DNA from: a virus
Strand: one strand, 5' to 3'
IMG/VR virus record: IMGVR_UViG_3300025132_000141
Span: 1-34,290 of that record
Length of the DNA: 34,290 bases
Part shown: positions 1-34,290 of the stretch, piece after piece
How the letters are laid out: every line of letters starts with the position of its first letter
Position numbering within the stretch: position 1 is the first letter of the stretch
Made by a program: the position numbers and the translations under genes
The notes under the pieces: generated by a model
Told to the model about the DNA's origin: nothing
The model's input: the letters and a program-made list of their open reading frames with translations, nothing else
The model's database searches: none

Positions 1-2
1 CA

Positions 3-71
3 TCCTACTTTCTTAGTATGTTAGTGGATGATTATGGGATCCGTGTGGTCCACAAAGGAGGTGAATCATGA
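3..71 (+). CDS. C-terminal end of an upstream gene, cut by the window edge
   Basis: One forward frame is open from the window edge to a TGA at 69-71 and encodes 22 residues ending VVHKGGES. The stop overlaps the ATG of the next tiny ORF in an ATGA junction, the arrangement used by several other gene pairs in this window, which supports it being a real gene end. By T4 synteny the gene before the prohead protease would be a portal or prohead-core protein, but the visible residues are too few to say. Confidence 0.45.
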   Translation, partial: SYFLSMLVDDYGIRVVHKGGES

Positions 72-118
72 AAAAATGGTTAATCCAGCCTGTCCGACGT
101 TGCTGCTCCGGTAGTTGA
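68..118 (+). CDS. possible 16-residue peptide (mini-ORF)
   Basis: An ATG at 68 follows a near-perfect Shine-Dalgarno sequence (AAAGGAGGTG, 54-63) and overlaps the stop of the upstream frame. The peptide is MKKWLIQPVRRCCSGS: basic, with a Cys-Cys pair. It ends just ahead of a GC-rich hairpin at 125-144. It could be a leader peptide, a very small prohead-core protein, or simply a ribosome-loading site by chance. No family is recognised. Confidence 0.35.
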   Translation: MKKWLIQPVRRCCSGS

Positions 119-124
119 CTATCT

Positions 125-144
125 GTGGGGGTGAGAGCCCCCAC
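125..144 (+). other. GC-rich hairpin ahead of the protease gene
   Basis: GTGGGGG (125-131) pairs with CCCCCAC (138-144) across a 6-base loop. No T-run follows, so it is not a classic intrinsic terminator. It may be an attenuator or an mRNA-stabilising structure for the gp21 transcript. Confidence 0.45.
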
Positions 145-164
145 GTTAAAATAAGAGAATAACA

Positions 165-767
165 ATGGCTAAACTATTACGAGAATTTTATGAATTGTGC
201 GAAGGCGGCGTCTGTCAGGATCTTCTAACAGAGGCTGAGAAGCGCTTTGTTAGAGACGGCGGCATGATGCTGACCGGCAAGCTGCAAGAGGCAGATGTTC
301 AAAACGGTAACGGACGCGTATACCCACAGACCGTTTTGGCGAGAGAAGTAAAGAGGTATGCCCAAGTAGTAGAGGATCGACGCGCCCTGGGTGAGTTAGA
401 TCATCCCGATTCTTCTATCGTAAACCTGGCCAACGTCTCGCACCTTATTACTGAGGTGTGGATGGAGGGACCGGCAGTTATGGGTAAAGCCAAAGTGCTT
501 GAGACCCCCTCTGGGCAAATCCTAAAAGCGCTGGTTGAATCTGGAGTTAAGATCGGCATCTCTTCTCGTGGTATGGGATCGGTAAGCGAGAGAATGGGCA
601 AGACGATCGTGGAGGACGACTTCCAATTGATTTGTTTTGACATTGTATCAGAGCCCTCAACTCCAAATGCCTTCATGGCTCTGTCGGAAGGCAAGCTGAT
701 GAACGAGCAAGCCGAAAAGAGTAACAAGATTATCAACCTGATGAACGAAATTATTGGTGAGAAATGA
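165..767 (+). CDS. 21: prohead core protease, T4 gp21-like
   Basis: A 200-residue serine protease of the herpesvirus-assemblin/T4 gp21 type, which in T4 relatives digests the scaffold and trims the capsid protein inside the prohead. The catalytic His is probably H80 in GELDHP, and the nucleophile is a Ser in GISSRG (residues 131-136), the two hallmark motifs in the right order and spacing. Length is close to T4 gp21 (about 212). The C-terminal tail (from about 178) is charged and may be autocleaved. The stop overlaps the next ATG (ATGA, 764-767), so translation of the two is probably coupled. Its substrates gp22 and gp23 lie 10 kb downstream, whereas in T4 they are adjacent. Confidence 0.95.
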   Translation: MAKLLREFYELCEGGVCQDLLTEAEKRFVRDGGMMLTGKLQEADVQNGNGRVYPQTVLAREVKRYAQVVEDRRALGELDHPDSSIVNLANVSHLITEVWMEGPAVMGKAKVLETPSGQILKALVESGVKIGISSRGMGSVSERMGKTIVEDDFQLICFDIVSEPSTPNAFMALSEGKLMNEQAEKSNKIINLMNEIIGEK

Positions 768-1213
768 AAAAGTCAGAGTTTAAAAAACTAATCAAGCCGC
801 TAGTACATGAGTGCATCAAGGAGTCGCTCATGGAGGACGGCATGATCTCGGGGATTATCGCAGAGGTTGTACGCGGCATGACTGCCACCCCGGCACCCCC
901 CGAGCCCCCACCGCAAAAGAAAGAACCCCAGCTGACACGAATGCAAAACAATGCGTTCAAGGAGCAAGCTTCTTCGCAGCTCCAGGAGCATCGAGAGAAA
1001 CTCATGGCTGCCATTGGTGGAGAGGCTTACAATAATGTGAACTTGTTCGAAGGAACAACTCCAGCCCCATCACAGCAGAGCCCCACCCAGCAAGCCACCG
1101 CGCTGAGCGGACAGGCACCTAATGACCCTGGGGTTGATATTGGAAATATTTTTGGAAGTGTGGGAACCAACTGGGGCGCGCATATGAATAATATTAAAAA
1201 AGAAAGTAGGTAA
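764..1213 (+). CDS. small protein coupled to the prohead protease
   Basis: This 149-residue protein has a basic and acidic helical N-terminus (residues 1-40), then a Pro-rich linker (about 41-55), a short helical segment, and a Gln/Pro/Ser-rich low-complexity region ending in a glycine-rich tail (NIFGSVGTNWG). It overlaps the protease stop by 4 bases. Position suggests a prohead-core or capsid-assembly role, comparable in place though not in sequence to the small T4 core proteins. I do not recognise a named family; function is inferred only from context. Confidence 0.7.
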   Translation: MKKSEFKKLIKPLVHECIKESLMEDGMISGIIAEVVRGMTATPAPPEPPPQKKEPQLTRMQNNAFKEQASSQLQEHREKLMAAIGGEAYNNVNLFEGTTPAPSQQSPTQQATALSGQAPNDPGVDIGNIFGSVGTNWGAHMNNIKKESR

Positions 1214-1216
1214 GTT

Positions 1217-1438
1217 GTGCCTGTAAATGTGAAAGTAGAGCTACGCCGCGGCGAATCATCAGAGAAACTAATCCGAAGATTTAATCGTAAGTGCAAAAAA
1301 GAGGGAATTGTACGCACCTATCGCACCAAAACAGATTATTATATCAAGCCCTCCGTCGCAAAAAAACTTAAGTCCGAAGCTGCTCGTCGAGAGCGACGTA
1401 AGCTCGAAAGAAAAAAACAGCAAAAATTGTTTAGATAA
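1217..1438 (+). CDS. rpsU: phage-encoded ribosomal protein bS21 homologue
   Basis: This 73-residue, very basic protein has the bS21 pattern throughout: VKVELRRGES at the start, then LIRRFNRKCKKEGI (the conserved xxRRFKRxCxKxG region), a Tyr-x-Lys-Pro-Ser segment, and a Lys/Arg-rich helical tail. The length matches bacterial bS21 (about 70). In bacteria bS21 sits near the mRNA exit of the 30S subunit and helps initiation; several aquatic phages are known to carry it. The start is GTG at 1217, with a weak GTAGG upstream. It lies 3 bases after the preceding gene and inside a late virion cluster, so it is probably made late and could favour phage mRNAs on host ribosomes. Confidence 0.9.
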   Translation: MPVNVKVELRRGESSEKLIRRFNRKCKKEGIVRTYRTKTDYYIKPSVAKKLKSEAARRERRKLERKKQQKLFR

Positions 1439-1454
1439 AACGGTTATGTTGTGC

Positions 1455-1463
1455 CTATTTATT
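1455..1463 (+). promoter_or_regulatory. CTATTTATT motif (copy 1)
   Basis: CTATTTATT lies in the gap between the bS21 gene and the next structural gene, 15 bases before its ATG and just ahead of its GGAG (1468-1471). It matches other copies in gaps before late genes. Its complement reads AATAAATAG, close to the T4 late-promoter core TATAAATA but pointing backwards. Function is unproven. Confidence 0.35.
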
Positions 1464-1478
1464 AAACGGAGATAGAAA

Positions 1479-1907
1479 ATGGCGACCTATAATTACAAAG
1501 CCGGATTACATAATGTTGGATCCTATCAGGTATCTGGTATACCTTTTGTATCGGGCGGTATCACACAAGCCCCCAGCAAAGCTGCAGGAGGGGACCCACA
1601 CGAGATTACGTTCCCACAGGTAACAAGATGGATTGTAATAAATAATGGTGGCGACGCCGATGAAGATTTGGAGTTTGGCTTCTCATCAAATGGAGTGAAG
1701 CACAATACTAATAAGTACATCCTCGGCTCCGGACAGCAAAGCCCACGCCTGGAGGTAAAAGTGACAAAACTTTACTACACAGGTTCGTGCACAGGGTTTA
1801 CGATCATGGCCGGTCTGACAGGACTAGAAACTTCAACTATTGACAATCCGGCTATCTCCCCGCTCGGTTCTAACTGGTCTGGATCTACCGCAGCAGTTGT
1901 GGGGTAG
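1479..1907 (+). CDS. small virion structural protein (candidate)
   Basis: This 142-residue protein is rich in Gly, Ser, Thr and beta-branched residues, with no signal peptide or membrane span. The start LHNVGSYQVSGIPF and the end ISPLGSNWSGSTAAVVG resemble small structural proteins of marine T4-like phages as I remember them, but I cannot name a characterised member. Its all-beta look and position ahead of fibre genes fit a capsid decoration or neck-surface protein. The ATG at 1479 has a good GGAG. Confidence 0.65.
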   Translation: MATYNYKAGLHNVGSYQVSGIPFVSGGITQAPSKAAGGDPHEITFPQVTRWIVINNGGDADEDLEFGFSSNGVKHNTNKYILGSGQQSPRLEVKVTKLYYTGSCTGFTIMAGLTGLETSTIDNPAISPLGSNWSGSTAAVVG

Positions 1908-1913
1908 TCACTC

Positions 1914-2429
1914 GTGGCTGACCCCAAAGACAAATGGTCGCAGCCGTCCGCACCGCCTCCGCCGATGTTTTTCGGCAAGAACGAGCGTGATCTAGTAAAG
2001 CAAGTTAATGATGAGCTGGCTGAACGAGTAATTGGTCAGCCAATTGCTTATTATGCTGTTGATCTACAGGACACCAAGTTCAACACAACCTATGGCGAAG
2101 CAATCGATAAAGTCACTCTTCCACCTGTGAGAGTTTATGCTTACGTTATAGTAGATAATGAACAAACAAACGACCGTTATGGTTATGACTACATAAATAA
2201 TCTGACAGTTAACTTCAGTGAGAAGCGAATTGCTGATGACCAAAATTTGTTTGTTCGACCCGGAGACTTTATCCAGTATGGCGAGCTATTCTATGAGATA
2301 GTTCGAACCTATAATGATACAAGATTTTATTTTGGTCAGGTGGAACACAAGTTCCAGGTAACGGCTGAATGCATTCGTGCTCGCGAAGGTTCTTTCCGTG
2401 TTAAGCCAGAAGTAACACGGGATGAGTAA
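1914..2429 (+). CDS. structural protein, paralogue A of a tandem pair
   Basis: This 171-residue protein begins at GTG 1914, 6 bases after the previous stop. It has a Pro-rich N-terminus, then MFFGKNERDLVKQVNDEL, a YGEA motif followed by LPPVRVYAYV, and FGQVEHKFQ near the C-terminus. The first 165 or so residues of the next gene repeat this protein almost motif for motif, so the two arose by tandem duplication. No enzyme motif is seen. The context implies a virion part, perhaps a head-tail connector or neck component, but the exact role is unknown. Confidence 0.7.
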   Translation: MADPKDKWSQPSAPPPPMFFGKNERDLVKQVNDELAERVIGQPIAYYAVDLQDTKFNTTYGEAIDKVTLPPVRVYAYVIVDNEQTNDRYGYDYINNLTVNFSEKRIADDQNLFVRPGDFIQYGELFYEIVRTYNDTRFYFGQVEHKFQVTAECIRAREGSFRVKPEVTRDE

Positions 2430-2443
2430 CGGAGGAAGCATGA

Positions 2444-4027
2444 ATGGCCAACCCAAAAGATAAATGGACTAGACCCGCTGCTCCGCCTGCGCCAATGTTC
2501 TTTGGCGAAAAGGAGCGCAATCTTGTCAAGCAGGTTAATGATGAATTAGCCGAGCGCGTCTTGGGGCAAACAATTGCCTACTATCCTATAAGCATTGAAG
2601 AGTCTAACTTTAGTGATGTTTATGGCGAGGCAAAAGAAAAAGTTTCATTGCCGCCAGTTCGTGTGTTTGCATATGTAGTGGTTGCCAACGAGCAGACCAA
2701 TGAAAAGTTCGGCTATGAATACCAGACCAAACTGACTGTTAACTTTCACCGCAAACGCCTCGTCGAGGATCAAAACCTCTTTGTTCGCGTGGGCGACTTT
2801 GTACAGTACGGCGAAGAGTTTTACGAGATTGTACGCACCTACAACGATACTAGATATTACTTTGGTCAGGTAGAGCACAAGTTCCAGATCAGCGCAGAAT
2901 GCGTTAAAGCGCGCCAGGGTGTCTTTAGGGTCATGCCTGGCATTACACGCCCCACAGAGGACGCTGAGGTGGCTGGAGAGCAGGATAATCCAGCACCTCG
3001 ATCTGCCCCCTACCCACCCCTCGCCGCGAGCTACATCACCGTCAACGCCGATCCTAAACTTCCTAACGAACGGGTCCTGGCAGCTGGATCCGGAATTAGC
3101 ATCACTGACGGCGGCGCGAACAGCACCATCACAATTGCAGCCTCGGGACAGAATGCAGTAGGACCCACGGGATCTCTCCAGTTCCAGAAAGGCGCCGGCG
3201 TATTTAGTGGCTCCGCTGGACTCACCTTCTTGCCAGCCACACGTCGCCTAGGGATTGGTACGGATACTCCGGGCAATACACTCACAATTATAGGAGACAT
3301 GTCAGCCTCATCACATGCGAGATTCGGTGGAGATGTTTATGTAGCAGGCACTCTCATCGGCGGATCTCCGCTGAAGGTGTCGGGCAGTATAGAAATCTTC
3401 AGCAGCGGCTCAAACACTCCAGCAGTCACATTGGGCGGCACTAATGGAAGTGGGGAAGTAACAATTTCTGCTAGCGCTGGTGAGTATACAAGTGTGGTGG
3501 CTACTCACATAACTGCTTCGTGGATTTCCGCACCCTATTTGTTCACTGGTAGTGCTAAAACATCCGGCAGCTTCTTAGCTTTGGATTCCAACAACAATAT
3601 TATCCTCGCCACAGCTAGTGCCGGCACAGGAGGGACACCAGGAGGGTCAAATAACCAGATTCAGTTCAACAACTCGGGTGAATTCGGTGCCTCAGCCAAG
3701 CTGACTTTCAACGGCTCCACTCTTGTGCTGTCTGGGGGCTTAACCCATCGTCGGACGGCAATCACCACAAGTCATACGGCGTCGGTGTCTGAATATATTT
3801 TAGGGGTAACCGGTGTGCCAACCTCTATTCTAGCTGATGCCACCTCTTTTAGTGACGGGCAGGTTTTGGTAATTAAAGATGAATCCGGGGTGGCGAACGG
3901 TACCAATACTATCACCTTGAAGCCGTCAGGGTCCCAGACTGTTGATGGAGCTGCAAGCGCTACAATCGAATCCCCCTTCGGCTCAGTATTGGTTTATTCC
4001 AATGGCACGAACTGGTTTATTTACTAA
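2444..4027 (+). CDS. paralogue B with a fibre-like C-terminal extension
   Basis: A 527-residue protein. Residues 1 to about 165 repeat paralogue A (MFFGEKERNLVKQVNDEL, YGEA, LPPVRVFAYV, FGQVEHKFQ). From about 190 on it becomes fibre-like: Gly/Ser/Thr-rich strands, a GIGTDTPGNTLTIIGD segment, and the NNQIQFNNSGEFGASA motif that is also at the start of the 6636-9734 protein. The last 80 residues end in FGSVLVYSNGTNWFIY, matching the end of the 4192-6528 protein in layout. It looks like a virion-anchored domain carrying a surface fibre. The ATG at 2444 follows a strong ACGGAGGA; another ATG at 2440 is out of frame. Confidence 0.75.
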   Translation: MANPKDKWTRPAAPPAPMFFGEKERNLVKQVNDELAERVLGQTIAYYPISIEESNFSDVYGEAKEKVSLPPVRVFAYVVVANEQTNEKFGYEYQTKLTVNFHRKRLVEDQNLFVRVGDFVQYGEEFYEIVRTYNDTRYYFGQVEHKFQISAECVKARQGVFRVMPGITRPTEDAEVAGEQDNPAPRSAPYPPLAASYITVNADPKLPNERVLAAGSGISITDGGANSTITIAASGQNAVGPTGSLQFQKGAGVFSGSAGLTFLPATRRLGIGTDTPGNTLTIIGDMSASSHARFGGDVYVAGTLIGGSPLKVSGSIEIFSSGSNTPAVTLGGTNGSGEVTISASAGEYTSVVATHITASWISAPYLFTGSAKTSGSFLALDSNNNIILATASAGTGGTPGGSNNQIQFNNSGEFGASAKLTFNGSTLVLSGGLTHRRTAITTSHTASVSEYILGVTGVPTSILADATSFSDGQVLVIKDESGVANGTNTITLKPSGSQTVDGAASATIESPFGSVLVYSNGTNWFIY

Positions 4028-4191
4028 AGTTTAAAAAACTTAAAATATATTTGCCTTCTACTCGTCTAACGATCTATATGTTACGGGACATGTGTGGGTG
4101 TATATTTTTGTTTCTCTCCTCCGTTAGTGATGCACCCTAGGTTTTTTGTTGGTTACACAGTCTCAGTCATTTCCATAGGAGGATTTTAAAA
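4028..4191 (+). other. longest non-coding gap (164 bases)
   Basis: An AT-rich stretch follows the stop, with a weak AAGTTT/AAACTT inverted repeat (about 4027-4041). A CCTAGG palindrome followed by six T (about 4137-4148) might act as a weak terminator. A strong AGGAGG lies at 4177-4182. No CTATTTA motif and no confident promoter is visible. Confidence 0.4.
4177..4182 (+). promoter_or_regulatory. strong ribosome binding site
   Basis: AGGAGG with an A/T-only spacer (ATTTTAAAA) leads to ATG 4192. The capsid gene has almost the same leader (AGGAGGTTTTAAAA), suggesting selection for very high translation of both. Confidence 0.75.
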
Positions 4192-6528
4192 ATGGCATAT
4201 AAATTCCAGCTGGGCGCAGCCCAGATGAGTGGTGCTCTCGTACAAGAGGGTGCTATTAAACTGCACAACGAAGCAGGAAGTGAGGTCGCGTCTGTTAAGC
4301 AGGACGGTGTTGTTTCTGGTTCGGCTGCAGGTAAATTCAGCACACTTTCGATTGACAGTGTGCAGGTCTTCAGCGCAGCTCAGCAGCTTCAGAACGTCGC
4401 ATCCCTTGATGCAACATCCGAAGCTACAATTGAGGGTGCTATCGACACACTTGCAAACCTTTCGTCTGCTGGTTCCACAGGCGTCGATCTCGACGTTCTC
4501 GGTCCACTCGACGTTCAGGAAGGCATTAAGCAGAACGGTACAGAGATTCTTTCTGACGCTGGCGCGCTGAAGGCAATCGCTTCTGTTTCTGGCTCTGGCG
4601 CATTCCAGGGTGGCAGTGCTACATTCGGCCTTTCCGTTACAGCCGGTACTTCGTTCATCATCGGTTCTGCCGATCTTAACGAAACCGACATGGAGAAGCT
4701 TGATGGTATCACTAATGGTACGGTTGCAGCCTCTAAGGCTGTCGTCGTAGACGCCAACAAGGACGCCGCTGGTTTCCGTGATATTTCGGGTCGCACCGTT
4801 TCTGGTAGTGGCAACGCTACATTCATGGGTAACTATGTTGGTGGCGGTTCCGTAACCGCTGGTTCTTCGTTCATCATCGGCTCTGCTGATCTTAACGAAA
4901 CCGATCTTGAGAAGCTCGATGGTATCACAGATGGTACAGTCGCAGCCAACAAGGCTATTGTTGTAGATGCTAACAAGGACTTTTCGGGTCTTCGTAACGC
5001 TACAGCAACTGGCGCTATCACTGCTGGCACCTCGTTCGTTATCGGTTCTGCCGATCTGAACGAAGCCGACATGGAGAAGCTTGACGGTATTACTAATGGT
5101 ACTGCTGCTGCATCGAAGGCTCTTGTCCTCGACGCTAGCAAGAACCTTACTGGTATTACCAACCTGACTGCTTCGTTCTTCAAGGGTGACGGTTCTGGTC
5201 TGACTAACGTCGACGCTGTAACCAATGTTTCCGCTTCGTCGGCTAACGTTGCTTACGAACTGGCATTCACCGAGTACCTCGGTAGTGACGTAGAGCTTGG
5301 TGGCAACGCCGGTCTTACATTCAACCCAGCAGGCAACAACGGTGCAAACGGTTTCTCCGGTTCCCTCGTAGTTTCTGCTAGTCATGCTGGCGAGCAGATG
5401 TCCCGTATTCTCTTGGGATCCAAAGACGAAGGTCAGCTTTTCTATAAGAAGGACGGCAGCGATCTTGTCTTGGGTCTGTATTCGGCGAATGCAGGAATTG
5501 ACATTTCTGCCTCGACTGGCGGTGGTATCGTCCTTGCTGGCGGTGATGCTGCAGGTACTATCGTTAAGGGTGACGGAATGTTCTTCGTTCAGGACGCTAG
5601 TGAGACAACCAAGGCTTCGATCAACGGTTCGAGTGGTGTAATTTCGGGTTCTAGCAACCTTACACTTTTGGGTAACGCTACTTTTGACGGCAGACTTGTC
5701 GCTAATACCGTAGACTCTAAAATTGCCGCAACTGATACTGCAATCGCCGATGGCGACTCCCTCTACTTCCTTGATGCCACTGATGGCAGCAAGATTAAGA
5801 AGGAATCCCTTGCCGATGTTGCAAGTCTCTTTGCAGGTGATGGTCTGGCTGCCGCTTCGTCGGTAATCAAGCTTGATCTTAATGAGTTGAGTGCTGCAGC
5901 AATCGCTGACGGTGACTTCCTGGCGTTTGTTGACGCAACTGACAACAGCACTAAGAAGGAAGCAGTCGCTGATCTTGCATCCCTCTTCGCTGGTGCCGGT
6001 CTTGCAGCCGCTTCGTCCGTAATCGGTATCGCTAATGCAACCAATGGTGGTATTGGCGTTCAGGCTAACGACATTAAGGTTGATCTTAACGATCTTGCTG
6101 CTGGCGCAGTTGATGTGGCGGCTGATAGCATTGCTATCGTCGATGCTAACGACAGCAACAAGTCCAAGAAGGAGAGCATTTCTGACCTCGTATCTGCTAT
6201 GGCAGGTGCTGGTCTCAGTGCTACTTCCGGTGTTCTTGCCGTTCAGGGCAGCTCCGTCGCTCTTAAGGCTGACGGTGAGACTCTGGCAGAAGGTTATAAC
6301 TACCTTGCAGACCTTAGCTCCAACGCAACCGTATCGTTGCCAGCAGCCCCATCCGTGGGTGATGTTGTGCACGTTAAGGCTGCTGACCTGACCAGTGGCG
6401 CCAACGTCATTATTCAGAAGCAGGGAAGCCACACCATTGATGACGATCACACTGCGGTGCGTATCGAATCTAGTTTCGGTGCTGTTTCGCTCGTTTATGT
6501 TGTAGCTAACAAGTGGAGACTCGTATAG
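4192..6528 (+). CDS. abundant fibre-like virion protein
   Basis: A 778-residue protein built from repeats. An N-terminal region precedes three tandem units with SADLNExDMEKLDGITxGT and VxDAxK motifs (nt 4645-5165), a linker (FFKGDGSGLTNV), one copy of the 112-residue module shared with the next gene (nt 5242-5577), and three further units with DATD...KKE...ASLFAGxGLAA motifs. A C-terminal cap contains ADLTSGANVIIQKQGSHTI and ends VANKWRLV. Codons are strongly biased to GGT, GCT, AAC and CTT like the capsid gene, unlike the fibre gene next door. This suggests a protein made in capsid-like amounts, such as a head fibre, a decoration protein or a multi-copy tail fibre. No enzymatic domain was seen. 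Confidence 0.8.
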   Translation: MAYKFQLGAAQMSGALVQEGAIKLHNEAGSEVASVKQDGVVSGSAAGKFSTLSIDSVQVFSAAQQLQNVASLDATSEATIEGAIDTLANLSSAGSTGVDLDVLGPLDVQEGIKQNGTEILSDAGALKAIASVSGSGAFQGGSATFGLSVTAGTSFIIGSADLNETDMEKLDGITNGTVAASKAVVVDANKDAAGFRDISGRTVSGSGNATFMGNYVGGGSVTAGSSFIIGSADLNETDLEKLDGITDGTVAANKAIVVDANKDFSGLRNATATGAITAGTSFVIGSADLNEADMEKLDGITNGTAAASKALVLDASKNLTGITNLTASFFKGDGSGLTNVDAVTNVSASSANVAYELAFTEYLGSDVELGGNAGLTFNPAGNNGANGFSGSLVVSASHAGEQMSRILLGSKDEGQLFYKKDGSDLVLGLYSANAGIDISASTGGGIVLAGGDAAGTIVKGDGMFFVQDASETTKASINGSSGVISGSSNLTLLGNATFDGRLVANTVDSKIAATDTAIADGDSLYFLDATDGSKIKKESLADVASLFAGDGLAAASSVIKLDLNELSAAAIADGDFLAFVDATDNSTKKEAVADLASLFAGAGLAAASSVIGIANATNGGIGVQANDIKVDLNDLAAGAVDVAADSIAIVDANDSNKSKKESISDLVSAMAGAGLSATSGVLAVQGSSVALKADGETLAEGYNYLADLSSNATVSLPAAPSVGDVVHVKAADLTSGANVIIQKQGSHTIDDDHTAVRIESSFGAVSLVYVVANKWRLV
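4645..5165 (+). repeat. three tandem LNETDMEKLDGIT units
   Basis: Units begin at about 4645, 4861 and 5026, each with G(T/S)SF(I/V)IGSADLNE, LDGIT(N/D)GT and a (V/L)DA(N/S)K segment. Spacing is 216 then 165 bases because unit 1 has a longer tail. This unit type is common in phage fibres. Confidence 0.85.
5242..5577 (+). repeat. 112-residue fibre module, copy 1
   Basis: A module of exactly 336 bases running from YELAFTEY through NPAGNNGANGFSGSL, SASHAGEQMSR and KDGSDLVLGL to GTIVKG(D/N)G. Three more copies of the same exact length lie in the next gene. Confidence 0.9.
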
Positions 6529-6565
6529 CCTAGCGCTATCGACCTTTACTGGTTGTTATTATTTT

Positions 6566-6596
6566 GGGGGCCCTCCGCAAGGGGGGCTCCCTTTTT
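6566..6596 (+). terminator. intrinsic terminator
   Basis: An 11-bp stem (6566-6576 with 6581-6591, including two G-T pairs) closed by a GCAA tetraloop is followed by TTTTT (6592-6596). It lies after the highly expressed 4192-6528 gene and should separate its transcript from the next fibre gene. Confidence 0.85.
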
Positions 6597-6608
6597 AAGT
6601 TAAGACAA

Positions 6609-6616
6609 CTATTTAA
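6609..6616 (+). promoter_or_regulatory. CTATTTAA motif (copy 2)
   Basis: CTATTTAA lies directly after the terminator and 19 bases before the next ATG, again in a gap ahead of a late gene. It may be a diverged late-promoter element; unproven. Confidence 0.35.
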
Positions 6617-6635
6617 GGAAGCAGGAGTGTAATTC

Positions 6636-9600
6636 ATGGCGATACGTAATCAGGGCTGGGCGTTTATTAGTAGCTCAGTGGGCACAACAACCCCCGGTGG
6701 CGCTAACACCAATATTCAGTTTAACAATAACGGCTCTTTCCAGGGAACAGCTAAACTTATAACGGATGGATCCGGATCGCTTTCGGCTTCTGTTAATATT
6801 TCTGCGTCTTCTTTTTATGGCGATGGTTCCAATCTGACAGGCTTGACAGCAAGCGCTGTTAATGTCGCAAACGGTCCAGAGACTGCTATTCAATTTAGGA
6901 TCGACAGCCCCGTCACAGGCGAGATCAGCGGCTCCCACAATCTCATGTTCCTCACTGCGAGTAACATACTCAAAGTAAAAGGTGTAGTCTCCTCGTCCCA
7001 AGGGATCACGGGTTCCCATTTCCTGACAGACGGTATTGCATCGGCTAGTCATTTTGTGGGTAACGGCGCCGGCTTAAGTAATGTCAACGCTCAAACAGCT
7101 GTTACAGCTTCTACAGCCAATCGAAATTATGAGTTGGCGTTTACAGAATATCCAGGCACAGATGTAGAGCTTGGTGTCAACACAGGTCTATTCTTTAACC
7201 CTGCTGGAAATGCTGGTGCCAACGGATTTTCTGGCTCACTGTTTGTATCTGCGAGTCATGCTGGTAACCAGATGTCCAGAGTTGTGCTGGGATCTGCGGC
7301 AGATGGACAACTACTTTTCCAAAAGGACGGAAGCGATCTTGTCCTGGGTCTTAAGACCTCCACCGCCGGAATTGACCTGTCTTCCTCTAACGCCGGCGGC
7401 ATCGTTCTTGCCGGTGGCGACTCGGCAGGCACAATTGTTAAAGGCAACGGCGCCGGACTGCTCGTCCAGACAGCTGCCGAAGCCACAAAAGCGTCCATTT
7501 CATCTGCCGGTGTAATCTCCGGATCAGGAGTGCTGCAGGCAAGCGCAATCGAAACAGACGGTACTATCACCGTTAAGGGTGTGCTCAATGTGGGTCCGGG
7601 CACAGGCGTGGGCTATGTGGCTTCCAACGGTGATCCAGACACGAGAATTAGATTCGGCGCCGCCGGTCGAGGATCGGACTCTATATCCATCGAGGCAGGT
7701 GGCAAGTCGTTTATTATTATTGACGAAAATGGAGCCGACGAGCTTATCTTGGGCGCCTCTTCTGGCGACATAGTTTATGTATCGGGTAGCCTCACGGCTT
7801 CCGCCCCGATAAGAGCGACAGACATCTCAGCTTCCTTAAACGTATCAGCGTCGTCTTACTACATGCTTGCCAACTCGGGTACGATTGCAGGACCTTCGAG
7901 CTATCTCGGTCTTGATACATCGAATCGAATTGTTGTCACCGCTGGTGACGGCACCGGAGGGGGTGGCTCCAGTACCATTAACGTAACCTCGTCCACAGCC
8001 AATCGCACTTATGAGCTGGCTTTTACAGAATTCCCTGGAAATAATGTTAAGCTTGGAGCTAGCACTGGACTATTCTTTAATCCAGCTGGTAACAACGGAG
8101 CTAACGGATTCTCTGGTTCTCTGACAATTTCTGCTAGTCATGCGGGCAAGCAAATGTCCCGCCTCTTGTTCGGATCCAAGAATCAGGGCGTGCTCTCTTT
8201 CGAGGGCGCCGGCTCAGATCCCATACTCAGTCTTAAGACCCCCGAAGCAGGAATTGCTATATCCAGTTCCAATGACGGCGGGATCACAATTCAAGGTGGT
8301 GACTCAGCAGGCACAATTGTTAAAGGCAATGGTCAGTTCCTTATTCAGAACGCAGCCGGGCAAACCAAATTCAGCGTTGCCGGCACGACCGGGAAGGTTA
8401 CAGCAACGGATGTTTCGGCTTCCGTCCATGTATCCGCCTCGGCTTACTATATGCTCCCGACCACCGGAACAATTGCTGGTCCGTCCAGCTATCTTGGTTT
8501 AGATAGCAGGAATAAAATTGTTGTTACTGCCGGCGATGGCTCTGGCGGCGGCGCGACGATTAACGTCACTGCGTCCGCGGCTAATAGGAGCTATGAGCTA
8601 GCGTTTACAGAGTTCCCCGGTTCTGGTGTTAAGCTAGGTCTCAGCACCGGACTCTCCTTTAACCCAGCTGGTAACGCAGGGGCTAACGGCTTCTCGGGCT
8701 CTTTAACTATTTCTGCTAGCCACACAGGAGTTCAGATGTCGCGTCTTCTCCTTGGCTCCAAAGATGATGGTCAGCTTTTCTACAAAAAGGATGGAAGTGA
8801 TCTTGTTTTGGGTCTGTCGACGGCGAATGCCGGCATTGACATTTCTGCCTCCAATGACGGTGGTATTGTCCTCGCTGGTGGCGATTCCGCGGGCACTATT
8901 GTCAAAGGTAATGGGCTGTTCATGGTTCAGAAAGCCGATGAGACCACTACATTTAGTGTCACTGCTACAAGTGGTGACGTTTCAGCAGGCAACGTATCAG
9001 GCTCTGGAGACGGTAGATTCTTGGCACTCGATCTTGATAGTCAGGCTAATGTCTTGACGAAGACAACACTAGGCTCTACAGTTATCAATTCTTCGCTGAC
9101 AAGCGTCGGCGCTCTAACAACACTGACCAGCTCTAACGCTCACATCTCCTCTTCCACGAATGCAGTCTTGTTCCATGTGGATACGGATAGTTACAATGCT
9201 GGAAAGCCAGTGTTTTTAATTACAGGCTCTCAAGGTGTGGGTATTAACAATGGCTCTCCAAAGCTTGCTCTAGATGTTCACTATAGTGGTACTCTTAGTC
9301 CGACGTCGCTCGCCAATGATACAGGTGGCGGACATGTGGCTTATTTTGGCACCTCTTCTGCTAACCTGACGGCTGGCGGTGTGTATTATCTTAACGCGAA
9401 CGGTGGCTGGGAGTCGGTAAACTCGGCAACCACGGGAAGTGGGCACAATCAGCTCTTGGGAATCGCTTTGGGCACTAAGCCACACGACGCCGGTGTCCTG
9501 CTCAAGGGGTACTTTGACGTCAACAGTTTCTACTCAGGCTCCTTTATCAAGGGAGGTCCAGTGTACATTCAGTCGTCGTCCGTCCTGGCTGGTCGAGGTG

Positions 9601-9734
9601 TGGTGGATGGAGGCTACTTAAGTTCCTCCGCACCAACCGCAGGCAACTCCTATGTGCGTATCGTAGGATATGGCACGGACACCGCCAATGTAATTTACTT
9701 TGACCCGGACGCCACGTATGTGGAGATAGCATGA
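6636..9734 (+). CDS. large fibre-like virion protein
   Basis: A 1032-residue protein. The N-terminus has the NTNIQFNNNGSFQGTAKL motif and an FYGDGSNLTGL fibre motif. Then come three copies of the 112-residue module (nt 7116-7451, 7998-8333, 8580-8915) separated by variable linkers containing YYML...GPSSYLGLD repeats. The C-terminal 150 residues (from about GGGHVAYFGT) form a different globular-looking domain with LLGIALG and GVLLKGYF motifs, like the ends of head or tail fibre proteins in marine phages. The likely role is a surface fibre for adsorption or decoration. Start ATG 6636 has GGAG at 6624-6627. Codon bias is weaker than in the preceding gene. Confidence 0.8.
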   Translation: MAIRNQGWAFISSSVGTTTPGGANTNIQFNNNGSFQGTAKLITDGSGSLSASVNISASSFYGDGSNLTGLTASAVNVANGPETAIQFRIDSPVTGEISGSHNLMFLTASNILKVKGVVSSSQGITGSHFLTDGIASASHFVGNGAGLSNVNAQTAVTASTANRNYELAFTEYPGTDVELGVNTGLFFNPAGNAGANGFSGSLFVSASHAGNQMSRVVLGSAADGQLLFQKDGSDLVLGLKTSTAGIDLSSSNAGGIVLAGGDSAGTIVKGNGAGLLVQTAAEATKASISSAGVISGSGVLQASAIETDGTITVKGVLNVGPGTGVGYVASNGDPDTRIRFGAAGRGSDSISIEAGGKSFIIIDENGADELILGASSGDIVYVSGSLTASAPIRATDISASLNVSASSYYMLANSGTIAGPSSYLGLDTSNRIVVTAGDGTGGGGSSTINVTSSTANRTYELAFTEFPGNNVKLGASTGLFFNPAGNNGANGFSGSLTISASHAGKQMSRLLFGSKNQGVLSFEGAGSDPILSLKTPEAGIAISSSNDGGITIQGGDSAGTIVKGNGQFLIQNAAGQTKFSVAGTTGKVTATDVSASVHVSASAYYMLPTTGTIAGPSSYLGLDSRNKIVVTAGDGSGGGATINVTASAANRSYELAFTEFPGSGVKLGLSTGLSFNPAGNAGANGFSGSLTISASHTGVQMSRLLLGSKDDGQLFYKKDGSDLVLGLSTANAGIDISASNDGGIVLAGGDSAGTIVKGNGLFMVQKADETTTFSVTATSGDVSAGNVSGSGDGRFLALDLDSQANVLTKTTLGSTVINSSLTSVGALTTLTSSNAHISSSTNAVLFHVDTDSYNAGKPVFLITGSQGVGINNGSPKLALDVHYSGTLSPTSLANDTGGGHVAYFGTSSANLTAGGVYYLNANGGWESVNSATTGSGHNQLLGIALGTKPHDAGVLLKGYFDVNSFYSGSFIKGGPVYIQSSSVLAGRGVVDGGYLSSSAPTAGNSYVRIVGYGTDTANVIYFDPDATYVEIA
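7116..7451 (+). repeat. 112-residue fibre module, copy 2
   Basis: 336 bases from ANRNYELAF to GTIVKGNG. Same boundaries and length as the copy in the preceding gene. Confidence 0.9.
7998..8333 (+). repeat. 112-residue fibre module, copy 3
   Basis: 336 bases from ANRTYELAF to GTIVKGNG. It differs most in the middle, where FEGAGSDPILSL replaces KKDGSDLVLGL. Confidence 0.9.
8580..8915 (+). repeat. 112-residue fibre module, copy 4
   Basis: 336 bases from ANRSYELAF to GTIVKGNG. Its LLLGSKDDGQLFYKKDGSD segment is closest to copy 1 in the upstream gene, suggesting exchange between the two genes. Confidence 0.9.
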
Positions 9735-9735
9735 G

Positions 9736-10728
9736 ATGCCTAAGTCTGAAATAGTTAATGGAGTAGATATGGGAAAAGCTAAATCAATTAGTACAGTCGA
9801 TGTTGCAGTTGACTGGGAAACAATTTACGAGGTAGATCTGACAGACCAAGGTACATCTGCTAGCGCCGTAGGCGACTGGCCCAGGAACCTAACAGGCAGC
9901 AACGGGGAGATTGTAGCATGGTCTGCGGGCAACACTAGTAACGCTAACGAAATGAAGTTAGTAAGTGGCACCGGTATGAGGATCATCATTGACTCCACAA
10001 AAGATACTGCACATTGGGAAAACAATCTTCAAAGCGGTCCAGTTATCTACGCCCCCATTGACAATATCTATACAGCCGCCGGACTCACATATGACTTGAA
10101 TGAAACTTTCGCATTCCAAACGTTGCATGAATTTACAGTAACCACCGCTGGCTCGGATGATTCTATTTTTTATGGCGGTAGTATGATTTTAGATGGCACC
10201 ACCGGCTCCCCGACGCCCGGAGGTAGTTCTGCTGGCAACTGGGTGCAAAGCTCGTGGATTACAACAAGCTCTGCTACCCCCAATAATCAGTGGTTCTTTA
10301 GAAATGGTGCCATGCAGCAGGGTGGAGCCTCCGGTAATCAATATTGGATCACACCCTCCGTCGCAGACTCTGCTCGCCCTACTTTTTGTGAGATCGTCTT
10401 CTATCCCGGCGCCTCCTGGTCTTCCCGCGCCGGCGTGTATAGCGCATTTCAAACACCCCTTACAATTACAGATTTCTATGCGTATGGTAACATGGCAAGT
10501 CAGCTCCCCTTAGATGTGGGATCAAGCGGCGGATCTCCGCCTGTCAATACCACAGCTAACCCTGGACAAACCACGCAATTTATAATGCGCCCAGGAACCA
10601 CAACAAGTCAGGGACGACAGATTCATGTGGGTGTTGCTGCAGCCTATCGCACACTTTCCACCAGGGATTCAAAAATTACGTGCCTGTGGAAAAAGCTCAG
10701 AATTTTGAGAAGAGGTACAACGTCTTGA
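9736..10728 (+). CDS. unassigned virion protein, beta-rich
   Basis: A 330-residue protein starting 1 base after the fibre stop; an in-frame ATG at 9769 with its own GGAG is an alternative start. It is rich in Trp, Ser, Thr and Gly, with segments such as DWETIYEVDL, NNQWFFRNGAMQQGG and CEIVFYPGASW that suggest a beta-sandwich, possibly a carbohydrate-binding or fibre-tip domain. No catalytic motif is seen. The last 16 residues (CLWKKLRILRRGTTS region) are basic and unlike the rest. They overlap the next gene, so this end may be read past its ancestral stop. Confidence 0.65.
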   Translation: MPKSEIVNGVDMGKAKSISTVDVAVDWETIYEVDLTDQGTSASAVGDWPRNLTGSNGEIVAWSAGNTSNANEMKLVSGTGMRIIIDSTKDTAHWENNLQSGPVIYAPIDNIYTAAGLTYDLNETFAFQTLHEFTVTTAGSDDSIFYGGSMILDGTTGSPTPGGSSAGNWVQSSWITTSSATPNNQWFFRNGAMQQGGASGNQYWITPSVADSARPTFCEIVFYPGASWSSRAGVYSAFQTPLTITDFYAYGNMASQLPLDVGSSGGSPPVNTTANPGQTTQFIMRPGTTTSQGRQIHVGVAAAYRTLSTRDSKITCLWKKLRILRRGTTS

Positions 10729-11063
10729 GCCAGCCAACTACTAAAGCGGAGTGGCTTTCGTTTATGCAGCTATGGTTTGATATTCCAGAGCCTATTATTG
10801 GCTGCGAGGAAACTACCCTCCAAGATCGTATCTATTATACTATCCGTACGCACAGTGTGTTCGTCACCGCGGCGCCTACACTCGGAATCATCAGAGCCCA
10901 TCCCTGGGTGGAAGCAATTCAAGAGACAGTTTTAGCCGGCGGATCCCCAACATTCGCAGATGTAGCTTCTCGGCTATCAGGAGCCGCCCTTACAGAACTA
11001 CAAAATAATTCTACTTCATTGGAACCCATGATCGAGGCGATTCTAGAGCGAGAGCTACAATAG
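10680..11063 (+). CDS. unassigned small protein after the fibre cluster
   Basis: A 127-residue protein, mostly helical in appearance (EWLSFMQLWFDIPEP, HPWVEAIQETVLAGG, LEPMIEAILEREL). The start is uncertain. GTG 10680 gives the longest form and a plausible N-terminus (VPVEKAQNFEKRYN) but overlaps the previous gene by 49 bases. A TTG at 10725 overlaps the previous stop (TTGA) and has AGAGG 9 bases before it. No family is recognised. It could be a fibre-assembly chaperone by position, which is only inference. Confidence 0.6.
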   Translation: MPVEKAQNFEKRYNVLSQPTTKAEWLSFMQLWFDIPEPIIGCEETTLQDRIYYTIRTHSVFVTAAPTLGIIRAHPWVEAIQETVLAGGSPTFADVASRLSGAALTELQNNSTSLEPMIEAILERELQ

Positions 11064-11110
11064 AAGCATAAGTTGCTTGCAGCATTGTCGGCTTTTTAGA
11101 CTTTAAAGTA

Positions 11111-11119
11111 CTATTTATT
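11111..11119 (+). promoter_or_regulatory. CTATTTATT motif (copy 3)
   Basis: CTATTTATT in the 87-base gap before the scaffold gene, 31 bases ahead of its ATG. This spacing is compatible with a late promoter and a short leader. Confidence 0.4.
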
Positions 11120-11150
11120 TTTGACGAGTTGTCAGATTTGGAGTAATTCT

Positions 11151-12263
11151 ATGTCTTCACTATTAGAAGAAGCGATTGTAGACGCGAAAGCCCTTAAGGA
11201 AGCTGCATTAAAAAATGCAGAGGATGCTGTATTGGAGAAGTATTCGGGAGAAGTTAAGAAAGCTCTTGACACTCTCCTTGAGCAGGAAGAGCCAGCTTTA
11301 GAAGAAACCGACAATGGTGAAGATCTCATGGAATTCGCGGACTCTGTGCCGCTGGCACATACAAACGAAGAACTCGGTGAGCCCGCAGCAGACGAAATTG
11401 TAGAGATTGATTTCGATGCCCTTAAGGCTCGCCTCGAAGAAGAGGACGAAGTGGTCGAAAGCGACGATATGATTGATGCCACAGCTCTGGCCGACGCCCT
11501 TGAAGAGGGTGAGATGGGCATGAGCGATGTTGAAGACCCTTCCGCCGCGAATCTTTCCGGTGCGACTCAGGTCGATATTGAAAAGGACAATGCCATGTCG
11601 GATGCAGACATTGAGTCTGCCGCAGTTGAAGAGTCCCTGGAAGATGAGGACATTAATCTCACCGAAGAGATGATCGCCGACCTTATTGAAGAACTTACTG
11701 TGGACATGACACCGCGACCCGGCGGCTGGTCCGCAATGCAGGCTGCCTACAACAGTGTAGAGCAGGCTAACCAAGAGGCTGAGGCAGCAGCGGCTGCAAA
11801 TGCTCTTGACGAGGAAGACGAGGAAGAAGCCGATGTAGGCACCGTGGATGTTGTATCCGACGCCACCTTCTTCGAGTCTAAAATCTCGGAACTTACAGAA
11901 TCCAATAGAGAGCTTCGTGCTCTCATTATGGAAGCCAAGAATCAGCTTACAAAGTTGAACTTGGATAACGCCAAGCTTGTTTATCAAAACAAGGCTTTGA
12001 ATAGCGCCTCCTTGAATGAGCGACAAAGAACACAAATTGTCGAAGCTGTTCAATCTGCCAATTCAGTTGAAGAAGCAACCATGATTTTTGAAACAATTCA
12101 AAACGCAGTGGGGTCCACTCCTGATCAGAGAACACGACCACAGACACTTCGTGAAGCGGTTCAAAGACCAACGTCGCTTTTGATAAATTCCAAGAAAAAC
12201 AACGAGGCAAACAAAGACCCTAACTTGGGTCGTATGCTGCGTTTAGCAGGTTTGAATAAATAA
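11151..12263 (+). CDS. 22: prohead core scaffold protein, T4 gp22-like
   Basis: A 370-residue, very acidic, Ala/Glu/Asp-rich, largely helical protein starting MSSLLEEAIVDAKALKEAAL, typical of gp22-type scaffolds. The C-terminal third (from about ESNRELRALIMEAKNQLTKL) is a clear coiled coil, and the end is basic (INSKKNNEANKDPNLGRML). It should form the core on which gp23 assembles and then be degraded by the gp21-like protease; several Leu/Ile-x-Glu sites fit that protease's known preference in T4. ATG 11151 has GGAG at 11140-11143. The TTG at 11121 in the same frame lacks a binding site. It directly precedes the capsid gene, as in T4. Confidence 0.85.
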   Translation: MSSLLEEAIVDAKALKEAALKNAEDAVLEKYSGEVKKALDTLLEQEEPALEETDNGEDLMEFADSVPLAHTNEELGEPAADEIVEIDFDALKARLEEEDEVVESDDMIDATALADALEEGEMGMSDVEDPSAANLSGATQVDIEKDNAMSDADIESAAVEESLEDEDINLTEEMIADLIEELTVDMTPRPGGWSAMQAAYNSVEQANQEAEAAAAANALDEEDEEEADVGTVDVVSDATFFESKISELTESNRELRALIMEAKNQLTKLNLDNAKLVYQNKALNSASLNERQRTQIVEAVQSANSVEEATMIFETIQNAVGSTPDQRTRPQTLREAVQRPTSLLINSKKNNEANKDPNLGRMLRLAGLNK

Positions 12264-12286
12264 TGACATTCATTAATAACAATATT

Positions 12287-12292
12287 AGGAGG
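12287..12292 (+). promoter_or_regulatory. strong ribosome binding site of the capsid gene
   Basis: AGGAGG with an 8-base A/T-only spacer before ATG 12301, nearly identical to the leader of the 4192 gene. Confidence 0.75.
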
Positions 12293-12300
12293 TTTTAAAA

Positions 12301-14109
12301 ATGTCTATCGTCGAGAAATTGACCGAAGGCATCGTTAACCGTGATCTCTCCGCAGAAGGCGCTGCTCTCATTAATAAGTGGGAACAGACAGGTCTTCTTG
12401 AGGGTCTTGGTGACGATGTTGTTCGTAACGGGATGGCTCGTCTGCTTGAGAACCAGGCAAAAGAGCTTCTCCGTGAGGCGTCCAGCATGTCCGCTGGTGA
12501 CGTCCAGGGTTTTGCAGCTGTTGCATTCCCACTTGTACGCCGAGTATTCGGCAACCTGATCGCAAACGAACTCGTTTCCGTTCAGCCAATGAGTCTCCCA
12601 TCGGGTCTCATTTTCTTCCTTGACTTCACATTCGCTGGTACTGACGGTACCAACACACGCATGGGCTTCGAAGCCGGCACTTCCATTTATGGTGGTGGCG
12701 TGGTTGGTAACCAGCTGACCGGTGGTGTGAACCTGGACGGAAAAGAGGGCACATCGGCGCAGGGTCCATACAACCTGCGTAACGGTTACTCGTCTCCAAC
12801 AGGTTCGCTCGTCGCTGGTGATTCGACAATCATCGCTTCGGGTACTCTGGGTGCTGGTGGTACCGCCACCATTACCGGTGGTAACTCCTTCACACTGAAG
12901 GGTTCTACCAAGGGACTGCTCAAGCTCCCAGGTGGTGCTGCAAATGGTGCAGCCGATGCCAACACAGTTCTCCGTTTCGACCCAGACCTTACGTCGGGTT
13001 CGCAGTGGTTTATTGTTGAGCTGGCAATCGCCGACTCTGACTTCTTTAACCGTCAGGACCTTAGCGCTATTGAGAACGTTGCAGCTGGCGCTGCCCCGCT
13101 CTCCAGTGCTACACTCGTCAACCGTCTGTCGGCTCTGTCGCGATCCTTTAGTGATCCAGACACGGTCAACCCAGACGTTGTTCGACTTGTTTATGTAACT
13201 ACAGGCTCGACTGCTGCCTCCTGGGCTGCAGCTTCAACAGCTATTGATGCATACACTTACCAGATCCCAGCAGCCGATAACTTCCAGGCTGGTGGCGCTC
13301 TCGGCTCCGTCGAGGGTGAGATCCCATGGGCACTTGAGGCTAACACAGCAATCCCAGAGATCGACATTAAGGTCGACTCGGTAGCTGTCACAGCTGTCAC
13401 CAAGAAGCTCAAGGCTAAGTGGACTCCAGAGCTTGGTCAGGACCTCAACGCATACCACAACCTGGATGCAGAGGTTGAGCTTACTCAGATCCTTTCTGAG
13501 CAGATCGCTATGGAAATCGACCGCGAGATCCTTGAGGACCTCGTAGCCGAGGCACGTGCCGGTATTCGTTACTGGTCGCGCTCCCCAGGTAAGTTTGTTA
13601 ACCGTGAGACCGGTGTCGAGATCGGCGCCAGCAGCACTCCAGACTTCACTGGTAACGTCAGCGAGTGGTATGAGACTCTCATTGAGACAATCAATGATGT
13701 TTCGGCTCAGATCCACCGTAAGACTCTCCGTGGTGCAGCTAACTTCATCGTCTGCGGACCTGAAGTTGCTAACATCCTTGAGTTCACAGCTGGCTTCCGT
13801 GCTAACGTGACTGCTGACAGTGACCGCGGTGACGCGGGTGCGCTGAAGGTTGGTACTCTCTCGAAGAAGCTCGACATCTTTGTCGATCCTTACTTCATCC
13901 GTAACGTGATCCTCGTTGGTCGCCGCGGTAGTAGCTTCCTTGAGAGTGGTTATGTCTACGCACCTTATGTGCCACTGCAGACCACACCAACTATCTTCGG
14001 TGTAGAGGACTTCGTACCTCGTAAGGGTGTCATGACCCGATACGCCAAGAAGATGGTCCGTCCAGATATGTACGGCTTGGTCATCTGCCAGGATCTTATC
14101 ACAGGCTAA
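12301..14109 (+). CDS. 23: major capsid protein, T4 gp23-like
   Basis: A 602-residue HK97-fold capsid protein. Diagnostic gp23 features are the FPLVRRVFGNLIANELVSVQPM block (two conserved motifs in the N-arm), MGFEAGTSIY, and the C-terminal FGVEDFVPRKGVMTRYAKKM...MYGLV region. The N-terminal 59 residues are helical and probably a delta-like domain; LLREA at 56-60 has Leu-x-Glu before Ala60 and is a good candidate for gp21 cleavage. It is longer than T4 gp23 (521), with an insertion in the region around residues 120-330. Codon use is strongly biased to preferred codons. It is followed by a strong hairpin. Confidence 0.97.
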   Translation: MSIVEKLTEGIVNRDLSAEGAALINKWEQTGLLEGLGDDVVRNGMARLLENQAKELLREASSMSAGDVQGFAAVAFPLVRRVFGNLIANELVSVQPMSLPSGLIFFLDFTFAGTDGTNTRMGFEAGTSIYGGGVVGNQLTGGVNLDGKEGTSAQGPYNLRNGYSSPTGSLVAGDSTIIASGTLGAGGTATITGGNSFTLKGSTKGLLKLPGGAANGAADANTVLRFDPDLTSGSQWFIVELAIADSDFFNRQDLSAIENVAAGAAPLSSATLVNRLSALSRSFSDPDTVNPDVVRLVYVTTGSTAASWAAASTAIDAYTYQIPAADNFQAGGALGSVEGEIPWALEANTAIPEIDIKVDSVAVTAVTKKLKAKWTPELGQDLNAYHNLDAEVELTQILSEQIAMEIDREILEDLVAEARAGIRYWSRSPGKFVNRETGVEIGASSTPDFTGNVSEWYETLIETINDVSAQIHRKTLRGAANFIVCGPEVANILEFTAGFRANVTADSDRGDAGALKVGTLSKKLDIFVDPYFIRNVILVGRRGSSFLESGYVYAPYVPLQTTPTIFGVEDFVPRKGVMTRYAKKMVRPDMYGLVICQDLITG

Positions 14110-14134
14110 TAGCCTGACCTAAGGTCAAAATAGT

Positions 14135-14174
14135 GAAAGCCCCGTCTCTTTTGAGGCGGGGCTTTCTATTTATT
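14135..14174 (+). terminator. strong terminator after the capsid gene, ending in a CTATTTATT motif
   Basis: A 14-bp stem (14135-14148 with 14153-14166, one G-T pair) is closed by a TTTT loop and followed by TATTTATTAATAG. The last C of the stem starts a CTATTTATT (14166-14174) identical to motif copies elsewhere, so terminator and motif are fused. The tail is not a pure T-run, so termination may be partial, or the hairpin may protect the abundant capsid mRNA. Confidence 0.8.
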
Positions 14175-14198
14175 AATAGACTAATCGAGGAACACTAA

Positions 14199-15467
14199 AT
14201 GGCCATCCCTAAACTTTATCCTGCTTCTACTTCAAATGCCAACATTCTCCCGGCTACCGGATCCACTACGAACGTAGCGGCTACGCTGCCGTTTGGGGTG
14301 TACAGTGAATCTGCATACTTCCTTTCGGGAGCCGCAGACCAGGTAGCATTTACTTATAAGAAGCTGGGTGGTGATGTCCTTGATATTGAGTTAACGGAAG
14401 GAAACGTTTACGCAGCCTACGAGGAAGCAGTGCTGGAGTATTCATATCTTCTCAACCTCCATCAGTCCAAAAATACACTATCCTCGTATCTTGGGTCCAC
14501 TACAGGATCTTTTGATGAAGTTGGGCAGATTCAGTCAGGATCAGCGCTTTCAGGCTCTGATATTGCCCTCCGCTATCCGCGCTATGAGTACGGCTACATC
14601 AAACGTGTCACTGAGGGACTCTCTACTGAGGCTGGACTCGGGGGGACAGTTCCAATCTACTCCGCCTCGATCGACACGGTCCCCGGCACTCAAGACTATG
14701 ATCTCCAGTCTATTATTTCTGCTTCATCCGCCAATAGCTCTTCCGTGCCCTATTACCAGCAGGTACAAGACAAGCGGATTGTAGTTCGCAAGGTATTCTT
14801 TAGAACCCCTCGTGCCATGTGGCGCTTCTATGGGTACTATGGTGGGTTTTCGGTTGTAGGCAACATGCGCACCTACGGACAGTATGCTGACGACTCCACA
14901 TTTGAAATCGTGCCCACCTGGCAGAACAAACTCCAGGCAATGGCGTACGAGGATGCTCTATACACTCGGGTGTCTCACTATTCCTATGAGATTTTCGACA
15001 ACAACTTAAGATTGTTTCCTAAGCCAGTAAACACATCGCCTGTAAAGTTCTGGGTCCAGTTCACTATTGAAAACCAATTCGAACCTTGGGATGAAACTGG
15101 TCGAGGCGAAAACGGAGTTAAAGGAGTTAACAACCTTAATACTCTCCCGTTTGAGAATTTACCTTACGAAAACATCAACTCGATTGGTAAGCAGTGGATC
15201 CGCCGCTTTGCCCTGGCATTAGCTAAGGAGATGTTAGGTCAGATCCGCGGCAAGTTCGCAACTGTACCGATCCCTGGAGAAAGTGTCACTCTGAACGCTA
15301 GCGAGTTGCTTAGTCAAGCTAGAGCTGAGCAGGATCAGCTTCGTGAAGAGCTTAAAACAATCCTTGACGAGACTACTTACGCTAACCTGGCTACTGTGGA
15401 CGCAGGACTGCAAGATTCTACCCGGAAGATTACAGAGAACGTCCCAGCCGGCATTTTTGTAGGGTAA
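14199..15467 (+). CDS. 13: neck protein, T4 gp13-like
   Basis: A 422-residue protein. The C-terminal part carries the gp13-type pattern: WIRRFALALAKEMLGQIRGK, then VPIPGESVTLNASELLSQA and a Gln/Glu-rich helix (LREELKTIL). Upstream are aromatic-rich strands (MWRFYGYYGGFSVVG) and an N-terminal helix pair (NVYAAYEEAVLEYSYLLN). In T4, gp13 and gp14 close the filled head and make the neck that joins the tail. It lies between the capsid gene and the gp15-like gene, the expected position for a head-tail connector. The assignment rests on motif memory; a general connector protein is the alternative. No gp14 is recognised nearby. Confidence 0.75.
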   Translation: MAIPKLYPASTSNANILPATGSTTNVAATLPFGVYSESAYFLSGAADQVAFTYKKLGGDVLDIELTEGNVYAAYEEAVLEYSYLLNLHQSKNTLSSYLGSTTGSFDEVGQIQSGSALSGSDIALRYPRYEYGYIKRVTEGLSTEAGLGGTVPIYSASIDTVPGTQDYDLQSIISASSANSSSVPYYQQVQDKRIVVRKVFFRTPRAMWRFYGYYGGFSVVGNMRTYGQYADDSTFEIVPTWQNKLQAMAYEDALYTRVSHYSYEIFDNNLRLFPKPVNTSPVKFWVQFTIENQFEPWDETGRGENGVKGVNNLNTLPFENLPYENINSIGKQWIRRFALALAKEMLGQIRGKFATVPIPGESVTLNASELLSQARAEQDQLREELKTILDETTYANLATVDAGLQDSTRKITENVPAGIFVG

Positions 15468-15471
15468 GTAA

Positions 15472-16416
15472 ATGGCACGCAGCAAACGAACACAGAAGCA
15501 AATACAAGACACCGAAGCTACAAAGTATGATTACATTGGCGATCCCAAGGTAGAGGAGAATCTGCACGAGATAGAGTTCCCTGCCTCGACGCTAGAGACC
15601 ATTGACGGAGCTATGCTCAACTTTATCAATGAGACGCTTAACATTTCAGTAGATACCAACGAGGGATTTAAGAAAGTCCCAGTTCTGTGGGTCACCGCCG
15701 AGCGCGCATTTCAGATTAAACACAACAAGGACCTGCGCGACAAGGAAGAAACCTTGATTCTCCCCCTGATCACGGTCAACAGGGCGTCTGTCACAAAGGA
15801 GCAGAACTTCCGCGGCTCTGTTTACGCCAATATATACCCGGAACCCGATGCCAAGGGCGGAACAATCACGATTGCACGCCAGATTAACCAGAAAAAGACT
15901 GCAGAGTTCCAAAATGCGCAAGCAAACCGTAAATATGGTGTTAATAATAATGTCGCTAGTAAAATGAAGAACACAAATAAGCGGAACATGACCTCCGCCA
16001 AGACAGTTTACGAGACTATAACCATCCCCCTGCCTACCTGGGTGAAAGTGATTTACGAAATTTCGGTCCGATCGGAATATCAGCAGCAACTCAACACTAT
16101 GATCACCCCGTTTATGACTACGCCTGGTAACTCCCGCATGCCAAGACGCATCACCAACGAAGGTCACTTCTATGAGATCTTTATCAACGGCAATTTGAGC
16201 GACACTTCGAACAAGGCGAGCCTTGGGATGGATCAGCGCAACTATGAAACTACTATCACTATTGAAACCTTAGGGTATCTCATTGGAGAAGGTGAAAACC
16301 AGGAGAAACCCAAGATCGTGAAGCGTGAAAACGCCGTGGATATTCAGATAACCAGAGAGCGCACAATCTTCGGTGACATACCTCCTACCAATAAAGATGG
16401 ATTTTATAGAGAATAG
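15472..16416 (+). CDS. 15: tail completion and sheath stabiliser, T4 gp15-like
   Basis: A 314-residue protein matching T4 gp15 in two blocks: KKVPVLWVTAERAFQIK...ILPLITVNRAS (T4 has VPITYASKEHF and ILPRINL), and TWVKVIYEISVRSEYQQQL...ITPFM (T4 has IKMIYELSIFTRYEDDM and ILPYF). These are followed by NYETTITIETLGYL. In T4, gp15 forms the hexamer that caps the tail tube and sheath and binds the neck. The gene starts 4 bases after the gp13-like stop and is followed by the sheath gene, which fits its role. The region around 140-175 (RQINQKKTAEFQNAQ, then Asn-rich) is an insertion relative to T4. Confidence 0.85.
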   Translation: MARSKRTQKQIQDTEATKYDYIGDPKVEENLHEIEFPASTLETIDGAMLNFINETLNISVDTNEGFKKVPVLWVTAERAFQIKHNKDLRDKEETLILPLITVNRASVTKEQNFRGSVYANIYPEPDAKGGTITIARQINQKKTAEFQNAQANRKYGVNNNVASKMKNTNKRNMTSAKTVYETITIPLPTWVKVIYEISVRSEYQQQLNTMITPFMTTPGNSRMPRRITNEGHFYEIFINGNLSDTSNKASLGMDQRNYETTITIETLGYLIGEGENQEKPKIVKRENAVDIQITRERTIFGDIPPTNKDGFYRE

Positions 16417-16427
16417 TACCATTCAGA

Positions 16428-16445
16428 CTATTTAGCACTATTTAC
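16428..16445 (+). promoter_or_regulatory. doubled CTATTTA motif before the sheath gene (copies 5 and 6)
   Basis: CTATTTAG (16428-16435) and CTATTTAC (16438-16445) lie 10 bases apart, one helical turn, in the 66-base gap before the sheath gene. It is the only doubled copy and precedes one of the most heavily made proteins. Confidence 0.4.
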
Positions 16446-16482
16446 TTTTGAACATTTCTTAATGTGTAGGAGAACATAACTA

Positions 16483-19413
16483 ATGTCAGTCAAAAAGTAC
16501 AGATTCGTATCCCCTGGAGTTTTCGTCAACGAGATTGACAACTCCCAAGTTCCTGCATCCCCGGCAGGCATCGGTCCCGTAGTTATTGGTACCGCTGAAA
16601 AGGGGCCATCGCTTCGCCCCGTTACAGTTAACTCATTTGAAGAGTTCGTCAACACCTTCGGTACGCCAGTTCGCGGCGGCTCCGCAGAGGATGTGTGGCG
16701 AGAAGGAGCATTCTCCTCGGCTCCTACATATGGTGCCTATGCTGCCCAGGCTTATCTGAAAAACAGTTCCCCTCTCACATATATTCGCCTCCTTGGTGCA
16801 CAGACCACTGCTGACGGCGGACCCTCCACTGGTACAGACGGCGAAGCAGGCTGGAGCAAGAACGAAGCCTATGGTCTTTTTGTTTTCCACGACAACGGTG
16901 GAAAGAGTTCCTCACAGCTTACGGGCGCCCTCGCTGCAGTCTTTTACGGTAACACCGGCACTGAGTTTATGCTTTCCGGCGCCGCCGCCACCTCTGGGTC
17001 GGTGACCGGTCTCCCCGGCATTGCAGTTTCCACCGCCTCTTACACTGGTTCGCACATTGTGGTAGCAGATACGGGCACCAACTATGAGTTCAAGATTTTG
17101 ATTAAGAACGCATCGGGTAGTGCGAATGCTATTTCGACCTTCACTGCCAACTACACCGAGACAGATTCCCGTTACATCCGTAAGGTTTTCAACACAAATG
17201 CACAGAAGACAAACGCTGGTGTGGCAAGCGCGGGCTCTGCACTACAGTATTTCTTAGGAGAAACGTTTGATCGCCACCTGAAGGCAAACGTTAGCCTTAC
17301 CGACATCGCTAATTCTGCGACCGGTCGCACCTTCGGCTCGATGGTGAAGCTCAACAACACCACAGCGGGTAATGGCGGAGACTTCGCAGGTCACAGTGCG
17401 CAGTCTGCCCAGACACCTACTGTTATTTCGTGCCGGCTGTCACCATCGACAGCTCCACAGAACCTGTTTACCATTCACGCTCTTAATGAGCCCGGAGACT
17501 GGTCGAACCGAAACATCAAGGTGTCGATTCAGGATATCCAGCGCTCCCCAACAAACAGCAATCGATATGGCACCTTCAGTGTCGTCGTTCGTGCACTGAG
17601 CGATTCTGACAATGTTGTTCGAATCATTGAGCAGTTTGACGAATGTGACCTCAACCCTGATTCCCTTAATTATGTCGCTCGCAAGGTGGGTAACAAGTAC
17701 CTGGACTGGAATGAGTCCGAGCGTCGATACATCGAGAAGGGCGATTACCATAATAACTCCCGACTCATTCGCCTTGAGATGAACTCTGACGTTGATGCTG
17801 GGCTGACTAACCCATCGCTGTTGCCTTTCGGCTTCCGCGGCATGGTCAAGTATGATGATGAAGAGACCACGGGCGCCAGCGCCGGTCGAGGCAACTGGGC
17901 AACTGGTTCGGTAATCGCTACAGACTTCCCTGCGCTACGAGACGCAGCCGACCGCTGGGCTTCTGGTTCCGTCTTCGCGATTGAGGCTCCTCGCGCGTAT
18001 ATTTCAGTCCCAGGTAACACCCAAGTCAAAGCACTTTACCCAGCTCCCGAGCTGCGCGTTAGTGCTTCGGAGGGCAACCTGAGCAATCGCACAGATGCCT
18101 ACTTTGGCTTGCAGACCACACAGACTGCTGGGGGCACCGTCTTCGACAAGTCGACTATTGACCTCCTGCGCCCACGCGGTGGTATCGTAGGAAATATGTT
18201 TGCCGGCGCAGCCGCAGGAATCCGCGAAGTGTCTGTAGAATTTACCTTGGATGACGTTTCCGGCTCCGATGGTATCTGGATTAGTGGTTCGCACAATGCC
18301 ACAATTGGCGGCACTGCTGGCGGCTCCCTGACCCGCGCTAACGGCGCGATTAGTGGAGTCCTGGACCAGGGCTACGACAGGTTCACAGTGCCCGTGTATG
18401 GCGGCTTCGATGGTGTCAACATCACCGAGATGGATCCATTCAACAGCAGCACTCGTACACTCCCAACCTCTGCTACAGATAAGACTTACTACGCGTTCAA
18501 CTCGATCCGCCGGACGATTGATGCAGTGGCCGATCCAGAGGTCGTAGAGATGAACCTCGCTACAATCCCTGGTCTGCGACAGACAGGTCTTACGGATAAC
18601 CTCATTAACACATGCGAAGACCGTGCAGATGCTCTTGCAATTATCGATCTGCCACAGGGTTACATCCCACGCGCACAGAGCAACGCTTCTGCAGCATCCC
18701 GACGAGGCAATACAGCCAGCGAGATCACTCAGGCAGTGAATGGGCTCCGTTCGCGAGGACTTAACTCTTCCTACGGTTGTGCCTTCTATCCATGGGTCAG
18801 AGGACGCGACACCATCAACGGTGGTGATGTATGGCTTCCGCCATCTATTCCAGCCCTTGGAACCTTCTCTAGCTCCCAGCGTAAGACGCAGGTCTGGTTC
18901 GCACCAGCCGGCTTCAACCGCGGTGGGCTGACTGAAGGCTCTGCAGGTATCCCAGTTGTGGACGTAGCACACCAGCTGCGCCGCAAGGATCGTGACGACC
19001 TTTACACAGCGAACATTAACCCAATCGCCAAGTTCCCAGCAGAGGGTATTGTGATCTTTGGTCAGAAGACTCTGCAGGTTACGCCATCGGCACTCGATCG
19101 TATTAATGTTCGCCGCCTGATGATCTTCGTCAAGAAGCGCATCTCGCAGATCGCAGCTGGACTGCTGTTCGACCCGAACGTACGACAGACATGGCTGCGC
19201 TTTACTGCGCAGGTCAACCCATTCCTCCAGGATGTTAAGACCAACTTCGGTTTGTCTGACTTCAAGGTCGTACTCGACAACTCGACAACCACACCAGAGC
19301 TGGTTGACCGAAACGTCATGTATGCACAGATCTTCCTGAAGCCAACCCGAGCTATTGAGTACATTGCAATTGACTTCAATATCTCGCGATCTGGAGCATC
19401 GTTCGAGGATTAA
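16483..19413 (+). CDS. 18: contractile tail sheath protein, T4 gp18-like
   Basis: A 976-residue sheath protein. The N-terminus RFVSPGVFVNEIDNS is the classic sheath start, followed by GPVVIGTAEKGP and NSFEEFVNTFG. The conserved C-terminal core includes FNRGGLTEGSAGIPVV, LYTANINPIAKFPAEGIVIFGQKTL, INVRRLMIFVKKRISQ and the ending EYIAIDFNISRSGASFED. T4 gp18 has 659 residues, so this is about 300 longer. The extra material sits in the middle (roughly 120-600), where sheath proteins carry surface-exposed insertions. The sheath contracts around the gp19 tube to drive injection. GTAGGAG precedes ATG 16483. Confidence 0.97.
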   Translation: MSVKKYRFVSPGVFVNEIDNSQVPASPAGIGPVVIGTAEKGPSLRPVTVNSFEEFVNTFGTPVRGGSAEDVWREGAFSSAPTYGAYAAQAYLKNSSPLTYIRLLGAQTTADGGPSTGTDGEAGWSKNEAYGLFVFHDNGGKSSSQLTGALAAVFYGNTGTEFMLSGAAATSGSVTGLPGIAVSTASYTGSHIVVADTGTNYEFKILIKNASGSANAISTFTANYTETDSRYIRKVFNTNAQKTNAGVASAGSALQYFLGETFDRHLKANVSLTDIANSATGRTFGSMVKLNNTTAGNGGDFAGHSAQSAQTPTVISCRLSPSTAPQNLFTIHALNEPGDWSNRNIKVSIQDIQRSPTNSNRYGTFSVVVRALSDSDNVVRIIEQFDECDLNPDSLNYVARKVGNKYLDWNESERRYIEKGDYHNNSRLIRLEMNSDVDAGLTNPSLLPFGFRGMVKYDDEETTGASAGRGNWATGSVIATDFPALRDAADRWASGSVFAIEAPRAYISVPGNTQVKALYPAPELRVSASEGNLSNRTDAYFGLQTTQTAGGTVFDKSTIDLLRPRGGIVGNMFAGAAAGIREVSVEFTLDDVSGSDGIWISGSHNATIGGTAGGSLTRANGAISGVLDQGYDRFTVPVYGGFDGVNITEMDPFNSSTRTLPTSATDKTYYAFNSIRRTIDAVADPEVVEMNLATIPGLRQTGLTDNLINTCEDRADALAIIDLPQGYIPRAQSNASAASRRGNTASEITQAVNGLRSRGLNSSYGCAFYPWVRGRDTINGGDVWLPPSIPALGTFSSSQRKTQVWFAPAGFNRGGLTEGSAGIPVVDVAHQLRRKDRDDLYTANINPIAKFPAEGIVIFGQKTLQVTPSALDRINVRRLMIFVKKRISQIAAGLLFDPNVRQTWLRFTAQVNPFLQDVKTNFGLSDFKVVLDNSTTTPELVDRNVMYAQIFLKPTRAIEYIAIDFNISRSGASFED

Positions 19414-19418
19414 GAAAA

Positions 19419-19442
19419 TGAGGGAGGTTTATGCCTCCCTCA
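19419..19442 (+). terminator. hairpin between sheath and tube genes
   Basis: TGAGGGAGG (19419-19427) pairs perfectly with CCTCCCTCA (19434-19442) around a TTTATG loop and is followed by CTATATAATATAA. Without a clear T-run it may act as a partial terminator or as a 3' stabiliser for sheath mRNA. The CTATATAAT that follows resembles the motifs seen elsewhere. Confidence 0.65.
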
Positions 19443-19476
19443 CTATATAATATAAGATCATTAGGAGATTACTTAA

Positions 19477-20052
19477 ATGCCATTTTGGACAAGCGCACTA
19501 TCAGAACCACGGAGATCGCATCGCTTTTTGCTTTCGCTCCCGAACCTTACATCAGCAGATCAGGCGTTTGCCTACGAGCAGTATCTCGCTAAGTCTGTAA
19601 CTAAGCCATCCTTCCAGGTAAGCGAGAAGGATCATAAGTTCTTGGGAAACACCTATTACTACCCCGGTATCGTTACATGGCAGCCAGTCAGCGCGGTTAT
19701 CGTTAACGCGATCAACCCTGACGGCAACCAGGTCATCTATGATGCTCTAGAGCGATCCGGTTACCTTAAGCCCCCCACACAGCAGGAAGTCTTCGAGAAC
19801 GCTGCCCAGGCTCCTGGCACAGTCAACAAGGCTGACGCTGTACGGGCTCTCGGCAATGTCATCATCGAAGAGCTGAATGGCGACGGTGGTCTCGTGGGTA
19901 CATGGACCCTGCAGAATGCATTCATCACAGACGCAAAGTTTGGTGATCTTAACTATGATAATGATGATTTGCTTAACATTGATCTGACTTTCCGGTATGA
20001 TTATGCTGAGTATGTCTCGGGTCCTGCTGTTGCAGCAGCTACAGAACTCTAA
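19477..20052 (+). CDS. 19: tail tube protein, T4 gp19-like
   Basis: A 191-residue protein, close to T4 gp19 (163) with a modest extension. The tube-fold pattern is visible in the body: KSVTKPSFQVSEKDHKFLG, YYYPGIVTWQPVSAVIVN, then GTWTLQNAFITDAKFGDLNYDNDDLLNIDLTFRYDYAEY at the end. It should stack as hexamers inside the sheath. It directly follows the sheath gene as in T4. ATG 19477 has AGGAG upstream. Confidence 0.95.
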   Translation: MPFWTSALSEPRRSHRFLLSLPNLTSADQAFAYEQYLAKSVTKPSFQVSEKDHKFLGNTYYYPGIVTWQPVSAVIVNAINPDGNQVIYDALERSGYLKPPTQQEVFENAAQAPGTVNKADAVRALGNVIIEELNGDGGLVGTWTLQNAFITDAKFGDLNYDNDDLLNIDLTFRYDYAEYVSGPAVAAATEL

Positions 20053-20071
20053 GACTGAAAGAAGGTGACTT

Positions 20072-20914
20072 TTGTCGAGAAGAAATAATAACCAGCGGCT
20101 TGGCGCACCGCACCCCGACGCGCCAACCCCCACCACCCCTGACACATCAGACCTCTTCGCGTTTGTAAACCCAACAGAATTTGTTGAGTTGCCGAGTGGT
20201 GGCGAGTACTACCCAGACGGTCACCCCCTTCAGGGACAGACCGTTATCGAGATCAAGCACATGACGGCTAAGGAGGAGGATATCCTCACCTCCCAGGCGC
20301 TTTTGAATAATGGTCTGGCGATTGATAGGCTTTTGACGTCAGTCATCGTGGATCCTAATATCAAGGTGGACGATCTTCTTTTGGGTGACAAGAATGCTAT
20401 TCTTATTGCCACGCGTATCACAGGTTTCGGTCCCTACTATGAGGTGACAGCCGCTTGTCCTTCTTGCACCAAGGAGGCGCCCTACACTTTTGATCTTACA
20501 CAGCTTAAGCCACAGGACTCTGTGCTTCCAGAGCATGTTAGGAGCGAGGGTGAGGGAGTTTTCTCTTTTGAGCTGCCTGTAAGTCAGGTGCGCATTTATG
20601 TGAGACTCCTAACCTCCCGAGACGAGAAAAAGATCTCTTCTTTACTAATGAACGTAGGTGGTAAAGGCGCTTCGAATCCTGTTACAGGGCTGTTGAAGTC
20701 GATCGTCGTGCAAGCCAATGAGCACACCGACCTCACGGCAGTTCATCAGTTTATAGAGATGATGCCACTTCCGGACGTTAAGGCGATCCGAGACACCTAT
20801 GATGCTATTAAACCCGATCTTGACCTTCGTTTTGACATTAACTGTCCTCACTGCCACGAAGATGGAAAGGTAGGGATGCCCATGACGGCAGCGTTTTTTT
20901 GGCCTAACTCCTGA
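20072..20914 (+). CDS. 26: baseplate hub protein, T4 gp26-like, zero-frame product
   Basis: A 280-residue protein starting at TTG 20072 after AAGGTG. It has the pattern I associate with gp26-like hub proteins: LPSGGEYYPDGHPLQGQTVIEIKHMTAKEEDIL, then DDLLLGDKNAILIATRITGFG. Two CPxC knuckles (C129/C132 and C258/C261) should form a zinc ribbon. It ends FFWPNS just after a run of seven T. A long open frame continues from that run in the +1 frame without any start codon, so a longer form by frameshifting is likely. It lies between the tube and the tape measure, where tail-assembly chaperones with programmed frameshifts usually are. Confidence 0.8.
   Translation: MSRRNNNQRLGAPHPDAPTPTTPDTSDLFAFVNPTEFVELPSGGEYYPDGHPLQGQTVIEIKHMTAKEEDILTSQALLNNGLAIDRLLTSVIVDPNIKVDDLLLGDKNAILIATRITGFGPYYEVTAACPSCTKEAPYTFDLTQLKPQDSVLPEHVRSEGEGVFSFELPVSQVRIYVRLLTSRDEKKISSLLMNVGGKGASNPVTGLLKSIVVQANEHTDLTAVHQFIEMMPLPDVKAIRDTYDAIKPDLDLRFDINCPHCHEDGKVGMPMTAAFFWPNS
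20894..20900 (+). other. T7 run, candidate ribosomal frameshift site
   Basis: In the hub frame this reads GCG TTT TTT TGG. A +1 slip of the Phe-tRNA from TTT 20897-20899 to TTT 20898-20900 keeps perfect pairing and enters the open frame at GGC 20901. A -2 slip is also possible. A one-base homopolymer error in the assembly would look the same. Confidence 0.6.
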
Positions 20915-21083
20915 GTACCAACAGAGTGTTTATGAGGAGTTCTTTCTCCTCAAGCACCACGGCGGTTGGTCCTTCACAGAACTGTACAATTTGCCAGTCG
21001 CGCTACGTCGATGGTTCCTCACTCGGCTTACCGATGAGTTTAAAAAACAAAAAGAACACAATGAGAAAGCGCCACGGAGATAA
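20901..21083 (+). CDS. frameshifted C-terminal extension of the hub protein
   Basis: 60 codons in the +1 frame relative to the hub gene, ending at TAA 21081-21083. The sequence is clearly protein-like: GLTPEYQQSVYEEFFLL, KHHGGWSFTELYNLP, VALRRWFLTRLTDEFKKQ. There is no ATG or GTG in this frame, and TTG appears only halfway, so the conserved-looking part cannot be made from an ordinary start. The preceding in-frame stop is at 20883, so entry must occur between there and 20904; the T7 run lies in that interval. The fusion would be 336 (+1) or 337 (-2) residues. By analogy with lambda G/GT, such an extension just before the tape measure gene could let a chaperone bind the tape measure during tail assembly. 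Confidence 0.7.
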   Translation, partial: GLTPEYQQSVYEEFFLLKHHGGWSFTELYNLPVALRRWFLTRLTDEFKKQKEHNEKAPRR

Positions 21084-21100
21084 TTCTTTCTTTTTTGGAA

Positions 21101-21108
21101 CTATTTAT
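21101..21108 (+). promoter_or_regulatory. CTATTTAT motif (copy 7)
   Basis: CTATTTATATTT lies in the gap after the frameshifted extension, 22 bases before ATG 21131. The complement of this copy contains a full TATAAATA, the T4 late-promoter core, but in antisense orientation. Confidence 0.4.
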
Positions 21109-21130
21109 ATTTAAGTAGGATACCCATGTC

Positions 21131-21457
21131 ATGAATGATATTGTTAACGAACCCATCAATTTGAATAATCTCGGCAAACCTTTGACCGAGAAGGTCTACA
21201 CGCAGTTTGCCAACCAGGTGCGTAGCGCGCTGCTGGATTTGTGGGCGATGGGTTTCGACATACCCCTCAAAGTTAGAGGCACATCCTCCCAGATCGACTC
21301 TTTCATGAAGACATTGGGGAGCGAAAAACGCTACATGGATTCCTACATGAAGCATGGGCTAAACGATCCAAAAACCATGGACTCCAAGTACACTCTGGGT
21401 AGAGCGGTAGAGAGATTCGAAAAAGAGACTGGCTTAAGATGGCCATTTAAAAACTAG
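21131..21457 (+). CDS. unassigned protein before the tape measure
   Basis: A 108-residue, soluble-looking helical protein (KVYTQFANQVRSALLDLWAMG, SQIDSFMKTLGSEKRYMDSY, AVERFEKETGLRWPFK at the end). The GLRWPFK ending and KRYMDSYMKHGL block look like a conserved phage family, but I cannot name it. It sits between the hub/frameshift gene and the tape measure, so a role in tail assembly is a fair guess. ATG 21131 has GTAGGA upstream; an ATG at 21126 is in another frame. Confidence 0.75.
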   Translation: MNDIVNEPINLNNLGKPLTEKVYTQFANQVRSALLDLWAMGFDIPLKVRGTSSQIDSFMKTLGSEKRYMDSYMKHGLNDPKTMDSKYTLGRAVERFEKETGLRWPFKN

Positions 21458-21467
21458 GAGTTTGTAA

Positions 21468-23294
21468 ATGGCAACCTTAGAAGAATTAAAACAACAAGCT
21501 GAAGCCGCACAACGACTCAAAGAAGAAACTGAGGAATACCGCCGCGCACTCGCGCGCCTCAAACTCGAAGAGAAAGACGACGATCATCTCAAGCTCCTGC
21601 AAGAGCAGTACGACAAAGCGGGCGAAAGGCTTAAAGAGCAAACAGCTAAAGTCTCTGAAGCCACCAAAGCACTGCAGGACTATAAGTCCGCCGTCGATAA
21701 CGGCACACGCTCGCAAGACGAATTAGTTTCGGGGTTTTTACAAACTACTACCTCGCTTGGAAGCCTGGGCGCGAGGTACCAAGACCTCACCAAAACCACT
21801 CTTCCAGCCTTCGCAAGTGGGCTCTTTAATGGCGCCAACGCACTCCAGAACCTCGGCGCTGTCGGTACCAAAGTTATCGATATGTTTGCGGAGTTTGGAA
21901 TCCAGCAAGATAAGGTCATTGCGCAGTTCCGAGCCAACACTGGTGCGGGAGAGGAGTTCAACCAGGTTATTCGTGACACAGCTTTGGCAAACATTCAAGC
22001 TGGCGTCGGACTAGAAGATACAGTTGCCGCCATCACAGCGCTCAAGAATGAGTTCACAGACTTTACTTACCTAAACCAGGAGCAGCAGCTGGAAGTCGCC
22101 GAGACAACAACGCTCCTAAACAAGCTTGGTTTTAGTTTCTCCACTCAGGCATCCATTATCCAGGACGCCACGCAGGCACTTGGAATGGATGTGGGTGAAG
22201 CCCAAGAACTGTTGCTTGATCTTGCTTCAACGGCGCGCTCTTTGGGCGTGGATGTAAATGAGCTGGGCGCCCAGTTCAATCAAAACATCGACTTTATTGT
22301 TCGCTTCGGCGAAGATGGACAAGAGGTCTTTGAAGAGATGGCAGTTGCTGCTAAGGCGCTTGGGCTCGAAATGGGTAGCCTGATTAAGATTACTGATTCT
22401 TTCAAAACCTTTGACGAAGGCGCTCGCATCGTAGGGCGATTCAATGCTATTCTCGGTGGACCATTCTTGAATTCGATCGAGATGTTAAACGCGTCGTATG
22501 AGGACCCAATAGAAGGCATTAAAATGCTTCGCGATGGCTTCGATGCTGCTGGGCGATCCATTGAAGAATTGGGAGGAGCAGAGCTGGAAGCACTCAGCTC
22601 AGCACTTGGTCTTACCACCAGCGAAACCAAGAAACTTCTTGGAGCAACCAACGAGGAGTTGGAAATCCAGCGTATGGAGCAGGAACAACTGGCCGAAACA
22701 GCTCAAGCCGCACAGGATGTAATGACGCAGTTAAGCAACGCGTTTAAACAGATACTAGCTGACGGAAAGCCATTTATCGATAACGTGGTTATACCACTAA
22801 TGGAGGGGATTGGATCTATTGCCTCCTTCTTGGGAGATGCCGAGAGTGCTATGTCAAGTTTTGTGCGTGTTGGCATAGCCGCCGCTGGTGTAGCCGCGAT
22901 CCTAGCAGCGCCATTTACAGGTGGCGCCTCCCTTGCCGCCTTCGCCGGGGTCGTCGGTGCAGGCTTCGGCACGGCAGCAGCGGTCAACACTGAGTTTGGC
23001 GGAGGTGGCGGAGCCACGGGCGGAGGCGCTCCTATACCAGGATTCCAGACTGGCGGCATGATTACAACGCCCCAAGCAATCGTTCACCCTGGTGAGATGC
23101 TCATCACAGGGGGGGAGGGATCCGACGTTATATCCGCGAAGAAGTTTGATGAATTGATCGATGCGGTGAAGCAAGAAAAAGGACCTTCCCAGGTTGCGGT
23201 ATACCTTGGACAAGAGAAACTAGATGACATGATGGTAAAGAGTATTGACTCCCCAGCAGGTCGCCGCGCTTTTAACCCTTTCGGGAACGGATAA
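21468..23294 (+). CDS. tape measure protein (functional counterpart of T4 gp29)
   Basis: A 608-residue protein with the architecture of tape measures. A strong N-terminal coiled coil (about 1-85) is followed by a long Ala-rich helical body. A hydrophobic Gly/Ala segment (about 465-510, VGIAAAGVAAILAAPFTGG) and a glycine-rich linker (GGGGGATGGGAP) precede a C-terminal segment GGMITTPQAIVHPGEMLI (from about 528) of the type found near tape measure ends. At the usual 1.5 Angstrom per residue it would set a tail of roughly 90 nm. It follows the frameshift region as tape measure genes commonly do. Confidence 0.8.
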   Translation: MATLEELKQQAEAAQRLKEETEEYRRALARLKLEEKDDDHLKLLQEQYDKAGERLKEQTAKVSEATKALQDYKSAVDNGTRSQDELVSGFLQTTTSLGSLGARYQDLTKTTLPAFASGLFNGANALQNLGAVGTKVIDMFAEFGIQQDKVIAQFRANTGAGEEFNQVIRDTALANIQAGVGLEDTVAAITALKNEFTDFTYLNQEQQLEVAETTTLLNKLGFSFSTQASIIQDATQALGMDVGEAQELLLDLASTARSLGVDVNELGAQFNQNIDFIVRFGEDGQEVFEEMAVAAKALGLEMGSLIKITDSFKTFDEGARIVGRFNAILGGPFLNSIEMLNASYEDPIEGIKMLRDGFDAAGRSIEELGGAELEALSSALGLTTSETKKLLGATNEELEIQRMEQEQLAETAQAAQDVMTQLSNAFKQILADGKPFIDNVVIPLMEGIGSIASFLGDAESAMSSFVRVGIAAAGVAAILAAPFTGGASLAAFAGVVGAGFGTAAAVNTEFGGGGGATGGGAPIPGFQTGGMITTPQAIVHPGEMLITGGEGSDVISAKKFDELIDAVKQEKGPSQVAVYLGQEKLDDMMVKSIDSPAGRRAFNPFGNG

Positions 23295-23300
23295 TAAATC

Positions 23301-24188
23301 ATGCTTAAACCACCACAGAACTCATTTTTCCAGATCCAGATTTTTCATCTCCCCACTTCCGATATATCGAGGAATAGCTATAATATGGTGAAGTTTCAGG
23401 GCTGGGTGACCGAGTTTAGAGACCAGTATCAGTCTAAGTGGAACGAAGAAGAGGTTTATGGTCGCATGGATCCCTTGGCCACATTTCAGAATACACGACG
23501 AAGCATAAATTTAGGCTTTGATGTGGTCTCCGAAGATGCTCTAACAGCCCAGTCCAACCTGGTCTCAGTTGATAAGCTGATTACATTCTTATACCCGGTC
23601 TACCGAGCTGGTGAAAGAACACGCTCGAATACATTGGCAGCGGGACCGCTCCTCGGTTTCCGCTGGACTAACCTAGCAGCGGACGCGGCAACGGGCGATT
23701 ATTTGGTGGGCTATCTTAACGGCGTGGACTACAATCCAACTGTTACTGATGGAGGTTTCATTAATAATCGCCCTGTAAAAGTGCCCGGACAGACGGAACT
23801 AATTACCACCAACGTTGGCGGTGAAACGGACACCACTGTTAAATCAAATCCCGACAATCTAGCGCCCTCCATTAACTTCATTCCCAAAACCTTGAGCATC
23901 AACCTGCAGTTTACCGTGCTGCATACTCACCTCACCGGTTGGGTAGAAACGGATGAAGGATTTATCTTCGGAAACGAAAAAGTAAATGGAAAATATCCCA
24001 ACGCCTTCAATGTAGTGGAAACTGAGAAACCAGTTCAGGCGCTCACCAATGATTTCGACGGTAAACCTAACTTCACGGTAAATACTATTGGGGATTCTTT
24101 GGCTTCTAGTGTTCTAGGCGCTAGCACTACGGCAACACCCGGAGTTGTTGAGGTAGGCGATAATCCCTGGGGGACATCTGAGGATTAA
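23301..24188 (+). CDS. baseplate or tube-initiator protein (gp48/gp54-like candidate)
   Basis: A 295-residue protein with FQGWVTEFRDQYQSKWNEEEVYGRMDPLATFQNTRRSINLGFDV, which breaks into a WNEEEVYGRMDP motif and tube-like beta strands, then LITFLYPVY and later INFIPKTLSINLQFTVLHTH. This pattern occurs in baseplate proteins of many aquatic T4 relatives and resembles the tube fold, so a cap at the baseplate end of the tube is the best guess. It starts 6 bases after the tape measure and ends 2 bases before the gp53-like gene, supporting a baseplate role. No gp48 or gp54 motif is decisive. Confidence 0.6.
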   Translation: MLKPPQNSFFQIQIFHLPTSDISRNSYNMVKFQGWVTEFRDQYQSKWNEEEVYGRMDPLATFQNTRRSINLGFDVVSEDALTAQSNLVSVDKLITFLYPVYRAGERTRSNTLAAGPLLGFRWTNLAADAATGDYLVGYLNGVDYNPTVTDGGFINNRPVKVPGQTELITTNVGGETDTTVKSNPDNLAPSINFIPKTLSINLQFTVLHTHLTGWVETDEGFIFGNEKVNGKYPNAFNVVETEKPVQALTNDFDGKPNFTVNTIGDSLASSVLGASTTATPGVVEVGDNPWGTSED

Positions 24189-24190
24189 TA

Positions 24191-24535
24191 ATGGGTAAGC
24201 GATATAACAGCAGAAAAGTCTTTACGAATCGAGATGAGATATATCAGAATACGCTAGAGAAGCGAATGCGGAAACAAATTCATCACTACAACACGGCGAA
24301 GTTTACTTATCCCACTTTGTTTGATTTGAATAATATTACTAAAGTCCCCCACGTCTGGTCTGTCGGAGATCGTTTCTACAAGCTCGCCGCCAAGCACTAT
24401 GGCAACCCGACATATTGGTGGGTGCTTGCATATTTTAATCAGACCCCGACCGAGGCAGACATAAACTTAGGTGACGTTCTTTTTATCCCCTTCCCGCTGG
24501 AGCGAGTCCTGCGCGCCTTTGAAAGTGAGGATTAA
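24191..24535 (+). CDS. 53: baseplate wedge protein, T4 gp53-like
   Basis: A 114-residue protein. The C-terminal half is the gp53 LysM-like fold: VGDRFYKLAAKHYGNPTYWW, then VLAYFNQTPTEADINLGDVLFIPFPL. The N-terminal half (KRYNSRKVFTNRDEIYQNT, LFDLNNITKVPHVW) also fits. It is shorter than T4 gp53 (196). In T4, gp53 joins neighbouring wedges around the hub. Here the LysM-like part is more likely structural than peptidoglycan-binding. Confidence 0.85.
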   Translation: MGKRYNSRKVFTNRDEIYQNTLEKRMRKQIHHYNTAKFTYPTLFDLNNITKVPHVWSVGDRFYKLAAKHYGNPTYWWVLAYFNQTPTEADINLGDVLFIPFPLERVLRAFESED

Positions 24536-24540
24536 GACTC

Positions 24541-27500
24541 ATGGCTGTCACGACCAAATCCACTAAAATATGGGCTAGTGAAGATCAAGACTTTAAAACC
24601 CTCTTAGAAGAATACTATAAGGCGATGGCAGCCCGGGAGGCGTATGATCGTTTCTTTGGGCTAAAAACAACGGAGGTTGAACCCAAGTTTACCTATGAAC
24701 AGTGGGAAGACGCAATTGAAAAAAGCACTAAGAAAGCTCTCGACGGCGACGGAATCAATAGCCGCGCGCAGGCAAAAGAAGCAATTGATAAGGCAAACTT
24801 TGCTAAAAACCGTAACGAGTTCCGCAAAATAGGTTTGATGTTGGGTCTAGATCCAGAACACTTCAGTAAGTACGAGGTGCGAAAATCTGCTGACGGGTAT
24901 TTTGAATCTTTAGCAGTGGCAGGCTCCTCCGCCGAAAACTGGCGCCGGGACAACCTTACATACACTACGGGGGTGACTCGGCCGAGCCAGACGCCTTCGG
25001 TCGCCCGATATCTTCAGGTCCGTGAAGATATAGATGCCGCGAGATATAGCGCTGACGACCCCGAGCTAAGCGCTCGCACAGCCGAGCGACAAGGGCGGGA
25101 AGTGAATGCTTTCTACTTCGTACGGGACCTTTCGTTTTCCTCGCCACAGATGATAGCCTATATGCTAAAGAAGTCTTACGGGAACGATGGGTATAAGAAC
25201 ACTCCAGCAAGCGACCTCGCTAATGCTGTTTCTTCCACGCTTAAGGAGCTGGTAACTAAGCAGCAAGCCGCGAATACGTCGGACGAACTCGACAGCGCCT
25301 GGGCAGGCAGCGTTCAGAGTGTGATGGATATTGACGCTGCTGTGCAGGGCGCCGCAGCTCGCCTCCTTCCCCCACCGGATGTATTTAACTGGTCTGATGA
25401 CTCCCCGATGATCAGTAAAATACTGTACGCTGACACCACACAAGATGCCACCCGCGCGGTTGTGGAGGCGCATATTGCTAAGTACTTACTCGGTGGTTCC
25501 CTCCGCGCGATGGATGGTTTGATAACCCGGCTCTTGGAAGGTGATGATCGTTTCACGGGACAAGGCTGGGAAATGAAGGTGTTGGCGGAAAGAGATGCTA
25601 TTCTCGCCTTTTTCAAAGCCGCCGGAAAAAAAGACCCTGACCCTCTCCCCGATGCTCCCGAATTTGAGACCTTTGAAGAATTGCTCGAAGACAAGAAGTC
25701 AGGAGCCAAGTACAGAAAAAACGTCCTTACCGCTCGCCGCAACCTCGTCCCGCGCGATATGCAGTGTTATTTGTTGGAGAACATTAAAAAGATTACCGAG
25801 CAGCGCGCTCCTGGCGGCAGATTTGCACCTGACTACAAGCATGTGAAAACTGTAAACACTAATGGGCGCCCCGCGCTTTTAACCACTCTTATCCGTAATG
25901 GGATGAACGGGGATGAGGATGTGAAACAACTCTTAGATCTCTGCCCCGACGTATACGCCCTATTAACACCAACCATTCGACTTTTCCGAACCGACTATGA
26001 CGAGCATGGCAACATCAAAAAAATTGAGGTTAAAGAAGGCAGTAATTCCAAGATGGTCGATGCGGTGGCTGAGATCCCTATTCCGAACTTTTTGAAAAAA
26101 AGCGATGTGGCAAGTATTCTTCTCGGCACCCGCGGACGAATGGCAGGCGCAGGAGTCAAATCATTTAGTTGGAGCCTGGATGGTACACAGCCCGCCGAGG
26201 TCGATAATAATATTACTGCCACTTTGGATGTATTTTTCCAGTCACCGGACGATTTCTTTAATAACATGCGTCAAGCGGGAATGGTTAATAGCGACGGATT
26301 CCCGCTCCCGAATTTTATTGATCTTATTGTTAATTCTCCCGCTATTCGCAAGAATACGCAAGCTGGCACTGGCAAAATCCCTGCTAAACTTCTCCATCGG
26401 GAATATAAAGGAGCCAACTTTAGAATTAAGGCCATAGTTGGATGGGAGGCTCCCTCGCAAGAAGCCCTTAACGCCGTGCGCCAGCTCCGCAACGCACAAA
26501 ATCTGGCGGAAATTCTTCGCCGCTCGCAAGCGACTTACTATCTGCAGTGCGTACGACACAATTTGGATTTCCGCCAAAACGGTACAGTGGCACTCCAGAT
26601 TCAATATCAAGCCTCCGTAGCTGGTATCCTCAGCTCACCGAACGCGGACATCCTAGCTCCCTCCACTCAGAGTGTCTTGGAATCCCTGGGGGACATTGAC
26701 GAACAGATAGAGTCCACCACGGGTTCCTCCAATCAGACTGAAAAGCGCAAGCAGGCACTTTTAGAGGAGCGAGAAAAGATAATTAACCAGGATCGCCTTA
26801 TCAAATATAAAAAGCTTTTAGCGGGACTTTTTTCTAGTCCGCGTTCAAAAGTCTACCAAGTACCGGTGGACCTCGACGATCTCATGCGAGTGCCCTATAG
26901 CGAACTTACCCCAGTACAACGCGCCGCACGCGCCAAACGCAAGCTTAAAGAAGCTGCTCTGGGCGACGTGCTGATCACCACTCCTCAGCAGCTTAACCTT
27001 ACGTTGCTAGAACAAACAGCCAAAACCTTAGCGGCTGGGGGGGATGTTGCCCAGACTGCGACCGAGTTTGAAAAAGCAGAGCAACAACGATATCAAGAGC
27101 TGCAAATAAACTCCGGAAATTTCAAGTTTGTACCGTTTATGTTTTTAGGAGACCTCATTGACGTAGCCATTGAGCAGGTAAAAATAAACAACAATGGCAC
27201 TCCCATGAATTTTGAGCTATTCCTTGCAGAGACTGACCTAATCGACCCCTTGGTCGCTTTGCGCATTAAAGACTTTGGTGACCTCAAGGGAACTGGACTG
27301 GATGATGTAGGGTTTTTGCAAAAACTCCGTGAAAGTGACCCTTTGTCTTTCCGCGATGACGCCGGCGTTCGCTTCTCGATAAATCTGGGAGATATTCCAA
27401 TATCCGTGGATGCGTTCCAGGTCTGGTTTAAAAATCATGTTATCAAAAGGGATTTGGACAAATTTTTCCTGCTCTATTTTATTAAGAAGGTGTGTGCAGA

Positions 27501-28344
27501 TTTAATCACCAAGGCATTCACCACAGATTGCTTCGGGGAAAACCTCAATATTAACCAGCGCTATGATGCGCATCCCCTCACGCTCCGAGAGGGGGCACCC
27601 TCCCCGGTTAGTGCCCACGGTCTGGGGCAACTTGCTCAATTGGACTCCAGCGCCCTCGACAGCAAGATGCACAATGCGGTGATCATTCTCCCCACAGATT
27701 CGCGACCAAGCGCGCTCCGCGGAATCGAGGACGACGATTTCTCTCAGGGAATTCATCATCATCACATTGGAGCCGCATGTGGCTTGGTGAAGAAAATTAG
27801 TTTTAGTCGCGAGGATCAAGAATATCTCCGTGAAGCAAACATAGAAAAGGAGGGCGCCCTGGGACCAGAACAGCTCCGCGAGCTATACAGTGTAACGTTG
27901 GAAATGGTTGGCAATACACTTTATGAAAACGGACAGTATATCTATGTAAGCCCCACCCTTATGGATGCTGATAAGAAGTCCTTAGACTACTTAGGTCTAC
28001 ACGGATATTACATGATTACATCGGTCGCCTCAACAGTCACCCCTCAGGGCTTCACTACGACTATTAAGGCACTTCACCAAGGGGTGGACTTCTCCGATAA
28101 CCCTGCTCTCACTCCTGAGTTCTACGATGTGGCCGCTGAACCAGGCTTGCCGGGACAAAAAGATCCCAATGCTCATGTTCGCCCGGGCGGAGTTACCGTT
28201 GAAGAAATCACAAAGTCACAAGTAGAAGCAGCAGAAAACAAAAAGGCTGAAGACGATCCCTACGCCGCGAAGCGCAAAGCAGACTTCGAGGAGTTGTCCA
28301 AGAAGAATCCGATGGCTAACATCTACGGCGGGGGACGCAGATGA
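24541..28344 (+). CDS. very large baseplate/virion protein
   Basis: A 1267-residue protein, the largest gene here. The N-terminal 600 residues are helical and charged. A middle block around 470-580 (NGDEDVKQLLDLCPDVYALLTPTIRLFRTDYDE, then GTRGRMAGAGVKSFSWSLDG and DVFFQSPDDFF) has beta-rich structural-protein features. The C-terminal domain has SVTLEMVGNTLYENGQYIYVSPTLMDAD, LGLHGYYMITSV and TPQGFTTTIKALHQG, a pattern I associate with hub or tube-base proteins of marine T4-like phages. A natural HHHH (residues 1072-1075) precedes it. The tail is Lys/Glu-rich. No lysozyme or PAAR motif is seen. The role is baseplate by context. Confidence 0.7.
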   Translation: MAVTTKSTKIWASEDQDFKTLLEEYYKAMAAREAYDRFFGLKTTEVEPKFTYEQWEDAIEKSTKKALDGDGINSRAQAKEAIDKANFAKNRNEFRKIGLMLGLDPEHFSKYEVRKSADGYFESLAVAGSSAENWRRDNLTYTTGVTRPSQTPSVARYLQVREDIDAARYSADDPELSARTAERQGREVNAFYFVRDLSFSSPQMIAYMLKKSYGNDGYKNTPASDLANAVSSTLKELVTKQQAANTSDELDSAWAGSVQSVMDIDAAVQGAAARLLPPPDVFNWSDDSPMISKILYADTTQDATRAVVEAHIAKYLLGGSLRAMDGLITRLLEGDDRFTGQGWEMKVLAERDAILAFFKAAGKKDPDPLPDAPEFETFEELLEDKKSGAKYRKNVLTARRNLVPRDMQCYLLENIKKITEQRAPGGRFAPDYKHVKTVNTNGRPALLTTLIRNGMNGDEDVKQLLDLCPDVYALLTPTIRLFRTDYDEHGNIKKIEVKEGSNSKMVDAVAEIPIPNFLKKSDVASILLGTRGRMAGAGVKSFSWSLDGTQPAEVDNNITATLDVFFQSPDDFFNNMRQAGMVNSDGFPLPNFIDLIVNSPAIRKNTQAGTGKIPAKLLHREYKGANFRIKAIVGWEAPSQEALNAVRQLRNAQNLAEILRRSQATYYLQCVRHNLDFRQNGTVALQIQYQASVAGILSSPNADILAPSTQSVLESLGDIDEQIESTTGSSNQTEKRKQALLEEREKIINQDRLIKYKKLLAGLFSSPRSKVYQVPVDLDDLMRVPYSELTPVQRAARAKRKLKEAALGDVLITTPQQLNLTLLEQTAKTLAAGGDVAQTATEFEKAEQQRYQELQINSGNFKFVPFMFLGDLIDVAIEQVKINNNGTPMNFELFLAETDLIDPLVALRIKDFGDLKGTGLDDVGFLQKLRESDPLSFRDDAGVRFSINLGDIPISVDAFQVWFKNHVIKRDLDKFFLLYFIKKVCADLITKAFTTDCFGENLNINQRYDAHPLTLREGAPSPVSAHGLGQLAQLDSSALDSKMHNAVIILPTDSRPSALRGIEDDDFSQGIHHHHIGAACGLVKKISFSREDQEYLREANIEKEGALGPEQLRELYSVTLEMVGNTLYENGQYIYVSPTLMDADKKSLDYLGLHGYYMITSVASTVTPQGFTTTIKALHQGVDFSDNPALTPEFYDVAAEPGLPGQKDPNAHVRPGGVTVEEITKSQVEAAENKKAEDDPYAAKRKADFEELSKKNPMANIYGGGRR

Positions 28345-29630
28345 TGACAACATTCGACTACACAGAAGAAGACCTTCGAACCCCAGAGGGTAACAACAAC
28401 CTAGGGTCTTACGGGTTGTTTTTTCAGAGGATGCTCTACAAAGAAGTCATCTTTCCCTCCGATCTCGTAAAGCCCCTCGATACCTGGTATGGGAAGCAAT
28501 TATACGGGGTGGTCGATCAGGTTCAAAATAGTATTATTGCTAATCGCGCTAACTTGGTAACCATTCCTTCCGCGGTGGATCCCAACCTTCTGGCTATGAA
28601 CTTCGTTGTCGATGCCTTTGAGGCGCTGGCAGCCCACATGAGAAAGGGGCTTGTTATAGGTGTGCTTAATCGAACTGGAACCCCACTTCTTACCAATATG
28701 AGAGCCCAAAAAGCATATGTGGATCCCAACAACATTTACCGCCAGTATCTCCAGCAGGTCTATGAGAATTTTGCCCAAAGCCGCTCGCAGGCACAAATGA
28801 ACGCCATAACTGACTTTGACTCCTATCTTTCCCAGATGATGGATTATTTACGGTCTATTGCCACCACGGTGCCCGTGACAAAAACAGCGTTTATGACATC
28901 GGGTCTGTGCAGTGCTATCAACTCCGGGCTAACAATTTCTATTGATACCGGACGTGCCGACGACGACGCATATAAATATCAAACCTTTATTGACGACCCT
29001 AACTTTGACTTCTATCTCCGCGCCGCCAAAAAGTTTGGCTTGAGTGTGAATAAGAATATGCCGTGGATGCTAACAGCGGATTTGTTTTCAGACGCTATTC
29101 TCCACTATCTTAACAGCTACATTCTGCCAGATGGCTCTCTGGTGGACCAGACCAATTTCTTTAGAACTTATTATGATCCCACGTACTTACAGGATATAGA
29201 TCTTCTTAAAACTCTTATTATTCAAGTCTATAGGAATTTCGTGGAGCAAAACCCAATATATGAGAGGGTTCACGATTGTCAAATCCAGATTCGCTACCGG
29301 GGACTGCTGCCTCCCAATGCGCTGGATCTTCTTGGCGATAAAGAAATGTTATACTTGTATTTGGACCTGCGCAATAGGGAAACCGGTAACGCTCTTCCTG
29401 TGACCTCCAAGATCAAGAGGGAGATCAGGGACGTCTACATGCTGCAGCCCGATGCATCCATCAGTAAGTTGCAAAATGCAGCAGAGTATGTTAATGTTTT
29501 GTATCGGGACTATATCTATGATTCCTCGTATATACTTACTCTTGATGTTTTAGGGAATTTTGGGCTTGACAATCAAGCAAGATCTGCTACTATGAGTACA
29601 GCTGGAGCAGTTACCCAGCAGTTGTACTAG
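28341..29630 (+). CDS. unassigned virion protein at the end of the baseplate cluster
   Basis: A 429-residue, Tyr/Leu/Asp-rich protein, mostly helical, with no membrane span or enzyme motif. Blocks include YGLFFQRMLYKEVIFPSDLVKPLDTWYG, NKNMPWMLTADLFSDAILHYL and YLQDIDLLKTLIIQVYRNFVEQNP. ATG 28341 overlaps the previous stop (ATGATGA; a second ATG lies at 28344), so it is translationally coupled to the giant baseplate gene and probably part of the same assembly. I do not recognise a characterised family. Confidence 0.7.
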   Translation: MMTTFDYTEEDLRTPEGNNNLGSYGLFFQRMLYKEVIFPSDLVKPLDTWYGKQLYGVVDQVQNSIIANRANLVTIPSAVDPNLLAMNFVVDAFEALAAHMRKGLVIGVLNRTGTPLLTNMRAQKAYVDPNNIYRQYLQQVYENFAQSRSQAQMNAITDFDSYLSQMMDYLRSIATTVPVTKTAFMTSGLCSAINSGLTISIDTGRADDDAYKYQTFIDDPNFDFYLRAAKKFGLSVNKNMPWMLTADLFSDAILHYLNSYILPDGSLVDQTNFFRTYYDPTYLQDIDLLKTLIIQVYRNFVEQNPIYERVHDCQIQIRYRGLLPPNALDLLGDKEMLYLYLDLRNRETGNALPVTSKIKREIRDVYMLQPDASISKLQNAAEYVNVLYRDYIYDSSYILTLDVLGNFGLDNQARSATMSTAGAVTQQLY

Positions 29631-29638
29631 GAGAAGAC

Positions 29639-30826
29639 TTGCTTTTTCAGGTTTTGGATCACAAGAAGGACTGTGTTGGTTATTTCGCCAACAATCACAT
29701 TCATGCTACTGGACTCGTACCCACCACGGGGATGACCTGGGAGTTATCGGACCACATGCATGGTGAAGCGTACGAGCTAGGGCGCATCTACAGCCACGGA
29801 GCGCCTCTTACAGACGTTTGTCCGGAAGATATGAAGGCAGACTGGGATCGTATCAAAAAAGCGCTCAGATCGTGCCTGAAAGCCTTTAGAACGGCTCGTC
29901 TCTCCCTCGATGAGAATTGTTTGTACGATGTAGTTCCCGAAACACTGCTTTACGAGTATCTCAACGCCAAAAACAAGATTACGGATCACGTTATTCAAAC
30001 GTATCCGCGGCCTAAGAATCATGATGCGATGTTAAACCTCAACAGGATGCTAATCGACGTTGGCTCTAGGCGCTTAAACATCAATATTGATCCCATCAAG
30101 CACTTATTAGGCTCGATTCAAGGACAGAACTTCCACAGAACCCTGCAAAACGTAACCCACACATGTCAATACAACCCGTGGGGAACAGTCACCGGACGCT
30201 TGGCGGCTCAGCCCAATACTTTTCCTATTTTGACGATGAATAAAGATTTCCGTTCCTGTGTTCACGCAGTCAACGATTACCTTGTAGAGCTAGACTTCAA
30301 TGCAGCCGAACTGAGAGTCCTGCTGGCGCTCTCCGGACAAGAGCAGCCGCAAAACGACATCCACGACTGGAATGTGAAGAACATCTTCGGCGGATCTGTA
30401 ACCCGGGATGAGGCGAAGGTGCAGACTTTCTCGTGGCTGTATTCCAGCAAGGATAACAAGGACTTAGGGCGCCTATATAACAAGGATTTTGTGCGAAATA
30501 AGTACTGGGATGGCTATAAAATTGAGACTGATTATGGTAGAATAATAGAAGATGTTGACGAGCACCGAGCACTTAACTATATCGTTCAAAGCACTACAAT
30601 TGACATGGTGCACGAACAGGCATACAAGGTTTACGAACTATTGAAAGGCAAGAAGAGTTATATTTCATTTCTGATTCACGATGCGGTCTATATTGATTTG
30701 GCCGATGAAGATCGCTATGATTTACTAAACCTGCTTGACACATTCAAGAAGACTCGATATGATATGTTCAAGGTTAATGTCTCCGCCGGACGCAATCTGG
30801 GAGAGATGAGAGAGTTAAAGCTATGA
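29639..30826 (+). CDS. short family-A DNA polymerase (polymerase domain only)
   Basis: A 395-residue protein starting at TTG 29639 after AGGAG. The Pol I/T7-type polymerase motifs are present in order: GTVTGRL (182-188); motif A LDFNAAELR (D219, E224, R226); motif B RDEAKVQTFSWLY (R256, K260, F264, Y268); the N-x3-Q segment LNYIVQST; and motif C LIHDAVYID (H347, D348, A349). Motif C has Ala where HDE has Glu. F264 is at the position of E. coli Phe762. There is no 3'-5' exonuclease domain and the fingers are very short. T4 and near relatives use a family-B enzyme; a family-A polymerase split from its exonuclease is known in the far T4 relative RM378. It could be the replicative polymerase with a separate exonuclease gene outside this window, or an accessory enzyme. 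It is coupled to the next gene by ATGA. Confidence 0.9.
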   Translation: MLFQVLDHKKDCVGYFANNHIHATGLVPTTGMTWELSDHMHGEAYELGRIYSHGAPLTDVCPEDMKADWDRIKKALRSCLKAFRTARLSLDENCLYDVVPETLLYEYLNAKNKITDHVIQTYPRPKNHDAMLNLNRMLIDVGSRRLNINIDPIKHLLGSIQGQNFHRTLQNVTHTCQYNPWGTVTGRLAAQPNTFPILTMNKDFRSCVHAVNDYLVELDFNAAELRVLLALSGQEQPQNDIHDWNVKNIFGGSVTRDEAKVQTFSWLYSSKDNKDLGRLYNKDFVRNKYWDGYKIETDYGRIIEDVDEHRALNYIVQSTTIDMVHEQAYKVYELLKGKKSYISFLIHDAVYIDLADEDRYDLLNLLDTFKKTRYDMFKVNVSAGRNLGEMRELKL

Positions 30827-31140
30827 AGAAGATGTACAACAAACTGGTGAGAGACAAGATCCCCCAGATCATCGAAGAGGCGGGCAAGAGTTGCATATGC
30901 CATACGGTCGAGGGCGACATCTTAAAGACCTATGCCAAGAAGAAGCTCCGCGAAGAGATCGAGGAATTCCTTGAAGATCCATGCCCCGAAGAGGCTGGCG
31001 ACGTGATGGAGATCTTCCATTTTCTCTGCGACCTCTATGATATCAAAGATTCACAGGTTATGGCGAGCAGCACAGCTAAGCGCGTAACGCGTGGCGGCTT
31101 CAATGAGGGTCTTGTCCTCAGCTGGGTGATCGAGAAGTGA
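30823..31140 (+). CDS. MazG-like NTP pyrophosphohydrolase
   Basis: This 105-residue protein starts KKMYNKLVRDKIPQIIEE, the signature opening of phosphoribosyl-ATP pyrophosphohydrolase/MazG-like all-alpha hydrolases. The metal-binding residues are in KLREEIEEF (about 43-51) and EEAGDVMEI (about 60-68), the EExxE and ExxD pattern. Members split nucleoside triphosphates to monophosphates, cleaning pools or lowering alarmones. It is coupled on both sides: ATGA with the polymerase and GTGA with the tubulin-like gene. A nucleotide-pool role next to a polymerase is a reasonable inference. Confidence 0.85.
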   Translation: MKKMYNKLVRDKIPQIIEEAGKSCICHTVEGDILKTYAKKKLREEIEEFLEDPCPEEAGDVMEIFHFLCDLYDIKDSQVMASSTAKRVTRGGFNEGLVLSWVIEK

Positions 31141-32003
31141 ACATAGTGGGACTAGGAAAAGCCGGTTGCAACATTGCGAAGACTTTCTCTAAGTATCCGC
31201 AGTATACAACCTATGGTATTGATACCCACGAGGACGCTACTATTACTATCCGGCGTAAAAAGAGCCACGAGGATTATGATGAAAACTTTCCCAATCTGCG
31301 CCGTAAGCTAAAGTTTGTTGGAGAAGACGTTACAGTTATTATTGCCGGCGCCGGAGAGATCTCCGGAGGTTCGCTAAGGCTGCTCGAACAGATCAGCCAA
31401 AACAATCTTACCGTAATCTATATTGAGGGTGATACGAGCTTGATGTCAGAGGTACAGAAGAAGCAAGAAAAAATTGTAAGTAATGTCTTGCAGGAATACG
31501 CTCGCTCTGGTATGATTGAAAGCGTGGTGATGATCAGCAACAGTGCCCTGGAGAAAAGCATCGGAGACATGCCGATTATTGGATACTACGATACACTCAA
31601 TCAGGCAGTGGTTAACACCATTCATATGATTAATGTTTTTAGGAACTCTGAGCCTGTTATTGGCAATTTCATCAAGCCTGCCGAGATTAGTCGCATCGCA
31701 ACGGTAGGGGTCGTCGACATCAGCGACGACGATGAGGCTGAGCACAAAGAAAAGTGGTTTTACCCCTTGACAGGCACCCGAGATGTGGTATACTACTATG
31801 GTATTAGTGAGAAGGATTTAAAGAACGACGGCACATTGTTTAGAAAAATCAATAACTTTGTGAAGTCGCGTATTGAAGACAATATTAACGTTTCGTACGG
31901 TGTTTTTAAGACCTCTTATGAGCAGAAATATTGTTATTGCATAAAGTACACATCTATGGTACAATCGTATGCAGAACTTTTAGACGATCAGGATATTAGC
32001 TGA
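31137..32003 (+). CDS. divergent tubulin/FtsZ-like GTPase
   Basis: This 288-residue protein has an FtsZ/tubulin layout. A glycine-rich first strand-loop (IVGLGKAGCNIAKTF, residues 3-17) corresponds to the FtsZ VGGGGGN region. A signature-like loop AGAGEISGGS (70-79) stands where FtsZ has GGGTGTG. MISNSALEK (132-140) aligns with FtsZ IPNDKLL, followed by YYDTLNQAVVNTIHMI like DAFGAANDVL. The segment expected to carry the catalytic T7-loop Asp reads VIGNFIKPAEIS, without an obvious NxD. So it may bind GTP but polymerise or hydrolyse differently. Phage tubulins such as PhuZ position DNA in infected cells; the role here is inferred. It starts at GTG 31137 overlapping the previous stop. Confidence 0.75.
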   Translation: MNIVGLGKAGCNIAKTFSKYPQYTTYGIDTHEDATITIRRKKSHEDYDENFPNLRRKLKFVGEDVTVIIAGAGEISGGSLRLLEQISQNNLTVIYIEGDTSLMSEVQKKQEKIVSNVLQEYARSGMIESVVMISNSALEKSIGDMPIIGYYDTLNQAVVNTIHMINVFRNSEPVIGNFIKPAEISRIATVGVVDISDDDEAEHKEKWFYPLTGTRDVVYYYGISEKDLKNDGTLFRKINNFVKSRIEDNINVSYGVFKTSYEQKYCYCIKYTSMVQSYAELLDDQDIS

Positions 32004-32031
32004 TCGTACTTTAACCCAAAAGGAGATTAAA

Positions 32032-32805
32032 ATGGGTATTAACTTAGATAAGATGCGAGAGAAGCTCGCGTCCCTTAGAGGAGAGGGCAACTCCTCAGAT
32101 TCGGTTTTCTGGCGTCCCGAGGACGGTGAGCAGGATATCCGTATTGTCCCAACCCCCGATGGTGACCCCTTCAAGGAGATGTGGTTCCATTATAATGTAG
32201 AGAAGGGCGGATTCTTGTGTCCGAAGCGTAACTTCGGCGATGAGTGTCCTGTCTGTGACTTTGCATCCCAGCTGTGGCGAGAAGGTGTCGATAATAACGA
32301 TGACCATTCAAAGAAGACTGCAAAGAGCCTCTTCGTTCGGCAGCGATTCTTTAGCCCCGTGATGGTTCGTGGTGAGGAAGAGAAGGGCATTCGTGTTTGG
32401 GGTTATGGCAAGACAGCTTACGAGAACCTTTTGACGCTTGTGCTCAACCCCGAGTACGGCGATATTACTGACACTGAGGCAGGGACTGACCTTACAATGA
32501 CGTACGGCAAGCCCCCAGGAGCCTCATTCCCGCAGACGAAGCTGGTACCACGTCGACGATCTTCTCCTCTGTGTGCCGATATGACGCCTGACAAGTGCGC
32601 CGACTTGCTTGATAGTATTCCAGAGTTCTCTGGACTGTTTGACCGTAAGTCGACCGCGGATGTTCAGGCATCACTTGATACATTTGTCAACGGAATGGTC
32701 GAGGACCCGGAAGCGGTCAGCTCCGAGACCACCAAGTATGGCAAGAAGACCGAAGACGAGGGCAACGCTGTTGACCAGGCTTTCGCAGAGCTTGGCGCTC
32801 TCTAA
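32032..32805 (+). CDS. 32: single-stranded DNA-binding protein, T4 gp32-like
   Basis: A 257-residue protein. The N-terminal basic/helical start is followed by an OB-fold core with a built-in zinc site: H53, C63, C72 and C75 (CPKRNFGDECPVC), the same order as T4 H64/C77/C87/C90 with slightly shorter spacing. The LFVRQRFFSPVMV strand and YENLLTLVLNPEYGDITD segment also fit gp32. The C-terminus is acidic (EDEGNAVDQAFAELGAL), as expected for the partner-binding tail. It coats single-stranded DNA in replication and recombination. It has a strong AAAAGGAG site. It is the anchor for calling this end of the window a replication region. Confidence 0.93.
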   Translation: MGINLDKMREKLASLRGEGNSSDSVFWRPEDGEQDIRIVPTPDGDPFKEMWFHYNVEKGGFLCPKRNFGDECPVCDFASQLWREGVDNNDDHSKKTAKSLFVRQRFFSPVMVRGEEEKGIRVWGYGKTAYENLLTLVLNPEYGDITDTEAGTDLTMTYGKPPGASFPQTKLVPRRRSSPLCADMTPDKCADLLDSIPEFSGLFDRKSTADVQASLDTFVNGMVEDPEAVSSETTKYGKKTEDEGNAVDQAFAELGAL

Positions 32806-32821
32806 TCATCCCCCCCACAGG

Positions 32822-32846
32822 GAGGCACAGGGTTATCAGGTGCCTC
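32822..32846 (+). promoter_or_regulatory. leader hairpin 1 (covarying pair)
   Basis: GAGGCAC (32822-32828) pairs with GTGCCTC (32840-32846) around an 11-base loop, preceded by CCACAGG, in the leader of the Hc1-like gene. A second copy at 33075-33098 keeps the stem with compensating changes. It is a possible RNA regulatory element acting on translation. Confidence 0.6.
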
Positions 32847-32865
32847 ACATTAGAAAGGAAGAGTT

Positions 32866-33054
32866 ATGACTACTACAACGAACCGACTTGAGACGCTGAT
32901 TACGCTTCTTGAAGAGACTCGCGAAGATCACGACAAGTTCTTTGGCACTGGTAACAACGCTGCCGGAACTCGTGTTCGCAAGGCTATGCAGGAAGTGAAG
33001 ACGCTTGCTCAGGAGCTTCGCGTTGAGGTCCAAGAGACTAAAAACGCAAGGTAG
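32866..33054 (+). CDS. histone H1-like (Hc1-type) small protein
   Basis: This 62-residue helical protein matches the Hc1/H1-like pattern: two helices with a KFFGTGNNAAGTRVRKAMQE core, then VKTLAQELRVEVQETKN. The (G)NxAAGTRxRK motif followed by LAQE(I/L)RxEVQ is characteristic of this family in Bacteroidota and in some phages. It lacks the long Lys-rich tail of chlamydial Hc1. Family members are thought to bind DNA or act as small nucleoid factors. It follows gp32, so it may act in DNA organisation or packaging. ATG 32866 is preceded by AAAGGAAG. Confidence 0.75.
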   Translation: MTTTTNRLETLITLLEETREDHDKFFGTGNNAAGTRVRKAMQEVKTLAQELRVEVQETKNAR

Positions 33055-33074
33055 ATCTTCTACTAACCCACAGG

Positions 33075-33098
33075 GAGGCATGGGGATACAGATGTCTC
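33075..33098 (+). promoter_or_regulatory. leader hairpin 2 (covarying pair)
   Basis: GAGGCAT (33075-33081) pairs with ATGTCTC (33092-33098) around a 10-base loop, preceded by CCACAGG, in the leader of the 33128 gene. Compared with hairpin 1, a C-G pair has become T-A and a G-C pair G-T, so pairing is kept while sequence changes. Confidence 0.6.
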
Positions 33099-33127
33099 AA
33101 ATTATCACACAGAAAAGGGAGTTTGAA

Positions 33128-33667
33128 ATGAGTGATTTTATTACGAGGTTAAAGGAGCTGGGAGTTCAGGCGGACGATTGCCTAACCCTTAGTTATTCCG
33201 AGGGATGTGATGTTTGGCACATCAACGAGAGTCATGTGGAGGAGAGCGTAGCCGAGACCTCCACGGCAACCATGCTGGGTGCGCTCCTAGCTTCACCAGT
33301 GCCCGTCTATGGTGGCTGGGGCGGCGTCGAGCCAGGAAGCGATATCCTGAATGAGATGCGGGACAATGGCGAACTCGAAGAATATGATTATGAAGGTTGG
33401 TTTGAGGAGTATGTGACTGATCGACTCGTCGCGACCATCTACGATGGAGAATACTCGCTGGAGTATTCGACTGAGCAGTATGATTATAAGCGAGGTCGCT
33501 GTGATATTTCCACGGAAGTCCGAGTGCGCGCTGGAGATCTGTACAACGCCACTGAGATGGCTCAGAAGACGGACAACCTGCGATTTTTTGGCTTTACTGC
33601 CGACAAGTTTGTTAAGGGCTTCACGGTCTCAGTTGAGACCAAGAATGGCACTCTTACGCTAAACTAA
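33128..33667 (+). CDS. hypothetical acidic protein
   Basis: A 179-residue acidic protein. I chose ATG 33128 because it has GGGAG just upstream; a longer form from 33005 would run through the Hc1 gene and the leader hairpin. Features: MSDFITRLKELGVQADD start, a Gly/Pro-rich segment (LASPVPVYGGWGGVEPGSD), an aromatic/acidic stretch (EEYDYEGWFEEYVTD), and YDYKRGRCDISTEVRV, ending in beta strands (VSVETKNGTLTLN). Similar YDYKRG-containing proteins occur in marine T4-like phages as I recall, without known function. Its stop overlaps the next ATG by one base (TAATG). Confidence 0.75.
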   Translation: MSDFITRLKELGVQADDCLTLSYSEGCDVWHINESHVEESVAETSTATMLGALLASPVPVYGGWGGVEPGSDILNEMRDNGELEEYDYEGWFEEYVTDRLVATIYDGEYSLEYSTEQYDYKRGRCDISTEVRVRAGDLYNATEMAQKTDNLRFFGFTADKFVKGFTVSVETKNGTLTLN

Positions 33668-33891
33668 TGAAAACTCTCGATTTGCATGGTGAGAGGCACG
33701 AAGGAGTAATTCAAAGACTTCACAGCTTTGTGTACAACAATGAACTGCCTGTTCGTGTCATCACCGGCAAATCTGAGACAATGAGAAAAATAGTGGTTGA
33801 CACAGTGAGCCAACTAGGGTATTATACCCACTGTGAACGATTGATCAACGAAGGTTGCTTGATCATCACCGAACAACAATTCGTAATCTAG
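33667..33891 (+). CDS. minimal Smr-like domain protein
   Basis: This 74-residue protein begins KTLDLHGERHEGVIQRLHSF, the LDLHG motif that opens Smr domains. It continues VRVITGKSETMRKIVVDTVSQLGY, matching the second Smr motif (normally (H/T)GxG...L/M R..V...L). Smr domains bind nucleic acid and in some proteins nick DNA or cleave RNA. Here TGKS replaces the usual glycine-rich loop, and the domain stands alone, so nuclease activity is uncertain. It is coupled to the previous gene by TAATG. Confidence 0.75.
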   Translation: MKTLDLHGERHEGVIQRLHSFVYNNELPVRVITGKSETMRKIVVDTVSQLGYYTHCERLINEGCLIITEQQFVI

Positions 33892-33903
33892 AAAGGATAT
33901 ATA

Positions 33904-34065
33904 ATGATTGCACGAACTAACCAAATTAGCCTTGTTGCTGCTCTCGCCCTGATTCTGGGCTTCGCGGCTGTTACTTTTAGCGGCTGCCCTGCAAGCGGGG
34001 ACGACGACGACTCCGCCGCGGATGATGATGATTCCGCTGGTGACGACGACGACTCGGCGGAGTAA
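33904..34065 (+). CDS. small lipoprotein with Asp-Ser repeats
   Basis: A 53-residue protein. A basic start (MIARTNQ) is followed by a hydrophobic stretch (LVAALALILGFAAVTF) and a lipobox-like FSGC with Cys28, so the mature chain would be a 26-residue lipidated peptide. That peptide contains three DDDDSA units separated by Ala or Gly. It should sit on the periplasmic or outer membrane side of a diderm host as a flexible, highly negative tail. The sequence is unlike any other in the window and resembles lipoprotein linkers I recall from deltaproteobacterial genomes. Possible roles are superinfection exclusion or envelope remodelling; no evidence decides. AAAGGA precedes ATG 33904. Confidence 0.75.
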   Translation: MIARTNQISLVAALALILGFAAVTFSGCPASGDDDDSAADDDDSAGDDDDSAE

Positions 34066-34068
34066 GCC

Positions 34069-34224
34069 ATGTGGACGGCGCTAGCTCTAGCTATTATAGT
34101 TTATTATATGTTGGAGCTAAAGCGCCAGCTAGAGGAGACTCGCGATCATGTGGAGACACTTCATAACGACGTGAGAGATGAAATTTACCAAAGATACGGA
34201 GAGAGATTCGATGGCAAAAAGTAA
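34069..34224 (+). CDS. single-span membrane protein with coiled coil
   Basis: A 51-residue protein. One N-terminal membrane helix (WTALALAIIVYYML) is followed at once by a heptad-like helix (ELKRQLEETRDHVETLHNDV) and a basic end. It starts 3 bases after the lipoprotein stop, so the two are likely co-translated. The layout recalls small phage membrane proteins such as i-spanins, but the soluble part (about 33 residues) is far too short to cross a periplasm. Function unknown. Confidence 0.65.
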   Translation: MWTALALAIIVYYMLELKRQLEETRDHVETLHNDVRDEIYQRYGERFDGKK

Positions 34225-34290
34225 GTCAAAAGCAGGCAAGATTTCAATTGATGGTCTGCGAACTTTAATTAATAAAACTTCGGGCGTGGA
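34211..34290 (+). CDS. start of a gene cut by the window end (possible UvsX/RecA-type recombinase)
   Basis: ATG 34211 has GGAGAGA upstream and overlaps the previous gene by 14 bases. The visible 26 residues begin MAKSKSKAGKISIDGLRTL and end INKTSGV. A basic start and a short helix are compatible with a RecA/UvsX N-terminus, and uvsX is often near gene 32 in T4 relatives, but no ATPase motif is inside the window. Confidence 0.45.
   Translation, partial: MAKSKSKAGKISIDGLRTLINKTSGV

Follow-up and report, generated by a model that had tools for sequence, protein, structure and literature searches.

A probable programmed +1 frameshift in a gp26-like tail assembly chaperone gene of T4-like phages

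Gene Content of the Locus

The window, which is the whole stretch of DNA analysed here, comprises the 34,290 nucleotides of IMG/VR virus record IMGVR_UViG_3300025132_000141. Its tail genes follow one another in the order sheath, tube, gp26-like gene, extension, small open reading frame (ORF) and tape measure, which places the gp26-like gene (20072-20914) between the tube gene (19477-20052) and the tape measure gene (21468-23294). The remaining features are collected in Table 1. For the small ORF at 21131-21457, Pfam gives no match at E <= 1 and PHROG only one at chance level. The gp26-like gene begins with a TTG codon and encodes a zero-frame product of 280 amino acids that ends in MTAAFFWPNS. 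An earlier sequence-only reading of this DNA had noted a run of seven T nucleotides near the end of the gene, and its coordinates for this run (20894-20900) and for the rest of the locus are correct. It also gave the C-terminus as FFWPNS, which is borne out; however, it placed this end five codons after the last Phe codon, where there are only four (W, P, N and S).

Table 1. Positions of the chaperone gene, its predicted recoding elements and neighbouring tail genes in IMGVR_UViG_3300025132_000141
Feature	Position	Strand	Basis
Tail sheath (context)	16483..19413	+	Pfam Phage_sheath_1C, E = 1.7e-7
Tail tube (context)	19477..20052	+	PHROG 4542 tail tube, E = 1.3e-20
Shine-Dalgarno-like AGAAGG ahead of the TTG start of the chaperone gene	20060..20065	+	Sequence reading
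Short chaperone (TAC-N, gp26-like), 280 aa, zero-frame product	20072..20914	+	PF12322, PHROG 150, AlphaFold2/BFVD
+1-frame TGA stop, upstream bound of the shift window	20883..20885	+	Sequence and relatives
Putative slip site TTT TTT TGG (T7 = 20894-20900)	20894..20902	+	Predicted tRNA-Phe +1 re-pairing in the P site; GGC at 20901 next
Zero-frame TGA stop of the short product	20912..20914	+	Translation
Extension domain after the predicted +1 shift, 60 codons and TAA	20901..21083	+	Conservation, pN/pS, AlphaFold2
Long chaperone (TAC-NC), 336 aa, predicted frameshift product	20072..21083	+	Translation with TTTT as one Phe
Small ORF, 108 aa, between chaperone and tape measure (context)	21131..21457	+	ORF
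Tape measure protein (context)	21468..23294	+	PHROG 167 tail length tape measure, E = 1.1e-11

The Short gp26-Like Protein

The zero-frame product matches Pfam family PF12322 (T4_baseplate, the T4 gp26/gp51 family) with E = 1.2e-16 and 61.5 bits, well over the cut-off of 24.5, and PHROG 150 (baseplate hub) with E = 4e-18. Both gp26 and gp51 of T4 belong to PF12322 (E = 8.8e-64 and 3.9e-52, respectively). The short protein and the extension were modelled as two separate parts. An AlphaFold2 model of the short protein, computed from a 27-row alignment, has a mean pLDDT of 83 and matches predicted gp26-type baseplate or hub proteins in a Foldseek search of BFVD, with E-values down to 2e-21. Among these fold matches are the baseplate hub subunit of Bacillus phage SP-15 (E = 3e-19) and gp26 of Aeromonas phage 25 (E = 1.6e-6); no solved PDB structure was matched by the model. 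Judged by its sequence, the gene product is a homologue of the gp26/gp51-type assembly chaperones and not a proven hub subunit, and the label "hub gene" used in the sequence-only reading is better replaced by this PF12322 assignment than kept as the name of a structural gene.

An Extension in the +1 Frame

A TGA at 20883-20885 closes the +1 frame upstream and bounds the way into the extension just as the sequence-only reading had proposed. From 20886 the frame is then open to a TAA codon at 21081-21083 and codes for RQRFFGLTPEYQQSVYEEFFLLKHHGGWSFTELYNLPVALRRWFLTRLTDEFKKQKEHNEKAPRR. This frame holds no ATG, GTG or TTG before a single TTG that lies deep within the conserved part, and an internal start for the extension in the window was rejected because no start codon is available. 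If TTTT is read as a single Phe, then the frameshift product has 336 amino acids. The products that had been anticipated, of 280 and about 336 residues, agree with the translated lengths.

Selection on the extension is confined to one frame. Over 634 sequence pairs its median pN/pS is 0.139 in the +1 frame and 1.25 and 3.0 in the other two frames, and the preceding part of the short protein has a pN/pS of 0.173; the pairs are not independent, but the contrast between the +1 frame and the other frames is nonetheless large. By this measure the extension is under strong purifying selection solely in the +1 frame. The 60-codon stretch that had been called protein-like and without a usable start is therefore substantiated by this low ratio and by its conservation in 158 of 158 loci. 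An AlphaFold2 model of the extension (P0002) has helices at residues 9-25, 31-34 and 38-61 with a mean pLDDT of 74, and a fold search with the extension alone gave no match. When 23 extension sequences were compared with DUF6760 (PF20546), 18 matched at E <= 1, the best with E = 3.4e-4; the extension of the window scores 15.3 bits, below the Pfam cut-off of 27 bits. This resemblance is suggestive only.

By gene order and homology, the short gp26-like protein and its long fusion would make up a tail assembly chaperone pair of the lambda gpG/gpGT type. The chaperone function of the pair is proposed by analogy with lambda.

Conservation of the Junction among Relatives

We took 158 near-relative loci from IMG/VR, which reduce to 91 distinct junctions when duplicates are removed. 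The extension is in the identical +1 frame in every one of these loci, and alignment of the 91 distinct junctions reveals the conservation of two frames with a shared slip site that the sequence-only reading had suggested looking for. This site is TTT_TTT_TGG in 88 junctions and TTC_TTT_TGG in three (L060, L062 and L078). Searching with the immuto gene (Flavobacterium phage immuto) brings in a second clade of 57 distinct junctions, all of them +1 where the contig includes the extension. Here the sites are TTT_TTT_TGG, TTT_CTT_TGG, TTT_CTA_TGG (L178, L189 and L200) and, in one case, TTT_CTT_TAC. The predicted P-site codon with its following base is consequently shift-prone in both clades: it is TTT_T in 91 of 91 near junctions and TTT_T, CTT_T or TTT_C in the second clade.

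The same +1 arrangement occurs in the isolates Microcystis phage Mel-JY01 (TTT TTT TGG), immuto itself (TTT CTT TGG) and Rhodothermus phage RM378, which has TTT TTT TGG despite just a 28% protein match to the immuto protein. Three metagenome-assembled-genome contigs share the junction in a genome scan, and a wider search with the gene of Bacillus phage SP-15 returned only SP-15 itself.

This distribution bears on the concern, raised in the sequence-only reading, that a wrong count in the T run, a classic place for such errors, could have split what is truly one fused gene with six T. An assembly or homopolymer error of this kind is refuted by the relatives. The frame break is common to the 158 loci, which come from many independent metagenomes, and to isolate genomes (Mel-JY01, RM378 and immuto show the same frame change), and it includes variants that have no T7 run at all; no fused six-T version exists among the relatives.

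The extension could alternatively be a separate small protein that is translated from an internal start or by coupling to the upstream stop. Separate genes are annotated in Mel-JY01, RM378 and the cyanophages, a TAATG overlap is present in the -1 frame in LR756511, 121Q and Cygsa01, and the open extension frame contains some ATG, GTG or TTG in a minority of near junctions (36 of 91) and in most second-clade junctions (48 of 65). However, start codons are absent from the upstream stop to 30 nucleotides past the slip in 55 of the 91 near junctions, the window included, and a conserved FGL lies upstream of every candidate start past the slip. Independent initiation would also leave the synonymous invariance of the slip codons unexplained. 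We regard a separate protein as very unlikely and favor a frameshift as the way into the extension.

Several phages depart from this pattern. Three phages of Gram-positive bacteria, SP-15 (L162, 3748-3750), Listeria phage LIS04 (L164, 3706-3708) and Streptococcus phage GXN1 (L163, 3748-3750), have a +1 extension after a gp26-like gene, and their shift point may be NCC_CGA (GCC_CGA, ACC_CGA and CCC_CGA) instead of Phe codons. In LR756508 the +1 extension comes with an ATG and lacks an evident slip site, and S-SCSM1 has a +1 extension together with an ATG.

Location and Direction of the Shift

Constraints on both sides confine the predicted shift to a short interval. The upstream +1-frame stop restricts it to codons after 20885, and a stop in this frame sits four codons upstream of the slip in 52 of the 91 distinct relatives. 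On the downstream side, the third base of the codon that follows TGG is T in every one of the 91 junctions (CCT in 83 and ACT in 8), whereas T is the third base in 27% of the Pro and Thr codons of the same genes; chance values quoted for this and the other junction statistics ignore shared ancestry. This T is free in the zero frame and fixes Leu (CTN) of the Gly-Leu pair in the +1 frame. Selection on the +1 frame is therefore already acting at this position, and the shift must come before it.

Within this bounded interval, the two TTT codons are the sole codons that permit full re-pairing in the +1 frame. TTT encodes the second Phe in 91 of 91 junctions against a background of 74%. The base preceding the Phe pair is T in only 1 of 91 and 0 of 65 junctions of the +1 clades, where the backgrounds are 34% and 39%, and the lone junction with a T at this position has TTC as its first Phe codon.

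The sequence of the window by itself is equally compatible with a -2 frameshift at the T run, which would give the same frame with one extra Phe, because TTT_TTT_TGG also allows perfect re-pairing after a -2 slip. The variant sites distinguish these two directions. Both TTC_TTT_TGG and TTT_CTA_TGG permit re-pairing in +1 and not in -2, and a -2 shift is accordingly improbable. Transcriptional slippage would instead produce mRNAs with one base more or fewer and involve no ribosomal shift, and runs of seven T do slip to some extent. Some relatives keep the frame arrangement with T runs of just four or three (TTCTTTTGG, TTTCTTTGG and TTTCTATGG), so that slippage of the polymerase is a highly improbable source of the long form. 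Since the TTC_TTT_TGG and TTT_CTA_TGG junctions argue against both of these alternatives, +1 slippage of the P-site tRNA-Phe remains.

Comparative sequence evidence makes it very probable that the gene at 20072-20914 encodes a tail assembly chaperone (TAC) and uses programmed +1 ribosomal frameshifting; the occurrence of the shift and its efficiency are both inferred. The sequence-only reading had centred on a programmed frameshift at this T run and had likened it to the frameshifted chaperones that lambda and other phages make ahead of the tape measure; such a shift, with a chaperone pair as its outcome, is still the best account of the locus.

An antizyme-like UCC_UGA at the window's own stop (20909-20914) was considered as another shift site and rejected. 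The last codons vary freely among relatives, and the CCT is constrained by +1 coding.

Candidate Stimulators and Proposed Mechanism

RNAalifold predicts 0 conserved pairs around the slip site, either in a stem-loop or in a pseudoknot, and a Shine-Dalgarno sequence like that of release factor 2 (RF2) is not seen 3-6 nucleotides upstream. Because neither a conserved RNA structure nor an RF2-like Shine-Dalgarno is found, the efficiency of the shift may be low. Purine-rich, GGAGG-like stretches are enriched approximately 15-30 nucleotides upstream (24 of 47, with 8.6 expected). They encode residues of the protein, and their enrichment may reflect these codons only. In the +1 clades almost every junction has TGG in the predicted A site, and in the -1 clade described below other codons take its place, which suggests that UGG is part of the frameshift signal.

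In the mechanism that we propose, the short gp26-like chaperone would come from the majority of ribosomes, which read 20072-20914 to its end. A smaller number would pause where UUU holds peptidyl-tRNA-Phe and the Trp codon UGG occupies the A site, and the paused tRNA-Phe could then slip one base forward and re-pair with UUU. Reading would continue as GGC CUA ACU and onward, adding a 60-residue helical domain to give the 336-residue fusion. The rate of forward slipping by tRNA-Phe on UUU, with UGG waiting, would fix the ratio of short to long product. By analogy with lambda gpG/gpGT, many short and few long copies may coat the tape measure protein, and the extension may recruit tail tube subunits.

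A -1 Counterpart in Cyanophages and Other T4-Like Phages

The homologous gene of cyanophage-type T4-like phages ends (AGT/TCT/GCT) TTT TTC NNN TAG, and its extension is in the -1 frame. T_TTT_TTC is a classical -1 heptamer. A T stands ahead of the Phe pair in every one of the 75 correctly located cyanophage junctions with T_TTT_TTC (two further junctions are mis-located and were left out), against a background of 44%. The -1 frame stays open over 40 codons or more in 73 of the 77 cyanophage-type junctions; the four that fall short comprise the two mis-located junctions, one that reaches the end of its contig, and L312, which is unexplained. Since the base and codon choices at the junction are opposite in the +1 and -1 clades, the same Phe-Phe dipeptide is encoded oppositely according to the direction of the shift. 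The cyanophage product known as "gp51 hub assembly catalyst" probably arises as a frameshift extension and not from a separate gene.

Jumbo phages 121Q (L251, near 3705) and XacN1 (L250, near 3789) and Vibrio phage Bakedbeans also have a -1 extension at T_TTT_TTC or T_TTT_TTT; in 121Q an ATG additionally overlaps the stop. Annotators name the small ORF at the cyanophage-type and Vibrio loci (L259-L261 and L263-L342) "gp51 baseplate hub assembly catalyst"; its -1 frame runs without a stop as far back as the T_TTT_TTC that ends gp26, and through it.

Profile comparisons connect these extensions to T4. The extension profile of the clade of the window aligns with the cyanophage extension profile (hhalign E = 1e-6), and the cyanophage profile in turn matches T4 gp51 over its final 50 residues (E = 4e-6), both values being for single pairwise comparisons. 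The profile of this clade compared directly with T4 gp51 gave no significant match, and an extension follows neither gene 26 nor gene 51 of T4. Taken together, the two alignments suggest that in T4 two genes supply the two forms, gp26 the short one and gp51 the fused long one.

Relation to Known Systems

In a major review, long-tailed phages are said to conserve the tail-gene frameshift, "except T4" (Atkins et al. 2016, PMC5009743). Lambda places many short and few long chaperones (gpG and gpGT) on its tape measure, and the extension of the long form brings tube subunits (PMC5009743). The shift in lambda and most known chaperone frameshifts are -1, but this direction is common rather than required, as a +1 case has been reported (PMC5009743). 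The tail chaperone of the haloarchaeal myovirus HSTV-2 very likely uses a +1 frameshift (Atkins et al. 2016, PMC5009743). For T4-like phages, Vladimirov, Gautam and Davidson (2022, Virology 566:9-15) are reported to have identified the chaperone genes. According to papers citing that work, some T4-like phages have separate short and fused chaperone genes, and poly-T -1 sites are described in T4-like chaperone genes. The sequence-only reading was aware of no frameshift on a T4-type gp26, a view that must be revised given these descriptions and the -1 sites that cyanophages and other T4-like phages carry in this gene.

Compared by layout, the locus resembles lambda gpG/gpGT in its position between tube and tape measure, in the N-terminus shared by the two forms and in the frameshifted C-terminal extension near the gene end. 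It differs in the predicted +1 direction, in its UUU_UUU_UGG site and in belonging to the gp26 family with zinc-ribbon-like cysteines. The short protein falls in the same family (PF12322) as T4 gp26 and gp51, and gp51 is a natural in-frame fusion with a C-terminus that matches the cyanophage extensions; however, T4 uses two genes and no frameshift, whereas one gene here would give both forms. Cyanophage (Kyanoviridae) gp26 is the closest counterpart, being the same gene with the same FF dipeptide at the junction and a homologous extension, but its shift is -1 and its second Phe codon is TTC with a T preceding the pair, which are the opposite codon choices. With HSTV-2 the locus shares a probable +1 shift in a tail chaperone pair; HSTV-2 is an archaeal virus, and the comparison covers direction and kind of gene.

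Outside of phages, the bacterial RF2 gene (prfB) has a +1 frameshift at CUU_UGA. The predicted P-site re-pairing on (C/U)UU_U is similar, and the immuto clade even has CTT_TGG. Unlike prfB, the A site here holds a sense Trp codon instead of a stop, there is no Shine-Dalgarno at the RF2 spacing and no autoregulation is involved.

Our literature search, which covered few subscription journals, found no description of a +1 site of this type in T4-like chaperone genes. The novelty is confined to the +1 form and its distribution, the tail chaperone frameshift itself being known. We lean toward the broader interpretation that a large part of the T4-like superfamily sets its chaperone ratio by +1 slippage at UUU_UUU_UGG-C, an undescribed signal that would operate on a sense Trp codon without a stop codon, Shine-Dalgarno or RNA-structure stimulator, and that the junction has switched in evolution among a -1 site (T_TTT_TTC), a +1 site and gene duplication (T4 26/51). 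The T4-type chaperone, with two shift polarities at one Phe-Phe junction and the duplicated genes of T4, offers a natural set of cases in which to study how the direction of a recoding signal evolves. Its +1 site is minimal (nine bases), which should make it an easy system for the study of +1 slippage on a sense codon.

One practical consequence is that annotations of phage genomes overlook the extension or record it wrongly. In immuto (L160, 4139-4249), RM378 (L249, 3701-3877) and Mel-JY01 (L159, 3989-4225), public annotations let it begin at arbitrary internal codons or cut it short, because the frameshift was not recognised.

Follow-up and report, generated by a model that had tools for sequence, protein, structure and literature searches.

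A divergent tubulin-fold protein encoded between a family A DNA polymerase and gp32 in a lineage of uncultured phages

Gene layout and replication enzymes

The window analysed here is the whole 34,290-bp virus record IMGVR_UViG_3300025132_000141 (G000). Its virus is a T4-like myovirus, with head protease, major head protein, sheath, tube, baseplate and tape-measure families recognised upstream. As a preliminary description of this DNA had placed it, a cassette of three overlapping genes lies between the virion genes and gp32, running from the end of the tail block to the beginning of the gene for the single-strand DNA-binding protein:

28341..29630, + strand: preceding gene, which closes the tail/baseplate block at the virion/replication border; homologues lie 5' of the polymerase in most long loci
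29639..30826, + strand: family A DNA polymerase, 395 aa, polymerase domain only (Pfam DNA_pol_A 8.9e-13, PHROG, structure)
30823..31140, + strand: MazG-like putative NTP pyrophosphohydrolase, 105 aa (ExxE(x8)ExxD motif, ATGA overlap)
31137..32003, + strand: predicted divergent tubulin/FtsZ-fold protein, 288 aa, with a GTG start inside the mazG stop (AlphaFold2 model, Foldseek, VIA-align)
32032..32805, + strand: gp32-type single-strand DNA-binding protein (Pfam gp32 3.3e-13, PHROG SSB 3.3e-22)

The overlaps reported to chain the three genes, ATGA at 30823-30826 between polymerase and mazG and GTGA at 31137-31140 between mazG and tubulin, were reproduced at exactly these positions from the sequence and its open reading frames. 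The cassette start given earlier, 29628, has to be moved: positions 29628-29630 are the TAG stop of the preceding gene, which matches no Pfam or PHROG family, and the polymerase begins with a TTG at 29639 preceded by AGGAG. gp32 has a Shine-Dalgarno sequence of its own, AAAAGGAG.

The cassette polymerase matches the PHROG DNA polymerase family (5.7e-18) and, in profile searches of PDB, Taq and Klenow; its AlphaFold2 model (pLDDT 86.1) retrieves apicoplast polymerase, Pol1 and Klenow with Foldseek at ~1e-12. Its invariant residues comprise D219/E224 in motif A, R256/K260/F264/Y268 in motif B, Q317, and H347/D348 in motif C, so that both family A catalytic aspartates, D219 and D348, are kept, with motif C reading HD[AS] rather than HDE. 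Profile matches (Pfam, PHROG, PDB) start only at residues ~162-176, and none of them covers a 3'-5' exonuclease domain. Near its cassette, a 171-kb relative (G005) also encodes a 1146-aa DnaE (PHROG 1e-218), a DnaB-like helicase, UvsX, an exonuclease and a ribonucleotide reductase. DnaE is encoded by eight of ten long relatives, the other two of which may be fragments, and PolB was found in none of the eight long relatives tested. Because DnaE is so widespread among these relatives, the cassette polymerase is very probably a second polymerase rather than the main one; the reading of it as the evident main replicase, implicit in its earlier casting as the DNA-copying enzyme of the cassette, was rejected.

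In the MazG-like protein the motif residues E45, E48, E57 and D60 are invariant in 19 relatives. It has no significant Pfam or NCBIfam match, the closest being PRA-PH (E 0.09) and a dATP/dGTP pyrophosphohydrolase (0.044), which a single one of the 19 members matches in each case, and the MazG-type assignment is therefore made by motif alone. Of the three families originally named, the polymerase is thus secured by Pfam and the tubulin-like protein by structure, with the pyrophosphohydrolase identified at the level of its motif.

Fold and nucleotide pocket of the tubulin-like protein

The AlphaFold2 model of the tubulin-like protein, computed from 40 aligned relatives, has a pLDDT of 87.6 and a pTM of 0.88 and contains a complete tubulin fold, with an N-terminal nucleotide domain, the central helix H7 and a C-terminal domain. 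Foldseek matched the model to FtsZ in the PDB (1.1e-12, probability 1.00). VIA-align ranked CetZ (3zid) best, with a Z of 23.9 over 261 aligned residues, followed by FtsZ, TubZ and tubulin, and the top 50 entries were all CetZ, FtsZ, TubZ or tubulin. In the set of predicted viral structures an 'FtsZ' from an uncultured phage, 17% identical, scores highest, and a named jumbo-phage tubulin-like protein ranks third. Since the model matches CetZ, FtsZ and TubZ over nearly its whole length, the assignment of a tubulin fold, predicted as it is, appears firm and almost certainly correct, and upholds what had been proposed for the third gene.

This assignment was reached without a single tubulin profile match. 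PF00091 (Pfam Tubulin) was matched by 0 of 40 members at E 0.1; the protein is not recognised by Pfam, PHROGs or NCBIfam, where the 40 members together bring up nothing beyond weak matches at the glycine loop; and a profile search with it retrieved no PDB chain. We found no relative by tblastn in any phage of the annotated collection, and none in cellular genome contigs. An NAD-binding Rossmann protein, suggested by weak TrkA_N (residues 3-41) and saccharopine dehydrogenase matches, was dismissed as an account of the whole fold, since the model resembles tubulins from end to end; the TrkA_N match of the family spans the first glycine loop only. The best reading is that the protein represents a new, divergent family of phage tubulins.

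Residue conservation was evaluated over 105 distinct sequences. The T1 glycines G5, G7 and G10 and the T4 residues G71, G73, [ST]76 and G77 are invariant or nearly so, the family having GxGx[IV][ST]G where GGGTGTG is canonical. N135, at the beginning of the helix that follows S6, is kept in 99% and N155, in the central helix, in 100%. No significant score came from hhalign when the family was aligned with FtsZ or PhuZ as single sequences, so residue correspondences were placed by hand; in this mapping N135 and N155 approximate FtsZ N165 and D187, or tubulin N206 and N228. Judged by position under the hand mapping, the conserved residues fall where FtsZ and tubulin have their phosphate loop and the two residues that contact guanine.

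The opposite face of the protein reads differently, in an interpretation that depends on the predicted model and the hand-placed alignment. The T7 region (residues 173-190) has no invariant D/E in the 105 sequences; the best acid position, 183, carries D/E in 71% and mostly P, N or Q otherwise, and residues 178-186 are coil in the model where H8 is expected. The canonical protofilament interface consists of T7, the base of H8 and S9 (PMC3678025). The missing T7 acid does not exclude filaments, because the T7-acid mutant of PhuZ, D190A, still forms filaments that are GTP-dependent and non-dynamic (PMC4244570). FtsZ of Nitrosopumilus maritimus, which seems to have neither a T7 loop nor a GTP motif, did not polymerise (PMC3684127). 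The state of T7 and H8, together with these two precedents, leads us to prefer a static assembly or a switch to a dynamic filament, and a dynamic filament positioning DNA or the replication focus, as first proposed, becomes doubtful with a T7 acid that is unconserved and an H8 that is not predicted.

Linkage in the tubulin clade and in its sister group

Related loci were collected with the tubulin query (78 loci), the polymerase (at least 80) and divergent subsets (at least 80 each); the sets overlap, several are the best 80 of 190-458 candidates, and the viral records are possibly incomplete. Among the loci listed, 105 distinct tubulin-like genes stand in one fixed order, polymerase-(mazG)-tubulin-gp32, so the adjacency that the preliminary description had marked for checking is conserved. 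The tubulin gene is present wherever enough DNA follows the polymerase, all exceptions being contig ends, and neither its loss nor its relocation was seen across 44-100% polymerase identity. We are highly confident that the linkage of the tubulin gene is fixed clade-wide.

Counting against the earlier suggestion of possibly one process for the three genes, mazG is missing, and so dispensable, in several lineages of the clade, which the tubulin gene is not. Where mazG is lacking, polymerase and tubulin genes sometimes overlap each other, sharing 4 nt or 1 nt. Polymerase and mazG share exactly 4 nt in 62 of the ~90 cases that could be measured, and mazG and tubulin share 4 nt in 82 of 98. Overlaps of 4 nt are ordinary in these compact genomes (16/146, 10/148 and 4/26 neighbouring ORF pairs), and it is therefore the conservation of the overlaps, not their existence, that counts as evidence. 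Insertions occur as well, in the form of small ORFs between polymerase and mazG and, in one locus (L051), of a DNA methyltransferase-like gene between tubulin and gp32. Polymerase, tubulin and gp32 have correlated pairwise identities (Spearman 0.75-0.79). Tubulin shows a median dN/dS of ~0.064 and the polymerase one of 0.065, values from few close pairs that indicate purifying selection on the tubulin gene. A strong Shine-Dalgarno sequence precedes gp32 in 102 of 103 relatives as against 7 of 105 for the tubulin-like gene; from these start signals, the tubulin is probably made by coupled, low-level translation.

A homologous short polymerase lies upstream of gp32, followed by RecA/UvsX, in the cultured Flavobacterium phage immuto and Microcystis phage Mel-JY01 and in the 484-kb record LR756508 (polymerase profile A2: 1.6e-11, 4.3e-8 and 4.8e-17, respectively). 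Neither tubulin nor mazG was found beside polymerase and gp32 in these three. Tubulin and mazG are missing from all of 80 further viral contigs listed with the sister polymerase, in 48 of which gp32 follows the polymerase within 5 kb, and tubulin is absent altogether from eight long sister records. The slot between polymerase and gp32 holds a ~130-aa family in 48 of 48 loci, a longer, variable family of 341-825 aa in 46 of 48, and minor ones. A divergent tubulin hidden in this gap was considered and rejected, none of the gene families there being recognised as tubulin-like. Thus a polymerase with its gp32 neighbour but no tubulin, the kind of relative named at the outset as telling against a shared process, was not seen within the clade and does occur among sister phages.

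Because sister phages keep polymerase and gp32 without tubulin, the polymerase does not need the tubulin, and the ancestral module was likely polymerase-slot-gp32. Sister phages carry PolB in eight of nine tested and DnaE in none of eight contigs tested; LR756508 has both. The tubulin clade therefore differs in three ways together, having gained tubulin, gained mazG and replaced PolB by DnaE, a correlation that does not prove the changes to be linked.

Proposed function and comparison with known systems

Taken together, the data show part of a clade-specific replication module built of overlapping genes, namely an exonuclease-less second polymerase, usually a MazG-type protein, and a divergent tubulin directly 5' of gp32. 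The explanation that we favour, tentatively and at somewhat less than even confidence for the whole, combines an auxiliary polymerase, a nucleotide-cleaning MazG and a static, GTP-bound tubulin scaffold or switch at a replication/repair centre. Of its parts, action of the tubulin at such a centre is on balance probable, and, given that role, a static scaffold or switch is likely. The polymerase would fill gaps or replace primers together with a separately encoded exonuclease, as a split Pol I, and the MazG-type protein would clean nucleotides. The tubulin-fold protein would bind GTP in its predicted canonical pocket and either self-assemble into a static or slowly turning scaffold (an oligomer or short filament) or serve as a GTP switch, in both cases gathering or anchoring the centre. 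It would probably be made at a low, polymerase-linked level by termination-reinitiation, with no treadmilling spindle of the PhuZ type. Operon position by itself does not prove the one process that the preliminary description held possible.

The lack of a tubulin gene in the sister group counts against this best explanation.

A dynamic GTP-hydrolysing filament of PhuZ/TubZ type, positioning phage DNA or the replication focus as originally envisaged, draws on the full tubulin fold including the C-terminal domain, on the conserved GTP-pocket positions and on the behaviour of the phage tubulins PhuZ and TubZ (PMC4244570, PMC3678025). It is unlikely in view of the unconserved T7 acid, the unpredicted H8, a weak Shine-Dalgarno sequence and coupling that point to low expression, and the failure to detect chimallin or PhuZ in two long records or RNAP beta-prime in any of eight. 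The asymmetric degeneration of the two longitudinal faces, with the GTP face intact and the T7/H8 face degenerate, might instead describe a host cell division inhibitor that caps or poisons host FtsZ filaments. FtsZ is a common target of phages. Such an inhibitor would leave the strict linkage to polymerase and SSB unexplained, and, since sequence similarity to FtsZ is undetectable, co-assembly with it is doubtful; we regard this role as distinctly improbable.

Alternatively, the protein might bind GTP without polymerising and serve the auxiliary polymerase or the SSB as an accessory subunit, a regulator or clamp-like partner: among the loci listed tubulin is never found without the polymerase where the sequence allows, and the two genes overlap directly by 4 nt in some loci without mazG. 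Sister polymerases nevertheless work without tubulin, and we know of no tubulin-superfamily precedent for such a subunit, which makes this proposal quite unlikely. Compact phage gene order might also hold functionally independent neighbours together, as the commonness of 4-nt overlaps, the dispensability of mazG and the tolerance of inserts between genes would allow; with no tubulin loss or relocation over the whole range of polymerase identity in the loci listed, we consider this very improbable. Returning to the scaffold or switch, a bolder extension, which we consider rather unlikely, is that a widespread phage lineage distinct from the nucleus-forming jumbo phages relies on a tubulin-superfamily protein of its own as an indispensable structural component of the replication/repair centre, made in step with the auxiliary polymerase and assembling independently of the classical T7-loop GTPase.

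In work based on sequence HMMs, tubulin is a function that sets Chimalliviridae apart from other phages, with few and scattered exceptions (PMC11835377); PhuZ homologues are described in huge phages (PMC7162821), and jumbo phages have two distinct tubulin representatives (PMC7824862). Open-access papers yielded no description of a polymerase-coupled tubulin, in keeping with the earlier remark that the combination is not known from described phages, and the lasting link of a phage tubulin fold to DNA replication genes is new. A whole uncultured phage lineage has an unrecognised tubulin-fold protein, strictly tied to polymerase and SSB and without the conserved catalytic acid, which suggests that profile-based surveys undercount phage cytoskeletal proteins. 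Four small genes make it possible to test whether a cytoskeletal fold is directly tied to replication proteins.

Like PhuZ of the jumbo phages 201phi2-1 and PhiKZ, the protein is a phage member of the tubulin superfamily, of similar size and tied to phage DNA. It differs in that sequence similarity to PhuZ is undetectable, in that the T7 acid and H8 are not evident, and in its gene neighbourhood, the phuZ gene not adjoining a polymerase gene. A nucleus-forming phage (Chimalliviridae) was rejected as the source: phmmer with 201phi2-1 gp105 (chimallin) gave nothing significant in the two long records searched (G004 and G005), in a single-sequence search that is insensitive and on records that may be incomplete; PhuZ was not found in the same two; and RNAP beta-prime (PF04997) is absent from eight long clade records, which may likewise be incomplete. 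The protein shares the whole tubulin fold with CetZ, FtsZ and TubZ (Z ~21-24 over 259-278 residues), but at 10-17% identity, with Pfam Tubulin unmatched and the T7 acid unconserved. The cellular FtsZ of N. maritimus, which formed no polymers in yeast, lacks the conserved GTP-binding motif, the positions of which the protein here keeps under the hand mapping. immuto, Mel-JY01 and related contigs share the short family A polymerase upstream of gp32 and then RecA/UvsX, followed in the immuto module by an exonuclease and DnaB; they have a conserved ~130-aa gene in the slot instead of tubulin and mazG, and mostly PolB, not DnaE. The Moraphages (PMC12619734), which use PolB and for which the text mentions no tubulin, come close as large aquatic T4-like phages that have VOGs for SSB and for DNA polymerase I among the genes they share.

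Replicase genes and the polymerase-gp32 interval

A short family A polymerase is common to the phage records that carry the tubulin-like gene (the tubulin clade, G001-G010) and to their sister group, in which both tubulin and mazG are missing between this polymerase and gp32. The replicase differs between the two: in the tubulin clade DnaE is present (8 of 10 long records) and PolB absent (0 of 8 tested), and in the tested sister contigs (among them G014-G019 and W01) PolB is present (8 of 9) and DnaE absent (0 of 8). Gain of tubulin and mazG coincides with a replicase swap between tubulin clade and sister records. Both DnaE and PolB are found in the 484-kb record LR756508 (W02). The place taken by the tubulin gene is occupied by a family of ~130 aa in 48 of 48 sister loci within the set L312-L391.

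In G002 (6145-7370), DnaE apparently lies in two open frames of 716 and 403 aa, which may reflect a true split, an intron or intein, or an assembly error.

Insert in mazG

In three related loci (L022; L023, at about 9200-9900; L025), mazG is broken up by ~0.7 kb of G+C-rich DNA. The G+C content of the insert is 0.63-0.74 versus about 0.40 in flanking DNA, and the same insert is common to these contigs, which come from different samples.

Further open frames and a tmRNA gene

Other features of the window are:

33904-34065, small ORF in which DDDDSA segments recur; lipoprotein-like
4192-6528 (+), 778-aa gene, covered over nearly its whole length by the antisense frame
4186-6450 (-), 754-aa antisense open frame opposite the 778-aa gene

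The lipoprotein-like ORF is followed by a short membrane-anchored ORF, and the two are possibly a spanin pair. The 754-aa antisense frame is probably a codon-usage effect.

The 171-kb relative G005 contains a tmRNA gene at 162873-163191 (L293:2873-3191; Rfam RF00023 match, 126 bits) encoding the tag ANDADYGLALAA; tmRNA genes are uncommon in phages.

Follow-up and report, generated by a model that had tools for sequence, protein, structure and literature searches.

A divergent tubulin/FtsZ-like protein encoded among the replication genes of uncultured marine T4-superfamily phages

The tubL locus and its lineage

The window (the whole 34,290-base IMG/VR record that was analysed) contains a 288-aa open reading frame set between genes for a DNA polymerase and a single-strand DNA-binding protein. 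We call its product TubL, a working name for a previously unnamed family whose members are about 275-290 aa long. The genes at the locus are listed below, with the basis of each assignment in parentheses.

29639-30826, forward strand: PolA-like DNA polymerase of 395 aa, in which no exonuclease domain was detected (library matches)
30823-31140, forward strand: small protein with the pattern KLVRDKIP...EEAGDV, read as a MazG-like NTP pyrophosphatase (motif inference, no library match)
31137-32003, forward strand: TubL, divergent tubulin/FtsZ-superfamily protein, GTG start (open reading frame, predicted fold, pN/pS)
32032-32805, forward strand: gp32-like single-strand DNA-binding protein (library matches)

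The GTG start of tubL overlaps the stop codon of the gene before it, and relatives mostly have ATG at the same place. Followed outward in IMG/VR, the family extends to 164 distinct contigs, with identity down to about 31%. Ten pairs of relatives gave pN/pS values of 0.04-0.23, which point to strong purifying selection. Given these values and the number of contigs, the reading frame is not a chance one, and what was first noticed in the sequence alone is a genuine gene. One match, in G011 (L142) at 105266-106096, has a single TAG in frame, at or close to its end.

No relatives were found in the 50,697 phage records of INPHARED (tblastn with five different family members), and no description of the family was found in the literature searched. 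None was found in genome_contigs either, and for this reason, together with the divergence of the sequence, we reject a recent host-derived copy of FtsZ. Profile searches with TubL gave nothing above 8 bits in Rhodothermus phage RM378, and found no TubL in the gp32 neighbourhoods of Mel-JY01, SPO1, LR756508 and Flavobacterium phage immuto. The last of these shares the order PolA-gp32-RecA-5'-3' exonuclease-DnaB with the lineage but has no TubL, and its PolA was confirmed.

The structural genes in the window are of the T4 superfamily (a gp21-type protease, a T4-type major head protein, tail sheath and tail tube). The lineage consists of uncultured marine T4-superfamily myophages with contigs of up to 204 kb, and a 'far-T4' placement is likely. 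Far-T4 phages are reported to be common in aquatic systems and to have few isolates, and tubulin or FtsZ is not mentioned in the main text of the two papers that we consulted on them (PMC4360716, PMC7198788).

A relative of 193,778 bases carries genes for RecA, a 5'-3' exonuclease, DnaB, RNR and a DnaE-type polymerase, all close to tubL, as well as IscA, GroES and GroEL, and these last three suggest a bacterial host. Its GroEL-type chaperonin is encoded at L201:7653-9224 (reverse strand; PF00118, 5.9e-63) and the GroES-like protein at L192:9643-9924 (reverse strand). A link between phage tubulin and HSP60 has been reported for jumbo phages (PMC7824862). Four Laminin_G_3 stretches occur in a 4,246-aa protein of this 193,778-base relative (L196:4551-17291, reverse strand). 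A cyanophage host was considered and set aside, since the psbA family was not found in 12 contigs, although this is weak evidence. Chimallin (phrog_4795) was not found in 12 large contigs, which are possibly incomplete; for three of these 12 the search was one in which phiKZ and RAY were both positive. We therefore reject a nucleus-forming phage, as chimallin was not detected and the positive control worked.

A PolA-like gene lies within 2 kb upstream of tubL in 118 of the 119 loci with enough sequence, and all 110 loci that could be tested downstream have gp32 within 2.5 kb. Because these first loci had been found through TubL, we also ran the converse search with gp32 as bait. Among the best 80 of 595 gp32 relatives, TubL was upstream in all 66 loci with at least 1 kb of upstream sequence. 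It was likewise present in all four loci fetched with the polymerase of L187, the deepest family member, and each of the 12 large contigs searched had a single copy. TubL is a core gene of this lineage. Its position in the replication operon suggests co-expression rather than physical association.

The MazG-like gene, optional in the lineage, adjoins tubL in 79 of the 119 loci testable upstream and was not detected beside it in L050, L056, L068 and L136, where the PolA and TubL genes are adjacent or overlapping. In the PolA-like protein of the window the apparent motif C reads HDAVYID, not HDE. This protein may be a second, reduced polymerase, as a relative also has a DnaE-type enzyme. Further along the window, a 74-aa Smr-like reading frame at 33667-33891 (PF01713, E 0.0078, below the cut-off) recurs downstream in some relatives with 68-93% identity.

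Predicted fold and altered nucleotide loops

An AlphaFold2 model of TubL, built from a 41-member alignment, had a pLDDT of 88.4 and a pTM of 0.88. Its PDB matches in Foldseek were FtsZ, CetZ and TubZ, the best being FtsZ at E 7.6e-13. PhuZ was not among the PDB matches listed, which is not evidence against similarity. Structural alignment with VIA-align gave Z 24.0 for CetZ (259 residues, 3.0 A), 22.2 for TubZ and 22.1 for FtsZ. An independent model of L187 had a pLDDT of 93.0 and a Z of 24.2 with CetZ. The top rows for both models were all FtsZ, CetZ, TubZ or tubulin (Z about 21 to 24, Foldseek E about 1e-12). The best viral structure match was BFVD A0A6J5RW92 (E 1e-12, TMq 0.73), followed by other phage tubulins.

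As modelled, TubL has a complete tubulin/FtsZ fold, with two domains and a central H7 helix. The original prediction was of a divergent phage tubulin/FtsZ-like protein with altered nucleotide loops, and named a plain Rossmann dehydrogenase fold beforehand as the outcome that would speak against it. Both models are tubulin-like rather than plain Rossmann and, together with a degenerate signature loop, they support that prediction. It is highly improbable that TubL is instead a Rossmann NAD-binding or TrkA-N protein. The sole Pfam signals of note were weak TrkA_N matches over residues 3-41, with the window protein below the curated cut-off. We reject this reading because it leans on the first 41 residues, against two models in which tubulin-fold matches run nearly full length and include the second domain.

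Homology to the tubulin/FtsZ superfamily in profile-profile comparisons is weak but real. The 41-member alignment (A1) matched nine FtsZ sequences over residues 1-163 in hhalign (E 1.5e-4, probability 51%). The pairing set GLGKAGCNI on T1, ISNSALEK on IPNDKLLK and N155 on FtsZ N187, which bears out the FtsZ-like motif order that had been read from the sequence. The same alignment matched seven PhuZ sequences at E 9.5e-5. With a broader 61-member alignment the match to PhuZ had E 5e-5 and a score of 41.7, against at most 19.6 in 20 column shuffles, and that to FtsZ had E 0.023 and a score of 24.3, which exceeded the best shuffle (22.1) narrowly. Of the families tried, PhuZ gave the best match in these profile-profile comparisons.

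Pfam and PHROG thresholds were missed. Pfam Tubulin reached E 0.09-0.1 in two members (0.091 in the best), and no Pfam-recognisable tubulin was present in 8 large contigs (PF00091 above its curated cut-off in 0 of 8, with 13 of 14 control genomes positive). The PhuZ profile, phrog_4733, had no match at E 0.1 in three members and none at E 1 in the window protein; its positive control, phiKZ gp39, gave E 4.6e-118. This profile rules out TubL as a member of the PhuZ family. The suggestion of a new tubulin branch is thus supported, in that TubL forms a deep family of its own.

The features within tubL are as follows.

31149-31175, forward strand: T1-like loop GLGKAGCNI, residues 5-13 (hhalign, 61-member alignment)
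31221-31223, forward strand: T2-like Asp29 (FtsZ NTD motif), in 60 of 61 members (hhalign, alignment)
31344-31370, forward strand: T4/signature-equivalent loop AGAGEISGG, replacing GGGTGTG (hhalign, alignment)
31491-31511, forward strand: QEYARSG, residues 119-125, one of the best-conserved stretches (alignment)
31533-31556, forward strand: ISNSALEK, residues 133-140, equivalent to FtsZ IPNDKLLK (hhalign)
31584-31643, forward strand: predicted helix H7, residues 150-169, with N155 (FtsZ N187 equivalent) and invariant H163 (model, alignment)
31644-31694, forward strand: T7/H8 region, residues 170-186, with no invariant acid and H8 not predicted (models, alignment)
31911-31940, forward strand: conserved C-domain segment TSYEQKYCYC, residues 259-268 (alignment)
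31980-32003, forward strand: acidic C-terminal tail LDDQDIS and stop (alignment)

Among the 61 aligned members, G5 and G7 are invariant wherever these residues are present, G10 is found in all except the L187-type one, G73 in 59 and N155 in all. The signature AGAGEISGGS (residues 70-79) stands in place of GGGTGTG as originally quoted, and the family consensus, (A/C/G)G(S/A)GxISG, does not fit the pattern G-G-G-T-G-[ST]-G. The segment NQAVVNTI, residues 155-162, opens on the conserved Asn. The most conserved residues of the family are R123, S124, H163, Y219 and Y261. The tail LDDQDI(S/G) occurs only in the clade of the window and in L068-type clades, and is missing from deeper ones.

The claim that T7 lacks the catalytic Asp is correct for the window, and no acid is invariant across residues 170-186 in the 61 members. 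An acidic residue, Glu or Asp, occupies position 183 in 44 of 61; judging from spacing, this position is probably too far downstream to correspond to FtsZ D209/D212. The resemblance of PAEIS to FADVR had suggested E183 as the catalytic acid of T7, but we set this aside, since the spacing from N155 and from the following strand would place the equivalents nearer 174-180. Helix H8 was predicted in neither model; both its apparent absence and the mapping of T7 follow from predicted models and spacing.

The L187-type clade, which comprises four contigs (L205, L206, L208 and L187, the last also listed as L207), has lost most pocket residues and kept the gene and its position. T1 has become GIGxFC and T4 DGSE(P/A)ISG, and N155 is replaced, by position, in L205, L206 and L208. 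R123, S124, H163 and Y219 are retained, and the first two do not vary even in members without the nucleotide loops. The fold of L187 is intact by prediction despite the lost pocket. Judging from topology, R123, S124, H163 and Y219 would sit at a distance from the nucleotide end, within the lower part of domain one, helix H7 and domain two. The clade offers a natural test of nucleotide independence. In L187 a 122-aa Arg/Lys-rich reading frame, possibly DNA-binding, lies between TubL and gp32 (L187:8908-9276).

Possible roles of TubL

We lean, tentatively and at a little under even chances, towards TubL as a structural adaptor or scaffold in replication that has no need of canonical GTP hydrolysis. 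We favour this because of its residence in the replication operon, its status as a core gene, and the decay of its nucleotide machinery without loss of the gene. The fixed operon position, the single copy in all 12 large contigs and the clade with a decayed pocket point away from the stable filaments and the capping or decoy activity against host FtsZ that were first proposed. In this scenario, TubL would be made together with the polymerase and the single-strand DNA-binding protein, and would gather or position replication proteins or replicating DNA, perhaps as a short or static filament. Where nucleotide binding is retained, it may serve as a fold or assembly switch and not as a GTP-hydrolysis motor. 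Filaments of PhuZ D190A are non-dynamic yet need GTP to form (PMC4244570), which indicates that loss of hydrolysis does not prevent a tubulin from building static filaments. A precedent with a different fold is AlpC, a phage actin-like protein reportedly required for viral DNA to be replicated efficiently (PMC4446434).

A bolder version, to which we give roughly one-third weight, is that TubL is a pseudo-tubulin turned into an obligate part of the replisome or replication compartment, nucleotide-independent in one clade and kept throughout a widespread marine phage lineage. Such a role is not known to have been described for the superfamily.

Against the adaptor reading, GTP may matter in most members, because the pocket residues hardly vary except in one clade, and dynamic filaments may form. 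TubL could then be a cytomotive filament like PhuZ, whose nucleotide-driven dynamics position phage DNA or capsids. The shared fold, the profile-profile match to PhuZ, the near invariance of G5, G7, D29, G73 and N155 outside that clade and the PhuZ-like acidic C-terminal tail in the clade of the window all fit this. We nevertheless consider it rather unlikely, given that the T7 region has no invariant acid where seven aligned PhuZ sequences keep two Asp, that H8 is not predicted, that one clade has lost most of the pocket, and that chimallin was found neither in the three large relatives searched with two positive controls nor in the 12.

FtsZ is present in most bacteria. An FtsZ-like protein with one altered end could cap, and TubL might join or cap host FtsZ protofilaments and so block division in the bacterial host that the GroEL, GroES and IscA genes of a relative suggest. 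Phage inhibitors of FtsZ are known, such as lambda Kil (PMC3961180). This role is unlikely in our judgement, since the gene keeps a constant place in the replication operon in nearly every lineage member examined. Moreover, a nucleotide-face cap should keep that face, whereas the residues that persist where it is lost are R123, S124, H163, Y219 and Y261.

The frequent presence of the MazG-like gene next to tubL (79 of 119 loci) raises the question of whether TubL is an enzyme or nucleotide sensor that uses a tubulin fold without filaments, for example to regulate dNTP supply jointly with the MazG-like protein. The mostly kept pocket and the invariant R, S, H and Y residues are consistent with such a role. 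The MazG-like gene is optional, however, and not found beside tubL in several clades, and no enzyme family was matched above threshold, so we regard this possibility as quite improbable.

The phage tubulins that have been studied well are those of nucleus-forming jumbo phages and of partition systems. TubL is instead a core gene of a widespread marine T4-superfamily lineage, next to replication genes and with no detectable chimallin. The natural decay of its GTP machinery with the gene kept makes it possible to ask whether a tubulin can work in replication when it does not hydrolyse GTP, and opens the question of how phages without a proteinaceous nucleus organise their replication.

Comparison with known tubulin systems

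TubL shares with PhuZ of the Chimalliviridae (phrog_4733) a phage tubulin fold, a profile-profile similarity (E 5e-5 to 9.5e-5) and, in part of the family, an acidic C-terminal tail. PhuZ is longer (about 315-330 aa versus about 275-290 aa). TubL differs in having no PHROG match, a different signature loop, no invariant T7 acids and no predicted H8. Its gene also lies between those for PolA and gp32, and chimallin was not found in its relatives.

With bacterial and archaeal FtsZ, TubL has in common the fold, the order of the T1, T2, T4, IPNDKLLK and H7 motifs and the Asn equivalent to N187. It has AGAGEISGG in place of GGGTGTG, does not conserve D209/D212 of T7, lacks a predicted H8 and the C-terminal linker of FtsZ, and is only 11-17% identical in structural alignments.

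The best viral structural match, BFVD A0A6J5RW92 (annotated 'FtsZ Cell division GTPase', from an uncultured Caudovirales phage), was compared by structure only; it is unlike TubL in its length of 452 aa, and its identity is 16%. The highest structural Z-scores were those of CetZ (24.0) and TubZ (22.2), despite identities to TubL of 12-18%. TubZ is part of plasmid and phage partition systems.
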